Shown one piece after another: positions 1 to 64,000 of a stretch of DNA of 64,000 bases. The notes beneath the pieces are model-generated. The model had not been told where the DNA came from and made no database searches. It saw only the letters and a list, made by a program, of their open reading frames with translations. Made by a program: the position numbers and the translations under genes. Where the stretch lies: assembly GCA_002110465.1 (NCBI GenBank), contig NEED01000027.1:1-64000 (forward strand), in the 5' to 3' direction. How positions within the stretch are numbered: the first letter of the stretch is position 1; every line of letters starts with the position of its first letter. Source of the stretch: an unicellular cyanobacterium SU2 (GTDB lineage Bacteria > Cyanobacteriota > Cyanobacteriia > Cyanobacteriales > Microcystaceae).

Positions 1-1
1 T

Positions 2-178
2 GTAGGTAACTTAAAATCCATAACTAGTCGTCGTTTGAGGTCTGAATTTCCAGAATTAGCTGATGTTTATAAAAAATCAGTTTTATGGAATGAATCGTAT
101 TTCATTGCCAGTTGCGGAGGTGTAACATTATCGCAACTAAAAGAATATGTTGAAAATCAAAAAACTCCTAATGGATAA
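2..178 (+). CDS. IS200/IS605-type TnpA transposase, C-terminal end (runs off the window)
   Basis: An open frame enters from the left edge and ends at a stop at 176-178, giving 58 residues. The segment contains SYFIASCGG and LKEYVENQ, the usual C-terminal signature of Y1-HUH single-strand transposases of the IS200/IS605 group. The tyrosine in LKEYVENQ is the likely nucleophile of the last helix (family knowledge). The 5' part lies outside the window, so I cannot tell whether the gene is complete. The hairpin just downstream (221-273) fits the subterminal right end of such an element. No tnpB partner is visible on this side. Confidence 0.8.
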   Translation, partial: VGNLKSITSRRLRSEFPELADVYKKSVLWNESYFIASCGGVTLSQLKEYVENQKTPNG

Positions 179-220
179 CTCCTCATACACCTCGTAAACT
201 CGGTATAAATCGTCGTTATC

Positions 221-273
221 GGGCTATCCTTCCCGACACTGACCGCAAGCGTTACAGTGCGGGGCTGTCGCCC
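221..273. repeat. Probable right-end hairpin of the IS200/IS605 element
   Basis: Outer arms GGGC (221-224) and GCCC (270-273) enclose an inner imperfect stem, CCCGACACTG against CAGTGCGGGG, around a short loop. IS200/IS605 elements carry subterminal hairpins that TnpA recognises. The position, about 45 bases after the transposase stop, suits the right end. The exact cleavage site is not evident. Confidence 0.5.
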
Positions 274-567
274 TTAGCTCAATATCCTTCAAACAAGTGC
301 TAATCGAGATCTTAGTTAAAATAAACCCATTAGTATCAAGGTATTCCTGACTCCAAATATCAAACGCCGAAGATAGATCATTAAGGTATTTATAATCTTC
401 GCTCAATTCTGATTTATTGATTTGAGAAGTTCTATCTTATTTAGAGCATAATTATCAATAATTAAAAGAGGTCAGTTCAGCTAACTTAGAACTTTCACTA
501 ACCTCTAGAAGACTTGTATTTTGTTTTTTTCACTGTTTAAGTTGTTAGTTAAACCTAAACTAGGATG
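274..567. other. Intergenic stretch after the IS element
   Basis: No convincing gene. A minus-strand frame running back from about 439 encodes an antitoxin-like string (EDYKYLNDLSSAFDIWS) with no good start, and it runs into the IS hairpin at 224. It may be the tail of an AbrB-type antitoxin cut by the insertion. The rest is AT-rich and carries no motif that I can name. Confidence 0.35.
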
Positions 568-1014
568 TTAGCTAATATTAACTTTGACAACTTTGCTTCT
601 TTCTTCTGCTGCTTTAGGAAGAATCAGATTCAAGATTCCATCTTTATATTCGGCTTTAACATTAGTATTTTCAATGTGAGTTGGTAGGGGAATAACACGA
701 TGGAATGAACCATAACGGAATTCGGTACGAGTGACACCATCTTCTTCGGTTTTAGTCGTAGATTTCCGTTCTCCTTTAATAGTAACAGCATCAGCTTGGA
801 CTTCTACATCTAAGTCCTTGGGTTCTAACCCTGGAACTTCGAGTTTAAGATGAATTTCTTCTGGGGTTTCCGTCATTTCAGCGGCCGGAACAAAGGATAG
901 ACCATTACCACGGCCTGGAAGAGGCATAGTTGGTGAAAACGTATCAAAGAGACGATTCATTTCTCTTTGTAAAGTTTCCATTTCACGGAAGGGTTCCCAA
1001 CGTACAAGTGCCAT
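568..1014 (-). CDS. hspA: Small heat-shock protein (Hsp20/alpha-crystallin family)
   Basis: A 148-residue ATP-independent chaperone that holds unfolding proteins and associates with thylakoid membranes in cyanobacteria (family knowledge). Residues 1-40 form the Hsp20 N-terminal arm (MALVRWEPFREME, NRLFDTF). Residues about 43-140 form the alpha-crystallin domain, with the conserved AEYKDGILNLILPK motif near the end. The start is supported by a strong AGGAGGT ribosome-binding site at 1021-1027 on the minus strand. Length is normal for cyanobacterial Hsp17/HspA. It is monocistronic, with 158 bases to hemD upstream. I see no clear CIRCE element in that gap, so heat regulation is assumed from the family rather than read from the sequence. 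Confidence 0.93.
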   Translation of the reverse strand: MALVRWEPFREMETLQREMNRLFDTFSPTMPLPGRGNGLSFVPAAEMTETPEEIHLKLEVPGLEPKDLDVEVQADAVTIKGERKSTTKTEEDGVTRTEFRYGSFHRVIPLPTHIENTNVKAEYKDGILNLILPKAAEERSKVVKVNIS

Positions 1015-1172
1015 ATTTTTACCTCCTATCTTGGAGATTATTCATTTTCCTTGGAGTTTGACTGTTTTGGTCTCCCTCCACTACCTAGAATAATTCACGT
1101 TAAACAAGATTGATTTCGGTTTTAACTACTTATTTGGGTGAAATTTCCGTACTTTTTAGTAACACTTTTGAC

Positions 1173-1991
1173 TTAAGAAAAATAAGCAATTATAGCCTTA
1201 ATAAATCCAGTAAAGGAACTGTAATCTTCAGCTATAATTGAAACCTTTAATCCCAACTGTTGAGCATTTTTTGCCGTATAGGGTCCAAAACAAGCAATCA
1301 AACATTTTTGGTAATCTTTTGGCGTATGAACCATTGATAAAAATGCTTCTATTTCTCCTGTACTACTAAAAGCAATAATATCTATTTTTCCTGTTTTTAT
1401 CAACTCCAATTCCAGTTGATATAGGGATTTAGGTAAACTCTGAGTTTTATAAACAGTAATGGGAGTAACCTTAATCCCTAATTTTTGTAATCCTTGAATA
1501 AAATCAGGAATGATATCAGGTTCAGGAATACCTATAACTTCAGGAATAGGAACTAAAATAGTTTGTTGATTAATATCAGGATATTTGGCTAATTCTTTGA
1601 TGATTCCTTGGGGACTAGGTTCAAAGGGAATTAAATCCACCGTTAATCCTAGTTCATTTAATCTCTCAGTATCTTTACCAATCGCACATAACTTACATAA
1701 CTCAATAGTAGATATTGGTAAGTTTAATTGTTTTAAACGCAGAAAAAAAGCATCAATTCCATTACGACTGGTAAAGGCAATCCAATTAAATTGATTAATG
1801 TTTGATAAACATTTATCTAACTGATCAAAACTTTTTAATAAACAGGTTTCAATGGTTGGCATAATGATAGGAAGTCCACCATAGTTAAGAACTTCTTTAG
1901 CTAAGCGAAAGGCATAATTGCGAGGTGCAGTAATGAGAACCCGCTTATTATGAAGAGGTAACTGAGATTGGGGGAGTAGACTGTGGTTCAT
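1173..1991 (-). CDS. hemD: Uroporphyrinogen-III synthase
   Basis: Cyclises and inverts ring D of hydroxymethylbilane to uroporphyrinogen III, the branch point to chlorophyll, haem and bilins; cytosolic. The 272-residue protein has the two-lobed HemD pattern: KRVLITAPRNYAFRLAKEV at the N-terminus, FTSRNGIDAFF near residue 75, the hinge and second lobe with VPIPEVIG near 150, and IDIIAFSSTGEIEAFL near 205. HemD proteins diverge strongly in sequence, so identification rests on this spaced pattern and on length. The start is ATG at 1991. The gene is divergent from the methyltransferase at 2059, with a 67-base shared promoter region. Confidence 0.88.
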   Translation of the reverse strand: MNHSLLPQSQLPLHNKRVLITAPRNYAFRLAKEVLNYGGLPIIMPTIETCLLKSFDQLDKCLSNINQFNWIAFTSRNGIDAFFLRLKQLNLPISTIELCKLCAIGKDTERLNELGLTVDLIPFEPSPQGIIKELAKYPDINQQTILVPIPEVIGIPEPDIIPDFIQGLQKLGIKVTPITVYKTQSLPKSLYQLELELIKTGKIDIIAFSSTGEIEAFLSMVHTPKDYQKCLIACFGPYTAKNAQQLGLKVSIIAEDYSSFTGFIKAIIAYFS

Positions 1992-2002
1992 TGATCAATA
2001 CT

Positions 2003-2030
2003 TTGACAAAACGCATCAAATATGTATATA
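2003..2030 (+). promoter_or_regulatory. Sigma-70-type promoter for the methyltransferase gene
   Basis: A consensus -35 box TTGACA (2003-2008) is followed after 16 bases by TATATA (2025-2030). Transcription would begin near 2036-2038, on top of the first possible ATG at 2035, so the next ATG at 2059 is the more likely start of the downstream gene. Confidence 0.6.
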
Positions 2031-2058
2031 TTTAATGCTAATCGGTTCAACTAAAAAT

Positions 2059-2922
2059 ATGACCCAAACTCCCCCACCCTATTTTGATAATCTCCCCCAA
2101 AAATTTGAAGAAGGCAATCAAGAGGCTTTGGTGGCTTTTGGTAAACATATTCATTGGGGTTATTGGGAAGATGCTAAGACAGCAGATGGCACTTTAGAAG
2201 ATTTTGCTATAGCTGCCGACAATTTATCAAGAAGAGTTTGTCAAGTAGCTGCCATAGACAACAACAGAAATATTCTCGATATCGGTTGTGGGTTTGGAGG
2301 AACTATTTCTTGGTTAAATGATCATTTTAATCACTTAAACTTAGTTGGGGTTAATATTGATACTCAGCAATTAATTAGAGCTAAAAAAACCGTTTTACCT
2401 CAAGGGAATAATACCATTAATTTTATTGAAGCTAATGCTTGTAAAATTCCTTTAACCCAATCGGATTTTAATCACGTTTTAGCCTTAGAATGTATTTTCT
2501 CTTTTCCCAGTCGTGAGCAATTTTTTCAAGAAGCTTATCGTCTTTTGAAAGAAGATGGGAAACTTACCATTTGCGATTTTCTGCCGACTGAAAACTTTGC
2601 TAGAATCTGGAAATGGATTGAAAATAAAATTAATCCTCTTGTTGGGAAAACCTATGGTCAAGTCAAGACTAAGAACACCTTCCCTATTAATTTTATTCCT
2701 ATTTCAAAGTATAAAGAAATTGCCCAAAATACGGGGTTTAAATTAACTAAAATAGAGGATATTAACCGTAATACTTTACCAACTTATCCAGTAGTTAATC
2801 GACTCATGTGTCAAGAGGGAGGTCAAAATATGGTGAGTTCTACCCAAGGACTTGAGTTGGTTAGTAAACTCGGATTAATTCGCTATATGATTCTTGATTT
2901 TGAGAAACAATCAAAGGACTAA
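2059..2922 (+). CDS. SAM-dependent class I methyltransferase (UbiE/GSMT-like)
   Basis: A methyltransferase of about 287 residues with a standard Rossmann SAM-binding core. Motif I is NILDIGCGFGGT near residue 75, the acidic end of strand 2 is LVGVNID, and the motif IV/post-I region contains ALECIFSFPSREQFFQEAYR. The N-terminal HWGYWED element is typical of small-molecule methyltransferases acting on sarcosine, tocopherol or polyketide-like substrates. The substrate cannot be read from the sequence. I prefer the ATG at 2059 over 2035 because a consensus promoter ends at 2030. The next gene (2934-3323) converges with it, so it is transcribed alone. Confidence 0.85.
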   Translation: MTQTPPPYFDNLPQKFEEGNQEALVAFGKHIHWGYWEDAKTADGTLEDFAIAADNLSRRVCQVAAIDNNRNILDIGCGFGGTISWLNDHFNHLNLVGVNIDTQQLIRAKKTVLPQGNNTINFIEANACKIPLTQSDFNHVLALECIFSFPSREQFFQEAYRLLKEDGKLTICDFLPTENFARIWKWIENKINPLVGKTYGQVKTKNTFPINFIPISKYKEIAQNTGFKLTKIEDINRNTLPTYPVVNRLMCQEGGQNMVSSTQGLELVSKLGLIRYMILDFEKQSKD

Positions 2923-2933
2923 AATATTGAAGA

Positions 2934-3245
2934 TTAAGGTAAAAAACGATCTAAAGCTGCCTTTAATTCTTCAATTTCTTCATCAATATTACCTTCTTTT
3001 GCAGCACGTGCCACGCATTGGCTCAAATGTTCATCTAAAATTAATCGAGAAACCCGATCAATTGCTCCTCTAACTGCTGCTAATTGGACTAGAACTTCTG
3101 GACAGGGGCGATTCTCTGTTACCATAGTTTTAACTCCTCTAATATGTCCTTCAATGCGAGAAAGACGATTAGAAATTTTTTTAATAGACTCTTCGCTATG
3201 GACGTGGGGATGTCCCCCATGATGATCATGACTCTCACCCTTCAT
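2934..3245 (-). CDS. CsoR/RcnR-family metal-sensing repressor, InrS-like
   Basis: A DUF156 all-helical DNA-binding repressor that releases its operator on metal binding. It has a His-rich N-terminus (HDHHGGHPHVH), then ISNRLSRIEGHIRGVK, RPCPEVLVQLAAVR and LDEHLSQCVARAA. The Cys in RPCP and the His and Cys in DEHLSQC match the metal ligands of this family. The His-rich tail and overall sequence resemble cyanobacterial nickel sensor InrS. The frame is open back to a TTG at 3323, but the ATG at 3245 starts just before the His-rich segment and gives a typical 103-residue protein. It lies 120 bases downstream of a phosphoribosyltransferase on the same strand. No nickel exporter gene is beside it, so its target is elsewhere or unknown. 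Confidence 0.85.
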   Translation of the reverse strand: MKGESHDHHGGHPHVHSEESIKKISNRLSRIEGHIRGVKTMVTENRPCPEVLVQLAAVRGAIDRVSRLILDEHLSQCVARAAKEGNIDEEIEELKAALDRFLP

Positions 3246-3365
3246 TAGAATAGGGGATGACTTTATAGGTTGTGTCGTAGCGGTTTCGTGAATTGTTTTT
3301 TGAACCAATGATCTAACTTCCAACTTTCAAACGAACATATACATCAGACTAGATACTCTACTATT

Positions 3366-3893
3366 CTAGTACAAATGATGATTCTTTAAACCCTTAGCTA
3401 TATTTTCTGGGGTTATTTGTTCATAATATTCAAAAGGTTGATGAATCCAAGGATTATTTTCTAAATACTCTACATAATAATCGGGTTTAATCCTAGAACA
3501 ACTTTTGTACCAAAGAACTGCCGAGCGAATTTCAATTATTTTTTGATTATGATCATAGTTATTTAACCATTGGGTAGCCTCTTGAAGACTGATACCAGAA
3601 TCAACTAAATCATCGACTAATAATATTCGATTTCCTAATGATTCCCCTACCATAGCTAGATGCTCAGAAATTTTAATTTTTCCTCGCGTTTGATTACTTT
3701 CTCCTCCATAGGAAGCAGTACAAAGAATTCCTAAAGGCTTATTGTATAGACGACAAAGAATATCCCCTATTCTTAATCCCCCTTTGGCTAAACAAACGAT
3801 TTGATCAAATTGCCATTGAGACTGATAGATTTTGACTGCTAGAGTTTCAATATGTTGATGATATTGTGACCAAGAAACATATAAATCAGACAT
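3366..3893 (-). CDS. Phosphoribosyltransferase family protein (type I PRTase)
   Basis: A 175-residue PRTase-fold protein. The PRPP-binding signature RILLVDDLVDSGISL sits near residue 93, and an upstream PPi-loop-like CLAKGGLRIGDILC occurs near residue 36. It resembles the xanthine/hypoxanthine-guanine PRTase group seen in many cyanobacteria, which act in purine salvage. The 'hood' region that sets base specificity (YVEYLENNPWIHQPFEYY) has the aromatic W-x-x-x-P-F pattern of such enzymes, but the base is not certain. It may be co-transcribed with the InrS-like regulator downstream. Confidence 0.8.
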   Translation of the reverse strand: MSDLYVSWSQYHQHIETLAVKIYQSQWQFDQIVCLAKGGLRIGDILCRLYNKPLGILCTASYGGESNQTRGKIKISEHLAMVGESLGNRILLVDDLVDSGISLQEATQWLNNYDHNQKIIEIRSAVLWYKSCSRIKPDYYVEYLENNPWIHQPFEYYEQITPENIAKGLKNHHLY

Positions 3894-4052
3894 AAGCTAT
3901 GCTATATGAAAACAAAAGTAATTATAGTCTAATAGTATAGAATATTTTTCTTGATGGATACCTAATTAATCCATAATATAAGAGCATATAAGATTTTTAA
4001 TTGTAATGTTTTCAGCATTAATAACTGTGGATTGATTTCAGGAAGTAGTCTG

Positions 4053-4169
4053 ATGAGTTTATATGATACAGATATTAATCACTGGGTATAACAACAAGTA
4101 CAATTAATTAAACAAAAACAATAAGATCAAGTAGACTGGAATAATCTTAGTTTAATAAAAGAAAGGTAG
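4053..4169 (+). pseudogene. DUF29-family gene relic
   Basis: Reading from ATG 4053, the frame gives MSLYDTDINHWV, a stop, QQVQLIKQKQ, a second stop, then DQVDWNNLSLIKER and a third stop. Read through, it matches the N-terminal signature of DUF29 proteins (LYETDY..WL..TV.LLK....DQVDWDNL). Each internal stop replaces a codon one base away. DUF29 genes are multicopy in cyanobacteria and their function is unknown. This copy is dead and short. Confidence 0.65.
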
Positions 4170-4204
4170 AGACGTTTTATGAAATATCTCTACCTTATTT
4201 TTTC
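4165..4204. terminator. Bidirectional terminator-like hairpin
   Basis: A perfect 8-base stem, GGTAGAGA (4165-4172) with TCTCTACC (4187-4194), has T-rich DNA on the right and AAAAGAAA on the left. It lies just beyond the stop of the glutathione transferase (4220), so it probably ends that minus-strand transcript. Confidence 0.7.
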
Positions 4205-4219
4205 TCAATTTATTGGATT

Positions 4220-4879
4220 TTATGATTGCTTAGCCATCATTTTTTTCATGGTTGCTTTAAACTCCTCAATTTGTTCTGGTTGAGGTTCCGTTGATGACCA
4301 ACTTTCACGGGACATTAACCGTTGTATCCAAGCAGTGATACGAGGATATTTATCTAAAGATATTCCCAACATTGAAGCTAATGGAATAGCAGTTCCAGCG
4401 ACAATATCAGCTAAGGTTAAAGTCTCACCAATAAAATAAGAAGATTCGCCTAACCATTGCTCAAAAAGTGTGAGGACGGTTTCAATTTTGTCTACGGATT
4501 TCTGTTGCTGTTCATCAGAAATTTCACCAAATCCAAAGGCTTTTCGAGTAAGGGGAGTGGTGGCTGGCAGAAATTCATTAACCGTCACTAATTCCACCAT
4601 ACGAACGATCGCTAAATCTTGTGGCTCAGTGGGTAACAAAGAAGGGTTAGGATATTTAGCTTCAAGATAATCCAAGATAGCCAACGATTCAAAAACACTA
4701 AAGTCTTCATCAACCAAAACTGGAATATGATGGAAAGGATTAAGAGCCAAAAATTCAGGAGTCAATTGATCACCGCCGAGGGTTAATTCAATTAACTCAA
4801 ACTCTAGTCCTTTTTCCAATAGGGCAACCCAAACACGGCGAGAATTAAAGGAAATAGGCAAATGATAAAGTTTTAGCAT
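4220..4879 (-). CDS. Glutathione S-transferase family protein
   Basis: A cytosolic transferase of 219 residues that would conjugate or reduce electrophiles with glutathione. The thioredoxin-fold N-terminal domain spans about 1-78: MLKLYHLPISFNSRRVW carries the active-site serine region, and IPVLVDEDFSVFESLAILDYL carries the cis-Pro and the SNAIL-like glutathione-binding motif. The helical C-terminal domain follows, with YFIGETLTLADIVAGTA, the conserved N-capping box. The start is ATG at 4879. It is a single-gene unit ending in the hairpin at 4165-4204. The substrate class is unknown. Confidence 0.9.
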   Translation of the reverse strand: MLKLYHLPISFNSRRVWVALLEKGLEFELIELTLGGDQLTPEFLALNPFHHIPVLVDEDFSVFESLAILDYLEAKYPNPSLLPTEPQDLAIVRMVELVTVNEFLPATTPLTRKAFGFGEISDEQQQKSVDKIETVLTLFEQWLGESSYFIGETLTLADIVAGTAIPLASMLGISLDKYPRITAWIQRLMSRESWSSTEPQPEQIEEFKATMKKMMAKQS

Positions 4880-5197
4880 GACTTCTAAAATATGTAATTA
4901 TGGAGAATACCTATAGGCAAAGTAATGGGTCGAGATTTTGTGTGATTGTCAGGTTTACCTTTGTCTTTAATTTATGGGACTTTTAGGGGTGCTAAACTTG
5001 TTTGAGATTCCCTATGACACACTTGAGATGGGAATTTTGCTTAAGTCCCATTAGCGTCAAGCAGCATCTAATGAGATAATAGGTCTGATTTTTGATAGCT
5101 TACTAAATAATAGGTCAGCTTTAACAGTCTGATAGCTCAAGTTGTATTGTCCGCTATCAGCCTACCCTACTTACGAAAACTTTAGGAGAACCTTACA
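4880..5197. other. Intergenic region upstream of psbZ
   Basis: A 318-base gap between the divergent GST and psbZ genes. It must hold both promoters. The only element I can place is the psbZ ribosome-binding site AGGAGA at 5184-5189. I see no repeat or small gene. Confidence 0.5.
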
Positions 5198-5386
5198 ATG
5201 TCTATCATCTTCCAAATTGCTTTATCGGCTTTAGTCCTCTTTTCCTTTGTTATGGTGATTGGTGTTCCTGTAGCTTATGCCTCACCTCAAAACTGGAATC
5301 AGTCCAAACCTCTACTTTATATTGGGTCTGCTATTTGGACTGTTCTCGTTATTGTTGTAGGCGTTTTAAACTTCTTTGTCATTTAG
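5198..5386 (+). CDS. psbZ: Photosystem II reaction centre protein Z (Ycf9)
   Basis: A 62-residue thylakoid protein with two transmembrane helices (about 3-27 and 38-60) joined by a short polar loop, [11 protein letters not shown], that is diagnostic of PsbZ. It sits at the periphery of the photosystem II core beside CP43 (family knowledge). The start has a good Shine-Dalgarno AGGAGA eight bases upstream. It is followed after 155 bases by ribH on the same strand, an arrangement I know from other cyanobacteria. Confidence 0.96.
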
Positions 5387-5407
5387 TTTTTCTTAGATGC
5401 AAGCAAG

Positions 5408-5439
5408 TCCCTACCTAAAGCAAAATTCAAAGGTAGGGA
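5408..5439. terminator. Hairpin downstream of psbZ
   Basis: A perfect 9-base stem, TCCCTACCT (5408-5416) with AGGTAGGGA (5431-5439), and a 14-base loop. No T-run follows, so it may be an RNA-stabilising 3' hairpin or partial terminator that separates the abundant psbZ message from ribH. Confidence 0.5.
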
Positions 5440-5479
5440 TACAAACCTCAATAATAGATAAACTGATAACTAATACAGG

Positions 5480-5497
5480 GGTCAATAGCTGTTGACC
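5480..5497. repeat. REP-like hairpin, copy 1
   Basis: GGTCAA (5480-5485) pairs with TTGACC (5492-5497) around TAGCTG. The wider string AGGGGTCAATAGCTGTTGAC is closely related to the copy at 46704-46727, which suggests a dispersed palindromic repeat. Confidence 0.5.
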
Positions 5498-5541
5498 TCT
5501 ACCAATAAAAAATAACTGTCAAACTTACTGAAATTTAGCTC

Positions 5542-6135
5542 ATGACAACGTTCGAGGGAACTTTTACTCAAGATCCATCAACCTTCCGTTTTGCTATTGT
5601 CATTGGTCGTTTTAATGACCTGGTGACGGAAAAACTACTATCTGGTTGTCAAGATTGTTTAAAACGCCACGGCATTGATGTTGATCCTAACGGCACTCAA
5701 GTTGATTATGTCTGGGTTCCAGGGAGTTTTGAAGTGTCTTTAGTCGCCCGTCAACTCGCCCTATCTGGTCGTTACAATGCTATTATTTGCTTGGGGGCAG
5801 TGATTCGCGGACATACTCCCCACTTTGATTATGTAGCCGCAGAAGTTGCCAAAGGAATCGCGGCGGTAGGTTTTCAAACAGGAGTTCCGGTTATATTTGG
5901 GATTTTAACCACTGACACCATGCAACAAGCTTTAGAAAGAGCAGGAATTAAGAGCAATTTGGGCTGGAATTACGCCCTCAATGCCTTAGAAATGGCGAGT
6001 TTAATGGGGCAAATTCACCAGCAAGTTCCCTCCTCGATGTACCAGGGGAATAATACTCGCACCTTACCTGTTTCTTCCCACAATCCCCCTATGGTTCGCG
6101 AATCTTCCCCTGAAGTTTCAGAACTCCAAGAATAA
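5542..6135 (+). CDS. ribH: 6,7-dimethyl-8-ribityllumazine synthase
   Basis: Condenses 5-amino-6-ribitylamino-uracil with 3,4-dihydroxy-2-butanone 4-phosphate, the penultimate step to riboflavin. Visible motifs are [50 protein letters not shown] with the catalytic His loop, and [20 protein letters not shown]. At 197 residues it is longer than the usual ~155. The extra 35 residues form a Ser/Pro/Asn-rich C-terminal tail (from about 162), which is probably disordered and common in cyanobacterial RibH. The start is ATG 5542. Confidence 0.95.
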
Positions 6136-6186
6136 TTATGGACTCATGAGTCGTCACCAACAATTGTTCAGAAGTGACCACGGACA

Positions 6187-7839
6187 TTATTGGTCTTCTT
6201 GGTCTGAGGGGGCAAACACGGGACAATATCCCTCTGGGGTAACTTTAAATCCATAGAGGGGCGATTGAGAATTCCAGCACCGTTGACCGCGATAATGTAA
6301 GCACGTTAGACAACAATCGAGGTCGCTAACTGTTCGACTTTGACTGCTTTGATTCAAGAGTTCACGCTGAGAAATCCCTCGTAAGACCAATTCTTCTCCT
6401 TGCCAACGAGCTTCGACTAATCCGGTATCGGCAAACTGTCGCCAACGGGGATCTTGATTGAGTCCTTTGGGTAACGTTAGAGTAATGTTCGTCTCTAATT
6501 CGTTTAACTCTCCTTCATAAACCGTTGGTGCGGGAGGAGCCGGTTGAATAAATTGCTCTCCGATAGGCAGTTCGACTAAAGTCCCTACGGCCGGAGAATG
6601 TAATTGATAGCGATTACGGAGTTCTTCTAAATTCGTTAAATCAGCCAAATAGGTGGGGGAACCATGAACAAAAATAATGTGTTGGGGTCGCAAATTGTGG
6701 ATCAGTTGGGTTGTATTGCGCCCATCGCTATGCTCGGCCAAAAGATAGGTGTCTAAATGAACCGAAGGCGATCGCGTTAATTCTAGAATCTCAGGGGAAT
6801 TAGGTTCTAAGGTAGATTGAGGTTTTTCAGGTAACAAAATCAACCAAGACCCCGACATTAAATACCCTTCTTGGTGGAGACGCGCTACATCATCTGTCAG
6901 AACAATACAAGGCGGTTGTCCTAATACCCCTCTTTGTTGAAGAGTTAAACGACGTAATCGAGGACAAATCCGCTCATCCCAAAATAGAGGCTGATGTTTT
7001 GCAAAATTTTGTACTGATAGGGGAAATTCTGGTAATAAATCTAGGTAGATATCACAGGCGTGAGCGACATTTCCATCCACCCAAATATCTAAATCTCGTC
7101 CCGTGAATTGGTGATGGGAGCGCAAAAGTTTCAAAATTTCTTGACCTAATCCTAGGGGGGGAACCGGTAGTAGCACACTTTGTCCCTGAGCCAAAGACTC
7201 ATAAATACGCTGCATCAGGTGTTTTTCTTGCTGACGGCGGTGAGGATGACGGGTCGTTCCATAACTTCCTTCAATAATGAGGATATCAGGAGATAACCCC
7301 CGTAAAGCTTCAACAGACAACCCTTCTACCAGTTGTAGGTTAGATAGGGAAAAATCTCCTGTATAGAGGACTTTATAGGTTCGCTGAGGGGTTCGATAGC
7401 TTAGAAGAGTGGCTGCTGCCCCTGGCAAATGACCGGCTGGTAACAATTCAACCGTTAAATTTTTGAAGAGTTCAACGGGCGATCGCCATTTGAGGGGGTG
7501 ACAGAAATTCTTCTGACTTAATGGTTGTTCTGGCCAATTTAAAGGAAGCAGTTGCCGCGTGACTTCACTTCCATAGATAGGGAGATCAGGAAATGCTTCA
7601 TGTAACGCTAATAAGCCCCGCGCATGGTCTCCATGGGCATGACTACAAAAAACCCCATCAGCCGGAGGTTGAGCCTGAGTCAGTAGAGGGTCAATATTGG
7701 TTAATCCGCAATCAAGCAAAATACGATAAGGACCCATTTGAATTTGCAAACAAACTCCTTCTCGATAATGACCAACTCCATAAGGAAAACAGTACAGGTC
7801 GGTTGGATAAGGATCAGAAGTTAGAGAGCTTCTACTCAT
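6187..7839 (-). CDS. Metallo-beta-lactamase-fold hydrolase with beta-CASP-like insert and Cys-rich tail
   Basis: A 550-residue protein. The MBL core has the zinc motif CSHAHGDHARG near residue 66, a second histidine in AGHLPGAAATLL, YTGDFSLS, and a late HGSPTYLADL. The middle section (ILIIEGSYGTT, QSVLLPVPPLGLGQEILKLL, then LLAEHSDGRNTTQLIHNLRP) follows the beta-CASP pattern of RNA- or DNA-processing nucleases such as CPSF73/RNase J relatives. The last 45 residues contain CCLTCLHYRGQRCWN and YCPVF, a likely Fe-S or zinc site. I infer a nucleic-acid hydrolase, but no substrate is visible. It is monocistronic, with start ATG 7839. Confidence 0.75.
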   Translation of the reverse strand: MSRSSLTSDPYPTDLYCFPYGVGHYREGVCLQIQMGPYRILLDCGLTNIDPLLTQAQPPADGVFCSHAHGDHARGLLALHEAFPDLPIYGSEVTRQLLPLNWPEQPLSQKNFCHPLKWRSPVELFKNLTVELLPAGHLPGAAATLLSYRTPQRTYKVLYTGDFSLSNLQLVEGLSVEALRGLSPDILIIEGSYGTTRHPHRRQQEKHLMQRIYESLAQGQSVLLPVPPLGLGQEILKLLRSHHQFTGRDLDIWVDGNVAHACDIYLDLLPEFPLSVQNFAKHQPLFWDERICPRLRRLTLQQRGVLGQPPCIVLTDDVARLHQEGYLMSGSWLILLPEKPQSTLEPNSPEILELTRSPSVHLDTYLLAEHSDGRNTTQLIHNLRPQHIIFVHGSPTYLADLTNLEELRNRYQLHSPAVGTLVELPIGEQFIQPAPPAPTVYEGELNELETNITLTLPKGLNQDPRWRQFADTGLVEARWQGEELVLRGISQRELLNQSSQSRTVSDLDCCLTCLHYRGQRCWNSQSPLYGFKVTPEGYCPVFAPSDQEDQ

Positions 7840-7883
7840 AGACTCTTTTAGTCAGCTGTGGCAAGAGAAAAAAAAGGATATAA

Positions 7884-7934
7884 GGTTCAGGGTAACAATT
7901 TTATCGAAAAGTTATTCGTCTTTGCCCTTGAACC
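7884..7934 (-). terminator. Terminator-like hairpin after the 40-residue protein gene
   Basis: GGTTCAGGG (7884-7892) and CCCTTGAACC (7925-7934) form a stem with one bulge and a long loop. On the minus strand it is followed within about ten bases by a run of eight T, which suits intrinsic termination of the small gene at 7948-8070. Confidence 0.5.
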
Positions 7935-7947
7935 AATCCAAGGCTTT

Positions 7948-8070
7948 TTAGTGAGCCGACCCATTGCCATCGTAGTTATCAGAGTCGTAGAATCCGTTTT
8001 TGGTTCCAAAAAAGAGGCTCGAAAGAATAAATAAACCGGTCAGAATTGCTATAACTAATTTAACATCCAT
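7948..8070 (-). CDS. Short single-helix membrane protein, 40 residues, conserved type
   Basis: A complete small gene: ATG at 8070, stop at 7948-7950, and a Shine-Dalgarno GGAG about ten bases upstream on the minus strand. The product starts MDVKLVIAILTGLFILSS, a single membrane helix. It ends in a polar tail, GTKNGFYDSDNYDGNGSAH, rich in Asp/Asn/Gly. The look is that of the small thylakoid proteins of cyanobacteria, and I believe similar unassigned proteins occur in other genomes, but I cannot match it to a named photosystem subunit. The terminator-like hairpin at 7884-7934 follows it. Confidence 0.7.
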   Translation of the reverse strand: MDVKLVIAILTGLFILSSLFFGTKNGFYDSDNYDGNGSAH

Positions 8071-8276
8071 AATTGAGTTGCTCCTCACTTTAACACTTTA
8101 ATCGTAAACAATAAACCCCATAGCTGTCGATATTTTTGATGCCCTTAAACCTGATAACTTTATTAAGACCTGAGTTCGCCCAAAGCCAAACTAGAGATAA
8201 TTCATCACCATTGTCAGTCCGTATTCTTGATTCCTTGGTTAAAAATTTGCCAACACCTCAAGCCTAACTCAGGTTA

Positions 8277-10214
8277 TTAAGAGTTCACCACCTGTTGAAA
8301 AGAGTCCTCCGTCGGTTCATCGATAGGGGAAGCAATGGGAACTTCTTCGACTTCTGGTAAGGGTTCTACGATCAACTCCTTAGAAGATTTAATTCCACCC
8401 GAGAGGCGTTTGAGGAGTTTAGGACGAGGGTCATGGAGAAGATAAATAATTTCATCATCTTGTTGCCAGTCTTGAGTTGCCTTAACCACTTGTAAACTTC
8501 CTTGTCGTTTGATTAACAGGGGTAACAGTTCTCCAGCCCGAATCAGGGCTTGAAAATGGGCTTGTTGCAACGACAGTCCAGGTTCTTTAAATTGGGTTTT
8601 CCCTAACTTGATTTGTTCTTCTCTTAAGTATTGATTCCAGGTTTTAATTAATTGTTGATCGACAAAGGCCGCATTAACTTTAGTTTTATTACTCGTAGAA
8701 TTATTAGGGGTATTACTCGGAAAGACAGCAAATACCCTCGGAGGTTGGAATTCCTCCACGGCTCGCTGGGCTAGAACCAGATTTACCTCTCCATTACTGG
8801 TGAGAGCCATAAAATTCCCCATAGAATGAATCCCTGCTTGTTCTAAGGCGTCTGGGTCGAGTCCACTGCTTTGAAACACTGACAATCCTTCAGCCTCAGC
8901 TTGCTGACAAGCTTCTGGATCGGTGTCAATTAACACCACAGATTCTCCCTGTTGTTGAAAGAGTCGTCCGATTAAGCGTCCAAGGTAGTTACATCCGACA
9001 ATTACCGCCCCTGTTGCCTCTAAAGAATTAATTTTTAATGCCTGAGCAATCCAACGGGCTGATAATCCTTGAACAAAGACGGTCATCATAATGGTTAGAA
9101 ACACTAAGGCTTTAATGGACTCGCCCCCGTTAATTCCTTTTTCGGTTAGCAAAATGGCAAATAGGGAAGCTACAGAAGCTGAAACAATTCCCCGTGGAGC
9201 AATCCAAGCTAAAAACAGTTTCTGTCGCCAGTTGAGATCGCTGTTTAGTGTACATAAAGCGACACTAATGGGTCTGATTACTAACATTAAAGTAAGAACT
9301 GTTAAAACACTTCCCCATCCCAAGGCAAAAATACTGTCAATTGACAAATCAGCCGCCAACAGGATGAAAAGGACTGAGACACACAAAACTGTTAATTGTC
9401 CTTTAAACCGCCTCAATAAACGTTCTTCTGGGATAGAAGAAGCCCTAACGACAATCCCCGCGACAACAGTAGCCATTAATCCCGATTCACTGCGAGTGAG
9501 TTGAGCTAACCCAAACAGTCCCCAGACTCCGGCTAAAACCACCAAATTTTTTAAGTCTTCTGAGAGAAAACTCGTGTTTTTTAGAATAAAGCCCAGTAAA
9601 GCTCCACTGATTCCCCCAATAATTGCCCCAAGGCCTAGTCGCAAGAGAACACCACTAAAAATTTCTACTGGACTGGCATTACTGTTCAGAATTGTGTCTA
9701 AAACCACCACGGCTAGGATAGCTCCCACCGGATCAATGAGGACTCCTTCGCTTTCAAGAAGGGTTGCTACTTGACGATCAACTGAGACCTGTTTCAGTAA
9801 GGGACTAATCACTGTCGGGCCAGTAACCACCACCAACGCTGCGTAGAGAAAGGCAATAGACCAGGGAAATTCTGCTAACCAATGGGCTGCCATTCCCCCA
9901 CCAATTAAGGTAACAAGGATGCCAATGGTTACGAGGTTTTGTAAGCTGCCTGATACCCGTCCTAGATCCCGTAATTCCAGGCTTAATCCCCCTTCAAACA
10001 AAATAATGGCCACAGATAAGGCCACCAATACTTCTAGCCCCACCCCTAATTGATGAGGATGGAGAAAGTTTAGGACATCAGGTCCGAGTAAAATCCCAAA
10101 CAGAAGCAAAAAAACAATACTGGGGACTTTGAAAAATTCAGCCGTTACTTGGGCAGTAATACCTGCAAGAACAGCGATAACGATTTGCAGGGTCAGTTGA
10201 AACGATCCTTCCAT
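8277..10214 (-). CDS. Na+/H+ antiporter (CPA family) with C-terminal RCK/TrkA-N domain
   Basis: A 645-residue membrane transporter exchanging Na+ or K+ for H+. About 12 hydrophobic segments fill residues 1-390, including ALSVAIILFEGGLSLEL and LESEGVLIDPVGAILAVVVL. The latter carries the paired acidic/Asp residues typical of CPA ion-binding sites. From about 398, GAVIVGCNYLGRLIGRLFQQ starts a Rossmann RCK/TrkA-N domain that gates transport by nucleotide or ligand binding, and a TrkA-C-like part follows. The acidic tail ends in Pro/Glu repeats. It is divergent from the glycosyltransferase at 10522 across a 300-base region with no other gene. It is close to the NhaP/NhaS2-type antiporters of cyanobacteria, but I do not assign a number. 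Confidence 0.88.
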   Translation of the reverse strand: MEGSFQLTLQIVIAVLAGITAQVTAEFFKVPSIVFLLLFGILLGPDVLNFLHPHQLGVGLEVLVALSVAIILFEGGLSLELRDLGRVSGSLQNLVTIGILVTLIGGGMAAHWLAEFPWSIAFLYAALVVVTGPTVISPLLKQVSVDRQVATLLESEGVLIDPVGAILAVVVLDTILNSNASPVEIFSGVLLRLGLGAIIGGISGALLGFILKNTSFLSEDLKNLVVLAGVWGLFGLAQLTRSESGLMATVVAGIVVRASSIPEERLLRRFKGQLTVLCVSVLFILLAADLSIDSIFALGWGSVLTVLTLMLVIRPISVALCTLNSDLNWRQKLFLAWIAPRGIVSASVASLFAILLTEKGINGGESIKALVFLTIMMTVFVQGLSARWIAQALKINSLEATGAVIVGCNYLGRLIGRLFQQQGESVVLIDTDPEACQQAEAEGLSVFQSSGLDPDALEQAGIHSMGNFMALTSNGEVNLVLAQRAVEEFQPPRVFAVFPSNTPNNSTSNKTKVNAAFVDQQLIKTWNQYLREEQIKLGKTQFKEPGLSLQQAHFQALIRAGELLPLLIKRQGSLQVVKATQDWQQDDEIIYLLHDPRPKLLKRLSGGIKSSKELIVEPLPEVEEVPIASPIDEPTEDSFQQVVNS

Positions 10215-10521
10215 AGGCTTAGTTCAGTGGCCGGCAATTTTTAAAAGCATGATTACTATTGATCGATGACCTCTAGTTTTCAATGAATAACTTATTGCAG
10301 CCTAAAATTCCCTTTAAATGTTAAAACAATAGGAATTTACGGTTTGATAGTTACTCTGGGTATTCTAACATTTAGATTCTAGAAGCCGTCATTTACTCAG
10401 TAACGAAATTGAAGGATACACTGATCATCGGTGTTACATCCTAAATTTTGTCATAGATTCAGCTTCTCAAGAACACTCGATCCCTCCAGTGTTCTTTGTG
10501 CTTTTTATTAATCACTCTAAG

Positions 10522-12147
10522 ATGAATCATCTCACATTTGTTTGGCATCAATCACAAAATCAACGACACCGAGAAAATAATTGGCAGGAATTTTTGATTG
10601 GAACTGGCTTATTTTTAGCTGCTTTGTTCCTGTTTAGTTTTAATTTAGCCTTTCCCTTGCTGAATGGGCAAGAAAGTGTGGTCGCTCAGGTTGCTAAAGA
10701 AATGGCTCACCATTCTCTGTTTTCAGGGGAATGGCTTTTTCCGACCCTTTGGGGTGAATCCTATCATCATAATCCCCCTTTGGGCATTTTCTTGATTTCT
10801 CTTACCTATATTTGGGGGGGAGTTAGGGAGGAGACAACCCGCTTGTCAGGGGTAATACTGACTGCCCTTTCTATTCCTCTACTGTACGGTCTCGGACGGG
10901 AAGCGTTCGTCAGACGAATGCCCGCCTTGTTTGGTGCTTTGATTTTTTTAACCCTTTTTCCTGTGGTGCGTCAAGGGCGGTTGGCTTTGTTAGATGGAGC
11001 CGTAATTTGTTTTGAAATCCTGACAATGTGGTGTGTTTTGCGATCGCGTCGGGATCTCCGATGGTCGGTTGGCGTGAGTTTGAGTCTTTCGTGTTTACTC
11101 CTAACTCAAGGAGTGATGGGCTTATTTTTGAGTCTTGTTATCCTCTTGTTTTTGTCCTGGGATACCCCGCGACTGTTAACCTCTGGCTATTTTTGGCTGG
11201 GGATTATTCTGGGGTTAGTACCTGCGATCACTTGGTATGGTTGTCAATGGGTTTCCTATGGTCCTTCATCAATCGAGGGCATCTTTCTAGTTCCTTTTGA
11301 AACATCTCAAGGAATGTTTCAAGGATTTTGGGGACTCTACGGAGTAAAATTTGTCGCCTTGTCCTTACCTTGGTTCATTTTTGCCTATTCTGGCCTTCAG
11401 TTAGCTAGAAAATCTTTAATCTGGGGATGGGCAAAGTTAATTTTAGTTTGGGTAGGCCTTTATTTAGTCATTTTTACTATATTGCCTGTCTCTGGGGTCA
11501 GCTATCTGATGTCTCTTTATCCTCCATTGGCTTTAGCAGGAGGACTCGCGTTAGCCGAAGTGTTTGATAGACCAAGTGAAGAGCCTTATCCTAAATGGTG
11601 GAGAATAGCTTTATTGATTTTATCAGGGTTAGTGAGTCTGGTTTGTCTAAGTCTTTGGCTGAATTTTCCCCTAGATCTTAGGGATTTATCTCATCAATTT
11701 TCCTTAATTCTGGTTTTGGTTGGGATTGCTTTGACTTTTAGCCTAGCGGCCATTCTCATATCTCAGCGTAATCCTCAGTTTATTGCTATCTTGTTTTGGG
11801 GAATGTATGTTTCGTGGATGTTGTTAGTCACTTCTCCCTACTGGACTGGGGAAATTTCATCGGGGAATTCTATTCAACTTTTAGCACAGACGTTACAAGA
11901 TAGGGTTCCTCATGGTCAATTAGTTTATGCTGATTTAGCCGAAGAAAATCCGGCGTTAAATTTTTATAGCGATCGCCGTATTATCCCAACGAGTCCTGAA
12001 ACCCTTTTGCGATATTGGCATACTTTACCTGATCCCTATCTTCTAATTACCTTAGAAACTTGGCAAAAACTCTCCTTAGAATATGTTCATCCCTTAGATG
12101 AGGTTTTCCCTAATTGGTATTTGATTACTAGAATGCAAGACTCATAG
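10522..12147 (+). CDS. GT39/ArnT-type membrane glycosyltransferase
   Basis: An integral membrane protein of about 541 residues with roughly 11 helices. It transfers a sugar from a polyprenyl-phosphate carrier to protein or lipid on the periplasmic side. After the first helix the loop reads PLLNGQESVVAQVAKEM, the equivalent of the catalytic D/E-containing loop of the PMT/ArnT fold, and ESYHHNPPLGIFLIS matches the KPPL element of that fold. The C-terminal soluble part (residues ~440-540) contains YSDRRII and is small. The start could be GTG 10489, but ATG 10522 precedes a more typical N-terminus. The acceptor is unknown. Confidence 0.8.
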   Translation: MNHLTFVWHQSQNQRHRENNWQEFLIGTGLFLAALFLFSFNLAFPLLNGQESVVAQVAKEMAHHSLFSGEWLFPTLWGESYHHNPPLGIFLISLTYIWGGVREETTRLSGVILTALSIPLLYGLGREAFVRRMPALFGALIFLTLFPVVRQGRLALLDGAVICFEILTMWCVLRSRRDLRWSVGVSLSLSCLLLTQGVMGLFLSLVILLFLSWDTPRLLTSGYFWLGIILGLVPAITWYGCQWVSYGPSSIEGIFLVPFETSQGMFQGFWGLYGVKFVALSLPWFIFAYSGLQLARKSLIWGWAKLILVWVGLYLVIFTILPVSGVSYLMSLYPPLALAGGLALAEVFDRPSEEPYPKWWRIALLILSGLVSLVCLSLWLNFPLDLRDLSHQFSLILVLVGIALTFSLAAILISQRNPQFIAILFWGMYVSWMLLVTSPYWTGEISSGNSIQLLAQTLQDRVPHGQLVYADLAEENPALNFYSDRRIIPTSPETLLRYWHTLPDPYLLITLETWQKLSLEYVHPLDEVFPNWYLITRMQDS

Positions 12148-12470
12148 TCCCTTGTTATTTTTAATTGCTAAAACTCAGTAGAGGGAGAACTTTTTTTTGT
12201 TAAGGGAATAATTAGGGTTTTAGCCACTTATCATCAGTCCTATTTTGACTTTGGCGATCGCTTAAACTCACATCTTGCACCTTCGATAAAACTAGCTAGT
12301 GAGGATAGGCAATAGGCAATAGGCAACAGGATTTTCTTTTGATTGTAACTGCTTAAGAATTGATTTGATTTCTTTTGTTGTTGAGTTTTTCTTTGAGTTT
12401 TTCTGTCCTAGTGCCAAGATTTTAGTCAACCTTTCAGAAAAGTTTTCTCTCTACTAAAACGCTTATATAA
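12148..12470. other. Intergenic region before the restriction cassette
   Basis: A 323-base gap with no supported gene. It holds one HIP1 site (about 12254) and a short tandem repeat of ATAGGCA at 12305-12329. The N-terminal part of the damaged McrB-like gene should lie here, but no frame gives a recognisable sequence, so it appears to have been lost. Confidence 0.5.
12305..12329. repeat. Heptamer tandem repeat
   Basis: Three near-perfect copies of the heptamer ATAGGCA end in a variant. Short tandemly repeated heptamers of this type are common between cyanobacterial genes. Confidence 0.6.
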
Positions 12471-13485
12471 AACGCGGAAGATATCAAAGCTTCGCAAGAT
12501 AAACAAAAAGAAGATTTAGAAAAGAAAGCTAAACAATTAGAACCTTATCGAAGCCTATTGCCAGAATCAGAAGAAGATGAAGAAATCAATAAAATTCAGT
12601 TAGTTTATTTACCTAAAAACTTTGGCGATGAGTGGACAATTCAATTGCAAAATGATGGCTTATATGTAACAAAACAAATTACTAATAGTTATTTAATCTC
12701 AATTTTTAGTGCTTTATATTTAGGGCGTTTAGTTTTACTTAACGGAACAGTAGGCGTAGGAAAAACAAGCATTATTAAACATTCAGCTCAGCAACTCTTT
12801 TAGGAGGTAAATCTAATATTATTCCTGTACGTCCAGCATGGCTTGATCCTTCTGATTTATTAGGATTTTATGACCCTTTACAAGAAATTTTTCTCCTGCG
12901 CCTTTCTTAAGTTCGCTTAGTGAAGCCAATAAAAACACCAGCAAATTGCATTTAATTTGTTTAGATGAATTAAACTTAGCGAAGATTGAAAACTATGCCT
13001 CTGATGTACTTTCACCGCTAGAATACTCTCGAAAAAATAGAGATGATAGACTAATACTATATTCCCAAGACATTTGGAAAAATCTAGACGAGGAGTGTAA
13101 ATATCTTCACGGAAAAGAAGATTTTAAAAGCCAACAACGATTAAAAATTATTCAAAATCTATTTAAAAACTATCCTGAACATAAATTTGCAATTCCCCGT
13201 AACCTAGTATTATTAGGAACTCTCAACTCTGATGAAACGACTTATGATTTAAGTCCAAAATTAATTGATCCTTCTTTTATTATCACTTATCCACCAGCAG
13301 ATTTGACAGTTAATTTTACTAAACAATCAAATTCAGATAGTCAGAGTAATCAATCTATCTCTACTCAATCAATCGTTGATAAAATTGACAGCTATCAAGA
13401 TACAATCTTTGAAGAACAAGAAAAACAAGAAAAACCGAACATCTTATCAAATTGGAATATCATAGTTGAATGGAAGAGGATCTGA
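12471..13485 (+). pseudogene. McrB-like AAA+ NTPase gene, 5'-truncated and frameshifted twice
   Basis: Three successive frames together spell one McrB-type AAA+ motor. Frame one (after a stop at 12468) runs to 12803 and has Walker A, LNGTVGVGKTS. Frame two, from about 12800, reads VRPAWLDPSDLLGFYDPL, the conserved McrB segment. Frame three, from about 12898 to 13485, has Walker B, LICLDELNLAKIENY, and sensor 1, LVLLGTLNSDETT. Adding one T to the T-run at 12797-12800 and one to the T-run near 12890 would join all three. No start codon or N-terminal recognition domain is found upstream. As read, the gene cannot make a full protein. It overlaps the nuclease gene by 16 bases, which implies translational coupling when it was intact. 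Confidence 0.8.
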
Positions 13486-14750
13486 CAAATATTGCTCTAA
13501 TTAATCAAGAACGTCGAAGCAAAAAAATAGAAATTAATCAAACTATTAAACAACTAATAGAGTGTGCTAATTGGTCAAAAAAAGCAAGAAAGTCTAAATT
13601 TTTACAAGGTATTCAAACTCCTAAAAGTTTGCCTAATTTTTCATCTCGTTTACAAGGAGCTTCAGGATATGGTAGCATTTTTGCCAAATTTTCCAATTCT
13701 TTAGGAGGTGTATTAAAACCAATTGAGAAAGTTATTTATCTTTTACAGCATACATACGAAGGAAGAATCAAAACAACTAATGAGCTTTATGAAATTTGGT
13801 GTTTTATCAAGCTTTATACAGCATTTATTGTTTATGTTAATATGAAACCTGCCGAGAATACTTTTTTATTCGATAAAATTAAGATAACCAATAATGAAGT
13901 CAAAATACCCAATATTAAATATATTTTAGAATTTAACTATAATACAGATTATCGCCTTGTTTTTTTGTATGATGCTAAAGTGACGTATAACCATAATGGA
14001 AATCAAGGCTACAAAAGACCTGATATTCGTATTGAGTTATTACACAATCACCAAAAAATCAAACAATTTTGTTTTGATGCAAAATATAAAAACTATAGCG
14101 ATTGGGATATTGGACATTTTATAGATGATGTTTTAGGAATAGCACGAGATAGTTATTATTCTTTGCTCCAATCAAAAGCTAGTTTTCTACTTCATACTGA
14201 CCCAAAATTTGACTATTGGGGAGAAAAACCTTTAACTCGACTTTCGGGAATTAAGTCTTATGTTCTGGACAATAATTTGATAAAAGGTTCTATAAATAAA
14301 AGCACAGGAAATTATAAGACTTATGAATTAGTATCTAATGTTGAAATAAATCCGAGCAGATTTTTAGAAAATCAGTCTAAAGGATATTGTGGACATAAAT
14401 ATGGAGCTATTTGTCTGCAACCGAATGAAACATCAGAAAAACAAATTAAAAGAATTTTAAGATTGATTTTGCAATATCACTGTTCTTTTGAATCCCTATG
14501 TCCTTCTTGTGGACATCAAGGGATAGAAAAAATATACAGTTGTAAAAGAGCAGGAAAGTGCTATTCTTGTGAAAATTGTCAAGAGTTTTGGGTAATCAGC
14601 CATTGTCAATCATCTATTCATCATCCATTAATTAAATTCAAAGATAGCTTTCATCAAAAATCGAATCCTAATTCTCAACAGTGGCTTTATGATTGTCCCG
14701 TTTGTGGCGATCAATTGCTCTCCGAAAAATCCCTTGTCTCGTGGAACTAG
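13470..14750 (+). CDS. McrC-like PD-(D/E)XK nuclease (PDDEXK_7/DUF2357 type) with C-terminal zinc ribbons
   Basis: An uninterrupted 426-residue protein, the presumed cleavage partner of the McrB-like ATPase. Residues 105-115 read ELYEIWCFIKL, the start of the PDDEXK_7 core. The catalytic pattern is RPDI (D185) and FDAKY (D203, K205). The C-terminal 90 residues add Cys pairs (C344/C347, C367/C370, C409/C412) that look like zinc ribbons, which is unusual for McrC. The family cuts DNA, often modified DNA, when driven by the GTPase/ATPase partner; that role is inferred here. The start ATG overlaps the end of the upstream gene. AT-rich, Lys/Asn-rich codon use differs from the flanking glycosyltransferase and glnA and suggests acquisition by transfer. 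Confidence 0.75.
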   Translation: MEEDLTNIALINQERRSKKIEINQTIKQLIECANWSKKARKSKFLQGIQTPKSLPNFSSRLQGASGYGSIFAKFSNSLGGVLKPIEKVIYLLQHTYEGRIKTTNELYEIWCFIKLYTAFIVYVNMKPAENTFLFDKIKITNNEVKIPNIKYILEFNYNTDYRLVFLYDAKVTYNHNGNQGYKRPDIRIELLHNHQKIKQFCFDAKYKNYSDWDIGHFIDDVLGIARDSYYSLLQSKASFLLHTDPKFDYWGEKPLTRLSGIKSYVLDNNLIKGSINKSTGNYKTYELVSNVEINPSRFLENQSKGYCGHKYGAICLQPNETSEKQIKRILRLILQYHCSFESLCPSCGHQGIEKIYSCKRAGKCYSCENCQEFWVISHCQSSIHHPLIKFKDSFHQKSNPNSQQWLYDCPVCGDQLLSEKSLVSWN

Positions 14751-14787
14751 AGATATTTGCTACAGAAGGCGAAAAATACTATGAGAA

Positions 14788-14824
14788 TCCCCACCCATAA
14801 TCTGTGATGTGATTTGAGTGGGGA
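14788..14824. terminator. Terminator-like hairpin between nuclease gene and glnA
   Basis: Stem TCCCCAC (14788-14794) with GTGGGGA (14818-14824), perfect over seven bases, loop of 23. It lies between two convergent genes and probably ends the glnA message; the T-tract is weak on both sides. Confidence 0.5.
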
Positions 14825-14836
14825 ATATATCACAGC

Positions 14837-16258
14837 TTAGACATCGTAGTACAAAGCAAACTCATAGGGATGAGGACGTAACCGCAGAGGGTTTACCTCA
14901 TTATCGAGTTTGTACTCAATCCAATTTTCAATGAAATCTGTAGTAAAGACTCCGGTATCGGTTAAAAATGCCTGGTCTTTTTCGAGAGCTTCTAACGCTG
15001 CTTCAAGGGAACCAGGAGTCGAAGGAATCTTGCTTAACTCTTCAGGGGTAAGATCGTAGATATCCACGTCTAAAGAGTCACCTGGATCAATTTCATTCTT
15101 AATCCCGTCAATTCCTGCACACAGCATCGCTGCAAAGGCTAGGTAAGGATTACAGGTGGCATCAGGACACCGGAACTCTAACCGCTTAGCTTTGGGGTTA
15201 GGGCCAGATAAGGGAATACGAATAGACGCTGAACGGTTTCCTTGAGAATACGCTAAGTTTACAGGAGCTTCAAACCCAGGAACCAGACGCTTATAAGAGT
15301 TGGTGGTAGGATTGGTGAACGCCAATAAAGCGGGAGCGTGTTTAAGGATACCACCGATGTAATTTAAAGCCATCTTGCTCAAATTCGCGTAGCCATCACC
15401 CCAAAACAAAGGTTGTCCGTCTTTCCAGATCGACTGGTGGGTGTGCATCCCAGAACCATTATCGTTAAACACGGGTTTGGGCATAAAAGTTACGGTTTTA
15501 CCATATTTCTTAGCCACATTTTTGATGACATATTTGTAGGTCATCAAATAATCTGCTGCTTCAATGAGGGTAGCAAAACGAAAACCCAATTCATTTTGTC
15601 CGCCTGTAGCCACTTCGTGGTGGTGTTTCTCAATGGGAACCCCACATTTAGCCATAGTTAGCAGCATTTCTGTCCGCATATCCTGTAGGGTATCGGTTGG
15701 GGATACGGGGAAGTAACCCTGTTTGTACCCAGGCTTATAAGCGAGGTTTCCGCCTTCTTCTTCTCTTCCAGTATTCCAACGTCCTTCTACACTGTCTACA
15801 TAGTAATATCCTTTATTCTCAGTTTGGTCAAAACGAACGTCATCAAAAACAAAGAATTCGGCTTCAGGTCCAAAAAAGGCAGTATCGCCAATTCCTGTAC
15901 TTTTAAGGAATTCAACCGCCTTAGCTGCAATGGTGCGGGGATCTCGGCTGTACCATTCCCCTGTACGAGGTTCTTTAATACTACAAACCATACTTAGAGT
16001 TGGTTCTTCATAGAAGGGATCGATCCAAGCAGTGGTAGGATCAGGAACCATAGCCATATCAGATTCGTTGATGGCTTTCCACCCCCGAATACTCGAACCA
16101 TCGAAGGGAACCCCGTCAACAAAGGAACTCTCATCAATTTGATCGTAGTAGAATGAGCAATGCTGCCAAATCCCTGGAGTATCAATGAATTTCAGGTCAA
16201 TAATTTTTATGTTGTTGTCTTGAACCATTTTCAAGACTTCTTGAGGGGTTTTAGCCAT
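14837..16258 (-). CDS. glnA: Glutamine synthetase type I
   Basis: Makes glutamine from glutamate, ammonium and ATP; dodecameric, cytosolic, the entry point of the GS-GOGAT cycle. The 473-residue length is standard. Motifs include [31 protein letters not shown] (metal-binding glutamates), [12 protein letters not shown], and the [12 protein letters not shown] and [19 protein letters not shown] blocks. The start has an SD GGAGT six bases upstream. Upstream lies a textbook NtcA-activated promoter (16295-16336), so it should be induced under nitrogen limitation. In cyanobacteria this enzyme is also controlled by small inactivating proteins (family knowledge); none is encoded nearby. Confidence 0.98.
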
Positions 16259-16294
16259 GGATGGACTCCTATTTTATTTAGCCTCAAATCATCC

Positions 16295-16336
16295 ATCCTA
16301 GGGATAGGTTACAGGATATTTTGTATTCTATGATAC
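16295..16336 (-). promoter_or_regulatory. NtcA-activated promoter of glnA
   Basis: On the minus strand an exact NtcA box, GTA-N8-TAC (16336-16323), is followed after exactly 22 bases by TAGGAT (16300-16295). This fits the canonical GTAN8TAC-N22/23-TAN3T class II promoter of nitrogen-regulated cyanobacterial genes in every defined position. The start codon follows about 37 bases after the -10 box. Confidence 0.9.
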
Positions 16337-16559
16337 AGATATCCTTGGTCAAATCTGTAGATAGTACAAAGTTTTGAACAAAACGGAGATACTGAATTTT
16401 TGTAAAGAAATATCTCAATAAGTTAACAGATTGCTAAAGAAAAGAGAAACTTAGGCAGTCAATTTCAACGAAGGTTCACCCCTATGAGATTATATATAGG
16501 GAAAGAAACACCGAACTTCACGGTAAGCCATAAAAAATTGTTGTTGGGAGAAAACTTTA
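16337..16559. other. Shared glnA/apcF upstream region
   Basis: The remainder of the 301-base gap between divergent glnA and apcF. It must hold the apcF promoter, which I cannot place confidently. The apcF ribosome-binding site GGGAGA lies about ten bases before the ATG. No other gene or repeat is seen. Confidence 0.5.
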
Positions 16560-17069
16560 ATGCGAGACGCAGTTACTAATCTGATTAGAAATTACGATTT
16601 GACCGGACGTTATTTAGATCGAGACGCGATGGATCGGCTTAAAGACTATTTTAGCTCTGGTATGGCTCGCATCAATGCGGCTGCAGTCATTAATGCCAAT
16701 TCCCCTGAAATTGTCAGACAAGCGGGACTGCAATTATTTGAAGAAGTCCCTGAATTAATTCGTCCTGGGGGAAATGCTTACACCACTCGTCGTTATTCTG
16801 CTTGTCTGCGGGACATGGATTATTATCTACGCTATGCTAGTTATGCTTTAGTAGCTGGTGATCCTAATGTCCTCGATGAACGGGTATTGCAAGGATTACG
16901 GGAAACCTACAATTCTTTGGGTGTTCCCATTGGTCCGACAGTTAGGGGAATCCAAATTATGAAAGACATGGTCAAGACTATGGTCTCTGATGCTGGAGTT
17001 GAAGATCCCTCCTTCATCGATGAACCCTTTGATCACATGACCCGTGAGTTTAGCGAAATTTCTGTTTAA
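16560..17069 (+). CDS. apcF: Allophycocyanin beta-18 subunit
   Basis: A 169-residue phycobiliprotein of the phycobilisome core. It replaces one ApcB beta-subunit in the basal cylinders and helps pass energy through the terminal emitter (family knowledge). The chromophore-binding Cys82 lies in RRYSACLRDMDYY, and Asn72 in GGNAYTTRR is the site methylated in beta-type subunits. The sequence MRDAVTNLIRNYDLTGRYLD and the lack of ApcB-specific residues fit ApcF rather than ApcB or a phycocyanin. It is encoded alone, as usual for apcF. Confidence 0.93.
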   Translation: MRDAVTNLIRNYDLTGRYLDRDAMDRLKDYFSSGMARINAAAVINANSPEIVRQAGLQLFEEVPELIRPGGNAYTTRRYSACLRDMDYYLRYASYALVAGDPNVLDERVLQGLRETYNSLGVPIGPTVRGIQIMKDMVKTMVSDAGVEDPSFIDEPFDHMTREFSEISV

Positions 17070-17250
17070 CTTGATTGAAACCGCAAGTAATGTTTAGGGG
17101 CGATCGCTTTTTGGGACTATTAAGTGATCGCTTTTCTAAATCAAAAAAGATTGTTAAGATTTAAACTAGCTCTGACTTCAATCATTTCACACCATGAGTC
17201 TTTGAGCATTAAGAGCAATGAGTCTAAGACCATCTATAGGAGTCACACCA

Positions 17251-17544
17251 ATGGCAACTGCTCCCTCAATCGCTCCCAAAGGGTCAACCTCGGTTGTCCG
17301 CAAGACATACCCTAACTATAAGGTCATTGTACTTAATGACGATTTCAATACTTTCGACCATGTCGCTCAATGCTTAATGAAATATATTCCTAACATGACC
17401 AGCGATCACGCTTGGGAACTGACAGACCAAGTTCATTATGAAGGACAGGCAATTGTTTGGGTAGGCCCTCAAGAACCCGCGGAACTCTATCACCAGCAAT
17501 TACGGCGAGAAGGGTTAACCATGGCTCCTTTGGAGGAAGCTTAA
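17251..17544 (+). CDS. clpS: ClpS adaptor of the Clp protease
   Basis: Delivers N-degron substrates to ClpC/ClpP. About 97 residues with the ClpS core: YKVIVLNDDFNTFDHVAQCL contains the hydrophobic-pocket loop NDDFNTFDHV, followed by HYEGQAIVWVGP. An earlier in-frame ATG exists at 17218. I choose 17251 because AGGAG at 17238-17242 is well placed and the resulting N-terminus (MATAPSIAPK) is typical. The DUF2103 gene follows only four bases after the stop, so the two form an operon. Confidence 0.92.
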   Translation: MATAPSIAPKGSTSVVRKTYPNYKVIVLNDDFNTFDHVAQCLMKYIPNMTSDHAWELTDQVHYEGQAIVWVGPQEPAELYHQQLRREGLTMAPLEEA

Positions 17545-17548
17545 AATC

Positions 17549-17836
17549 ATGGCTCAATCTAAAGGACGGCTCGTTTGGAATCATTCAACCCACCTTCAAG
17601 GACTGATTCCTATCCTTGAAAAACTGATTACCTATAGTGGAATTACGACGGTTACCCCTGGAGTAATTAGTCGTTCTAAGGGTCACTGTCCTAACTTAAA
17701 GTTACGGGTCTCTGTTCCCATTCGTGGGGGCTATAAAGCGATCGCCAGACAAGGAAAAACGGTTCAAGAGGTCTTTATCGTTACAGACTTAAGTCATCAA
17801 GAATTAGAAACCGCCATTAATACCGTTCTCAATTAG
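17549..17836 (+). CDS. DUF2103 predicted metal-binding protein
   Basis: A 95-residue conserved protein, four bases after clpS. It has N-terminal GRLVWNHSTHLQGLIPIL, a central GVISRSKGHCPNLKLRVSVP and C-terminal FIVTDLSHQELETAI. The conserved His and Cys residues (HSTHL, GHCP, SHQE) explain the 'predicted metal-binding' label of DUF2103. No function is established. Linkage with clpS is common in cyanobacteria to my knowledge and hints at a role in proteolysis, but this is only context. Confidence 0.8.
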   Translation: MAQSKGRLVWNHSTHLQGLIPILEKLITYSGITTVTPGVISRSKGHCPNLKLRVSVPIRGGYKAIARQGKTVQEVFIVTDLSHQELETAINTVLN

Positions 17837-17861
17837 CGCAGAAAAACGTTTAATAAAGAAG

Positions 17862-17891
17862 TAACGCCCCTGATGTTAACAAGTGGCGTTA
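17862..17891. terminator. Hairpin between convergent DUF2103 and FKBP genes
   Basis: TAACGCC (17862-17868) pairs perfectly with GGCGTTA (17885-17891). There is no strong T-run on either side. It may terminate weakly in both directions. Confidence 0.45.
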
Positions 17892-17946
17892 AGAAATCCT
17901 TTACACTAGATAAACACAAGTTAAATTTCTGAAGGTCTTGTGCAAA

Positions 17947-18375
17947 CTACTGAACCTCGACGAGTTCAATATCAAAGGTTAAATCTTGACCAGCTAGGGG
18001 ATGATTAGCATCTAAAGTGACTTTTGAATCAGCAATCTCAGTAACAATTACCGGGACGACCTGACCTTCTGTTTGACGAATTTGTAATTGTTGCCCTACC
18101 TCTACGGATAATTCGGGAGGCATTTGCTGTTGATCAACCACAATAACTAATTCGTTTTGATAAGGTCCATAGGCTTGATTTGAGGGAATCGTAACAGTTT
18201 TGCTTTCCCCTGGACTCATACCCACAACTGCTTCTTCAAATCCTGCAATAACATTACCTTCACCTAGGGAAAATTGTAAAGGATCGCGGTTAACTGAAGA
18301 ATCAAAAATTGTGCCGTCGTCTAGTTTTCCGGTGTAGTTAACTTTTACCGTGTTACCAAGTTGTGCTTGTGCCAT
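17947..18375 (-). CDS. FKBP-type peptidyl-prolyl isomerase (SlyD-like)
   Basis: Catalyses cis-trans proline isomerisation and acts as a folding helper. At 142 residues it has a split FKBP domain: VKVNYTGKLDDGTIFDSS at the N-terminus and SKVTLDANHPLAGQDLTFDIELVEV at the C-terminus. The 'insert-in-flap' chaperone domain of SlyD lies between them (about 70-120). The His-rich metal-binding tail of E. coli SlyD is absent, so nickel delivery is unlikely. There is no signal peptide, so it is cytosolic. The start is ATG 18375. Confidence 0.9.
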   Translation of the reverse strand: MAQAQLGNTVKVNYTGKLDDGTIFDSSVNRDPLQFSLGEGNVIAGFEEAVVGMSPGESKTVTIPSNQAYGPYQNELVIVVDQQQMPPELSVEVGQQLQIRQTEGQVVPVIVTEIADSKVTLDANHPLAGQDLTFDIELVEVQ

Positions 18376-18536
18376 TATTACTTAATTGATTTCTTCGCTT
18401 CCATCATAACACCAAGATAATTGATATCTAGATAAGTCAGGATTTTCTAATTTTAGAATAATTTTATGTTTTTCCGAGACTGGTAAAGAAAGTTTATAAT
18501 TTTAATTAATTACTATTACCAAAAATCGGAGTAATT

Positions 18537-19004
18537 ATGGGTACAGTTACTCGCAAGAAATTTACCCTTGAAGAATATCACCTCTTAGAAAATAACTTTT
18601 ATTATATTTTAAAATTGTTCAAGTCTAGCAATTTGGAAGTTCTTGTAAGATATTTTCGCAAACTTAAAGTTGTTCTTGAAGATCTAAGGAACTTTACATC
18701 TTATGAATTGCCTAGTTCTATTGATGAATTTGACACTTTTAATTGGCCTTCAAGCGAAATATATCGAAATAGAACAAATTTTCTTATCGCTAGAATCAAT
18801 ATTGTAATATGCTTGGGATTAATGACAAAGCATATATTTAAACGCTTTGATATAAAAGCTCAGCAAGATTTTGGGCAAGTATATCAACAAATTCTCAATT
18901 GTGAACAAGAGATACAAGATGATAGCAGTATATACTCACTGCTGAAAGAAGATTTTGAGGCAATTCAGGAGTTTGCTCAAAGAAATAAAATTAAGTTCGA
19001 TTGA
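18537..19004 (+). CDS. Hypothetical protein, 155 residues, mostly helical
   Basis: I do not recognise a family. The gene is convincing because ATG 18537 has GGAG five bases upstream and the frame is clean. The sequence looks all-alpha, with many Leu/Ile/Phe at helix spacing (YYILKLFKSSNLEVLVRYF, IARINIVICLGLMTKHIFK). It has no membrane signal and is charged at the end. AT-rich codon use suggests an accessory gene. It stands alone between convergent or divergent core genes. Confidence 0.6.
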   Translation: MGTVTRKKFTLEEYHLLENNFYYILKLFKSSNLEVLVRYFRKLKVVLEDLRNFTSYELPSSIDEFDTFNWPSSEIYRNRTNFLIARINIVICLGLMTKHIFKRFDIKAQQDFGQVYQQILNCEQEIQDDSSIYSLLKEDFEAIQEFAQRNKIKFD

Positions 19005-19107
19005 TTTACAACTATTCTAAGGTATCCACATAGCTATAACATTGCTGTCTCATTCGGTGGTGTTAAAGCATCAAAAGAGTTTTTGATTTAATCTTGATAA
19101 TTATTGA

Positions 19108-21819
19108 TTAATTACTCATCATTTTTTTGACCAATTCTTCTGCTTCTTCCTTAGTTTCAATCTCTCCATCTAAAGTTGCACTTAATAACCTATCTAAAAT
19201 TGTTTTGTATTGAGGACCCGGTTTATATCCCATTGCTTTTAAATCATTGCCATTTAGCGGAGCCTGAATATTTGACCATTTTGTAATGTATTGCCAAATA
19301 GTATGACGAATTTTTTTAGGAGAACGAACCGCTACTAAGATTAAATTCGGTAATTTATAGGAATGGAAGACCCTAACAATTTCACTAAGTTTATTACATT
19401 TCGGTAATTTTTCCTTGATTTCTAACTCAATTTCTGATAGCGTTTTTAGACGTTGAATACTATCTTTAGGTAATTGAAGATTAAGAGCAATTTTACTGCT
19501 TTCTCCTGTCTCTAATTGACTAATTAACACCTCTAAACGAAGTAACCAATGTTCTAAGTTATTCTCAGGATCAAGATATCTTAACCAGCGAGAAACATAG
19601 CGAATTTGCCACCACAATACATCATCTAAAAGTAACTTAGAATGCAAACACAGTAACGCATCTAAATCAGCTAATAATTTTAACGCCGGTTTCCAATAAT
19701 TAGCCTCTAGAATATATTTTAATTCAGCTTTTAGGCGAGTTGTTAAGGCCGGGGCTGAATGATTTTCGATTCTTAACCGTTCATAAATACCGCTTTCAAT
19801 CGCATAATTAATATAAGCTTCTGTTTGAGGTTCAATTTCAAATCCTAACCGCACTGCAAACCTTACTGCTCGATAAATTCTGGTAGGATCTTCAATAAAA
19901 CTATTAGCATGAAGTACCCGAATTTGACGCGATCGCAAGTCTAACATTCCCCTAAAAAAGTCTAATAATTCCCCTTCCCTTGGAGAGGTTAACCTCACTG
20001 CTAACGCATTAATTGTGAAGTCCCTGCGATACAAATCTTGACGAATAGAACTTGCTTCAACTTCGGGGTTAGCGGCAGGATAGGGATAAAATTCTGTTCT
20101 TGAGGTGGCAATATCGACCCATAATGAGCCTAATTGAGGATCTTTATGCCATAATAAAGCAGCCGTTTGGAACTCTCCATGCACTGATAATCGAGCATTG
20201 GGGAAGGTTTCTTGTAGGGTTGAAGCTAATTCAACTCCTGCCCCCACATCGGCAGAACGATGAAAACCATCTACGACTAAATCAATATCCTGTAGTAATA
20301 AAAATTCCTCTTCTTCTGATAATAATAAATCCCGAACTGCACCGCCAACAATATATAAATGCCAGCCTCTTTTTTCAGCTTCTTTGGCAGCGAATTCTAA
20401 TAAGCTCCAAATAGGAGGAGATAATCGATGACTAATAGAAGGTAATAAACAAGAAACAGACGGAATTTTATTGCCATTTTTATCGTGTTTTTCCTCTCGG
20501 TTTTGATGAATTTGTCTTAATAAATCAGTCCGAGTAACAATTCCTAATAATTTATCATCTTCAATAACAGGCAATCTTCCCACATCATAAGTCACCATCA
20601 TTGATTCAATTTCAGGAAGCAAAGTATCAGGCGTAATTGTTTTAAGATGGCGTGTCATATACCCTTTTACAGGGGCGTGACTAAACCCATGATGGAACGC
20701 TAAATCAAGATCTCGACGGGAAATAATGCCCATCAAGCGATCGCTTTCATCCACCACTGATAACCCTGAATGTCCATAACGAAATAAGACCCGTTGTGCT
20801 TGTTCTATAGTTGTTTCTGGGCGAATTGTCCTCACAGGAGAAGACATTAAATCTCTCGCGGTTAAAGGATGAGGAATTTGGGCAAGAAATTCCTGTAATA
20901 ACTTTTCTAAAGTAGTTTGAGGTTCTACGTCTCGTAACATTAAAGAAGCCGCCTGGGCGTGACCTCCTCCTCCATAAACTTCAAATAATTGATTAAGATT
21001 CGTCCCCTCAATTCTTGTCCGACCAATAACTGTTAAACGCCCTTGATTGTAGGGTTTATCATTACGACGTTTATCATAATAATGACCCAATAATAAGGCA
21101 TCACTTTCCGTTAATTCAATTAATCTTTCAGCTAAATTAGATAACCCAGGAATGAAGATTTCTGTTGTTAGTAAAACCGAGGCGATAGTATAACCTCTAA
21201 GATCAGTTTTTTTAAGGTTTTCTAAGGCTTCTGTTAATAATTGTTGGAGTTGGGGAGAGAAACCAGGATCGCAATATTGAGCAATTGTTTTCACATTTGC
21301 CCCCCTTTCCATTAACCAAGCCAGAGCATGGGCATCACGAGAGGTAGACTGGGGGAAGGTAAGAGAACCTGTATCCACATGAATACCCAAGGCCATCACC
21401 GTTGCTTCGATGGGGTTAGGATGAATGCTTTCTTGCTGTATTTTTTCCACCATCAAGGTTGTGGTTGCCCCCACAGGTTCAATTTCGGTTAAGGTAGCTG
21501 GGATGTTCGAAGTGGTGTTGAGATGATGATCATAGACTTCAATGGTTTGGATGTGAGGTAAGTCAAACCAGGGAGATGCTTTTCCCAGGCGATCGCGTTG
21601 TTGATTATCTACTACCATTAAAGCGCGAATTTGTTTAGGATTAACGCTACGCAATTCAATTAAAGCTAATTCGTCCCGATGAAGGGCTAAAAAGTCTTTA
21701 ACCGCTGGATGTGCGCCCCCTGTAAGCACAATTCGACTGCCCATTTTGAGGCAAGAAAGTCCGACAGCCGCTCCTAATGCGTCGAAATCTACAGTTTGAT
21801 GGCATAAAATCAAATCCAT
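19108..21819 (-). CDS. DHH phosphoesterase / CBS pair / CCA-type tRNA nucleotidyltransferase fusion
   Basis: A 903-residue three-part protein. Residues 1-320 form a DHH-DHHA1 phosphoesterase ([17 protein letters not shown], and the DHH triad at 97-99 in YDHHLN). Residues about 322-440 form two CBS domains ([23 protein letters not shown]) that usually bind adenosyl nucleotides. From about 470 comes the poly(A)-polymerase/CCA head: [21 protein letters not shown] (catalytic Asp pair), [13 protein letters not shown] and [20 protein letters not shown]. It adds CCA or part of it to tRNA 3' ends. In bacteria with split activity the DHH-CBS form is often the A-adding enzyme; which activity it has here is not decidable from the sequence. 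Confidence 0.9.
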
Positions 21820-21953
21820 TTTTAAATATTAAAATAAAATCTAAAAGTCCTCAATACTTCCTAATTATTATGTTAGGTTAAATAGCGCAAATATCAGATT
21901 AGTAAGTCCGCTACTAAGCTGACAATCTTATTAAAATCTTAAAGGTTAATATA

Positions 21954-24900
21954 ATGACTCATGAAATTTTTCAAGAAGTCTCTCAAATTGCTGGGATTGA
22001 CTGGGATGGGAAAAGAAATGCCATTAGTGTTGGGTGGGTAGATTGGAATCAGGATGGATTGCCTGATTTGTGGGTTGCCCCCCATGCTATTAGGGCTTTT
22101 CCAGAGTCTTTCCATCCTCAACTGTATCTTAATCAGGGCGGGGGGACTTTCGAGGATATTGCTGTTGAGGTTTTCCCCTCCCGTTTTTTTGGAGATACCC
22201 ATGGAACAGCTTGGGCTGATTACGACAATGATGGAGATCAGGATCTCTTTGCTGCCGTCGGAGGAGGATCAGGAGAAGGATTCGGAAAGAGTCTATTTTT
22301 TGTCAATAACGAAGGATTACTTGAAGAGCAAGCTGTTCAACAAGGGCTAGATTTTGGGCTAGGTCGAGGCCGTTCAGCCACTTGGTTTGATGGGAATTAT
22401 GATGGGAAGTTAGATTTGATACAAGTAACTGAGGCTAGGCCTGATCGTCAAGCTTCTACTACTTTCTTCCAACAGACTCCTAGTGGCTTTATTAACGCTA
22501 ATGATCAAGTAGATTTTTCGTTAACGAAAGGAGCAATTACTGCTCAGGTAGCAGATCTCTTTGGCAATGGCTCTCAGGACTTAATTATCTTTTCTGATGA
22601 GTCCAACTCGCTTACCGTCTACGAAACGACTCCTTCCCAATGGAATAATATTAGTTCACGTTTTCCAAGAATATCTCAAGTCCGCGATGCAGCAATTGCT
22701 GACTTTAACGGAGATGGTATTTCAGACATTTTCTTGACTCGAGCAGATGAATCTTTGAGTATTTGGAGCAATTCTAATATTTGGAAAGGAGAAACAAGCG
22801 CTGGAGGGCGACTCATCGTTAGATCTAACTCTCAAGAGGCAGGGATTAGCTGGAAAACTTCTGGTTCGGTCACGTTTAACCCTAATACTAACCAACTGTG
22901 GCAGAATTTTACTCATCTCCCCCTTAATAAAATTTTTATCGGTTCTCAAGGAAAAAATCCTACCACTAAGAACTTTACCCTCTCATCCGACGATCCCACG
23001 GTCTTTGGCAGTTCATCTCGTTCTTCTCCAGGCTTGTACATTAGTTACGATCCATCTACTGAGATTTGGCAGGCTATTAATTTTAATACTACTTATAATG
23101 CTTTAGGCTTAAATATAGAGAGTTCTCAACCCTTAAGAGACCTAAATACCGTAGGTTTTACTCAACCTGGTCCAAGGGGTCTTGGGGGGCTATCTCCCGT
23201 TTTACTAATCTATGATTCTGAGACAGATGAGTATGTTGATCGAACTGAACAAGCTGGTCTAAATAGTCCCGTTAGTAGTCGTTCCGTCGTTGCAGGTGAC
23301 TTTGACAATGATCAGAACGTAGATTTATATTTAGAATCTTCAACTGCCTACTACTCTTTACCCAGTATCTTCTATCAGAATCAAGGTGACGGAACTTTTC
23401 TAAAAATCCCGGATGCAGCTGGTGCAGGGATTCAGGCAATAAATATGAAGGAAGAACACTTTAATGTCGGGACTAATATAGTTACTGCCGATTATGATGG
23501 TGACGGCTTTTTAGACCTGTTTGCAGGTCACCAAACCATACAATTGAATGAAGCAACAACCCTAACTGATCGCAATTTTTCTTTAGGAATTCCTTCTCAA
23601 CTATTTCGCAACCAAGGAAATGATAATAATTGGTTGCGGGTCAATTTGGTGGGGGTTCAATCCAATCGAGATGGGATTGGAACAAAAGTCTTTGCCACTG
23701 CTAGAGAAACAACTCAGTTAAGGGAACAGTCAGGTGGGACGCACCGACTCGGGCAAAATGAAAAAACACTGCACTTTGGCTTAAAAGATAACGAAACAGT
23801 TGATCTACTTAGAATTGAGTGGCTCTCTGGCGCAATCCAAGAAATTTCCAATATTGCTGCCAATCAAGTTCTTGAAGTCATTGAAAATCGAGGGACTCTG
23901 GGTTCGGATCTGCTTAAGGGAACCCCAAATAACGATACCATTGAAGGTCTCGAGGGAAAAGACTACTTAGAGGGGAAAGCTGGAAACGATACTCTTTACG
24001 CTGAAAACCATGCTACTGAAGATTTAGTGATGAAACTAAATCTCGATAGTGAGACAGGAGGAATCACCGAAGATAGCTCTAACTTGGGTCGTGATAATAA
24101 GGGTTTTTTAAAAAACGGAACCATTATTGATGAAACTAACGGATACGCTGTCTTTGACGGCCTTGATGACTATATCGCCATCACCAGTTCTCCTGATATT
24201 AACCTAGAAAGCCATGCCAAGCGTACCATTTCCATGGGGTTCAACGCTGAAGATATCAACTTGACAGATCGTAAGCAAATCTTGTGGGAAGAAGGTGGTA
24301 ATCACTCGGGTCTAGCCATCTATATTGATAACGGTCTTCTCTATGTGGGAAATTGGGACGGAAATCAGTGGGAGACCTATTTATCTACTGACCAGATTCA
24401 ATCTGGGCAATGGCATCAAGTAACGCTGGTACTCGATGCTACCCCTGGAAGTGATACTCCTGAAGTAGGAGCTTTGAAAGCTTATCTAGATGGTGTAGAA
24501 TTTGCCCAGGGAGAAGCGGGAGAATTAAAGCCTCATGCTAATGGGGTTGGTCTTGGAGGATTGGAGGGTTCAACAAAATTACACGATGGTGTCAGTCAAG
24601 GTGCCGGAGAATTAGGATTTGCTGGGAAAATTGATGATGTCTCCCTTTATAACCGAGCTCTGAGTGCTTCGGAGGTTGAGCAACTGGCTGTGCGGTATCG
24701 TGAGACTGAGGATTTAGTGATGAAACTCAATCTCGATAGTGAGACAGGAGGAATCACCGAAGATAGCTCTAACTTGGGTCGTGATAATAAGGGTTTTTTA
24801 AAAAACGGAACCATTATTGATGAAACTAACGGATATGCTGTCTTTGACGGCCTTGATGATTATATCGCCATCACCAGTTCTCCTGATATTAACCTAGAAA

Positions 24901-25709
24901 GCCATGCCAAGCGTACCATTTCCATGGGGTTCAACGCTGAAGATATCAACTTGACAGATCGTAAGCAAATCTTGTGGGAAGAAGGCGGTAATCACTCGGG
25001 TCTAGCCATCTATATTGATAACGGTCTTCTCTATGTGGGAAGTTGGGACGGAAATCAGTGGGACACCTACTTATCCACTGACCAGATTCAATCTGGGCAA
25101 TGGCATCAAGTAACGCTGGTACTCGATGCTACCCCTGGAAGCGATACTCCTGAAGTAGGAGCTTTGAAAGCTTATCTCGATGGTGTAGAATTTGCCGAGG
25201 GAGAAGCGGGAGAATTAAAGTCTCATGCTAATGGGATTGGTCTTGGAGGATTGGAGGGTTCAACAAAATTACACGATGGTGTCAGTCAAGGTGCCGGAGA
25301 ATTAGGATTTGCTGGGAAAATTGATGATGTCTCCCTTTATAACCGAGCTCTGAGTGCTTCGGAGGTTGAGCAACTCACACATCCCTTTGTAGGTGATGTT
25401 CTTGATGGTGGGCCCGGAGACGATAAACTATATGCCAGTCGTAACAACAATCTCTTGATAGGGGGATCGGGTGCTGATGAGTTTTGGTTAGCAAACAACG
25501 ATCTAATGCCTACGAAAGCTCATAAAATTGAGGACTTCGAGCTTAACCGCGATCGCATCGGGATTGGAATCTCAGGTGTCTCCTTTGAAAATATAGGCAG
25601 AACGCAAGTCGGTAACAATACCTGGGTGACAGCCTTGGGGACAGAGCTTGCTATCTTGACAGGGATTCAAGCTAGTGAACTTAATGGTGACCATTTTATT
25701 CTGTCTTAA
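21954..25709 (+). CDS. Large FG-GAP/ASPIC/LamG/RTX surface or secreted protein
   Basis: A 1251-residue protein. The N-terminal half has FG-GAP/VCBS calcium-binding blades (ADYDNDGDQDLF, ADFNGDGISDIF, GDFDNDQNVDLY, ADYDGDGFLDLF), which form an integrin-like propeller. An ASPIC/UnbV segment follows near 570-645 (VGVQSNRDGIGTKV, ...RIEWLSGAIQEI). An RTX-like block (LEGKAGNDTLYA) precedes two concanavalin-type LamG domains (690-911 and 920-1141) that are almost identical. A second RTX block and a C-terminal module ending in NGDHFILS resemble type I secretion targets. There is no N-terminal signal peptide, consistent with type I export. Probable role: adhesion or carbohydrate binding outside the cell. 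Confidence 0.8.
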   Translation: MTHEIFQEVSQIAGIDWDGKRNAISVGWVDWNQDGLPDLWVAPHAIRAFPESFHPQLYLNQGGGTFEDIAVEVFPSRFFGDTHGTAWADYDNDGDQDLFAAVGGGSGEGFGKSLFFVNNEGLLEEQAVQQGLDFGLGRGRSATWFDGNYDGKLDLIQVTEARPDRQASTTFFQQTPSGFINANDQVDFSLTKGAITAQVADLFGNGSQDLIIFSDESNSLTVYETTPSQWNNISSRFPRISQVRDAAIADFNGDGISDIFLTRADESLSIWSNSNIWKGETSAGGRLIVRSNSQEAGISWKTSGSVTFNPNTNQLWQNFTHLPLNKIFIGSQGKNPTTKNFTLSSDDPTVFGSSSRSSPGLYISYDPSTEIWQAINFNTTYNALGLNIESSQPLRDLNTVGFTQPGPRGLGGLSPVLLIYDSETDEYVDRTEQAGLNSPVSSRSVVAGDFDNDQNVDLYLESSTAYYSLPSIFYQNQGDGTFLKIPDAAGAGIQAINMKEEHFNVGTNIVTADYDGDGFLDLFAGHQTIQLNEATTLTDRNFSLGIPSQLFRNQGNDNNWLRVNLVGVQSNRDGIGTKVFATARETTQLREQSGGTHRLGQNEKTLHFGLKDNETVDLLRIEWLSGAIQEISNIAANQVLEVIENRGTLGSDLLKGTPNNDTIEGLEGKDYLEGKAGNDTLYAENHATEDLVMKLNLDSETGGITEDSSNLGRDNKGFLKNGTIIDETNGYAVFDGLDDYIAITSSPDINLESHAKRTISMGFNAEDINLTDRKQILWEEGGNHSGLAIYIDNGLLYVGNWDGNQWETYLSTDQIQSGQWHQVTLVLDATPGSDTPEVGALKAYLDGVEFAQGEAGELKPHANGVGLGGLEGSTKLHDGVSQGAGELGFAGKIDDVSLYNRALSASEVEQLAVRYRETEDLVMKLNLDSETGGITEDSSNLGRDNKGFLKNGTIIDETNGYAVFDGLDDYIAITSSPDINLESHAKRTISMGFNAEDINLTDRKQILWEEGGNHSGLAIYIDNGLLYVGSWDGNQWDTYLSTDQIQSGQWHQVTLVLDATPGSDTPEVGALKAYLDGVEFAEGEAGELKSHANGIGLGGLEGSTKLHDGVSQGAGELGFAGKIDDVSLYNRALSASEVEQLTHPFVGDVLDGGPGDDKLYASRNNNLLIGGSGADEFWLANNDLMPTKAHKIEDFELNRDRIGIGISGVSFENIGRTQVGNNTWVTALGTELAILTGIQASELNGDHFILS
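24021..25375 (+). repeat. Near-identical 665-bp direct repeat (LamG exon-like duplication)
   Basis: Copy 1 is 24021-24685 and copy 2 is 24711-25375, a period of 690 bases. The copies differ at only a small number of scattered bases. The 25-base linker between them is unique. This is an in-frame tandem duplication of one LamG domain. Confidence 0.95.
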
Positions 25710-25815
25710 GTTTTTCTACTAGCTCAAAGCTTAGATTAGCCAGTCTATCATCTCAACTGCTATAAACCGCTATAAAATTAAAGAGGACTTATAATTCAAG
25801 AGTACATACAAAGTT

Positions 25816-25845
25816 TGTAGGGATAATTCATTAATTACCCCTACA
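25816..25845. repeat. REP-like hairpin
   Basis: TGTAGGGATAATT (25816-25828) and AATTACCCCTACA (25833-25845) pair with one mismatch around a four-base loop. Palindromes of the form TGTAGGGG...CCCCTACA are dispersed in cyanobacterial genomes. Confidence 0.6.
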
Positions 25846-25907
25846 GTCCTACTAGTTCACCACAGTTTTATTTAGCTAATCTCCAAATGAGAGTTAACTC
25901 CCTCTAG

Positions 25908-25976
25908 TTAACCATGCAGGAGATAATCTGCTAGAAAGGTTCCAGCCAAAATGAGGGAAAGGGAAATTATCTCCAT
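25908..25976 (-). CDS. Possible 22-residue membrane microprotein
   Basis: On the minus strand an AGGAGA site lies seven bases before ATG 25976. The frame encodes MEIISLSLILAGTFLADYLL plus two residues and a stop at 25908. The product is one hydrophobic helix with an acidic residue at each side, like tiny membrane subunits. I do not recognise it. The well-placed ribosome-binding site and composition argue for translation; length alone gives no support. Confidence 0.45.
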   Translation of the reverse strand: MEIISLSLILAGTFLADYLLHG

Positions 25977-26382
25977 AATGATTCTCCTGCTTAAACTACT
26001 TAATAAGAACGAAAGACTTTAGTTGTGCCATAGCTTTTTTAGCTCGTTAGGCATTTCTTATCTTCTAGTGTAGGACAATCATCGTTATCCGTACTTCCCC
26101 CAAATAGCTCACCCACTTGGGTTAAACCACTTAAGCGTGATTACTTAAAGACTTAAGATACTAACTTCATTTAGTTGTGAGACAAAGATGTAACGACGCT
26201 TATAAATTGGCCTTATCATTAGAGGGTGAAGTGTTCTAGGACACAAAAAACACGACATAGAATAGGTTTTAGTACCGCGATCGCAGATAATACCTTTTCT
26301 TTAGGCTGTGATAGGTGGTTTGAATCTAATTTCTTTTGTATTTTCTCAAAATTAACAGATACTAACCAAGAATTGTATAGGT

Positions 26383-28011
26383 ATGGGTAATCAAGTTTGG
26401 CTTTATGACACCACCCTCAGAGATGGGGCGCAACGAGAAGGAATCACCCTATCCTTAGAGGATAAGCTAAAAATTGCTCATCAACTTGATCGTTTAGGGA
26501 TTCCCTTCATTGAAGGGGGATGGCCAGGAGCTAACCCCAAGGATGTCCAATTTTTTTGGAAGTTACAAGAAGAACCCCTAACTCAAGCTGAAGTGGTAGC
26601 GTTCTGTTCCACCTGTCGTCCTAATACACCAGCAGATCAAGATCGAATGTTAAAGGCGATTCTAGCCGCCGGAACCCGTTGGGTAACTATTTTTGGAAAA
26701 TCTTGGGATCTTCACGTCACACAGGGGTTAAAAACAAGCTTAGAAGAGAATTTAAGGATGATAGGAGAGACCATTGAATATCTCCGTAGTCAGAGAAGAC
26801 AAGTCATTTACGATGCTGAACACTGGTTTGATGGTTATAAGGCCAATCCTGATTATGCCCTACAAACGCTAAAAGCGGCTAAAAATGCCGGGGCAACTTG
26901 GTTAGTGTTATGCGATACCAATGGGGGAACTTTACCCCAGCAAGTGAGCAAAATTGTTCAAGAAGTCGTAGACGCTTTAAGGATAGACCCCAATGGAGAA
27001 GCCTACCCTAAATTAGGCATTCATACGCATAATGACTCAGGAACGGCTGTCGCTAATGGGTTAGCAGGCGTAACAGAAGGAGTCCGAATGGTTCAAGGGA
27101 CAATCAATGGGTATGGGGAAAGGTGCGGTAATGCCAATTTATGCACTCTAATTCCCAATTTACAGTTAAAAATGGGCTACAATTGTTTAACAGAGAATCA
27201 GCTAACTCAATTAAGCCAAACCAGTCGTTTAATCAGTGAAATTGTCAATTTAGCTCCTGATGATCACGCCCCGTTTGTAGGACGTTCAGCCTTTGCTCAT
27301 AAGGGAGGAATTCATGTTTCTGCGGTGCAAAAAAATCCTTTAACTTATGAACATATTAAACCGGAAAAAATTGGTAACGAAAGAAGAATTGTTATTTCTG
27401 ATCAATCGGGATTAAGTAATGTTTTATCTAAAGCAAAAACCTTTGGTATTGAGTTGAATAAAGAGGATAATGCCTGCAGGGAAATTCTGGAAAGAATAAA
27501 AACCTTAGAACACGAAGGGTATCAATTTGAAGCAGCAGAAGCAAGTTTTGAACTGTTGATGCGCCAAGCATTAGGACAACGAAAAACCATGTTTCAGCTT
27601 AAAGGATTTCAAGTTCATTGTGATATGTTGCAAGGAGATGGAATGCCTTATAGTAATGCTTTGGCAACCATTAAAGTTGCGGTAAATGGAGAAGATAGAT
27701 TAGAGGTTGCAGAAGGAAATGGTCCAGTAGCGGCATTAGATAGTGCTTTACGGAAAGCATTAGTCAATTTTTATCCAGAAATTGCCGAGTTTCATCTGAC
27801 AGATTATAAGGTTAGGATATTAGATGGGGGAGCAGGAACTTCTTCTAAAACAAGGGTGTTAGTTGAGTCTAGTAATGGCAAAGAACGCTGGACGACTGTA
27901 GGGGTTTCTCCTAATATTTTAGAGGCTTCTTATGAGGCGGTAGTCGAAGGAATTGAATACGGTTTATTGCTAGAAAATTTGGTAGAAGAAACGGCAACAA
28001 TAAAAAGTTAA
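26383..28011 (+). CDS. cimA: (R)-citramalate synthase
   Basis: Condenses pyruvate and acetyl-CoA to citramalate, the threonine-independent entry to isoleucine. The 542-residue protein has the DRE-TIM/HMGL barrel: LYDTTLRDGAQREGITLS, IEGGWPGANPKD, and the metal-binding LGIHTHNDSGTAVANGLAG. A LeuA-type allosteric dimer domain follows (SFELLMRQALGQRKTMFQLK onward). YDTTLRDGAQ and the DAEHWFDGYKANPDYAL segment separate CimA from 2-isopropylmalate synthase. The start is ATG 26383. It is transcribed alone. Confidence 0.95.
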   Translation: MGNQVWLYDTTLRDGAQREGITLSLEDKLKIAHQLDRLGIPFIEGGWPGANPKDVQFFWKLQEEPLTQAEVVAFCSTCRPNTPADQDRMLKAILAAGTRWVTIFGKSWDLHVTQGLKTSLEENLRMIGETIEYLRSQRRQVIYDAEHWFDGYKANPDYALQTLKAAKNAGATWLVLCDTNGGTLPQQVSKIVQEVVDALRIDPNGEAYPKLGIHTHNDSGTAVANGLAGVTEGVRMVQGTINGYGERCGNANLCTLIPNLQLKMGYNCLTENQLTQLSQTSRLISEIVNLAPDDHAPFVGRSAFAHKGGIHVSAVQKNPLTYEHIKPEKIGNERRIVISDQSGLSNVLSKAKTFGIELNKEDNACREILERIKTLEHEGYQFEAAEASFELLMRQALGQRKTMFQLKGFQVHCDMLQGDGMPYSNALATIKVAVNGEDRLEVAEGNGPVAALDSALRKALVNFYPEIAEFHLTDYKVRILDGGAGTSSKTRVLVESSNGKERWTTVGVSPNILEASYEAVVEGIEYGLLLENLVEETATIKS

Positions 28012-28296
28012 TATAGTCCTCAAGGACTTACTAAAAACAGAATAAAAAAAGCATCTATATTCTACCCGCCCTCTTTATTTGTCAAGTTTCTGCGGGTTCA
28101 AAAAAAATGTTTATATTTACTCTACAAGCGATCACACTTTACTGGAGTTTCGCGGAAAGCAATAAGTAGGGAAGCAAAATTAATTGTATGTTTGTAGTGA
28201 GTCCTTTAGGACTGATGTGATAGGACTAAAGTCCTTACTACGAACCTTGAAAAAATGAACCAAAAATACACAAATAATTTTGCCTTGGTACTTATA

Positions 28297-29280
28297 TTAA
28301 GGAGTAGGTAAACTTTCGAGATAGTAAAGAAATTCAAGAAGTTCTTCATCAGAGAGAACTTGACGCGATCGCTTCCCATAAGTTTGGATCAAATATTCAC
28401 GTCCTTGTACTTTTGTCCAGCCTAAACGCTTCATTTCTACATCAGAACGAGCAATAATTTCTGAGAACTCAAGGGGTTCCGCCGCAGATACAGGCATTTC
28501 AGGTACTTCTGGACTTGTGGTAGGGGTTGAAGTGGCAACGTTTTCCATTTCTGGCATTGCCAAGGTTGTTTCTGGTGTTGAGAAAGAAGATGTTCGAGAA
28601 ATATCTTCAGTGAGTTCAGTTCCTGTCTCCTGAGTCTCAGGCTCAATGGGAGAAGGTTTTGGGGAAACATCCTTCATTGGCTCCGTTCCCGCCTCCAACT
28701 CTTGTCCCATCTGCTTTACCGTATTTATTGGTTCCCTTTGATCAACAGAGGGTTTATCACCAGATTGAGTATCAGTGATACTAGAGGAAGAGAAAGATGG
28801 TTGGGAAAACTCAGAAATAGGCTTCTGAGCCAAAGCAGACGGCTTAGAGAAGTTGGGAGCGGTTGTAGGAGTTTGGGGGACCTCCACAGAAGTCGAAACA
28901 CCAACGTTTTGAGGTGGTAATGATGTTTCAGTGGCAGTCTGAGCTATCATCGAATTGTTGGGAACCTCCGAAGATAAGGATGGTTCAGGAGTGCCAACTG
29001 TTGTCGGCGTAGTCTTTTGGTTGGGGGTTTCCGAAACTGGGGAACCGTTGTTATTAGGAGAATTCACAGAAATAGTATCGAGGTTGAGTAACCCTAACGC
29101 TCGATTTCTAGCGGCATCTTCTGCAGCTTCAATAGTATCAGCCCCCCCTAACCCTGTTCCTAAAGTGATCGTTCCCACGTTGATCGAGACTCTTACAATA
29201 TACTTACCATGATCAATCGTCACTAATTCACTGATCACACTGCCTTGAGGATAACGGATTCGGAATTGAGTCAACATCAT
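28297..29280 (-). CDS. Cyanobacterial protein with dsRBD-like N-terminus, low-complexity linker and conserved C-terminal module
   Basis: 327 residues in three parts. Residues 1-75 (FRIRYPQGSVISELVTIDHG ... GADTIEAAEDAARNRALGLL) have the strand-strand-strand-helix pattern and 'AAEDAARNRAL' end of a double-stranded-RNA-binding-like fold. Residues 76-265 are Pro/Ser/Thr/Glu-rich with repeated ETQETGTEL-like strings and are probably disordered. The C-terminal 55 residues (MKRLGWTKVQGREYLIQTYG, RSRQVLSDEELLEFLYYLES) match a tail module that I associate with cyanobacterial Rad52-like and related DNA-binding proteins. A nucleic-acid-linked role is inferred; nothing is proven. Confidence 0.65.
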   Translation of the reverse strand: MMLTQFRIRYPQGSVISELVTIDHGKYIVRVSINVGTITLGTGLGGADTIEAAEDAARNRALGLLNLDTISVNSPNNNGSPVSETPNQKTTPTTVGTPEPSLSSEVPNNSMIAQTATETSLPPQNVGVSTSVEVPQTPTTAPNFSKPSALAQKPISEFSQPSFSSSSITDTQSGDKPSVDQREPINTVKQMGQELEAGTEPMKDVSPKPSPIEPETQETGTELTEDISRTSSFSTPETTLAMPEMENVATSTPTTSPEVPEMPVSAAEPLEFSEIIARSDVEMKRLGWTKVQGREYLIQTYGKRSRQVLSDEELLEFLYYLESLPTP

Positions 29281-29883
29281 TTTTTAATTACTCGCCACTG
29301 TCTTTAATTTAGTCTTTTTGTACTATTTTAGGAGATAAAAGTGAGAAAATACTGTTAAGGTTGATGCAATCGTTGACAGTTAATCCTAAACCTAGATCCA
29401 AGACAAACCGTCCAAGTGTCACTTACCTTGGTAAAATTAAACCTTAGATGAGTTTGTGAAAGGTTAAAGTGTTGCTGGATTAGTCCTTGGCACTCACCTT
29501 GAGCAGAGTTAACCTCCAACGAGAGTAGTCCTTCTCACTAGATACAACTCTCACTCTGTTCTTTTAAGAAACGACTTCTAAACCACAAAATTAAAGATTC
29601 CTAGAAGCAACTTCACTGCCCAATAGGGAAAACCAACTTAAGTATTTTAAGGGTTCAACCCTTGAAAAAACAGAGCCACCACTTAAGCTGAGTCATAATC
29701 TCCTTTAGCTGGCTAGGCTTTGTGTACTAACTAGAGAATCTTCTCATTAAACAGAGTACCTTTGTTGCTTCATGGCGTTAGGCATAGAAGACCTAAGCAG
29801 TTTGCGAACCATAGAGGAAGTCCCCTTCTATTTTAGCCACCCATGATAATCCAATCACCTTTAGTAAGGACTGTTATAGATAA
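29281..29883. other. Long intergenic region before the RNB gene
   Basis: 603 bases with no open frame that looks coding on either strand. One short perfect palindrome, AAGGGTTCAACCCTT, lies near 29648. I looked for RNase P, tmRNA and 6S RNA signatures and saw none. A long untranslated leader of the RNase-like gene is possible, because genes of this class are often autoregulated. Confidence 0.4.
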
Positions 29884-32136
29884 ATGGAATTTTCAATCGC
29901 TACACTGTTGTCCCATTTTACAGATGACAAATTAGTTGCAGCTAAATTTCTAGAAAAAAAATTGGGGTGTGAAGATGACGAAAACATCGAAAAACTTCAA
30001 ATCATTCTAGATGCCCTAGAAAGAATCGGTATTTTAGTCAAAGAAAGGGGCAAATATCGCCGTGTCACCGAAAATGATCTCGTGGAAGCGAAATTACGTT
30101 GCTCAAGCAAGGGGTTTTGTTTTGCCATTCAAGACGAAGAAGATGCCGATGACATCTATGTTAGAGAAACCCATCTCAGCAATGCCTGGAACGGCGATCG
30201 CGTCCTAGTCAGAGTGATTAAAGAAGGCACTCGTCGTCGCTCCCCAGAAGGAGAAGTGAAACTGATTTTAGAACGGGCAAATCCTTCCTTACTTGCCCAA
30301 GTGAAAAAAGATAATGAAAACTACAAGGCAATTCCCCTCGATGATCGCTTATTATTTGAACTGCTACTCAAACAAAATGGCAATAATTTAGAACAAGCTG
30401 TAGACCATTTAGTCCATGTTTCCGTACTACGCTACCCGATCGGAGAACATCCCCCCTGGGGAACCGTCACCCGTATTTTAGGCAGTGATGCAGAAGAAGC
30501 TGCTGATACGGATATTGTCTGTTGTAAACACGATTTACCGCAAAGTTTCGCTGAAGCTGTCGAAAAAGCAGCAGAAGCTTTACCAGAAACCTTTGAGCCG
30601 GCTGAACTTGAAAAGCGGGTTGATTTACGTCAAACGTTCACCTTTACCTTTATTGAAGATGAAAAACGAGATCACCAGCCATTTATTGAAACGGCCTTTA
30701 CTCTCGAAAAAACCCCTGATCAACACTGGCAATTAGGTATCCATATTACTGATGTTTCCTATTATATTGCTCCTGATTCAGTGCTTGACAAAGCCGCCAA
30801 AAAACGAGCAACCACCATTTATTTAGGAGAAAAAGTGCTTCCAATGCTTCCAAAAGGGGTAACGGAGCGTTGTTGTTTAGTGCCAGGAAAAGATGGTTTA
30901 ACCATTTCGGTGTTAATGACCCTCGATAAAAATGGTCAAATGGTTGCATTTGAGATTCAGCCCACAGTAATTAAGGTTAATGAACAATTAACCTACCAAC
31001 AAGCTCAATCCTTATTAGGCCATCTTGACGAGATATCTTCTGAGCAAGAACCATTGGTTGAACGCCTGACACAACTATTTTTTACCCTCAGTCCTTTAGT
31101 CAAAGCCCAACGGTTGCAACGGGGAGGGTTTGAACTACAATTAGAGCCGCGATCGCCCTATCAAGATGAAGGACGTTTAGGGGTAATTATTGCCTCGTCT
31201 AAGGTTCCTGTGCGCTCTTTATTGATGGAGTTGGTAATCTTAGCGGGAAAATCAGTCGCTGATCATCTCTATGCGTTAGGCATTCCCTCGGTTTATTGCA
31301 CTCAACCCGAACCAGACTGGGAAGAATTAGAAGATCTACTGAAATTAGTCGATAATTTGGGGATAGATATTCAATTATCCTCTGAGGAAGAGATTGCGGC
31401 TCAAGATTATTACCATTTGACTCAAGGGTTTAATCAATGTTCGGCGGTGCGGGTGTTGAATTATTTGTTGAAAGACACCCTAAAATCGGCTAAATATAGC
31501 AGTCACTCGGCTCCCCATTTTGGCTTGGCTTATTATGACTGTTATACCCATTGTGTCTCTCCTGGACAACGTTATGGAGATCTGTTGGTACAACGAATGA
31601 TCAAGTTATTGTTTAGTGAAGGACGCGATCGCAGGACAAAACAATCTAAAACTGGAGTGAATCTTCATAGTAGTAGTTGTCACGGGAATATTAACTGGAA
31701 TGTTTTACCCCCTGCGATGCAAGAAAGTCTTGAAGAAGAATTTCACCTCTTAGTTTCCCATCTTAACGACCGCGAAAAGTTAGCTGAAGACGCGGAAAAA
31801 GATCTTGATGGCTTGAAAAAAGCTGAGAAAATGAAGGAACGTACTGGAGAAGTTTTCCACGGTTTAATTACAGGGGTTCAATCCTATGGTTTCTTTGTAG
31901 AAATTGAAGATCTCTTGGTAGAAGGACTTGTTCATGTGAGTTCCCTAAAAGATGATTGGTATGAATATCGCGCCCGTCATGGTTGTTTAGTTGGACGAAA
32001 AAATCGTATTGCTTATCGTTTAGGAGATGAAGTGGAAGTGCAGGTAAAAAGTGTAGACTATTATCGTCAGCAAATCGATTTAGTTACCGTTGGGGGCGGA
32101 AGTGCTGCCAGAAGTGATGATTGGGATGATGACTAA
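29884..32136 (+). CDS. RNB-domain (RNase II/R family) protein with altered catalytic residues
   Basis: 750 residues: a winged-helix start (1-60), cold-shock-like OB folds (70-200), an RNB barrel (about 245-580) and a C-terminal S1 domain (655-740: VFHGLITGVQSYGFFVEIE, LGDEVEVQVKSVD). The fold is clear from VDLRQTFTFTF, LGIHITDVSYYI and YLGEKVLPMLPKGVTE. However, the family signature TIDxxxAxDxDDA, which carries four catalytic Asp, reads TFIEDEKRDHQPFIETAF here, and SPIRRY reads SPGQRY. It may bind RNA without the usual hydrolysis, or use another geometry; it may belong with the cyanobacterial Zam-type RNB proteins. The start is ATG 29884. Confidence 0.82.
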   Translation: MEFSIATLLSHFTDDKLVAAKFLEKKLGCEDDENIEKLQIILDALERIGILVKERGKYRRVTENDLVEAKLRCSSKGFCFAIQDEEDADDIYVRETHLSNAWNGDRVLVRVIKEGTRRRSPEGEVKLILERANPSLLAQVKKDNENYKAIPLDDRLLFELLLKQNGNNLEQAVDHLVHVSVLRYPIGEHPPWGTVTRILGSDAEEAADTDIVCCKHDLPQSFAEAVEKAAEALPETFEPAELEKRVDLRQTFTFTFIEDEKRDHQPFIETAFTLEKTPDQHWQLGIHITDVSYYIAPDSVLDKAAKKRATTIYLGEKVLPMLPKGVTERCCLVPGKDGLTISVLMTLDKNGQMVAFEIQPTVIKVNEQLTYQQAQSLLGHLDEISSEQEPLVERLTQLFFTLSPLVKAQRLQRGGFELQLEPRSPYQDEGRLGVIIASSKVPVRSLLMELVILAGKSVADHLYALGIPSVYCTQPEPDWEELEDLLKLVDNLGIDIQLSSEEEIAAQDYYHLTQGFNQCSAVRVLNYLLKDTLKSAKYSSHSAPHFGLAYYDCYTHCVSPGQRYGDLLVQRMIKLLFSEGRDRRTKQSKTGVNLHSSSCHGNINWNVLPPAMQESLEEEFHLLVSHLNDREKLAEDAEKDLDGLKKAEKMKERTGEVFHGLITGVQSYGFFVEIEDLLVEGLVHVSSLKDDWYEYRARHGCLVGRKNRIAYRLGDEVEVQVKSVDYYRQQIDLVTVGGGSAARSDDWDDD

Positions 32137-32149
32137 GATGAGTGAATCG

Positions 32150-32171
32150 TTGATAGTTAATAGTTAATAGT
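32150..32171. repeat. Heptamer tandem repeat
   Basis: Three to four variants of the heptamer TTGATAG/TTAATAG lie in the short gap between two same-strand genes. They belong to the same class as the repeats at 43301 and 56084. Confidence 0.6.
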
Positions 32172-32183
32172 TGATGGTTAACC

Positions 32184-32999
32184 ATGGATAATCAAAACCA
32201 AAATTCACATTTTACAGTCAAGAAAAAGTCAACATATAGAGGGTTATTTAGGGCTATTTTTCTGCCTCTAGCAGTTGCTTTTTTAAGCTTATTAGGGGGC
32301 TGTGTTCAATATGATGTAAGTATCGATTTTTTTCAACAACATCAAGGAGAAATTGTTCAACATATTCGCTTAGCTGAACAATTAACAAATCTAAGCCAAA
32401 CAGAAGCTAATAAATGGCTAGACAGTCTCGAACAACGGGCAGAAAAGCTTCAAGGTAAAGCTAAACGGATATCTCCTCAAGAAATTGTGGTGAAGATTCC
32501 TTTTGGCAATGGAAAACAACTAACTAAAAAGTTTAATCAATTCTTTAATCCTCCTACTGCTAAGTTTAATAAATCCATTAACAATGATGATTTAGATCTA
32601 GTCAATCTTAAGGCAAAAATGGCATTGCAACAGAGTAATTGGTTGTTTTTGGAACGCAACAAACTTAATTTAGAGGTTGATTTACGGGCGTTAGGAGTTT
32701 TATCAAACCAAGGGAATATCATTGTTAGTCCAGGATCATTAGTAGACTTAGAATTTGTTTTAAAAGCTCCTTTCGGGTTAAAAAATATTGTCAGTGACAC
32801 TCCCGTTAGTCAGGGAATTAATCAACTTGTTTGGGCTTTAAAACCTGGTCAAATCAACACGATTGAAGCCTCTTTTTGGGTTCCCAGTTATTTAGGAATA
32901 GGAACTGTCGTAATTATTTTATTAATGTTAGGAGGATTTTATATAAAGTATCGGCATTTTCCTGGGGTAAAAAAATCAATTGATTATTTATCCTCTTAA
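32184..32999 (+). CDS. DUF3153 lipoprotein with C-terminal membrane helix
   Basis: 271 residues. A basic N-terminus and hydrophobic stretch end in the lipobox LLGGC (C40), so the protein is exported and lipidated. The following YDVSIDFFQQHQGEIVQHIR and the long alpha/beta middle fit DUF3153, a family largely restricted to cyanobacteria. A membrane helix near 233-255 (GIGTVVIILLMLGGFYIKY) anchors the C-terminus, and the last residues are cytosolic and basic. Function is unknown. It follows the RNB gene by 47 bases and could be co-transcribed with it. Confidence 0.8.
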   Translation: MDNQNQNSHFTVKKKSTYRGLFRAIFLPLAVAFLSLLGGCVQYDVSIDFFQQHQGEIVQHIRLAEQLTNLSQTEANKWLDSLEQRAEKLQGKAKRISPQEIVVKIPFGNGKQLTKKFNQFFNPPTAKFNKSINNDDLDLVNLKAKMALQQSNWLFLERNKLNLEVDLRALGVLSNQGNIIVSPGSLVDLEFVLKAPFGLKNIVSDTPVSQGINQLVWALKPGQINTIEASFWVPSYLGIGTVVIILLMLGGFYIKYRHFPGVKKSIDYLSS

Positions 33000-33179
33000 A
33001 CTTAATTTAAAGTATAAAGTATAGCGATCGCCCACAAAAAGCCCCATAAAACTTATCTGAACAATTTGTTCGATAATTCTAATACAATAGATTGATCCAA
33101 TATGTTTAGAGATAATGTTTCTTTTTATTTGATTAGTGGGAATTCTAGTCTTATCGTCCATAACTCCATTTAACTCGTG

Positions 33180-35729
33180 ATGAGTAATACCTCAGACGTT
33201 CGCCATATTTTAGTGATTTCCGATTCTAAATCAAGACGGATGGTTTCTTTGACCGAAAGTCTTTATACCATTGGTCGTGATCCGAATACGAATATCCTCT
33301 TATATGATCGCCAAGTTTCCCGGCATCATGCTACTATCTTGCACATACACATAGAAGAAGATAAAACTGATTTTCCGTCATACCGAATTATTGATGGTAA
33401 TTTACAAGGAAAAAAAAGTACCAATGGTCTGATTATAAATGGGAAATATTGTCTATCTCATGACTTAAAATCCGGTGATCAAATTCGTTTTGGACCGAGA
33501 TGTTCTGCCAATTATTATCTTCTTCCTAAGACCACAGAACTTAGTGTTTTAAAAGGGGGAGATGACCAAGATGAAAGGGAGATAGATCCTAAACAGACAG
33601 AAGAATTTTCCTTAGATAAATCAACGGGGAAATTAGATCAAATTCTCAATCAATCTCCCTTAGAAACCATTGACTCTAGCCTAGTTGAAACCATAGTCCC
33701 TGAAAATTACTGGGATAATAAAAGCCATCTCATTGATATTGCCCAAGGAAATCCAAATCCCATTATTGAAATTGATTTTCAAGGAAAAATAACTTATCTT
33801 AATATTCCCGCTAAAGTTAAATTTTTAGATATTGATAAAAGTCCAGCTACCCATCCACTTTTTCAAGGAATAATCGGGCAATCCGCCCCTCCACAAAAAA
33901 CATCATTAGTTAGAGAAGTACAAGTAGATCAAGGCTTTTGGGAACAACATATTCACTATTTAGAAGATAATCAATCAATTAGAATTTATTTATTTGAGAT
34001 TACTAAATATAAAAAACGAGAAGAAAAACTCAGTGCAAGTAAAGATCGCTATCGTCTTTTTGTTGAGCAAGGACTTGAAGGCATCTTATTGATTAATAAA
34101 GAAACCCAATATATTATTGAAGCGAATCAAGCATATTGTCAGTTATTAGGCTACACCAGTGCTGAGATTATTGGCTTAAGTTTTTATCAATTAGTTGCTC
34201 TAGACAAACAAATCATCAATCAACAATTACAGAATGTAACGCCAGAGACTCCTTATATTTTTAAAGAATCTGTTCATCGACATAAAGATGGTTCTTTAAT
34301 TAGTGTCGCTGGAAAAATAACGCAAACGGTTTACCAAGGACAAGAGATTTTTTGCTGTGTGGTGACAGATATTACGGCTCGCAAACAAGCAGAAGAAAAG
34401 CTAGAATATCAAGCTCTTCATGATCCCTTAACCAATTTACCAAATCGGGAATCTTTCAATAAAGAACTAAGTTTAGCCCTTGATCATGCTCAACGTTACC
34501 AGCACTTGATGGCAGTGATGTTTGTGGATATTGATTCATTTACCCACATAAACAATACTTTAGGACACTCAATTGGTGATCAACTTTTACAAAGCTTTGC
34601 AAAACGTCTGAGTTCATCTGTCAGAAAAGATGATAGTGTTGCTCGTTGGGGAAATGATGAATTTGTCCTGCTGTTACCACAAATTAAAAATACGGAAGAT
34701 ACGGTTAAACTAGCTCAGCGTATTTTTGAAACCCTGCATGGTCCTTTCACCATAGAAAACAACCAACTTCAAATAAAATGTAGTATTGGCATTGCTATCT
34801 ATCCCCAAGATGGAGAAAATGCAGAAACACTGCTTAAAAATGCTGATGCAGCTCTTCATCGAACCAAACAACAAGGACGGAATCATTATCAATTCTACAG
34901 TGCTGATTTAACGGCCGAAGCTGGTCTATTATTAAAACTTGAAGGACGGCTTCATCAAGGGATTGAGAAAAAACAATTTTCTTTATATTATCAGCCTCAA
35001 ATTGAGATAAAAACCGGTCAGGTTGTGGCAATGGAAGCTCTATTACGTTGGGAGCATCCTGAGTTGGGAATAATTCCTCCCCAGAAATTTATTCCTTTAG
35101 CTCAAAAAACTGATTTAATCCTACATTTGAGTAAATGGGTTTTGCAAACAGCTTGTGAACAGAATTTAACTTGGCAAAAAGATGGTTTACCACCAATTCC
35201 TATTGCGGTGAATCTTTGTGAACGAGAGTTTCAACAGCCTAATTTAGCAGAAGTGGTCGCTAGAGCGCTTGATAAAACAGGACTTGATCCTCAATGGTTA
35301 GAATTAGAAATTACAGAAATGACCCTACGGCAACATTTAATTCATGCTCGGAAAACCCTACAAGACTTACACAACTTAGGGGTGCGAGTTGCTCTAGATG
35401 ATTTTGGGATGGGATTTTCTTCGTTGGGTTATCTTAAACAATTTTCTTTTCGTACTTTGAAACTTCACCAGGCATTTATTCGAGATCTTCGAGGAACATC
35501 AGAAGAGTTAGGAATTATTAGTGCGGCTTTGGCGATTGGGAAAGGGTTTAATATTCGGGTTGTCGCTGAAGGAGTAGAAACTCAACAGCAACTGGATATT
35601 TTGAACAATTTAGATTGTAAGGAGGTTCAAGGATATTGGTTTAGTCGTCCCATGCCTACAAAAGAGGCGACGGAGTTTTTGAGGAATAACCAGGGTTGCA
35701 ACGAGACAGTCAACAGTAAAAAAATATGA
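33180..35729 (+). CDS. FHA-PAS-GGDEF-EAL signalling protein
   Basis: About 849 residues. The FHA domain (20-110: YTIGRDPNTNILLYDRQVSR, HHATIL) binds phosphothreonine partners. A PAS-like region covers about 185-290 and a clear PAS about 300-400 (YRLFVEQGLEGILLINKET). GGDEF spans 415-570 and EAL 585-835. The cyclase motif is degenerate: WGNDEF in place of GGDEF. The EAL side is intact (MEALLRWEHPELG, LDDFGMGFSSLGYLK, VVAEGVET, QGYWFSRPM), so the net activity is probably cyclic-di-GMP hydrolysis. The start is ATG 33180, just after an alternative GTG. It stands alone. Confidence 0.88.
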   Translation: MSNTSDVRHILVISDSKSRRMVSLTESLYTIGRDPNTNILLYDRQVSRHHATILHIHIEEDKTDFPSYRIIDGNLQGKKSTNGLIINGKYCLSHDLKSGDQIRFGPRCSANYYLLPKTTELSVLKGGDDQDEREIDPKQTEEFSLDKSTGKLDQILNQSPLETIDSSLVETIVPENYWDNKSHLIDIAQGNPNPIIEIDFQGKITYLNIPAKVKFLDIDKSPATHPLFQGIIGQSAPPQKTSLVREVQVDQGFWEQHIHYLEDNQSIRIYLFEITKYKKREEKLSASKDRYRLFVEQGLEGILLINKETQYIIEANQAYCQLLGYTSAEIIGLSFYQLVALDKQIINQQLQNVTPETPYIFKESVHRHKDGSLISVAGKITQTVYQGQEIFCCVVTDITARKQAEEKLEYQALHDPLTNLPNRESFNKELSLALDHAQRYQHLMAVMFVDIDSFTHINNTLGHSIGDQLLQSFAKRLSSSVRKDDSVARWGNDEFVLLLPQIKNTEDTVKLAQRIFETLHGPFTIENNQLQIKCSIGIAIYPQDGENAETLLKNADAALHRTKQQGRNHYQFYSADLTAEAGLLLKLEGRLHQGIEKKQFSLYYQPQIEIKTGQVVAMEALLRWEHPELGIIPPQKFIPLAQKTDLILHLSKWVLQTACEQNLTWQKDGLPPIPIAVNLCEREFQQPNLAEVVARALDKTGLDPQWLELEITEMTLRQHLIHARKTLQDLHNLGVRVALDDFGMGFSSLGYLKQFSFRTLKLHQAFIRDLRGTSEELGIISAALAIGKGFNIRVVAEGVETQQQLDILNNLDCKEVQGYWFSRPMPTKEATEFLRNNQGCNETVNSKKI

Positions 35730-36255
35730 ACAAAATAAGCTTTTTTATACTTTTTTAATGGCTACAATTTAATGGCTACAAAACCCCCTTCTATTTACAT
35801 TTTTATCATATGTTAGAAGTTTCGCATTGATAAAAGAAACATAATATGCAGGTCTTCTTTAGAAGCTCAGCCCTTCGGCTCCGCTACGCGGATCGCCAAA
35901 GAAAAAAATTGACAAAAGAGACAAAAGATAAAGATGATTATCAGATTCGATCTCGAAGAGATCTGCTTCGCAGTGCGCAAAAGAAGAACAGCCATAAGAT
36001 TTCAAAGTAAAGCATCAACAGCCCATATAATCTAGACCAATACACATATTTTCTATTATCAGAGCCAAAATATACAGGTTTTTGTCGTTACTTCTATAAA
36101 GTTATCTTTCTTCATCTTTTGCATTAAAACTTCTCAAAAAGTCTGTTTTTTGTGTAATATCTAAAAAAATATTAGTATTATTAAAATATAAAAGAAAATT
36201 TTTGGCACTATCCTATGCAGAACGGATAAAAGGTCAAATTTTCTAATGAATAAAT
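35730..36255. other. Intergenic region with REP-like palindromes
   Basis: 526 bases with no gene. A palindromic GC-rich island at about 35870-35896 (CCTTCGGCTCCGCTACGCGG) resembles the island at 55512-55562, and another short GC-rich palindrome lies near 35949-35975. The rest is very AT-rich and leads into the two-gene cassette at 36256. Confidence 0.5.
35870..35896. repeat. GC-rich dispersed palindrome, copy 1
   Basis: CCTTCGGCTCCGCTACGCGG followed by ATCGCC. It shares GGCTCCGC and TAGCGGATCGC/ACGCGGATCGC parts with the island at 55512-55562. It stands out against AT-rich surroundings and is typical of mobile palindromic repeats of cyanobacteria. Confidence 0.55.
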
Positions 36256-37338
36256 ATGAAAAAAAATTATTGCTATCGAACTCCTCTAAAAAAACTCAAA
36301 CTTTGGAGTAGAAAATTGGTTATTTATGCGGTGACAATTTTTATTTCGGCAATATTGATTATTTTGTTGGCAAATGCTTTCTATAAGCCAACATCTGTTC
36401 GATTGCATCAATGGCTTTCACCGCAAGTAATTTCTAAAGATGAGCTAGAAATTATAACCTGGAACCTTGGTTATGGAGGATTGGGGAAAGATTCTAATTT
36501 TGTGTTTGATGGCGGAAAAGATTGGCGACCAAAATCAAAAGTGGTAGTTGAGAAAAATGTATCTGGAATCATTAATTTTTTGACATCTACAACTCCAGAC
36601 TTATTCTTGTTTCAAGAGATTGCTAAACCCAGCTTCATGAATCACCGTGTTAACGTTTTGGATTCAGTTGTTGCCACTCTTCCGAAATATCAACATATAT
36701 ATATATCAGATTTTCAGACTCATCTAATTCCAGCACCACTTAGTATCGATTCTGGTTTATCAGTATTTGCAAAATTAGGTCTGGTTTCTTCCTCAGAAAG
36801 CAGATTGTTACCTTTAGAACCAAGACGTTTAGGAGCTTTTCGTAAAAACTATCAAATGATAGTCAATCATATTCCTACAACTATTAAGGATAAAGAATGG
36901 ATAATTATTAATTTGCACTTGGCAGCATTTGATTCTAATGCTGATGTACGAGCTAAACAAATGCAGGAAGTCCGTTCTTTTGCCATAGAACAATATCAGC
37001 GTGGTAATTTCGTTGTCATTGGTGGAGATTGGAATCTGCGACTTACTAAAACGGACTTTCCTCATACAACAGAAGAGAAATATCTGTTTTGGATTCACGA
37101 TTTACCCGATGAAGCTTTTCCGCCTGAGTGGAAAATCGTGGCAGATTCAAATATTCCTTCTGTCAGAACACTTCATAAAGAATATGTGCCAAACGAGAAT
37201 TATGTAACTGTAATTGATGGCTTTATAACTTCGCCGAATGTTGAAAATATGCTGGTGAAAACAAAGGATTTGGATTTCGCCAATTCCGATCATAATCCTG
37301 TTAGTGCGAAGTTTATTGTCATGGAAAAGTCAATGTAA
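36256..37338 (+). CDS. Membrane-anchored endonuclease/exonuclease/phosphatase (EEP) family protein
   Basis: 360 residues. One N-terminal membrane helix (about 20-42, LVIYAVTIFISAILIILLAN) puts the catalytic domain outside the cytosol. EEP motifs are all present: ITWNLGYGG (N70), FLFQEI (E121), INLHLAAFD (H221), VVIGGDWN (D258, N260), IDGF (D321) and NSDHNPV (D345, H346). The fold includes DNases, inositol-phosphate and sphingomyelin phosphodiesterases; substrate cannot be assigned. A periplasmic location favours a lipid or extracellular substrate. It is followed after 23 bases by the DUF3047 gene with its own GAGAGG site, so the two form an operon. Confidence 0.8.
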   Translation: MKKNYCYRTPLKKLKLWSRKLVIYAVTIFISAILIILLANAFYKPTSVRLHQWLSPQVISKDELEIITWNLGYGGLGKDSNFVFDGGKDWRPKSKVVVEKNVSGIINFLTSTTPDLFLFQEIAKPSFMNHRVNVLDSVVATLPKYQHIYISDFQTHLIPAPLSIDSGLSVFAKLGLVSSSESRLLPLEPRRLGAFRKNYQMIVNHIPTTIKDKEWIIINLHLAAFDSNADVRAKQMQEVRSFAIEQYQRGNFVVIGGDWNLRLTKTDFPHTTEEKYLFWIHDLPDEAFPPEWKIVADSNIPSVRTLHKEYVPNENYVTVIDGFITSPNVENMLVKTKDLDFANSDHNPVSAKFIVMEKSM

Positions 37339-37361
37339 ATATAAATTGAGAGGTTTAAAAA

Positions 37362-39806
37362 ATGACAAAACAGAACAAGATTCAACAACGGGTTGTTATT
37401 ATTTTATTATTTGTTTTGAGTCTAGCCGGTCTCTCACTTCTAGCTTATCGATGGGTTTTTAAAAATGGAGATGGGCCTCCTATACCATTGCCTAGTGGAT
37501 ATCAGATTTATCAACCATTTTTTCTAGCTGTACCTAATGAAGAAGCTTTAGAAAACGAGGATCGTTACAGTCCTGTTATAAGTGAATATGTAAAAAGTTT
37601 TGAAGATCTGGACTTTAAAGAGCATAAATACCAAAACAAACCTTATTACTCGATTTCACCCAGCCGAACACATTGGCCAAATTTCATCCCACGCATCCGA
37701 ACAACTGGCACAGGCTCTGTGATGATAAGAAATATCAACGTTGGGAAAATATCTTCAGAAGGAATAAAGTTAGGTGAATTAGGGACAATAAATTTAGACT
37801 TTGGAGCGCGGAGTAATATTCAACTCAAAAATACTAGAGAAGCTTCGATGGAACTCGGAGACCCTAAGTTTATTAGTCAATTAGCATTCAAAAATCAAAA
37901 AAAAGAACATCGGGTTTATTTTATTGATCGAATGTATATTGCTGATCTTGAGCAAGATACAAAAGCAGGTATTTCTGCAAGTCTGAACGGCAAAAAATCT
38001 AATCTAGCTGATTTTGAAACAGAATTTAGAAGTTACTATAAGGGATTTAGTTTGGTTCTTGGGTCTGAATTTCAGTTACTAAATTCTAGTGCATACTTAC
38101 CAGACAATAAGTTTTCTGGTACGACACAGGAGCAAATGGCTTACGATCTTGAGCGCGTATTGGGAATTCGTCGAAACAAGGCACTTGCTTTATCTAGAGA
38201 GCCAGTTAAATCTCATTTATTCGAAGGCGATAAAGTTAAGATTGAGATAGTACGACCATTCGGGGGAGATCTTGGTAATCAACGAATACAAATAGATTCT
38301 GGAGATGAAGAGAAAATTCGTGAATTAGAATCAAACTTTGCTGTTCTTGAGCCAGGAACATACAAAATTACTTATGTAATGTTTAATGCAGATTTAGCTT
38401 ACTACCTCGAAAACTCAATTACAATACATAATGATTTGTCTGTGGAAATTGAACCAGATTTATACGATTGGGGGGCGGTTAGATGGGAAAGGTTTAACGT
38501 TCTTCAAGAGTATAACTATAGAAACCAAAAAAATCTAGAAAAAATAATAGAAAGGATCGACCATCTTAGAAAAGAGATATTTCAGGATGCTTTAAGACGA
38601 TCCAGTCCGTTTAATATTGATTCGGAAAATTCACAAGACTTAAAAGCTCTGGTAAAAACTGCACCGATATCAGATTTACAAGCTGAACTCAAAAAAATTT
38701 CGCCTGATGCTCCATTAACAAGAGAGCAACGACTTCGCAAAAATCTTGCAGAGTATTGGTTAGCTTATTTAAATAATAATCAACTTCCGCCGAATGAGGA
38801 AGCTGCAAAATACGAAGGATATACCCAAGAAGATGCAGAAATTAAATGGATGCAGGCTAATCACAAGTTAAAATCAGCTATAGATTCAAAAGATTCAGAG
38901 CAATTTGTTGAAGCTGCTGTCCTCTTCCGCAGAGCAGCCGAACTTTTAAAAAGTGAACAGATCAAAGATCAAGCTCTTATTGCTTATATTAATGGGGCTA
39001 CACTGGAGGCTAATAAATCAGCAGAAAAACTACAAAAAGCAGAAGAAGCTTTATTAAAACTCAATTTCTTAGAAGCAAGAGAACATGGTCTAGCTGCTCA
39101 GAAGCATGAGCAGAATGCTCAATCTATAAATAACAAAGCTTTAGATCTTTTTGTTGATGCTAACCGTCCCCCAAGAACGTGGCTTGATTGGCTGGGAAAT
39201 CCCGATCCGTTGTCGGGTATGCCCAATTTGTGGCAACGCACAGTTTACAAACCTGGTGATGGAGTTAGCTTTAAAGTTACTGAAGAAGATACTGGTTATG
39301 TAGAAGCTAATAACGGTTCTATTCAAGTTAGCACCCTAGTCAACGTTGACTTGACCAAACATAAGTATCTTGCCTGGGATTGGAAGGCAATTGAATTGCC
39401 ACCGAAAGGTGATCTTCGTAATGATGAAACAGACGATCAAGCCATTCAAGTAGTAGTAACTTTTCAATTACCTGACGGTAGTCCCAAACTACTGGACTAT
39501 GTTTGGGATACTAATGCTCCGATAGGAACTGTTCACGAGCGTGAAGTAGGGTTTCCTGGCTTGAAGCGTGACCTTTCTTATTTAGTCGTGGAAAGTGGTA
39601 CAGAATACCAGAACCAATGGCGACCTGTACGCAGGAATCTCGTCGAAGACTTCAAACAAGTTTTTCGAAATTCACCAGAACCAAGCCTTGTTAAAAGTGT
39701 TACAGTCCAAACTAATTCTTGGAGAACAGAAACTAAGTCTGCGGGTGAAGTAGGTCAAATACGCTTCACTAAAGAGCTACTCTCGGATGAGGAAAAACTT
39801 CACTAA
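37362..39806 (+). CDS. Large exported protein with C-terminal DUF3047-like domain
   Basis: 814 residues. A single N-terminal membrane anchor (about 11-33, VVIILLFVLSLAGLSLLAYR) is followed by a beta-rich region (90-370) that I do not recognise. Next come helical, Glu/Lys/Ala-rich segments with coiled-coil character (about 385-590). The last 200 residues resemble DUF3047: WQRTVYKPGDGVSFKV, HKYLAWDWKAIELPP, DDQAIQVVVTFQLPDG, YLVVESGTEYQNQW, RRNLVEDFKQVFRN and a closing VGQIRFTKEL. DUF3047 is a secreted beta-sandwich of unknown role, possibly binding glycans. Operon context with the EEP enzyme suggests that they act together outside the membrane. Confidence 0.65.
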   Translation: MTKQNKIQQRVVIILLFVLSLAGLSLLAYRWVFKNGDGPPIPLPSGYQIYQPFFLAVPNEEALENEDRYSPVISEYVKSFEDLDFKEHKYQNKPYYSISPSRTHWPNFIPRIRTTGTGSVMIRNINVGKISSEGIKLGELGTINLDFGARSNIQLKNTREASMELGDPKFISQLAFKNQKKEHRVYFIDRMYIADLEQDTKAGISASLNGKKSNLADFETEFRSYYKGFSLVLGSEFQLLNSSAYLPDNKFSGTTQEQMAYDLERVLGIRRNKALALSREPVKSHLFEGDKVKIEIVRPFGGDLGNQRIQIDSGDEEKIRELESNFAVLEPGTYKITYVMFNADLAYYLENSITIHNDLSVEIEPDLYDWGAVRWERFNVLQEYNYRNQKNLEKIIERIDHLRKEIFQDALRRSSPFNIDSENSQDLKALVKTAPISDLQAELKKISPDAPLTREQRLRKNLAEYWLAYLNNNQLPPNEEAAKYEGYTQEDAEIKWMQANHKLKSAIDSKDSEQFVEAAVLFRRAAELLKSEQIKDQALIAYINGATLEANKSAEKLQKAEEALLKLNFLEAREHGLAAQKHEQNAQSINNKALDLFVDANRPPRTWLDWLGNPDPLSGMPNLWQRTVYKPGDGVSFKVTEEDTGYVEANNGSIQVSTLVNVDLTKHKYLAWDWKAIELPPKGDLRNDETDDQAIQVVVTFQLPDGSPKLLDYVWDTNAPIGTVHEREVGFPGLKRDLSYLVVESGTEYQNQWRPVRRNLVEDFKQVFRNSPEPSLVKSVTVQTNSWRTETKSAGEVGQIRFTKELLSDEEKLH

Positions 39807-40633
39807 GAATTTGGGGGTTAGTGATAAGAAATCATTAATTTCTCTTACCATTACCTATTCCCGACCAAAACTAGCCTGCATTATTCATGAAGAAAAAAAC
39901 AAAACCCAAAAAATCAAAAATGGGCATCAAGAGGTATTTTCTGTTAAATAGATTTCAAGAAGTAGGTGATATGACCAATAAAATTCAAAAAAACTAGCTA
40001 AAAAAGCCAAAAAACACTCTTAGGATTTTAGACAGATACACCAATCTTATGAGGCATAGATGTTAGGAAACAATTAATTGTTGACTCGAAGATAATCGTT
40101 GTACCATTAAGAGAATGTCATCATGAAAAGGACGGCGGGGCTGCTAATTCTACTAGAGTTCTTCTCACAGAAACACTTACTTTGGCAGATATTTTTATGA
40201 TGGTTTCTCTCAGACGAGAAAATTGAGCGATCGCCAATCTTGTCCCCTGTGCAGAAGCCCGAAGTTGGCGTAATACCAAATCCGATTTAGATACCCCCTT
40301 TTAAAATTGATAGCTTAAAGCTTGAAAACGCTCCTGCCTTCTGCCCCCTGCCTCGGAGCCTCTTCTAGAAGATAAGATGGGTTTGAGAACCGGATTTGGT
40401 ATAAATAGAAGGTTCGTGCCACCAAGTGCAGCCTCCTGCTGAAACCCTTACTATCCAATGGATATAGAGCTTGAGCTTAAACTTAAGAGCGATCGCTAAA
40501 GAGATAAATTCTAGTAAAAAATGCGTTAAAAGATTTAGAAAAAATTGAGACAGGAAAAACCCTTCCTATCCCCTTAGTTGCCAGTGCCTAAAATTACTTT
40601 TATCCACTCAACTTAATAAATTAATGGCGCAAT
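39807..40633. other. Long intergenic region with MITE-like element
   Basis: 827 bases. No complete gene. A stop-free stretch at 40053-40226 has no usable start and no match that I can name; it may be a gene fragment. The element at 40273-40402 has perfect 12-base inverted ends. HIP1 sites lie near 40227 and 40489. Confidence 0.45.
40273..40402. mobile_element. MITE-like element with perfect terminal inverted repeats
   Basis: ATACCAAATCCG (40273-40284) and CGGATTTGGTAT (40391-40402) are exact reverse complements, bounding 130 bases with no coding capacity. Short non-coding elements with ACCAAATCCG-type ends are abundant in Cyanothece-like genomes to my knowledge. A clean target duplication is not obvious. 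Confidence 0.55.
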
Positions 40634-42574
40634 CTAAAGGCAAATTCTACCATTAGACTTTATAGGGTTGTGTGGTAAAAAATTAGTTACTTCACCTGTT
40701 AATAACCAATTGTCCATTGTTGAAGGTTTCTCAACTTTTTTAAGTTGACTTTTGAGAGCTTCACCTTCTAGTATTTCTTGTTCTAAAAGCATTTTAGCAG
40801 TTGTTTCTAATAATGCTTTATTTTCTTCTAAAATATTTAAAGCAATTTGATGCGCGCCATCAACTAATTCTTTAACTTCACTATCAATTTCCTCGGAAAC
40901 TTTAGGGCTAACAGTACGACGAGGATTCGTAAACCCTTCTAAAAATTGTTGTTGTCCTTTTTCAAAGGCAATAGGGCCTAACTTATCACTCATCCCATAC
41001 AACGTAACAAACCGTTCGGCCAAATCCGTCGCCTTTTGAATATCATCACTAGCTCCCGTAGATACCCGACCAAAAATCAACTCTTCGGCTGCCCTTCCCC
41101 CTAATAACGTGGCAATACGTCCGCGAATTTCGTCTTCTAACATCAAAAATCGGTCTTCCTCTGGTAGTTGTAACGTATAGCCCAATGCTCCGACCCCTCG
41201 CGGCACAATAGAAATTTTCTCTACCTTATTCGTTCCTGGCATAATTGCCCCAATCAAAGCATGACCTACCTCATGGTAAGCGACGGTTGTCTTCTCTAAC
41301 TCATTGAGAACCCGCGATCGCTTCTCCAACCCCGTTAAAATGCGTTCAATCGCTTCATTAAAATCTTCCATCATCACAGCCTGGCGATTATTTCGGGCTG
41401 CCAATAGTGCGGCTTCATTGATTAAATTGGCTAAATCTGCGCCGGCAAACCCTGGAGTCCTGGCGGCTAACTTGTCTAAATCCACATCAGACCCTAACCG
41501 AACTTCATGGGCGTGTACCCTTAAAATCGCTTTTCGTCCCGATCTATCAGGTCGATCTACCACAACTTGACGATCAAAACGACCTGGACGTAATAAAGCC
41601 GGATCAAGCACTTCTGGACGGTTTGTGGCGGCGAGTAAAATTACCCCCGTATTCGGGTCAAATCCATCCATTTCTGCTAATAATTGATTGAGAGTTTGTT
41701 CCCGTTCATCATTACCCCCGATCATTCCGCCTAGATTACCCCGTGACTTACCGAGGGCATCTAATTCATCAATAAACACGATGCAAGGAGCCTGAGTTTT
41801 AGCTTGTTCAAACAAATCTCGCACCCGTGAGGCTCCAATACCGACGAATAACTCAATAAATTCTGACCCTGAAATACTAAAGAAAGGGACTCCTGCTTCT
41901 CCGGCGATCGCTTTAGCTAATAAGGTTTTCCCCGTTCCTGGAGGCCCGACCAACAAAACCCCTTTAGGAATTTTAGCTCCTAAATAAGTATATTTATCTG
42001 CATTTTTTAAAAAATCAACAATTTCTTGGAGTTCTGTCTTGGCTTCATCAACTCCTGCTACATCATCAAAAGTTACCCCTGTATCCCCTTCAGAATAAAT
42101 GCGAGCGGTACTTTTACCCACAGTCAAGACCCCAGGGCCATTCATTTGGGAACGACTCAACAACCAAATCCAAATACCAAAGAAAATTAACGGAGGGACG
42201 ATCCAACTCAATAAATTAGCGATCCACCCTGTTTGACTTGGCGGGATGGCTGAAAAGTCTACATTATGAGCTTCTAATCGTTGGGTTAGGTTGGTATCTT
42301 GAGCAATGGGAATTGTTGTTAAGATATGAGGATGCTCTTGGGTTTGTAGTTCAGATTTTAAGGTATATTCAATCTTCTGCGCCCCAATATTCACTCTAGC
42401 TACCTTTCCCGCTTCTATTTGATTAAGAAATTGGCTATAGGGAACAAGAGAGTCTTGCTCGCCACCCATCACCACCAGGTTAAGAAATAAGAGCCAGAGT
42501 AATAAAATAATGACTGTGGGACTTAGACCATTAGGTTTAGGGGTCTTGTCAGACTGATTGCTCTGTGGAGACAT
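40634..42574 (-). CDS. ftsH: FtsH-family ATP-dependent zinc metalloprotease
   Basis: Membrane-bound AAA protease that removes damaged membrane proteins, including photosystem II D1 in cyanobacteria. 646 residues: membrane helices at about 18-37 and 118-139, AAA domain with Walker A GPPGTGKT (210-217) and [15 protein letters not shown] segment [20 protein letters not shown], and the zinc site HEVGH (434-438). Cyanobacteria have about four FtsH paralogues and I cannot assign this one a number. Its start overlaps the end of the upstream hydrolase gene by 26 bases, an arrangement that implies coupled translation. Confidence 0.95.
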
Positions 42575-43292
42575 GATAGTTCACTCCTTCGGCAGATGAT
42601 AATATCGAGTTAGTTGGGGAAATAAGGTTAAAATGACGTTTGAACCATTCACAAGCCAATTTTGCTACCATTTCTAATGCTCCTGATTCTTCAAACAAAT
42701 GGGTTGCCCCAGGAACAATCGTTAATTCTTTTTGACCCTGGAGTTGTTCTAACGCCCATTGATTAAGATTAAGTACCATCTGATCTCTACCCCCGACAAT
42801 TAATAGGGTGGGAGTTTTTACTTGATTCAAAGACTTTTTGGCTAAATCAGGACGACCCCCACGAGAGACGATCGCCCTCACTGCTTTCGGACATTGAGCC
42901 GCAGCCACTAAAGCCGCTCCTGCCCCTGTACTTGCCCCAAAATAGCCAATTTTTAAAGATTGGGTAGGGGCATACTGTTGTAACCATTGGGTAGCTCCTA
43001 TGACCCTTTGTGCTAACAGAGGAATATTAAATCGGAGGTGTCTGGTATGTTGATCTATGGCTTCTTCAGCAGGCGTTAACAAGTCCATCAGTAAGGTAGC
43101 CAGTCCTGCTTTTTGTAAAACCTCAGCAACGTAACGGTTGCGAAGACTGTGACGACTACTCCCGCTACCGTGAACAAATACAACGATTCCACAAGCATTG
43201 TGGGGAATTTCTAAAATTCCTTGAAGAGTAACAGTTCCTGTGTTGATGGAAACGTCATTATCTTGATCTCGATGGGAAGATATAGTGTTCAT
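42549..43292 (-). CDS. Alpha/beta hydrolase, dienelactone-hydrolase-like
   Basis: A cytosolic hydrolase of 247 residues. FVHGSGSSRHSLRNRYVAEV forms the oxyanion-hole loop. The nucleophile elbow is the GASTGAG sequence (Ser near 120), later Asp in IVGGRDQMVLNLN and His in PGATHLFEE complete the triad. In many bacteria this hydrolase type is encoded beside or fused to the phosphoribosyltransferase type found just upstream here (16 bases apart). Substrate unknown. It overlaps ftsH by 26 bases. Confidence 0.85.
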   Translation of the reverse strand: MNTISSHRDQDNDVSINTGTVTLQGILEIPHNACGIVVFVHGSGSSRHSLRNRYVAEVLQKAGLATLLMDLLTPAEEAIDQHTRHLRFNIPLLAQRVIGATQWLQQYAPTQSLKIGYFGASTGAGAALVAAAQCPKAVRAIVSRGGRPDLAKKSLNQVKTPTLLIVGGRDQMVLNLNQWALEQLQGQKELTIVPGATHLFEESGALEMVAKLACEWFKRHFNLISPTNSILSSAEGVNYHVSTEQSV

Positions 43293-43300
43293 TTTCTTAT

Positions 43301-43318
43301 CTAACTATTAACTATTAA
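43301..43318. repeat. Heptamer tandem repeat over a gene end
   Basis: CTAACTATTAACTATTAA spans the stop codon of the phosphoribosyltransferase gene and the 15-base gap to the hydrolase gene. Same repeat family as 32150 and 56084. Confidence 0.55.
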
Positions 43319-43970
43319 CGAATAATTTTTGATGGGCTTGAGCTAATAAAAAACGAACTTCGCTATCAGTAGTTTGAGAGAAATCTTCGTACCAGAGACT
43401 AATAGAGTGGAGAGAATTGGGCATACTTAAACAAACCATTTGGTCTACTTCGGTAGCTAATTCTTGGCAAACTATGGGAGGAGCTACAGGAACCGCTACA
43501 ATAATTTTTCTGGGCTTTTGTTGTTTTAAGGCAGCAATAGCAGCTTTAATGGTTGAGCCGGTTGCAATACCATCATCGACGAGAATAATGGTTTTATTTT
43601 TGATGACAGGGAAAGGTCGCTGTCCTCGATAAGAGCGATCGCGGCGTTCTAATTCTTGTTTTTCTTTGGCAACCACTTGCTCAATTATCTGAGGGGAAAT
43701 CTGTAGCCAATTGACGATTTCTCGGTTAATAATTTTCACTTCTCCTAAGGCGATCGCCCCCATGGCTAATTCTTGTCTCCCAGGGACACCTAGTTTTCTC
43801 ACTAAACAAATATCTAAAGGAAGGTTGAGTTTCTGAGAAATTTCAAAGGCAACTGGAACTCCTCCTCTGGGTAAAGCTAAAATTAGACCATCGGAACAGT
43901 TAGTATACTTAATTAGCTTAGCTCCCAAGATTCGACCCGCTTCGTGGCGATTGTGAAAGATAATAGTCAT
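43308..43970 (-). CDS. Phosphoribosyltransferase-like protein paired with hydrolase
   Basis: 220 residues. Type I PRTase fold: LILALPRGGVPVAFEISQKL at the PPi loop, the flexible hood ELAMGAIALG, and the PRPP motif KTIILVDDGIATGSTIKAA near 128-140. The PRGGVPVA and GVPGREEL-type strings define the group often linked with dienelactone hydrolase domains. The ligand is unknown; classical purine or pyrimidine salvage is not implied. First gene of a probable three-gene operon with the hydrolase and ftsH. Start ATG 43970. Confidence 0.85.
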   Translation of the reverse strand: MTIIFHNRHEAGRILGAKLIKYTNCSDGLILALPRGGVPVAFEISQKLNLPLDICLVRKLGVPGRQELAMGAIALGEVKIINREIVNWLQISPQIIEQVVAKEKQELERRDRSYRGQRPFPVIKNKTIILVDDGIATGSTIKAAIAALKQQKPRKIIVAVPVAPPIVCQELATEVDQMVCLSMPNSLHSISLWYEDFSQTTDSEVRFLLAQAHQKLFVNS

Positions 43971-44089
43971 AATCTTATCTTTGTGCCTTTTTTGATGGTT
44001 ATGAATGGGCTTTAAAAACGTTTACTCAATATCCCTTTTTATTGTGTAGCTGAACTACTCAATACTGCTCAATTGACGACTAATTTAGC

Positions 44090-44416
44090 TCAAGAACAGC
44101 TTATATTGAATCGATCAAGCCAATACAGTAACCCTAAAGTTTGTTGAAATTGCAACCTTAATTGTTCAGCTTGGGTTGTTTTTAGCTTAAGCCAATCCCA
44201 CAAAAGGATTTGTTCTGAGTAAGGTTTCCCTGGCGCAATGGGTAATGCGTCTGGATCACCGGCAGGACTAATTATCGGTAAACGATGTTTTTGAACCCTA
44301 ACTGACTCAATGGCTGATGGAGAGACAATAGACGAGGGATTAGGTAAGTCCCAAGGATCTTGAATCAGGTTGTTCCTTAGACTTTTTGGGCTGGTTTTAA
44401 GGTTGGGGTTTAACAT
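44090..44416 (-). CDS. Hypothetical protein, 108 residues, Pro-rich
   Basis: No family recognised. The gene is supported by a strong GGAGG ribosome-binding site about ten bases before ATG 44416. The first 75 residues are Pro/Ser-rich and polar (PWDLPNPSSIVSP, SPAGDPDALPIAPGKP). The last 35 form an amphipathic helix (LKLKTTQAEQLRLQFQQTLG). No membrane segment or signal. It probably forms its own transcript, 118 bases before the phosphoribosyltransferase start. Confidence 0.6.
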   Translation of the reverse strand: MLNPNLKTSPKSLRNNLIQDPWDLPNPSSIVSPSAIESVRVQKHRLPIISPAGDPDALPIAPGKPYSEQILLWDWLKLKTTQAEQLRLQFQQTLGLLYWLDRFNISCS

Positions 44417-44727
44417 AATTTCCCCCTCCTGATGAATCGCTACTTGTGATGATTAGAGCCTTAGTTGGTGAGGACGAATAAAACTCTAACGATCTACTTC
44501 TAGGTTAACAATTTTTTTAGTTAATTAATGTTACAAAATCCAAGGTTAAAGGCGATCGTGCTGAGGGATTATCTCAACAGTATTCTAAATTGTTTTGATG
44601 TCCTTTTGGCATTTGGAGTTATCAAATTAGTGATACTGAGATCAACCCTAATGTGGATTTATGACCATCAGAACCTCATTCATTGATGGTCTTCGATAAT
44701 CTTTTAAATGTTTGATGTATCCGTGTT
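44417..44727. other. Intergenic region, nothing recognised
   Basis: 311 bases between two minus-strand genes. One partial HIP1-like GGCGATCG and otherwise AT-rich DNA. No hairpin or short gene that I would defend. Confidence 0.4.
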
Positions 44728-45345
44728 TTAACGCAGAAAACTGCTGATTAACCAGAATATGATCAATGTGACCACACTTGCCATCTTATCAGCTTCTAAG
44801 GGAACTGTTAGATTAGCACCTCCGAGTAAGCCAATCAGGCCGGTTCCTAAAGCTACGCCAATCAATAAACCCAGAATTGTCATTAAGAGAGCGCGGCCAA
44901 ACTTTTGTTCTTTACGGTTGAGAAAATAGACATTAGCGAAAACGCCTAACACTAAGATCAGGGGAATCTGATTACTCGAGACAAAAATAGTGATGGCAGC
45001 TAAGACAGCAAAAACTCCCCCACAGACAAGAATTTCATTAGAAGAGGGTGTATCAATCAACCTTTGCAACCAAGGGGGAGAAGTATTCAGGGATAGGGGA
45101 GGAGGACTTGAAGGAACATCTACAGAACGTTCTGGAAAACGGATGCGATCAGGGACTTTGATTTTGCCTTCTTGTCTCATCCTGAGACGTTCCATAATGA
45201 TGGCATCATAAGCAGCCTCAATATTTTCAATCAGCTTACTATTGTTACTATATTCTTGACTTAATCGATTTTTGGCTTCTTGAATTTCCTCAAATGAAGC
45301 TGAATCACTGATCCCAAGAATTTCATAGGGACTTTGTTGGCTCAT
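44728..45345 (-). CDS. CPP1-like/DUF3353 membrane chaperone-like protein
   Basis: 205 residues. Residues 1-60 are a J-domain-like helical segment (SPYEILGISDSASFEEIQEA, ENIEAAYDAIIMERLRMR) without the HPD signature. A Pro/Ser linker follows, then four hydrophobic helices from about 102 to 204. This is the DUF3353/CPP1 architecture shared by cyanobacteria and chloroplasts. The chloroplast homologue stabilises protochlorophyllide oxidoreductase (family knowledge), so a role in chlorophyll-enzyme maintenance is a reasonable inference. Start ATG 45345. Confidence 0.85.
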   Translation of the reverse strand: MSQQSPYEILGISDSASFEEIQEAKNRLSQEYSNNSKLIENIEAAYDAIIMERLRMRQEGKIKVPDRIRFPERSVDVPSSPPPLSLNTSPPWLQRLIDTPSSNEILVCGGVFAVLAAITIFVSSNQIPLILVLGVFANVYFLNRKEQKFGRALLMTILGLLIGVALGTGLIGLLGGANLTVPLEADKMASVVTLIIFWLISSFLR

Positions 45346-45418
45346 CTAAAATCTCCTTTTATATTGTTTGTATATTAATTAAGCTACTTATTAACTTAAA
45401 CGACAATCGTTTAATCGT

Positions 45419-45703
45419 CTATTCTGTAGGCTTAGTGTTAATTGTCTCCTGATCGGCATCTTTAGAAGACGATTGTTTAACGGCTTTATCTTCCTCTAAC
45501 TGAGCTTTCATTGTGACGGAATTTTCTAGTTGTTGAGCTTCTCGCTTAAATTCGTTTTCAAATTCTTTGGAGGCTTCTTGGAATCCTCGAAGGGCTTTTC
45601 CTAAACTCTGTCCAATTTCTGGTAATTTTTTCGGACCGAAGACTAATAGGGCAATTACCAAAATTAAAACCATTTCTGGGAGTCCGATACCAAAAATATT
45701 CAT
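45419..45703 (-). CDS. tatA: Twin-arginine translocase subunit TatA/Hcf106
   Basis: 94 residues. N-terminal membrane helix MNIFGIGLPEMVLILVIALL, the invariant hinge FGPKKLPEIG, then an amphipathic helix (GKALRGFQEASKEFENEF) and a charged tail: the full TatA/E/B pattern. It forms the pore of the Sec-independent pathway for folded proteins. The F-G-P hinge and length fit TatA; the sequence cannot rule out a TatB-like job. It lies 73 bases upstream of the CPP1-like gene on the same strand. Confidence 0.93.
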   Translation of the reverse strand: MNIFGIGLPEMVLILVIALLVFGPKKLPEIGQSLGKALRGFQEASKEFENEFKREAQQLENSVTMKAQLEEDKAVKQSSSKDADQETINTKPTE

Positions 45704-45820
45704 GCGACTTCCTCTACATTAGTCAATGATTATTACTTATTTTATTATGAGCGATTAGTCCCTTGGCTAGTAACTTAGGCTAATTCATCTAGAAATCATT
45801 CAAATCTTAACCTAAAAAAA

Positions 45821-45835
45821 CCCCGATTAACGGGG
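45821..45835. terminator. Intrinsic terminator after psbH
   Basis: CCCCG (45821-45825) and CGGGG (45831-45835) enclose ATTAA, with six to seven A on the left and five A on the right. On the minus strand this is a GC stem followed by T6, a standard terminator for psbH. Confidence 0.8.
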
Positions 45836-45970
45836 AAAAACCAAAATATAAAAATTAAATTTTTAATTACACAGACTCAACACTAAGTTACCAGATACCG
45901 CTAATCCTTAACCAATAATAGCCTTTAGGAAGCTTTAGATTATCGATAACTGATAACTAATAAAGTAGAA

Positions 45971-46165
45971 CTAACCGCCCCAATCCACGGTAAATCCTTC
46001 GAGAAGGAGAGAAGAGTTGTAAATTTGTAGGATAATTAGTAGAAAAACTAAAAACAATCCCATAAAAACTCCCATTAGAGGAGTGGTTCCCCAACCAGGA
46101 ACTACTTTTCCGTACTCAGAATTTAGTGGTCTGAGCAAATCGCCTAATCCAGTTCGCTGTGCCAT
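45971..46165 (-). CDS. psbH: Photosystem II protein H
   Basis: 64-residue thylakoid subunit of photosystem II with one membrane helix (about 28-50). [20 protein letters not shown] and [20 protein letters not shown] are diagnostic. It helps electron flow between QA and QB and assembly around CP47 (family knowledge). The frame opens three codons earlier (46174), but ATG 46165 gives the known N-terminus. Divergent from psbN across a 387-base region, the usual cyanobacterial arrangement. Confidence 0.97.
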
Positions 46166-46552
46166 AGGTAACAAATGTTGTCTTTAAATTTAGATTTTTT
46201 GTTGACACTCTCGTCGTTAAGCTGAGGCTATAACGAGAGATTCTTGCTTCACTGGGTTTGTCTAGTTTCAAGTTATCTATGTCTTGAAACCCCGTCCAGA
46301 TTCCCCTCCGCAAGCATCTATTTTACGTCCACTGACTGCCTGGCAGCAGACCACAAAACATAGTGAATTATTGTATCACACACTCGTTATAAAGTTGTCG
46401 TTTTGGGCAGAGGCTTTACTGGGGGTGGCCTTAATCGTTTTCTTGTCAAGCTATCGAATTGATTGTTGGAAATGTTTTGGGGGGAAAAATTTAGCAGAAA
46501 TTCTCTAGCAACCGATAAGATAGAAGAATCAATATCAATTTCAACATAACTT
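46166..46552. other. psbH/psbN divergent promoter region
   Basis: Between the two photosystem genes. Overlapping frames on both strands here have poor starts and no recognisable product, so I treat the region as regulatory. Exact promoters are not assigned. Confidence 0.5.
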
Positions 46553-46684
46553 ATGGAACCTGCAACAGTTCTTAGCATCTCCATTGGAGCTATTGTCATC
46601 ATCATTACAGGGTTTGCCGTTTATACCGCTTTTGGTCCTCCGGCTGCCCAATTAAGTGATCCTTTTGAAGATCACGAAGATTAA
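46553..46684 (+). CDS. psbN: PsbN, photosystem II assembly factor
   Basis: 43 residues, complete from ATG 46553 to TAA 46682-46684. MEPATVLSISIGAIVIIITG forms the membrane helix and FAVYTAFGPPAAQLSDPFED is the conserved C-terminal part of PsbN. Known to be needed for photosystem II repair and assembly rather than being a core subunit. Lies divergent from psbH as expected. Confidence 0.96.
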   Translation: MEPATVLSISIGAIVIIITGFAVYTAFGPPAAQLSDPFEDHED

Positions 46685-46705
46685 ATCTTTTGAGTGATTG
46701 ATAGG

Positions 46706-46723
46706 GGCCAACGGCTGTTGGCC
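46706..46723. repeat. REP-like hairpin, copy 2
   Basis: GGCCAAC (46706-46712) pairs perfectly with GTTGGCC (46717-46723) around GGCT. The extended string AGGGGCCAACGGCTGTTGGC parallels the copy at 5480-5497 with compensating changes in both arms. It sits between convergent psbN and lspA and may also terminate transcripts. Confidence 0.65.
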
Positions 46724-46752
46724 TCTACATCAAATCTCATTATTATTGACAG

Positions 46753-47229
46753 TTAAGTCCCTGACTTTTTGGGAGGAGATGGCTCAGAAAAACTGGCAAT
46801 CAACAGAAAAATAATCCCAAAATTGATAAAAACATCTGCTAAATTAAAGACCGGAAATTTGATTAATCGAAAATCGAGAAAATCAACGACGTAGCCAAAC
46901 AAAAAGCGATCTATCCCATTTCCTAATGCTCCTGCTAAAATAAATCCATACCCTAACTGTTCAGTAAGCCTCAGTTTATTTCCCCACCAAGCTAAGGCCA
47001 TTAATCCTAAACTTACTCCCAGAGAAAGCCAGCGAAGCCATCGCGCTCCTCCTGAAAAAAAACTAAAAGCCGCTCCCGTATTGATAACATAGGTAAAATG
47101 AAATACCCCTGACCAAATTGGAATCGTCTGTCCTAACGTAGTGAACGATTGAGTTACCCAATATTTAGTAATTTGATCAATGATTAAACCAGCTAGGCCA
47201 ACCAGCCAAAAAAAACGATTTTTTTTCAT
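46753..47229 (-). CDS. lspA: Lipoprotein signal peptidase II
   Basis: 158-residue inner-membrane aspartyl protease that removes signal peptides from prolipoproteins. Four membrane helices; catalytic motifs NGIDRFLFGYVVDFLDF (first Asp) and PVFNLADVFINFG (second Asp, in NxADxxI). VINTGAAFSFF is the conserved NTGAAFS element. Last gene of the bioB-bioY-lspA cluster; 57 bases after bioY. The same gene order exists in other cyanobacteria. Confidence 0.95.
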   Translation of the reverse strand: MKKNRFFWLVGLAGLIIDQITKYWVTQSFTTLGQTIPIWSGVFHFTYVINTGAAFSFFSGGARWLRWLSLGVSLGLMALAWWGNKLRLTEQLGYGFILAGALGNGIDRFLFGYVVDFLDFRLIKFPVFNLADVFINFGIIFLLIASFSEPSPPKKSGT

Positions 47230-47285
47230 GTGTCTTCCCTATGTTTGGGATTATTTAAGACCCTAATTAATTCTCCTCAAGTTTT

Positions 47286-47954
47286 TTAATAAAATAATAG
47301 TTGACGCAAAATATAAGTTAATACAGCGACAGCACAAACAATGACTAATTGACTAGGTAAGGGCGTGAGTGAGTAGTTCATCATCAACTCAGGAAGAGTA
47401 TTGAAAGAAACTTGTGTTGTATTTAAAAAAGATAATCCGATTAAATACGCTAAACCAGATAAATGAATTATCAATAATCCACAGACAGCACTCCACGCAA
47501 AAGATTCCAATTTTCGCCTCATCCGAAAGGCCATGAAACCACAAAGCCAAGCTCCTGGGATAAACCCTAACAGATAGCCAAAACTGGGTTCTTGCCAATA
47601 ATTAAGACCACCTCCCTGAGCAAAGACAGGTAAGCCAAATAATCCTAGGAAAACATACGCAATTTGGGAGAGAATCCCGGCATTTTTTCCTCCCATACAA
47701 CCAGTTAATAGCACAGCACCCACTTGAAAGGTTACTCCAAGAGGGACGGATTCTAGGCCTTGTTGTTCCCAAGCCCAGGGAGAGTTGGTCATAAAAGCCT
47801 GCACAAACGTGCTGAAAACTGTTAATAATAGACCAATTATTGCCCAGAGAAATTCGTTAGTAGGAGACACCTTGGTTGGTGATTGTTGTGGAGTAACGAC
47901 AAGTTTTGATTTCTTACGATTGCGTTTGGTATTCACCAGGAATCGGAGCTTCAC
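47286..47954 (-). CDS. bioY: Biotin transporter BioY (ECF S-component)
   Basis: 222-residue membrane protein of about six helices, the biotin-binding subunit of an energy-coupling-factor transporter. Motifs VPLGVTFQVGAVLLTG, FAQGGGLNYWQEPSFGYLLGFIP and AFRMRRK-like cytosolic turn match BioY. An unusually long basic N-terminus (about 33 residues) precedes the first helix. The start is GTG 47954, which overlaps the end of bioB by 41 bases; no later start avoids overlap without removing the helix. Confidence 0.9.
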   Translation of the reverse strand: MKLRFLVNTKRNRKKSKLVVTPQQSPTKVSPTNEFLWAIIGLLLTVFSTFVQAFMTNSPWAWEQQGLESVPLGVTFQVGAVLLTGCMGGKNAGILSQIAYVFLGLFGLPVFAQGGGLNYWQEPSFGYLLGFIPGAWLCGFMAFRMRRKLESFAWSAVCGLLIIHLSGLAYLIGLSFLNTTQVSFNTLPELMMNYSLTPLPSQLVIVCAVAVLTYILRQLLFY

Positions 47955-49062
47955 CCCCTTGCAGTCCTAAGGATTCAAGCATAGCGATATCTTGTTCTGG
48001 GGGTTGTCCCAGGGTCGTCAGATAATGTCCAATCAGCATAGCATTAATTCCTGATTTTAACCCCAGACTTTGTAATTCTCCCATTATCGCTTCTCGTCCT
48101 CCAGCATAACGCAAGATTTGCTCAGGGAGGATAAAGCGGAAAATAGCGATCGCTTTTAGCGCGTCAAAGGGAGTGAGTCGAGACTGTTCCCCCAAGGGGG
48201 TTCCCTTCCTGGGATTGAGTAAGTTGATGGGAACCGATTCTACTGCTAATTCCCGCAGGGCTAACGCCAGATCGACCCGATCTTCCCAGGTTTCTCCCAT
48301 CCCCATAATTCCCCCTGTACAGGCTTGTATTCCGACTGCTTTGAGGTTTTTAACAGTTTCGACGCGATCGCGCCAACTGTGGCTAGTCACAATTTCGGGA
48401 TAAAAGTTTTCCGAGGCTTCTAAATTATGGTTGTAGCGAGTCACACCAGCCTCTTTTAGGGACTGGGCTTGTTCGGGGGTCACTTCTCCTAAAGCACAAC
48501 AGGGTTTAATCTCTGTTTCCGTGGTAATTAATTTGACTGTTTCTAAAATTTGGTTAAATTCTTTGGCGTTTGGCCCTTGGTATTTAGGCCCGCGTCCTTG
48601 ACTCACTAGACAAAACCGCTTAGCCCCTGCTGCTGCGGCTGATTTTGCCTGGGCGAGAATCTCTTCGGGGGATTTTAGCCCATAAATTGGAGAATCTTCC
48701 CCCTGATGGTGGGCGGACTGGGAACAAAAGCTACAATTTTCTGAACAGTTCCCCGATTTTACGTTAACAATACTGCATAGATCCACTACGGTTCCACAAC
48801 AAGCTTGTCGAATGCTATCGGCCACTTCACATAGTAGGAGAATGTTTTCTTGACCTTCAATTTCTGTGAGGGCTAGGGCTTCAGATTTGTTGATGCGATC
48901 GCCCTTGATAATCTTTTCGGCTAATTTCTCAAGCCAGCCTTGTAACGCCTGTTTTTCTTCAAGCAGTGGGGGGGAGATGGGCTGAGGTACACACGAAGAC
49001 GAGGATACGGATAGTTGAACCACAGTTGGTCTTACCTGGTGCTGTTTTAGAGTCATAAGCAT
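47914..49062 (-). CDS. bioB: Biotin synthase
   Basis: Radical-SAM enzyme that inserts sulfur into dethiobiotin. The [4Fe-4S] cluster motif is CSENCSFCSQSAHH; further blocks are YNHNLEASENFYPEI, TGGIMGMGETWEDRV and LNPRKGTPLG, with ILRYAGGREAIMG near the end. About 382 residues. The frame extends to a TTG at 49089, but ATG 49062 has a GGAAG upstream and begins after the stop of the preceding gene (49086-49088). The first 45 residues are Ser/Pro-rich and unconserved. Confidence 0.95.
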   Translation of the reverse strand: MLMTLKQHQVRPTVVQLSVSSSSCVPQPISPPLLEEKQALQGWLEKLAEKIIKGDRINKSEALALTEIEGQENILLLCEVADSIRQACCGTVVDLCSIVNVKSGNCSENCSFCSQSAHHQGEDSPIYGLKSPEEILAQAKSAAAAGAKRFCLVSQGRGPKYQGPNAKEFNQILETVKLITTETEIKPCCALGEVTPEQAQSLKEAGVTRYNHNLEASENFYPEIVTSHSWRDRVETVKNLKAVGIQACTGGIMGMGETWEDRVDLALALRELAVESVPINLLNPRKGTPLGEQSRLTPFDALKAIAIFRFILPEQILRYAGGREAIMGELQSLGLKSGINAMLIGHYLTTLGQPPEQDIAMLESLGLQGGEAPIPGEYQTQS

Positions 49063-49085
49063 TGTATCATGGGGACTTCCAAAGC

Positions 49086-51995
49086 TCAATTTTCTAAAAT
49101 TTCTACAATTCCTCGCTGACCATCAATGCGTACTCGTTGTCCATTTTCTAAGAGTTGAGTAACATTAGGAACATCCATAACTGCCGGGATACCATACTCC
49201 CTGGCGACAATTGCTCCGTGAGACAAAGAGCCGCCTACTTCTGAAATAATCCCTTTAGCACGAGCGAGTACCGGACTCCATCCTGAATCAGTGTAAGGAA
49301 CAACGAGAATTGTATTCGGTTCAATCGTAGGAAACGATTCTAGATTTCTCACTATTTTAATTTTTCCTTCAACCTGACCAACACTTGCCCCAATTCCTTT
49401 TAATTGCTGTTTATTTATTAAAGATGGGGAGTCAAATAAGGTTAGATTCGGCGTGATATTTCCGTAAACAATGTAAGGAACATTCGTTAGTTTTTGATGA
49501 CTAGAAAATTCTTCTTGTCTCTGTTTAATTAATTGTGGTAATTTATTTTGCAATTCTTGATTTCTGTCTTCAATTAAACTGCAAATTTCGCTGTAATCAA
49601 TATAAAAAACATCAGTTACTTCTGACATATTATTCTCTTTAACCCAATGTTTTCCCAAGGCTATAAAACTCCAGCGCAACTGGGCTAACAATTGGGAGTA
49701 AACAACGGTTACTTCTCCTTTAAGATTTAATCTTTCCTGAACTTTTCTATTCGTTTTTTTATTAGGTTTATAGTCAATAGTTTTTGATGATGAGTTGACT
49801 TGATTTAGGACTAATTGTGTCAATAATTCTTGAACGGATTTTGGATTATCCTTCCAACAAGGAACAGCAATATCCGTACCTACCTTACTCAGATAGCCAT
49901 ACTGTTCTAAAATTTGATTAAATTGGTCAATAATTTCCTTTCCTTCTGGCTTATTCTCAAGCAGATTAAAAAGGGAATCACTATCTTCAATTTCAGTGAT
50001 ATCTACTAAGGTATTTATTTCAGATGCCAATTTTTTTAACGCTTCTAAAGAAGAAATTTCCGGCGTATAACGATTATCGAGTTGTTCAGGAGAAACCTTA
50101 AAAATAGCTTGTCTTAAAGCCAAACTTAAAGGAGCAAGAATACTGTAATAAGTTGCTCTTTTTAACAAAGATAAAATGGTTTCTATTCTCACCAATAATT
50201 CTGCATCCGATAAATCAGATAGAGATTGAGTAACCAGTTGTTCTAAGATTGGTTGAAAAAGTTTTTGATTGTCTTTATAGAAATCTTTTTCTAAACTTAA
50301 TTCTTTGTTTAGTAACCGTAATAAACCAGGAATATTTTTCAGGGTTGATGTTAAAGGAGGTTGACTAAATTTTGCCCCTCTTGTTAAAAACTCTAAACTT
50401 TCGGGCGGAAGTCCCATCCGTCGAAAAATTTCCCCTAATAAAGTTGCATTAAAATAAGCCTGTTGATAGTGTAAAGTTGCTGTTTCGTTAAAATCTAATC
50501 CGTTGGCACGTTTTCCTAAAACTAAGCTGAAAATTTCTCCCCAAACGCCACAGGTTAGCGGTCGGTTAATTGACCAAGTTAAAGGATGGATAACCCCAGG
50601 AATGACTTCGGCCGCAATTTTTCGTGTCCAAATGGGTTGTAAGGTGGTGATAGATCTTGATTGTAATAACCATATTTTTTCTCCATCATAGCTCCATTCT
50701 ATATCCTGGGGAATCCCATGATATAAGTCTTCTAGATCTCTGACTAAAGTCGCTACTTTTTCAATAATAAAATCTGGAACATCTCTAGAAAGTTGCACGG
50801 ATGAATCTAAGGGGATAATTTTAATGGCTTCTGTCTCATAATCACGATAAATTTCAACTTGATATTGTTCAGGCGTAATTTTTCCAGATACTACCTTGAT
50901 TGCTTGGCCTGGTAAAGCTTCTACTACCACAATATTATTAATCGGATTAACCGGATCTCGACTAAAAGCTACGCCAGAAAATACGCCTTTAATTTGCGGT
51001 TGAATAAGGACGGCCATCCCTTCGTCAGTTTGTCCTCGGTCTCGCCGATATTGCCTAGCATTAGCATTATTATAAGAATTTAAACAATCTAAAATTGCAG
51101 CTTGTAATTTTTCCGTGCTGGTAACATTTAAAATAGTTTGGTATTGTCCGGCAGCCGATGAAGTCTCGGTGTCTTCTTCTAAGGCCGAAGATCGCACCAC
51201 AAAGGGTTGTTCAATAGATGGTTCAAGATAATCTAATAACGGTTGAGGATCATCTCCAGGAAGCAAAACCCAACCATCGGGAACTTGATAACCTAATCGT
51301 TTTAAATAAGCTAAAGTAGCTGCTTTTCCCCCAACTTTTTGGGAATTAAGTCGGTTGTTTAAAGAGATAATAGCTTGATCTCCTCTAAAAAAACGAAACA
51401 TTTTGTTTGAGTAAGTTTTGGTGCCGGTTGCAGGTAAGTCTAAATCATCAGGAATTTTAGCAAAAATCCAAGCAACTAACCCTGATAAAGCCCAGACCAT
51501 GGCCATATATCCTGGATCATAGGGATGCCTTACCGTTAAGATAAAGGCTAACAAAAATAAAGCGAGTAATCGACCTGTAGCGCGATCGCGGAAAATCGTA
51601 AAACTTCCTCCTCCTATTAAAGCGGTTAACAGGGTTGCTTGCCAATCATGAACCATCATTCCCCAAAATAAATTGGTGGTTCCGGCTCCTTTTCCCCTCC
51701 AATAGCGTCCCATAATCAGGGCAATCAGAGCAATCAATTCCCAGATAGGATCTAGCGGAAAAAAAGCACGAGCTAACAAAACCGCTATAATTCCCTTGGA
51801 GGCTTCTGATAAAGCAGCGAGAACCCCTACTAAGGTTCCTCCATGATAAAAAGCGGCTGAGACGGAAATATTACCTGTCCCGAGTTGAGAAAGCTTACGT
51901 CGGGTAAAAATATAGCTAATCCAATTAATCAGGGGTAGTCCCCCCAAAATCGGGCAAAAGATCAATATTAACAAAGAACCCCAAACGGCTATCAT
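49086..51995 (-). CDS. PlsY-like membrane domain fused to PEP-synthase/dikinase-type phosphotransferase
   Basis: 969 residues. Residues 1-195 carry about five membrane helices with a PlsY-like GTGNISVSAAFYHGG in place of GSGNIGATN; PlsY makes lysophosphatidate from acyl-phosphate. From about 205 comes a PPDK/PEP-synthase ATP-grasp domain (VGGKAATLAYLKRLGYQVPD, RSSALEEDTETSSAAGQYQT, FSGVAFSRDPVNP). After a 400-residue helical middle part, the protein ends with the phosphohistidine swivel domain (EVGGSLSHGAIVAREYGIPA). There is no C-terminal PEP/pyruvate barrel, so the soluble part resembles rifampin-phosphotransferase-type dikinases rather than true PEP synthase. The acceptor is unknown; the fusion hints at a lipid. 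First gene of the biotin cluster. Confidence 0.8.
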   Translation of the reverse strand: MIAVWGSLLILIFCPILGGLPLINWISYIFTRRKLSQLGTGNISVSAAFYHGGTLVGVLAALSEASKGIIAVLLARAFFPLDPIWELIALIALIMGRYWRGKGAGTTNLFWGMMVHDWQATLLTALIGGGSFTIFRDRATGRLLALFLLAFILTVRHPYDPGYMAMVWALSGLVAWIFAKIPDDLDLPATGTKTYSNKMFRFFRGDQAIISLNNRLNSQKVGGKAATLAYLKRLGYQVPDGWVLLPGDDPQPLLDYLEPSIEQPFVVRSSALEEDTETSSAAGQYQTILNVTSTEKLQAAILDCLNSYNNANARQYRRDRGQTDEGMAVLIQPQIKGVFSGVAFSRDPVNPINNIVVVEALPGQAIKVVSGKITPEQYQVEIYRDYETEAIKIIPLDSSVQLSRDVPDFIIEKVATLVRDLEDLYHGIPQDIEWSYDGEKIWLLQSRSITTLQPIWTRKIAAEVIPGVIHPLTWSINRPLTCGVWGEIFSLVLGKRANGLDFNETATLHYQQAYFNATLLGEIFRRMGLPPESLEFLTRGAKFSQPPLTSTLKNIPGLLRLLNKELSLEKDFYKDNQKLFQPILEQLVTQSLSDLSDAELLVRIETILSLLKRATYYSILAPLSLALRQAIFKVSPEQLDNRYTPEISSLEALKKLASEINTLVDITEIEDSDSLFNLLENKPEGKEIIDQFNQILEQYGYLSKVGTDIAVPCWKDNPKSVQELLTQLVLNQVNSSSKTIDYKPNKKTNRKVQERLNLKGEVTVVYSQLLAQLRWSFIALGKHWVKENNMSEVTDVFYIDYSEICSLIEDRNQELQNKLPQLIKQRQEEFSSHQKLTNVPYIVYGNITPNLTLFDSPSLINKQQLKGIGASVGQVEGKIKIVRNLESFPTIEPNTILVVPYTDSGWSPVLARAKGIISEVGGSLSHGAIVAREYGIPAVMDVPNVTQLLENGQRVRIDGQRGIVEILEN

Positions 51996-52362
51996 AAATA
52001 TTATTGAACTATTTCAAGCAAAAGTTTCTTTAATGGTAGCGTTGTCAGCCTTCTGGTCGAAACCTAATTTTTGGTCTGTTCAAGAGATTTTTTGTTAAAT
52101 AACTATTAAGATAATATTAATTTTTGAGCCAAGGGTTTTAGCTTCCTTAAATCTCTGTTATCATAAATTTTGATTTATACGCAAATCTAATTATAGATAT
52201 CCAATTATCTTGAAATGTCAACGATATAAGAACAATATAAAAATTTTAGTCAATTTTTATAGCACATTAAGCAAATCATAAAATTATTTAAAGTCTGAAT
52301 ATTATCTCTGTTAACTTAATTTTGAATGAGTGAAGTAGTCAACTAGGCTTAGTATACCCCGA
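51996..52362. other. Intergenic region between divergent genes
   Basis: 367 AT-rich bases upstream of both the dikinase fusion and the membrane protein at 52363. No repeat, RNA gene or confident promoter recognised. Confidence 0.4.
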
Positions 52363-53502
52363 ATGAAACAGTTTCTAGCCAAGTTATCCCCGACAATTAT
52401 TAATATAATAATGGCTGTTGTTGTTGTCACAGCAGTTACTTGTTATCTTTATTTTGTTAAATTTCAGGGTAACATCACAGGTTTTTTTCGCATTGGTTCA
52501 ATTTTACCTCTTTCTCCCTTTCTTGACCCTGAAACGACGAAAATTTATCAAGGGGAAATTGGCTATGATGGACAGCAGTTTCTGAGTTTAGCATTTGATC
52601 CTTTCTTACAAAATCCTGAAACTATTACCACTTTAGATCATCCTATTTATCGTTATCGTCGAATTTTATATCCTCTAATTGGTTATTTTTTAGGATTAGG
52701 TAATTCGGAGTTAATTCCTTATGTCATGGTTGGCATTAATTATTTATCAATCATCGTTATTGTTGGAATTACTAGCCTATATTTTAAATTAAATCTAGAC
52801 CAAAAATGGCAACCGTTATTAACTTTGTGTATTCCTGGTGTTTGGATGGTTCTTTCGTTGGGGACTGCTGATTTACTCAGTAGCTTATTATTGATAATAT
52901 CGTTTTATTGCTATCGATATAACAAACCCATTGGGACATCTGTTGCCATTTCTTTAGCTTGTTTAACAAGAGAAACACTACTCTTGATTTGGTTGGCACT
53001 TTTAATAACAAGTATCTTACAGCAAAAAAAAGAGCAGATAAAACATTTATTTTGGGCTTGGATTCCTCCCTTTTTATGGACTATCTATATTAGCTTTTTG
53101 GATTTGCCAGGTGCGGTGAGAGTAAAGGCGAATTTTGGTTATCCTTTTGAAGGCATTTATAATAAGTTCATATCTCTATTGACGGGAGAAATTCAGGGAA
53201 GAAGTTTATTTGAAGCCTATTTATTTATGATTCTTATTGCTATCTTTGTTGCCATATTGATTATCACTAAGTATCATCGTCAAGATAATCGAATAATTCA
53301 AATTAGCACCTTGTTTTATAGTGCTATGTTTATCATGAGTAGTATGACAATACTTGGTTATTATTTAGATTATTCACGAGTTTTTATGGATGTTTATTTT
53401 TTATTATTGTTAAGTATTAATGCTTTTAAAAATTCTGTAAAGTCACAACTTTTATTAGCTTCAGGATTAGGAAGTATTGCTTTTTTATTGTTACATTCTT
53501 AG
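52363..53502 (+). CDS. Multispan membrane protein, glycosyltransferase-like
   Basis: 379 residues with about ten hydrophobic helices. The first periplasmic loop reads EIGYDGQQFLSLAFDPF and then IYRYRRILYPLIGYFLG, a pattern seen in membrane glycosyltransferase-like proteins linked to cell-surface polysaccharides (DGQ..., YRYRRILYPL). Donor and acceptor cannot be inferred. Monocistronic; AT-rich leader. Start ATG 52363. Confidence 0.65.
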   Translation: MKQFLAKLSPTIINIIMAVVVVTAVTCYLYFVKFQGNITGFFRIGSILPLSPFLDPETTKIYQGEIGYDGQQFLSLAFDPFLQNPETITTLDHPIYRYRRILYPLIGYFLGLGNSELIPYVMVGINYLSIIVIVGITSLYFKLNLDQKWQPLLTLCIPGVWMVLSLGTADLLSSLLLIISFYCYRYNKPIGTSVAISLACLTRETLLLIWLALLITSILQQKKEQIKHLFWAWIPPFLWTIYISFLDLPGAVRVKANFGYPFEGIYNKFISLLTGEIQGRSLFEAYLFMILIAIFVAILIITKYHRQDNRIIQISTLFYSAMFIMSSMTILGYYLDYSRVFMDVYFLLLLSINAFKNSVKSQLLLASGLGSIAFLLLHS

Positions 53503-53728
53503 GGTTAAGATTAAAAGTTAAATCTTAACTAAATCAACATGAAAATCAAGATATGTGTGATTAAAAATTATCCAGAAAAAATTTACAATAGGCAAAAATC
53601 ACCTTAGATATTTCTCGAAAATTATCAAATCGTTAAAAATTCAATTCTGGTAACCATAGTTACCTAATCAAACCGCGATCGCCCTTACACTGAGAACTAT
53701 TGGGAGAATTAAGGGACAATCATAAATC

Positions 53729-55081
53729 ATGACTAATAATCATATTGAAAATCAGCCCAAAGTAGTGATACTTGGAGGAGGTTTTGGGGGATTATATGCC
53801 GCTCAAGCTCTCAAAAAAGCCCCTGTACAAGTGACCCTGGTTGATAAGCGAAATTTCCACCTATTTCAACCCCTTCTCTACCAAGTAGCGACAGGAGTCC
53901 TCTCCCCTGCTGACATTGCTTCCCCTCTACGCTTAGTATTAAGTCAGCACAACAACGCCAAAGTTCTGTTAGACGAAGTTATTGATATTGCACCTCAAAC
54001 CAAACAAGTCTATCTTAAAGGGCATGACCCTATTTCCTATGATATTTTAATTGTCGCCACAGGGGTCAGTCATCATTATTTTGGCAACGATCAATGGAGT
54101 GAATTAGCCCCAGGGTTAAAAACCATTGAAGACGCGCTAGAGATACGTCGTCGCATCTATATGGCTTTTGAAGCAGCCGAAAAAGAAAGCGATCCGGTTA
54201 AACGTCAAGCCTGGTTAACATTTGTAATTGTTGGGGGAGGTCCGACCGGAGTAGAATTAGCTGGGGCGATCGCAGAAATTGCCCACAAGGCACTACAAGG
54301 GGAATTCCGAGACATTGACACTAGCGAAGCGAAAATCTTACTTATTGAAGGACTCGATCGCGTTCTTCCTCCTTATCCCCCCGAATTATCAGCCAAAGCA
54401 GAGAAAGACTTAACTGAGTTAGGGGTTACGGTTCAAACTCAATCAATGGTTACCGATATTAATGACCATATTGTCACGGTTCGCCAAGGTGAACAACTCA
54501 AGCAAATTTCTGCCCGTACCATTTTATGGGCTGCAGGGGTTAAAGCATCGAAAATGGGGCAGGTGTTAGCCGAACAGACTGGCGTTGAACTCGATCGCGC
54601 TGGACGGGTGATCGTCGAGCCGGATCTGAGTATTCAAGGGTATCGAGATATATTTGTCATTGGAGACTTAGCCAATTTCCCCTACCAAGGAGAACGTCCT
54701 TTACCTGGGGTTGCACCAGTAGCGATGCAAGAGGGGGACTATGTAGCGAAATTAATTCAAAAACGGATCAAAGGAGAAACTTCATCCTCTTTCTATTACA
54801 AAGATTTTGGTAGCTTAGCCGTTATTGGCCAAAATAAAGCGGTTGTTGACTTAGGGTTTGCCAAATTCTCAGGGGTTCTCGCTTGGATGTTGTGGGTTTG
54901 GGCGCACATTTACTACCTCATTGAATTTGATAACAAGTTAATTGTGATGTTGCAATGGGGTTGGAATTACTTTACATTAGGTCGTGGGGCGCGTCTAATT
55001 ACAGGTGAAGGACAAACAAGAATTAGTGAACCAGCAATAGTCCCAGAAGAACAAGAAAAGGTTCCTTCTATCACTCACTAA
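53729..55081 (+). CDS. Type II NAD(P)H dehydrogenase (NDH-2)
   Basis: Non-proton-pumping flavoenzyme passing electrons from NAD(P)H to quinone at the membrane; 450 residues. Two Rossmann dinucleotide sites: VVILGGGFGGLYAAQALKK (FAD) and FVIVGGGPTGVELAGAIAE (NAD(P)H) near 168. VDKRNFHLFQPLLYQVATGV and VFVIGDLANFPY complete the family pattern. C-terminal amphipathic helices (LAWMLWVWAHIYYLIEFDNK) give peripheral membrane binding. Cyanobacteria have several Ndb paralogues, so no letter is assigned. Start ATG 53729. Confidence 0.92.
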   Translation: MTNNHIENQPKVVILGGGFGGLYAAQALKKAPVQVTLVDKRNFHLFQPLLYQVATGVLSPADIASPLRLVLSQHNNAKVLLDEVIDIAPQTKQVYLKGHDPISYDILIVATGVSHHYFGNDQWSELAPGLKTIEDALEIRRRIYMAFEAAEKESDPVKRQAWLTFVIVGGGPTGVELAGAIAEIAHKALQGEFRDIDTSEAKILLIEGLDRVLPPYPPELSAKAEKDLTELGVTVQTQSMVTDINDHIVTVRQGEQLKQISARTILWAAGVKASKMGQVLAEQTGVELDRAGRVIVEPDLSIQGYRDIFVIGDLANFPYQGERPLPGVAPVAMQEGDYVAKLIQKRIKGETSSSFYYKDFGSLAVIGQNKAVVDLGFAKFSGVLAWMLWVWAHIYYLIEFDNKLIVMLQWGWNYFTLGRGARLITGEGQTRISEPAIVPEEQEKVPSITH

Positions 55082-55105
55082 TTGATTATCTCAACAATTT
55101 AGGAG

Positions 55106-55122
55106 GGTGGGCGATGCTCACC
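55106..55122. repeat. REP-like hairpin
   Basis: GGTGGGC (55106-55112) faces GCTCACC (55116-55122) with one G-T pair. It is almost the same palindrome as that at 59930-59946 and sits just after the NDH-2 stop. Confidence 0.55.
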
Positions 55123-55167
55123 TTTACTGTTGTTTCTAACATTTTTTTGTCTAAATAGGTTCTAAAG

Positions 55168-55395
55168 TTAATCCTTAATTATCTCAAAGGAATGAATTTC
55201 TAACACTGGGCCAATCATCGCTATAGTCATTACATCATCTCGAATTTTTCCTTTAATTTTAACCTTGGGATGAGCTTGACATAATTCAGTTGGAGGATCT
55301 TTCAATTCATAGGTTTCTCCGGCTTCTGTTACTAACGCCCAAGTTCCAAAACCAAACCCTTTCTCTTCAATTTTCCCAGTTAAACTAATACTCAT
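55168..55395 (-). CDS. Small conserved protein, 75 residues, beta-rich
   Basis: MSISLTGKIEEKGFGFGTWA opens a short beta-barrel-like sequence with alternating hydrophobics (ALVTEAGETYEL, HPKVKIKGKIRDD) and ends VLEIHSFEII. It resembles small OB-like domains seen as unnamed proteins in cyanobacteria. No signal or membrane segment. No function can be assigned. Convergent with NDH-2. Confidence 0.6.
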   Translation of the reverse strand: MSISLTGKIEEKGFGFGTWALVTEAGETYELKDPPTELCQAHPKVKIKGKIRDDVMTIAMIGPVLEIHSFEIIKD

Positions 55396-55879
55396 TTTTG
55401 GCTAATCATTAATATTATTAAAGTTCTTGCTAGAGTATTTATCTACTCTCTATACTAACCTATTTAATCTTTGTTGTTGGATTTCCTGGTGTCAACCCAA
55501 CCTACAAGATCGGCGCAGCCGAAGGCTCCGCGTACACGAAGTGCGGCGTAGCCTAGCGGATCGCACTAAAACACAAAGCAGGTACGTGATTGCCGATCGT
55601 CCGGTACAGTGAGGGGTTAGAAGCGGCTGAATGCCGAGCCTCTAGCAACTAACTTTCCGCTGAATAGCAGGTTGACCCAACCCAGACAAGCAAATTTGAC
55701 ATAACTCAAGACTATTACTCAATAACTGACTCCCAAGGAGTAAGTAAAAACTAGCAGAAGCAACCTGAATAATCCGCATAATATAGTGGGTTAGGTTTGC
55801 TTTTGTGCATGAATACCCAGAAGCAATGCTCGAGGATTTCCTTTGACTTTATACATTGCATAAATTTAGATAAGGAAAA
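55396..55879. other. Intergenic region with palindromic island and probable mobile-element remnants
   Basis: Contains a GC-rich palindromic island (55512-55562) and a following stretch to about 55680 that has composition unlike its surroundings (GAGGGGTTAGAAGCGGCTGA) and may be a decayed IS end. No intact gene. Confidence 0.45.
55512..55562. repeat. GC-rich dispersed palindrome, copy 2
   Basis: Starts GGCGCAGCCGAAGGCTCCGC and ends TAGCCTAGCGGATCGC. It shares two blocks with the island at 35870-35896 and shows local self-complementarity. It is probably a non-autonomous mobile palindrome. Confidence 0.5.
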
Positions 55880-56014
55880 GTGATTAAGCAGGAACAAGTG
55901 ATCCACTTATCGTCATCGGATGCGGATAGAATTTTTAGTCTAATTGAAAATCCTCCTGAGCCTAATGACTATTTAGAGGCGGCGATCGCACAAGATCAGA
56001 CTTATTTGGCGTGA
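55880..56014 (+). pseudogene. TacA/DUF1778-type antitoxin, C-terminal remnant
   Basis: A 44-codon frame from GTG 55880 reads EQVIHLSSSDADRIFSLIE then NPPEPNDYLEAAIAQ. This is the toxin-binding tail of DUF1778 antitoxins (LS..D...F..LL.NPPEPN..L..A). The ribbon-helix-helix DNA-binding half that should precede it is missing: a stop lies just upstream at 55871. No GNAT toxin follows. I call it a remnant; a short translated fragment from the GTG is conceivable. Confidence 0.65.
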
Positions 56015-56034
56015 AACGGATTGAACTAAAATTA

Positions 56035-56081
56035 TAAGTTGGGGTTAAATAAAAATATCTATATAGATTAACCCCAACTTA
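56035..56081 (-). terminator. Strong hairpin, probable subtilase terminator
   Basis: Perfect 14-base arms, TAAGTTGGGGTTAA (56035-56048) and TTAACCCCAACTTA (56068-56081), with a 19-base loop. On the minus strand it follows the subtilase stop (56151) and is succeeded by the U-rich string ATAATTTTAG. Confidence 0.6.
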
Positions 56082-56083
56082 AT

Positions 56084-56146
56084 ATCAACTATCAACTATC
56101 AACTATCAACTATCAACTATCAACTATTAACTATTAACTATTAACT
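56084..56146. repeat. Long heptamer tandem repeat
   Basis: About nine head-to-tail copies of ATCAACT, the last three as ATTAACT, end four bases before the subtilase stop codon. It is the longest of the heptamer arrays in the window and could vary in copy number between strains. Confidence 0.9.
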
Positions 56147-56150
56147 AGAA

Positions 56151-57920
56151 TCAAGCGGTTTTACCGTCTCCTTTAGTGGCTAACCAAGCTAAGCCAAAAC
56201 AGAGTACAGCATTAACCCCTAAAAAGATTCGAGAAATATCTACCGAAGGCATTCCCCAAACGGCAGGATTCATGACAGCATGAACTGTTAAACACGAAGC
56301 CACCCCTAAAGAAATTCCCACCGCAAATAATTTTCCTGGACGATAACCTAATAACAAAGCTATCAAAACAAAAGGAATTAAAACACTGGCTAAAAAGGGA
56401 TTTAGTAAAGAAGTTCCTTCAATAGAATTAGCTAACTCTGGAATAGAACTTCCCATGACTCGGAAAGGCCATTGAGGCAAATCAAAAATATAGATTCCTT
56501 GTAGGAAAAATAACCCTGAACTTCCTAAAATCAATCCCCAATTCAGAGGGCTAGTCCAGGCAAAAGGAAAATAAACTCTTAAAAACCAAGCTAATAGATA
56601 AGACCCTAAAACCATTAACAATTTAGGTACTAACGCCACCACACCGCCATCAATCCAAAAACGGGGATTAAGGTAGCCATTATCGCGCACCCAACGAAAG
56701 AAGTCACGGAAAGTAATTTGACCTTTGAGGGCTAAGGAAACCGCCTCTCCTGCATCTAATTGTCCTGCGCCGTAGTGGTTAAAGGGATCTTCTTGAACCG
56801 TGCGAGAAGACTGTTTAAGGACGGCTAACACCTCAGAAGGTTCTTCAATACCAGACGCTTTAATTAAAGCCGCCACACCCGCAACGTGAGGGGCAGCCAT
56901 ACTGGTTCCCTGGAACCCAACAAAAACCGACTCTCCTGTCTGGGGGTTAATGGTTTCTTGCAGAATTTTTCCTGTTTCGCTACCGCCAGGGGCAGAAATA
57001 TCAACCCCAGCCCCATAATTAGAATAGGGTGCTTTTTGACCGGCTGCATCTAGGGCAGAAACACTAATCACTTTAGGATAACGGGCAGGATAGGAAGCCG
57101 CATTTTGGTTAGAATTTCCCGCAGCAGCAATAATAACAACGCCTTTTGAGTAAGCATAGTCAATGGCATCTTTCATCACTTGACTTTCACCGCCACCCCC
57201 AAGACTTAGATTAATCACATCCGCATCATGATCAGCAGCAAAGCGAATGGCTTCAGCAATATCAGCGACAGTTCCTCCACCACCATTAGCAAGAACTTTG
57301 AGGGGCATAATTTTGGCATGATAGGCAATACCAGCCACCCCATACTTATTATTAGTCGATTGAGCAATGGTTCCAGCAACATGGGTTCCGTGACCATTAT
57401 CATCAGAAGCATCGGTGCGATCATTGACGAAATCGTAACCCTCGACAAATTCCGTCTGTCGTAAATCAGGAACTCTACTAACTCCTGTATCAATGACAGC
57501 AACGGTAATTCCTTCTCCTTTGCTCTCTTCCCAAGCTTTTTCGATATGAATACTATGCAGGTTCCATTGCTTGCTATAGTCGGGATCATTGGGGACTTCT
57601 AACGCATGATAAATATAATTGGGTTCGGAGTATTCAATATAGTCTTTGACAGGAGACTGTTTGATCTGGTCGAGGAAGGCTTTATCCCCTGATAAAGTGT
57701 AGATATGTTCGTCAGCCGAAAAAATACTATTGAGACTAACTGTTTTCTGATATTGTTGAGCGATCGCGCCTAATTGATCACTAATAACTGAGGTGGGGAC
57801 ATCTTCACGGAAATTGATCACGACAGAATCAAACTCCCCTTGGGTTGCGAGTCCTTTAAAGTTCGATAGGGCAACCCATAGCCCGAGAATGAATAAACCC
57901 AGGAATAATAACTTTTTCAT
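56151..57920 (-). CDS. Subtilisin-like serine protease with C-terminal membrane domain
   Basis: S8 peptidase, about 589 residues. An N-terminal signal-type helix (KKLLFLGLFILGLWVAL) precedes an I9-like propeptide and the catalytic domain from about 115. Triad: Asp in ITVAVIDTGVS, His in DDNGHGTHVAGT, Ser in GFQGTSMAAPHVAGVA; the oxyanion Asn lies in IIAAAGNSNQNA. After about residue 405 come four to five membrane helices, an unusual membrane tether. ATG 57920 is preferred over TTG 57932 because it starts directly at the signal sequence. Substrate unknown. Confidence 0.9.
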   Translation of the reverse strand: MKKLLFLGLFILGLWVALSNFKGLATQGEFDSVVINFREDVPTSVISDQLGAIAQQYQKTVSLNSIFSADEHIYTLSGDKAFLDQIKQSPVKDYIEYSEPNYIYHALEVPNDPDYSKQWNLHSIHIEKAWEESKGEGITVAVIDTGVSRVPDLRQTEFVEGYDFVNDRTDASDDNGHGTHVAGTIAQSTNNKYGVAGIAYHAKIMPLKVLANGGGGTVADIAEAIRFAADHDADVINLSLGGGGESQVMKDAIDYAYSKGVVIIAAAGNSNQNAASYPARYPKVISVSALDAAGQKAPYSNYGAGVDISAPGGSETGKILQETINPQTGESVFVGFQGTSMAAPHVAGVAALIKASGIEEPSEVLAVLKQSSRTVQEDPFNHYGAGQLDAGEAVSLALKGQITFRDFFRWVRDNGYLNPRFWIDGGVVALVPKLLMVLGSYLLAWFLRVYFPFAWTSPLNWGLILGSSGLFFLQGIYIFDLPQWPFRVMGSSIPELANSIEGTSLLNPFLASVLIPFVLIALLLGYRPGKLFAVGISLGVASCLTVHAVMNPAVWGMPSVDISRIFLGVNAVLCFGLAWLATKGDGKTA

Positions 57921-58093
57921 AAGTCTAACCAACTTAATCGACGCACCTGTTTAACTTTTAGAATAACCTATCTATAGCAGAACGCAGAATTAAGAGTGCA
58001 GAATTTAGAATGAATAACCTGGTCGTGACTAAATTTCACACTGGATTTTCGGTACAATAACGATAAAACTTAAAATTTGGGTTTAGGATAAAA

Positions 58094-58360
58094 ATGGCTG
58101 CTAACGTTGAAATTTATACTTGGAGTACCTGTCCTTTCTGTATTCGGGCTAAAGCCTTACTCGATAAAAAAGGGGTAGAGTACACAGAATACTGTATTGA
58201 TGGAGATTACGAAGCAAAGGAAAAAATGACACAACGGGCAAATGGTCGTAGCAGTCTTCCTCAAATTTTTATTAATGATCAACCGATTGGCGGATGTGAT
58301 GAATTATATTCTTTAGAATCTATGAGTAAATTAGATTCTCTTTTGGCTAAGACAGCTTAG
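58094..58360 (+). CDS. grxC: Glutaredoxin 3
   Basis: 88-residue dithiol glutaredoxin that reduces disulfides with glutathione. The active site is CPFC (STCPFCIRAKALL); SLPQIFINDQPIGGCDEL has the cis-Pro and the GG-C-D glutathione-binding loop. Standard GrxC length. Start ATG 58094. It ends just before the transposon fossil at 58380. Confidence 0.95.
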   Translation: MAANVEIYTWSTCPFCIRAKALLDKKGVEYTEYCIDGDYEAKEKMTQRANGRSSLPQIFINDQPIGGCDELYSLESMSKLDSLLAKTA

Positions 58361-58379
58361 AGAATGGGGAAATCTTCAC

Positions 58380-58530
58380 AAGGGTTTATTGACATCCTCA
58401 CCCCCCTAAAAGTGGGGTGATTCCTAGACCTCACAATCTAGGTTTCTGTTTCTTAGCAGTTGCCTTCCGAGATTTACTCTCTTCAGGTCTTACACTCGCT
58501 CCACAGACTGACACCCTAAAGGGGTTCGGC
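58380..58530 (-). mobile_element. IS605/IS1341-type fossil: TnpB C-terminus plus right-end/omega-RNA region
   Basis: On the minus strand 58514-58431 reads VSVCGASVRPEESKSRKATA followed by KKQKPRL and a stop, the usual tail of TnpB proteins of the IS605 group. Next comes the terminal hairpin GGGGTGA/TCACCCC (58398-58420) and the end sequence TTGACATCCTCACCCCCCTA typical of these elements in cyanobacteria. The rest of tnpB is gone: an in-frame stop lies only about 15 codons further upstream. The region around the tnpB stop and right end is where the omega guide RNA scaffold is encoded in intact elements. Confidence 0.75.
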
Positions 58531-58545
58531 AGTTTGCATTAAATC

Positions 58546-59475
58546 TCAAACTTTCGCTAAAAGATTAACGGGAGGCACAGAAAATTTGGGACTTTCTTGG
58601 AGGAGATAATCTAAAAACGCTTGAGCTACTACGGATAGTTTTTTCCCTCCCAAATAAGCCACATACCAACGACGTTTAATGGGAAAATGTTCTACATCAA
58701 GTACAGTCAGTTCGCTATCTTTTCCTTCTGAAATCAGGGTATGTTGAGAAAGGATAGAAATCCCTAGCCCACCTGCGATCGCGTGTTTAATCGCCTCATT
58801 GCTTCCTAATTCTAAGCGTACCTCAACAGACACACCATGTTTATAGAAGAGATTTTGTACTGCTTGGCGCGTTCCTGATCCTGGTTCACGCATAATAAAA
58901 GCTTCTCCATCAAGATTGGCGATAGGAATCTTTTTTTTCCCCGCTAAGGGATGGTTTCTAGGCGCAATCACGACTAAAGGATTATCAAGAAACGGTTGGG
59001 TTGATAAATCCATGCTGTCAGGGGGGTGACTCAGGACATACAAATCATCTTGATTTTCCATCATCCGTCGCTGGATTTGTTGATGATTGGTGACCTTTAA
59101 AGACACATCAATTCCTGGATATTGTTGACAAAATGAGCCTAAAATGCGAGGAATAAAGTATTTTGCTGTGGTAATTACCGCTAATTTCAATTGTCCCTGT
59201 CTGGTTCCTTTTAAATCCGCTACTTTCATCTCAAAGTTCTCTAACCGTTCAAAGATCTCCTGACAGGTTTGGAGTAACTCTTTTCCTGCTTCGGTTAAGT
59301 AAAGACGTTTACCAATTTGTTCAAACAAGGGTAATCCTATGGCTTTTGTGAGTTGTTTGATTTGACTTGATACCGTCGGTTGCGTTATGAATAACTCTTC
59401 TGCTGCACGGGTAAAGCTCCCATGACGAGCCGTCGCTTCAAAAACTTTTAACTGATGCAGAGTTGCGTGAATCAC
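58546..59475 (-). CDS. LysR-type regulator of carbon metabolism (CmpR/RbcR/NdhR type)
   Basis: 309 residues. N-terminal winged helix-turn-helix LHQLKVFEATARHGSFTRAA, EELFITQPTVSSQIKQLTK; two-lobed effector domain with FIMREPGSGTRQAVQ and LGSNEAIKHAIAGGLGISIL. These strings are shared by the cyanobacterial regulators that sense 2-phosphoglycolate, RuBP or 2-oxoglutarate and control carbon-concentrating and RuBisCO genes. I cannot separate the three by eye. Start is GTG 59475. Its C-terminal end abuts the IS fossil, but the protein appears full length. Confidence 0.9.
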   Translation of the reverse strand: MIHATLHQLKVFEATARHGSFTRAAEELFITQPTVSSQIKQLTKAIGLPLFEQIGKRLYLTEAGKELLQTCQEIFERLENFEMKVADLKGTRQGQLKLAVITTAKYFIPRILGSFCQQYPGIDVSLKVTNHQQIQRRMMENQDDLYVLSHPPDSMDLSTQPFLDNPLVVIAPRNHPLAGKKKIPIANLDGEAFIMREPGSGTRQAVQNLFYKHGVSVEVRLELGSNEAIKHAIAGGLGISILSQHTLISEGKDSELTVLDVEHFPIKRRWYVAYLGGKKLSVVAQAFLDYLLQESPKFSVPPVNLLAKV

Positions 59476-59700
59476 AGGGACTTCCCCCTTACAATAGTGT
59501 TTCGAGCTTGTTGAATTATAGTCACTTTATTCATCATAGACTAAAGACAATAATTTTTCAATTTTAGTTCGATTTATTTCTATGGTAATCGTCATCATGT
59601 TTGAAAAATGAGAACCGCAACTGTAACAAACACAACTGTTTCTCCCGAATGAAATCGTTATCCTGTGTTAAATTCTGTAAAGTTTTAGTAATAAATACTT

Positions 59701-59907
59701 ATGGCAAATTGCAACATACAAACCTGTCCAGTCTGCGGAGTCAAGATTGAAGGAGAAGATAAGGTGATTTTTTCTTCTGGTCCAGTGGGGACCCGCGCCC
59801 GTCTTTGGGCAAGGGTTTGTAATTATGTTCAAAAACCAGACTGTATCAACCAAGATCAAGAAGCGATTGGTTCTGTTGGTGAAAATGACTATTATCGACC
59901 TATTTAG
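59701..59907 (+). CDS. Small CxxC protein, 68 residues
   Basis: MANCNIQTCPVCGVKIEGED has one CPVC pair, and later Cys in WARVCNYVQKPDCINQD could complete a zinc site. The sequence is of the kind conserved as an unnamed small protein in cyanobacteria. No function known. ATG 59701; followed by a hairpin at 59930. No partner gene. Confidence 0.7.
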   Translation: MANCNIQTCPVCGVKIEGEDKVIFSSGPVGTRARLWARVCNYVQKPDCINQDQEAIGSVGENDYYRPI

Positions 59908-59929
59908 ATTGAGTTTAAGCTAATGAGGA

Positions 59930-59946
59930 GGTGGGCAATGCCCACC
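59930..59946. terminator. REP-like hairpin acting as terminator
   Basis: GGTGGGC (59930-59936) and GCCCACC (59940-59946) form a perfect stem with loop AAT; GGTTTTT follows six bases later. Same palindrome family as 55106-55122. It sits between convergent genes. Confidence 0.65.
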
Positions 59947-59976
59947 CTACGGTTTTTCCAATTAATTATGATTTCT

Positions 59977-61011
59977 CTACTGCATTTGACCTAAGAAAAG
60001 CCCAAACCATTGTTGGCTGTCAGTCCAGACCTCAAGCAGGTTAATCCCTTGTTTCATTAGGGTATTCTGAATTTCGCTCAGGTCAAATTTACGAGAAATT
60101 TCAGTGAGAATGCTTTCTCCATCGGTGAAGTTTACGGTGAGATTCAGTTTTTCTAAGCGAACTTGATGCGATCGCTGACAAAATAAACGCATTTCAATGC
60201 GATTCAACTCACGATTATAAATGGCGCGGTGTTCAAACAAACTAACCTCAAAGTTCCCATCAAAACGCCAATTAAGATGATTGAGACTGTTTAAATTAAA
60301 CGCTGCTGTTACTCCTTGGGCATCATTATAAGCGGCTTCAAGCACCTCAATCGGTTTTTGGAGATCAACCCCTAATAAAAAATAATCCGCAGGGTTTAAG
60401 GCTGAGGTCACTTGTTGAAGAAAGCGATCGCATTGTTGGGGGCTAAAATTCCCCAAGGTACTCCCTAAAAATGCAATAGTTCGCGCAGAAAATGAGGTTT
60501 TTTCTAACTTTTGTAAGGCTAAATCGTAGGTACTCACTAACCCCGATACTTCTAGAAAAGGATAATCAACTAATAACTTTTTTGCACTGGTTTCTAGAAT
60601 CGACCCACTGACATCTACAGGAACGTAACACAAAGGATAATCTAATTGTTGATAAGCATCAAATAAAAGACGAGTTTTGGTAGAACTTCCACTGCCTAAT
60701 TCTACCAATTCACAAGACCCAATCATCTGAGCAATTTCTAAGGCATATTGTTGTAAAATTTTCCCTTCAGTTCGAGTAGGATAATATTCAGGCAACTCGC
60801 AAATTTTTTCAAACAAAATAGAGCCTTTATCATCATAAAAATAACGAGAAGGAATTGATTTATTAGAGGAAGAAAGTCCTTCAATAATATCCTTACCCTC
60901 ATCGATTTTAGGATAACAATTTGACTTGAGTAAATTTTCTAGGTGTAGGCGATTTTCAAGATCTCTGAGAATCTCTGAGTGCGGATCGACTTGATGATAA
61001 AAGGCTGTCAT
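59977..61011 (-). CDS. egtD: L-histidine N-alpha-methyltransferase (ergothioneine pathway)
   Basis: About 344 residues. Trimethylates histidine to hercynine, the first step to ergothioneine. Motifs: SIPSRYFYDDKGSILFEKIC, LPEYYPTRTEGKILQQYA, LVELGSGSSTKTRLLFDA (SAM site), YVPVDVSG and FLGSTLGNFSP, all diagnostic of EgtD. The frame opens at TTG 61029; ATG 61011 gives MTAFYHQVDPH and is preferred. The sulfoxide synthase gene egtB is not adjacent, so the rest of the pathway lies elsewhere or is lacking. Confidence 0.93.
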   Translation of the reverse strand: MTAFYHQVDPHSEILRDLENRLHLENLLKSNCYPKIDEGKDIIEGLSSSNKSIPSRYFYDDKGSILFEKICELPEYYPTRTEGKILQQYALEIAQMIGSCELVELGSGSSTKTRLLFDAYQQLDYPLCYVPVDVSGSILETSAKKLLVDYPFLEVSGLVSTYDLALQKLEKTSFSARTIAFLGSTLGNFSPQQCDRFLQQVTSALNPADYFLLGVDLQKPIEVLEAAYNDAQGVTAAFNLNSLNHLNWRFDGNFEVSLFEHRAIYNRELNRIEMRLFCQRSHQVRLEKLNLTVNFTDGESILTEISRKFDLSEIQNTLMKQGINLLEVWTDSQQWFGLFLGQMQ

Positions 61012-61301
61012 AAGTCTCAATGACTCCAACTGCTATGGTGGTCTATCTATCATCTCATCATACTTTCGGATTTTTTTGATCTCTTTTTTAGCAAATAGCT
61101 AAATTTTCTATTATTTCTTTACTTAAATTTCTTTGACAAAGTTGTCAAAAAATGCTGCCTCTTTAACTGATAATTTTTATTGCAGTAGCAGTTTTATCAC
61201 TAATCTATTTTTGCTCAAATTTTCTCGGTTACTTCTCCCTCAGTTTCATTAAAAATTGGAATTAAATTCAGTATCGATGTTGGCTCTCAAATGGTAAATC
61301 C

Positions 61302-61853
61302 TTACCCCATTGTTTGTATTGCGGTAGTAATTGTCCAGCCATCTACCAATAACAAAAATAAAGTTAATACTAATAGAATGAGATACATCCAAGGTTGGGA
61401 TAAAGGACGAATATCAGTAGTATCAATCCCTGTTTTTTCGGTAACAATATTAACCAAACGGGCAAATCCAGCGATTCGCATGGGTAATAAATAAGCTGTT
61501 TCAGCATTACGAGACACAAAATAGTAAACCAGTCCCCCTTGGCCCGTGGTGCGTAATTTTAAATCTTCAATCTCCGACCAAGACAAAGACCATCCTTGAC
61601 GAAAAAAAGAGGGAACCCACCTCGGATAAGTTACTTTTATGGTGTCTTCATCTACAATTACCTGTTCACTTAACGCCCCCACTAACGCTATGAAGCCTAT
61701 GATAATTCCTATCCATAAGACAAAAGGAGGAACAGGTGCCGATGTAACCTCCGCCAGGAAGGGTAGGGGAAGGGTGAGGGAAAAATAGAGACTAATTAAA
61801 GTGATACGGATCACAGAAGAAATGCGAAAGGTTGCACGAAAGTGGGATGACAC
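61302..61853 (-). CDS. Membrane protein with PH-like middle domain, 183 residues
   Basis: Two N-terminal helices (about 15-35 and 43-63), a soluble PH-like/bPH segment (TIKVTYPRWVPSFFRQGWSL, WSEIEDLKLRTTGQGGLVYY), and a C-terminal helix (MYLILLVLTLFLLLVDG). This layout is common among unnamed cyanobacterial membrane proteins. No function can be given. Start GTG 61853; no nearer ATG retains the first helix. Confidence 0.65.
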   Translation of the reverse strand: MSSHFRATFRISSVIRITLISLYFSLTLPLPFLAEVTSAPVPPFVLWIGIIIGFIALVGALSEQVIVDEDTIKVTYPRWVPSFFRQGWSLSWSEIEDLKLRTTGQGGLVYYFVSRNAETAYLLPMRIAGFARLVNIVTEKTGIDTTDIRPLSQPWMYLILLVLTLFLLLVDGWTITTAIQTMG

Positions 61854-61992
61854 GCCAATAGGTTTAAGGAAACTACTTCTTAATTCTTAACAGTTTAAGC
61901 CTTGTTTTGCAACATTTTATACGGTTCTTCCTGGCTGTTTCAGTATCTGTGTTATACCAGAATTGTCAGGAAATAGTAACGGAGAACAAACT

Positions 61993-62208
61993 ATGTTTTT
62001 ACAACACAGAGCTAGTGGAGACCTCGTTGAAATTCTGACGGTAGACAATCTTTACGATCCCTGTCAAAGTAACATTATGGGACGGTTCCACTGCGGTGAA
62101 GAAATGCAAGATCCCGAATCTTTCCCTAAATCTGACATGATCTTTCCATCAGGAGAACCCTTACCCCGTTGTTGGGTTAATCCTGACTATCACCGACAAG
62201 CCGCATGA
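61993..62208 (+). CDS. Small conserved cyanobacterial protein, 71 residues
   Basis: MFLQHRASGDLVEILTVDNL ... with IMGRFHCGEEMQDPESF and PLPRCWVNPDYH. Often carried as a short unnamed (sometimes 'acetyltransferase') protein in cyanobacterial genomes; it is too small for an acetyltransferase fold. ATG 61993 has GGAGAA seven bases upstream, so I reject the earlier TTG 61963. Two Cys are present, without a clear zinc motif. It converges with ccmO, the stops lying 11 bases apart. Confidence 0.75.
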   Translation: MFLQHRASGDLVEILTVDNLYDPCQSNIMGRFHCGEEMQDPESFPKSDMIFPSGEPLPRCWVNPDYHRQAA

Positions 62209-62219
62209 TCCCTTCAAGG

Positions 62220-63080
62220 CTATTCTGGGTCATTTTCTAAGGGTTGATGATTAAGGTCGGGGTTTTGTGTTTCAATGTCCACTAGCTCTTCAATTTCTGC
62301 GGGTTTGTTGAAGACTAGGGGTTTTTTTTCTAATTCTGGCAAAGCCACTAATTCCCGTTGTCTTTCCTTCACTGTGTTAGGCATTAACATGGGTAAAGGT
62401 TCGGGCTGTTCAATCCAACAATTAGCCACAGGGAGAGTATGTTCGAGGTCTTCTAGGAGTCGAGGAATAATCATCACCGCATGGAGTTCACCGATTTTCT
62501 CCGCCTCTTGAATTCCCGCTTCGATCGCCACGGCCACATTAGCCACGGAACCGCGAACAATCGCAGTACACAACCCATCTCCAATAATTTCATAGGAGGC
62601 TAGTTGTACATCAGCCGACTTTAACATGGCATCGGCTGCCCCTACCATCGCCGGAAATCCTCTCGTTTCGAGAAGTCCAATAGATCGGTTACTGAGGCGG
62701 CTATAACCTTGTTTTTGCTGGGCTAATTCCACTAAATGGCTTCCAATGGGAAAAACCGCTTCTAAGTTAGGCATGGGGCGAGGAATTACTAACTTAGAAA
62801 TTAATTGGCCGAATTGTTGGGCTGTTTTCGCCCCTTCTTCGACTGCTAAGCGAACATTAGCCACTTTCCCCCGTACTACCGCCGTACAATGGCCACTCCC
62901 AATTTTTTCATAGCCCACTAAGGTGACATCAGCCGACTTCAACATCATATCTGCTGTGCCGACAATAGCCGGAAAACTGTGGGTAGAGATAAGACCCAAG
63001 GCACTATCGCTAGGGAGGCGAGAAGGTTCCATGTGTTGTTGCGAGGTTCTTCGTTGGTTTGAAACTGCTATTCTAGTCAT
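62220..63080 (-). CDS. ccmO: Carboxysome shell protein CcmO (tandem BMC domains)
   Basis: 286 residues with two bacterial-microcompartment domains: 27-115 (ALGLISTHSFPAIVGTADMM, GKVANVRLAVEEGA) and 131-215 (SIGLLETRGFPAMVGAADAM, GSVANVAVAIEAG). A 70-residue Glu/Pro-rich tail follows. Tandem BMC repeats of this kind mark CcmO, a minor shell or facet-edge component needed for beta-carboxysomes. No ccmKLMN genes are beside it; the neighbour across a 156-base divergent promoter region is raf1. Start ATG 63080. Confidence 0.93.
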   Translation of the reverse strand: MTRIAVSNQRRTSQQHMEPSRLPSDSALGLISTHSFPAIVGTADMMLKSADVTLVGYEKIGSGHCTAVVRGKVANVRLAVEEGAKTAQQFGQLISKLVIPRPMPNLEAVFPIGSHLVELAQQKQGYSRLSNRSIGLLETRGFPAMVGAADAMLKSADVQLASYEIIGDGLCTAIVRGSVANVAVAIEAGIQEAEKIGELHAVMIIPRLLEDLEHTLPVANCWIEQPEPLPMLMPNTVKERQRELVALPELEKKPLVFNKPAEIEELVDIETQNPDLNHQPLENDPE

Positions 63081-63236
63081 TTAAAATCAATTTTCCCCAG
63101 AACATAGCCTATAGATTGTATAGATTGCTTCAATATGATCTAGTGTATCGCGTTCTTATTAATCAATGTTGAAGATAGCTGAACTATTAGATAAATTTTA
63201 GTAATATTAAATTTGCTTAGAACTGAATCTAAATTT

Positions 63237-64000
63237 ATGAATGACTTGCCCCAACCGAAATCAACCCCACTGTCTCAAGAAGAAGCCGAGCAATTATTGC
63301 GATCGCTCTTAGAAAAACAAGGGACTTGGGTAAACTGGGGAAAAGCCTGTTATCAGTTACAACAATCAGGATATGATGGACAGACAATTTTTGAACAGAC
63401 CGGGTTTCAGGCGAGTCAACAAAATTTGATTATTGTGGCAGCGCAGGTTTATGAAAGTTTGGCTAATGCAGAGGTATCTGAGACACTCTTGAATTATTAC
63501 CTCGGACCCAAAAGTGATGTTCTCTACGAATTACGCATCCTTAACCAAGATCAACGGGTCGTAGTTGCCCAATTATCCCAAGAAAAAACTCTAATGGCTA
63601 GTGAAGCCAAGGAAGTAGCCAAAACCTATCAGAATTTTTGCCGTTTATCCCAACTCCCTGATAAGTTTACTAACAATCCTGGGGATGCGATGGCCTATCA
63701 ATGTTGGAAACAAGCCAGACAAAAAAAAGATCTTCAAGATCGCACCCGTTTGATCGCCAAGGGGTTGAAGTTTGCCTATTCCCTCACCGCTAGGGAGGCG
63801 ATCGAAAAACTCTTAAGTGATTTTACGGTGGTTCCGACCCGTAGCGCGCCTTTATTGCCCCTGTATCGCTTGGAAGAACAGACCGATATGTCTCGCATCA
63901 TTCCTGTGGCTGGAAGCCTCCCCTTGAGTCAAAATGATTGGGATCAGGTGAAGACAGTAGAAGCAGTGGAACCCTTCAATGTGGTTTCCTATTCGGGAAC
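63237..64000 (+). CDS. raf1: RuBisCO accumulation factor 1 (runs off the window)
   Basis: 254 residues are visible from ATG 63237 and the frame is open at the right edge. LLRSLLEKQGTWVNWGKACY, the TGFQASQQNLIIVAAQVYES segment, YLGPKSDVLYELRILNQDQR and the start of the beta domain (VPTRSAPLLPLYRLEE) match Raf1. This dimeric chaperone bridges RbcL antiparallel dimers during RuBisCO assembly. Expected full length is about 360 residues. Divergent pairing with ccmO makes functional sense, because both serve the carboxysome. Confidence 0.92.
   Translation, partial: MNDLPQPKSTPLSQEEAEQLLRSLLEKQGTWVNWGKACYQLQQSGYDGQTIFEQTGFQASQQNLIIVAAQVYESLANAEVSETLLNYYLGPKSDVLYELRILNQDQRVVVAQLSQEKTLMASEAKEVAKTYQNFCRLSQLPDKFTNNPGDAMAYQCWKQARQKKDLQDRTRLIAKGLKFAYSLTAREAIEKLLSDFTVVPTRSAPLLPLYRLEEQTDMSRIIPVAGSLPLSQNDWDQVKTVEAVEPFNVVSYSG

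Follow-up and report, generated by a model that had tools for sequence, protein, structure and literature searches.

A very likely decayed McrBC-like cassette in a unicellular cyanobacterium and its relatives fused to a retron-type reverse transcriptase

In the classical McrBC system of E. coli, an McrB AAA+ protein works with a PD-(D/E)xK partner, and McrB docks McrC. The closest described relatives of the locus reported here are the Type I-A CoCoNuTs (CnuB + CnuC). In the relevant sections of their description (Bell et al. 2024, PMC11090510), these systems have McrB-like proteins with an NxD motif and a helical insert separating Walker B from this motif, together with a CnuC partner combining PD-(D/E)xK and a zinc ribbon; zinc ribbons are published there for CnuC of both Type I-A and Type II CoCoNuTs. 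The term "reverse transcriptase" has 0 occurrences in the main text of PMC11090510. A further similar system is the PADLOC candidate PDC-M26 (M26A/M26B), on which no publications were found in the literature searched. On the retron side, types I-C, XI, and XII have an effector fused to the reverse transcriptase (RT) and an RNA element upstream.

The window analyzed here is a stretch of 64,000 nt, positions 1–64000 of contig C27 in the draft genome of a unicellular cyanobacterium (5.24 Mb, 82 contigs). Phycobilisome-like genes are recognizable by eye among the neighbors, and a heptamer repeat (ATAGGCA, 3.7 copies, 12305–12330) occupies the intergenic stretch ahead of the cassette. Between a glycosyltransferase-like frame and glnA lie pieces of an McrB-like AAA+ gene and a 426-aa nuclease frame (Table 1). 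We read this locus, with considerable confidence, as a decayed NxD-branch two-gene McrBC-like (type IV restriction-like) cassette, in which cassette and nuclease frame alike are a non-working relic.

In tblastn searches with the proteins of the intact relatives L029 and L028, the AAA+ sequence is split over three frames. The linked pieces reach E values of 2.7e-79 with L029 and 1.1e-65 with L028, and by sequence comparison the window pieces match the relatives far above chance. Fragment 1 spans the end of the charged linker/coiled-coil region to Walker A (∼12744–12770), and a stop closes its frame; fragment 3 holds Walker B (∼12952–12972), an insert, and an N-S-D motif (13225–13233), with homology stopping at 13473. 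An earlier note, made from the letters of this DNA, had recognized an McrB-type AAA+ gene without its 5' end and with two frame breaks. Both points are borne out by the relatives: Walker A, the VRPAWLDPSDLLGFYDPL segment, Walker B, and the N-S-D motif are all present, the alignments with L029 and L028 contain the two breaks, and the relatives have ∼180–230 further residues upstream. In addition, a Pro is encoded at 13270–13272 where 9/9 homologues in an alignment of intact AAA+ domains have Arg. The PADLOC model PDC-M26A matches the AAA+ piece 12946–13485 (2.9e-15). No RT adjoining position 12483 was found in the window copy, whose upstream piece aligns with the non-RT form of the family.

The ELYEIW, RPDI, and FDAKY motifs and the three CxxC pairs named in the earlier note were all located in the 426-aa frame. 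D185, D203, and K205 of this frame are encoded at 14022–14024, 14076–14078, and 14082–14084. Pfam PDDEXK_7 scores above its cut-off there (24.7 vs 22.1 bits), and PADLOC PDC-M26B matches the frame at 1.1e-7.

Table 1. Coordinates of the cassette remnant, its neighbors, and features of the RT-fused relatives
Feature	Record	Position	Strand	Remarks
Glycosyltransferase-like frame, 552 aa	Window	10489-12147		Named by eye; flanks cassette remnant upstream
AAA+ (McrB/CnuB-like) fragment 1	Window	12483..12803	+	tblastn of L028/L029 CnuB-like protein
AAA+ fragment 2, next frame, IIPVRPAWLDPSDLLGFYDPL segment	Window	12785..12892	+	tblastn, 80% identity to L029
AAA+ fragment 3	Window	12886..13473	+	tblastn (match spans 12874-13473) and comparison with intact AAA+ domains of 9 homologues
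Deletion join	Window	13467..13485	+	Loss of ∼102 C-terminal residues from AAA+ and ∼285 N-terminal residues from the nuclease
426-aa open frame, read as C-terminal remnant of McrC/CnuC-like nuclease	Window	13470..14750	+	
ELYEIW	Window	13782-13799	+	PD-(D/E)xK active-site motif
RPDI	Window	14016-14027	+	PD-(D/E)xK active-site motif
FDAKY	Window	14073-14087	+	PD-(D/E)xK active-site motif
Zinc-ribbon-like tail, three CxxC pairs	Window	14499-14510, 14559-14570, 14694-14705	+	
glnA	Window	14837-16258	-	Named by eye; other flank of cassette remnant
RT-AAA+ fusion	L013 (G103)	10136-12409	-	
RT-AAA+ fusion	L027 (G390)	10100-12361	-	
RT-AAA+ fusion	L032 (Nostoc sp. HK-01 plasmid4, AP018322.1)	5731-7992	+	
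Upstream element, 109 nt	L013	12597-12705	-	187 nt before RT start
Upstream element, 100 nt	L027	12401-12500	-	39 nt before RT start
Upstream element, 100 nt	L032	5592-5691	+	39 nt before RT start

Relatives of the cassette are few. The 426-aa protein matched 6 of 386 cyanobacterial genomes, strongly in its own genome, G185, and G103, and weakly (E 4e-5 to 5e-4) in G293, G070, and G345. All three weak matches were rejected: that in G293 is an ordinary 317-aa frame, sugar-nucleotide-epimerase-like by eye, and the alignments in G070 and G345 run across stops. With the full-length G103 protein as query, matches were obtained in 8/388 genomes of the order, 3/217 of the family of G103, and 2 of 72,556 plasmid records, the match to G105 in the search of the order having E 2e-4; G775 has the coordinates of the Nostoc plasmid record and was taken as the same record (L032). 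The same query matched 0 of 50,697 phage records, and no relative was confirmed in 69 stretches of viral contigs. A scan of genome contigs (2 loci in the scan) added a relative in Peptococcaceae bacterium 1109 (G815), the only match among 299 genomes of its Bacillota-side phylum.

Among these loci, eight carry an intact AAA+/nuclease pair (L012, L013, L015, L027, L028, L029, L032, and L033), a pairing that supports the earlier proposal that a type IV (McrBC-like) module of variant form has lost its motor in the window. Over the nuclease part that the window retains, L029 is the closest to it (46% identity). PDI and FDAKY are present in 8/8 nuclease homologues and the NxD motif in 9/9 AAA+ homologues, where it follows Walker B after 84–95 residues in 8/9 and after 58 in L033. 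The zinc-ribbon tail, regarded in the earlier note as an addition whose conservation should be checked, proved to be a family trait: three CxxC pairs occur in 8/8 intact homologues, which rules out a gain by the window copy.

The family thus shares with Type I-A CoCoNuTs a two-gene McrB/McrC-like pair, the NxD motif, and a PD-(D/E)xK nuclease with a zinc ribbon, and its Walker B–NxD spacing is consistent with the published insert. The other hallmarks of the type are an N-terminal CSD-like OB fold and a coiled coil in CnuB and an IG-like domain and DUF2357 in CnuC, and none of them was demonstrated in this family. No Pfam CSD/OB domain was found in six AAA+ N-termini at E values up to 10; these N-termini have a charged segment (45–58%), and a crude heptad test, in which 2–55 out of 200 shuffles scored as high, did not establish a coiled coil. 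Pfam DUF2357 matches the L029 nuclease at E 0.17, below the cut-off, and was absent from L012. A profile of the nuclease family retrieved no McrC chain from the PDB at E values up to 10, and the AAA+ profile retrieved McrB chains at 2e-4 to 5e-4, with Midasin scoring better (1.7e-17). We therefore call the family Type I-A CoCoNuT-like, which falls short of proven membership.

The resemblance to PDC-M26 is likewise partial. In a test that covered the AAA+ proteins other than L030 and L027/L032, PDC-M26A matches L028 at 6.5e-62 and L012, L013, L029, L033, and L015 at 3.7e-58 to 2.8e-46, and PDC-M26B matches all nucleases tested, the profile matches being partial. The partner measures 694–737 aa vs 853–857 aa in the PDC-M26B protein/model, a shorter length from which we infer that it probably lacks an insertion of the published type. 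A full-length PDC-M26A/M26B pair (2.9e-158 and 9.9e-104) occurs in G064 (L031, 4193–8790), a genome of the same genus as G103; it is related only distantly to the window family (E 1.6e-6). Compared with classical McrBC, the family has the same AAA+ and PD-(D/E)xK pairing and differs in having NxD instead of NxxD and a zinc-ribbon tail; by Pfam, no N-terminal DNA-binding domain of the classical type was found in it.

The intact loci fall into two forms. Five have a charged helical region as the N-terminal module of the AAA+ protein, and in the other three (L013, L027, and L032) a retron-type RT takes the place of the AAA+ N-terminal part, with the zinc-ribbon nuclease gene downstream. In the fused proteins, the RT covers residues ∼9–359 and the shared AAA+ part starts at ∼residue 385; the frame is open throughout, the three proteins are mutually 83–85% identical over ∼755 aa, and YADD and VTG motifs are present in 3/3. 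Pairwise dN/dS among the three loci is 0.40–0.46 for the RT, 0.28–0.30 for the AAA+ part, and 0.28–0.33 for the nuclease. The L013 RT part matches the PADLOC models RT-Protease_XI (1.9e-126), RT-TIR_XII (3.4e-117), and RT-Toprim_I-C (7.8e-117), the closest solved relative of the fused RT is the Ec67 protein (3e-53), and the L032 fusion is annotated as "RNA-dependent DNA polymerase".

These three loci, and only these, resemble retron types I-C, XI, and XII in having an effector fused to the RT and an RNA element upstream; unlike in those types, the fused part is an McrB-like AAA+ domain and the nuclease is a separate gene. No fused-type model in PADLOC or NCBIfam covers the RT-AAA+ fusion, and NCBIfam retron models remained below their cut-offs. 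In the parts of PMC8934634 that concern RT neighborhoods, AAA is listed among the domains occasionally found near RT genes, and McrA, not McrB, is named as fused to group II intron RTs. The open-access articles searched contained no description of a retron-McrBC hybrid, and the one held by the RT-fused relatives is apparently undescribed. The contig of the L027 fusion also carries a match to the cyanobacterial RNA Yfr1 (Rfam, 61.9 bits, 66–130, plus strand).

The element upstream of the fused RTs has inverted-repeat ends that pair over 14 bp in L013, 14 bp with one G-U in L027, and 12 bp in L032, and its minimum free energy is -38.4, -36.9, and -34.5 kcal/mol, respectively. The L032 core folds with z = -5.38, and 0/200 shuffles were as stable; a small annotated hypothetical gene (5376–5615) overlaps the first 24 nt of the element in this record. 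Rfam has no match to the element. Searched against 386 genomes, the L032 element was found at 14 places in 12 genomes: a full match in G103, a match in G148 to the opposite end of the element, and 12 matches of 29–33 nt to a single core at 88–93% identity, with one-genome E values of 2.6e-6 to 7.9e-4 that are weak when taken singly. Eleven of the 12 core places were opened, and all lie upstream of, and on the same strand as, a retron-RT-like frame (that of L070 is cut short, and L062 and L071 precede the same RT). The fused RTs are 50–56% identical to seven RTs of core places. Given this recurrence of the core upstream of other retron RTs and the similarity of those RTs to the fused ones, we regard the element as very probably the msr/msd RNA of a retron. 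Short pieces of it, searched as exact strings, were absent from the window, L012, L015, L028, L029, L030, and L033.

A further retron RT (387 aa, 5117–6280, minus strand) is encoded elsewhere in the genome of the window, in a locus (L073) at 36000–46000 of contig C2. Two tandem msr-like cores lie there near 6400–6432 and 6845–6877, 445 nt apart. Downstream of this RT, one frame of 194 aa contains the string RNIASH, HEPN-like by eye, and another of 221 aa contains an RRM_1 domain (4.4e-8).

As these comparisons show, the intact relatives encode an AAA+ protein whose N-terminal module varies and a ∼700-aa partner in which an N-terminal half is followed by the PD-(D/E)xK nuclease and the three-CxxC tail. 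By analogy with McrB and McrC, the AAA+ protein may form an NTP-driven ring docking the N-terminal half of the partner. The N-terminal module would sense infection, through RNA or ssDNA in one form and through retron msDNA in the other; sensing would turn on the motor, which would drive or license the nuclease, and the nuclease would then cut nucleic acid, probably causing abortive infection. In the fused form, msDNA would act as the trigger sensor. We give even odds to the full reading that a McrBC/CoCoNuT-like sensor was exchanged for a whole retron, yielding an undescribed retron type whose msDNA gates a restriction motor.

On another reading, the family would be ordinary McrBC cleaving modified DNA, with the RT of the three relatives an unrelated gene fused by accident; the McrB-like and PD-(D/E)xK domains would fit this. 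It appears unlikely: 9/9 have NxD instead of NxxD, the RT frame has stayed open over its full length in three records at the dN/dS given above, and a retron-like RNA element is retained upstream of the fused RTs. The natural exchange of an N-terminal module for a probable retron offers a way to test directly what this part contributes in CoCoNuT-like motors: should msDNA be able to substitute for it, this part would be a trigger sensor, not a DNA-specificity domain. With this family, the effectors known from fused retrons (Toprim, protease, and TIR) would be joined by a motor-nuclease one.

The window copy itself, almost certainly a dead defense cassette, matters little. Its decay can be traced in some detail. 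The earlier note described an intact 426-residue nuclease overlapping the AAA+ gene by 16 bases. The overlap of the two ORFs (12946–13485 and 13470–14750) is there; the intact gene is not. Intact homologues measure 694–737 aa (8/8), the window nuclease aligns to them only from residue ∼283–290 onward, and on these alignments the 426-aa frame corresponds to ∼60% of such a protein, counted from the C-terminus, which rules out an intact nuclease gene. In the tblastn decay map, AAA+ homology ends at residue 498/600 of the L029 AAA+ protein and nuclease homology begins at ∼residue 286/737 of its partner. Because AAA+ homology stops just where nuclease homology starts, a single deletion must have joined both genes, removing ∼1.17–1.2 kb judging by the spacing in L029. 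On this mapping, the 16-base overlap is a deletion scar of fused ends, and an operon overlap is ruled out.

Since the deletion accompanies a lost 5' end and two frame breaks, the window cassette is almost certainly dead, and with the nuclease half predicted to dock gone, along with the two ends and the reading frame of the motor, the remaining frame would be a relic. That this frame has no breaks in 1.28 kb, as the earlier note stressed, is correct, and the contrast with two breaks in ∼1 kb of AAA+ sequence is not significant, with a rough estimate of (1000/2280)^2 = 0.19.

Of 65 columns without variation among six intact homologues, the remnant keeps 59; this comparison omits the near-duplicates L027 and L032 and begins after the first 12 aligned positions. 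Its retention lies within the range of the intact homologues themselves, each scored on the columns that the other five share without change (65/65 to 65/85). Either the loss is recent or some constraint remains. The latter would agree with a second use suggested for the nuclease after motor loss, namely a live stand-alone zinc-ribbon protein with 426 open codons and intact motifs. We find this slightly harder still to credit than the chance fusion: the frame starts at the deletion join and lacks the ∼285 N-terminal residues present in 8/8 homologues, no stand-alone nuclease homologue was seen among the loci opened, and a retention of 0.9 is equally given by recent loss. The proposed second use is accordingly unsupported, and a non-working relic remains the preferred reading. 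That the breaks are assembly or base-calling errors in a cassette intact in the organism is highly improbable even for an 82-contig draft with short T runs near both frame breaks, because the ∼1.2-kb gene-fusing deletion lies within a single 110 kb contig, the missing 5' end and the change of an invariant Arg to Pro are no base-calling errors, and the missing parts occur nowhere else in the assembly.

Both L029 proteins were searched against the genome of the window, and neither a second copy nor the lost parts were found. The full-length G103 protein had no match in six congeners, one of them 87% complete. In two congeners (L049 and L050), the glycosyltransferase and glnA neighbors point toward each other with 1965 and 1190 bp between them, and 17 family proteins gave no tblastn match in these intergenic stretches at E values up to 0.1. 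At the DNA level, the congener stretches have short AT-rich matches to the window, the best of 49 bp (E 5.8e-4) on the other strand at ∼12579–12626, with a weaker one from the second congener at the same place (E 0.025); we take these as probable low-complexity matches. A second decayed copy was found in G446 (L030, 4786–7572), with the AAA+ gene frame-broken near 5034 and the nuclease half of the partner missing, so that loss of the cassette recurs.
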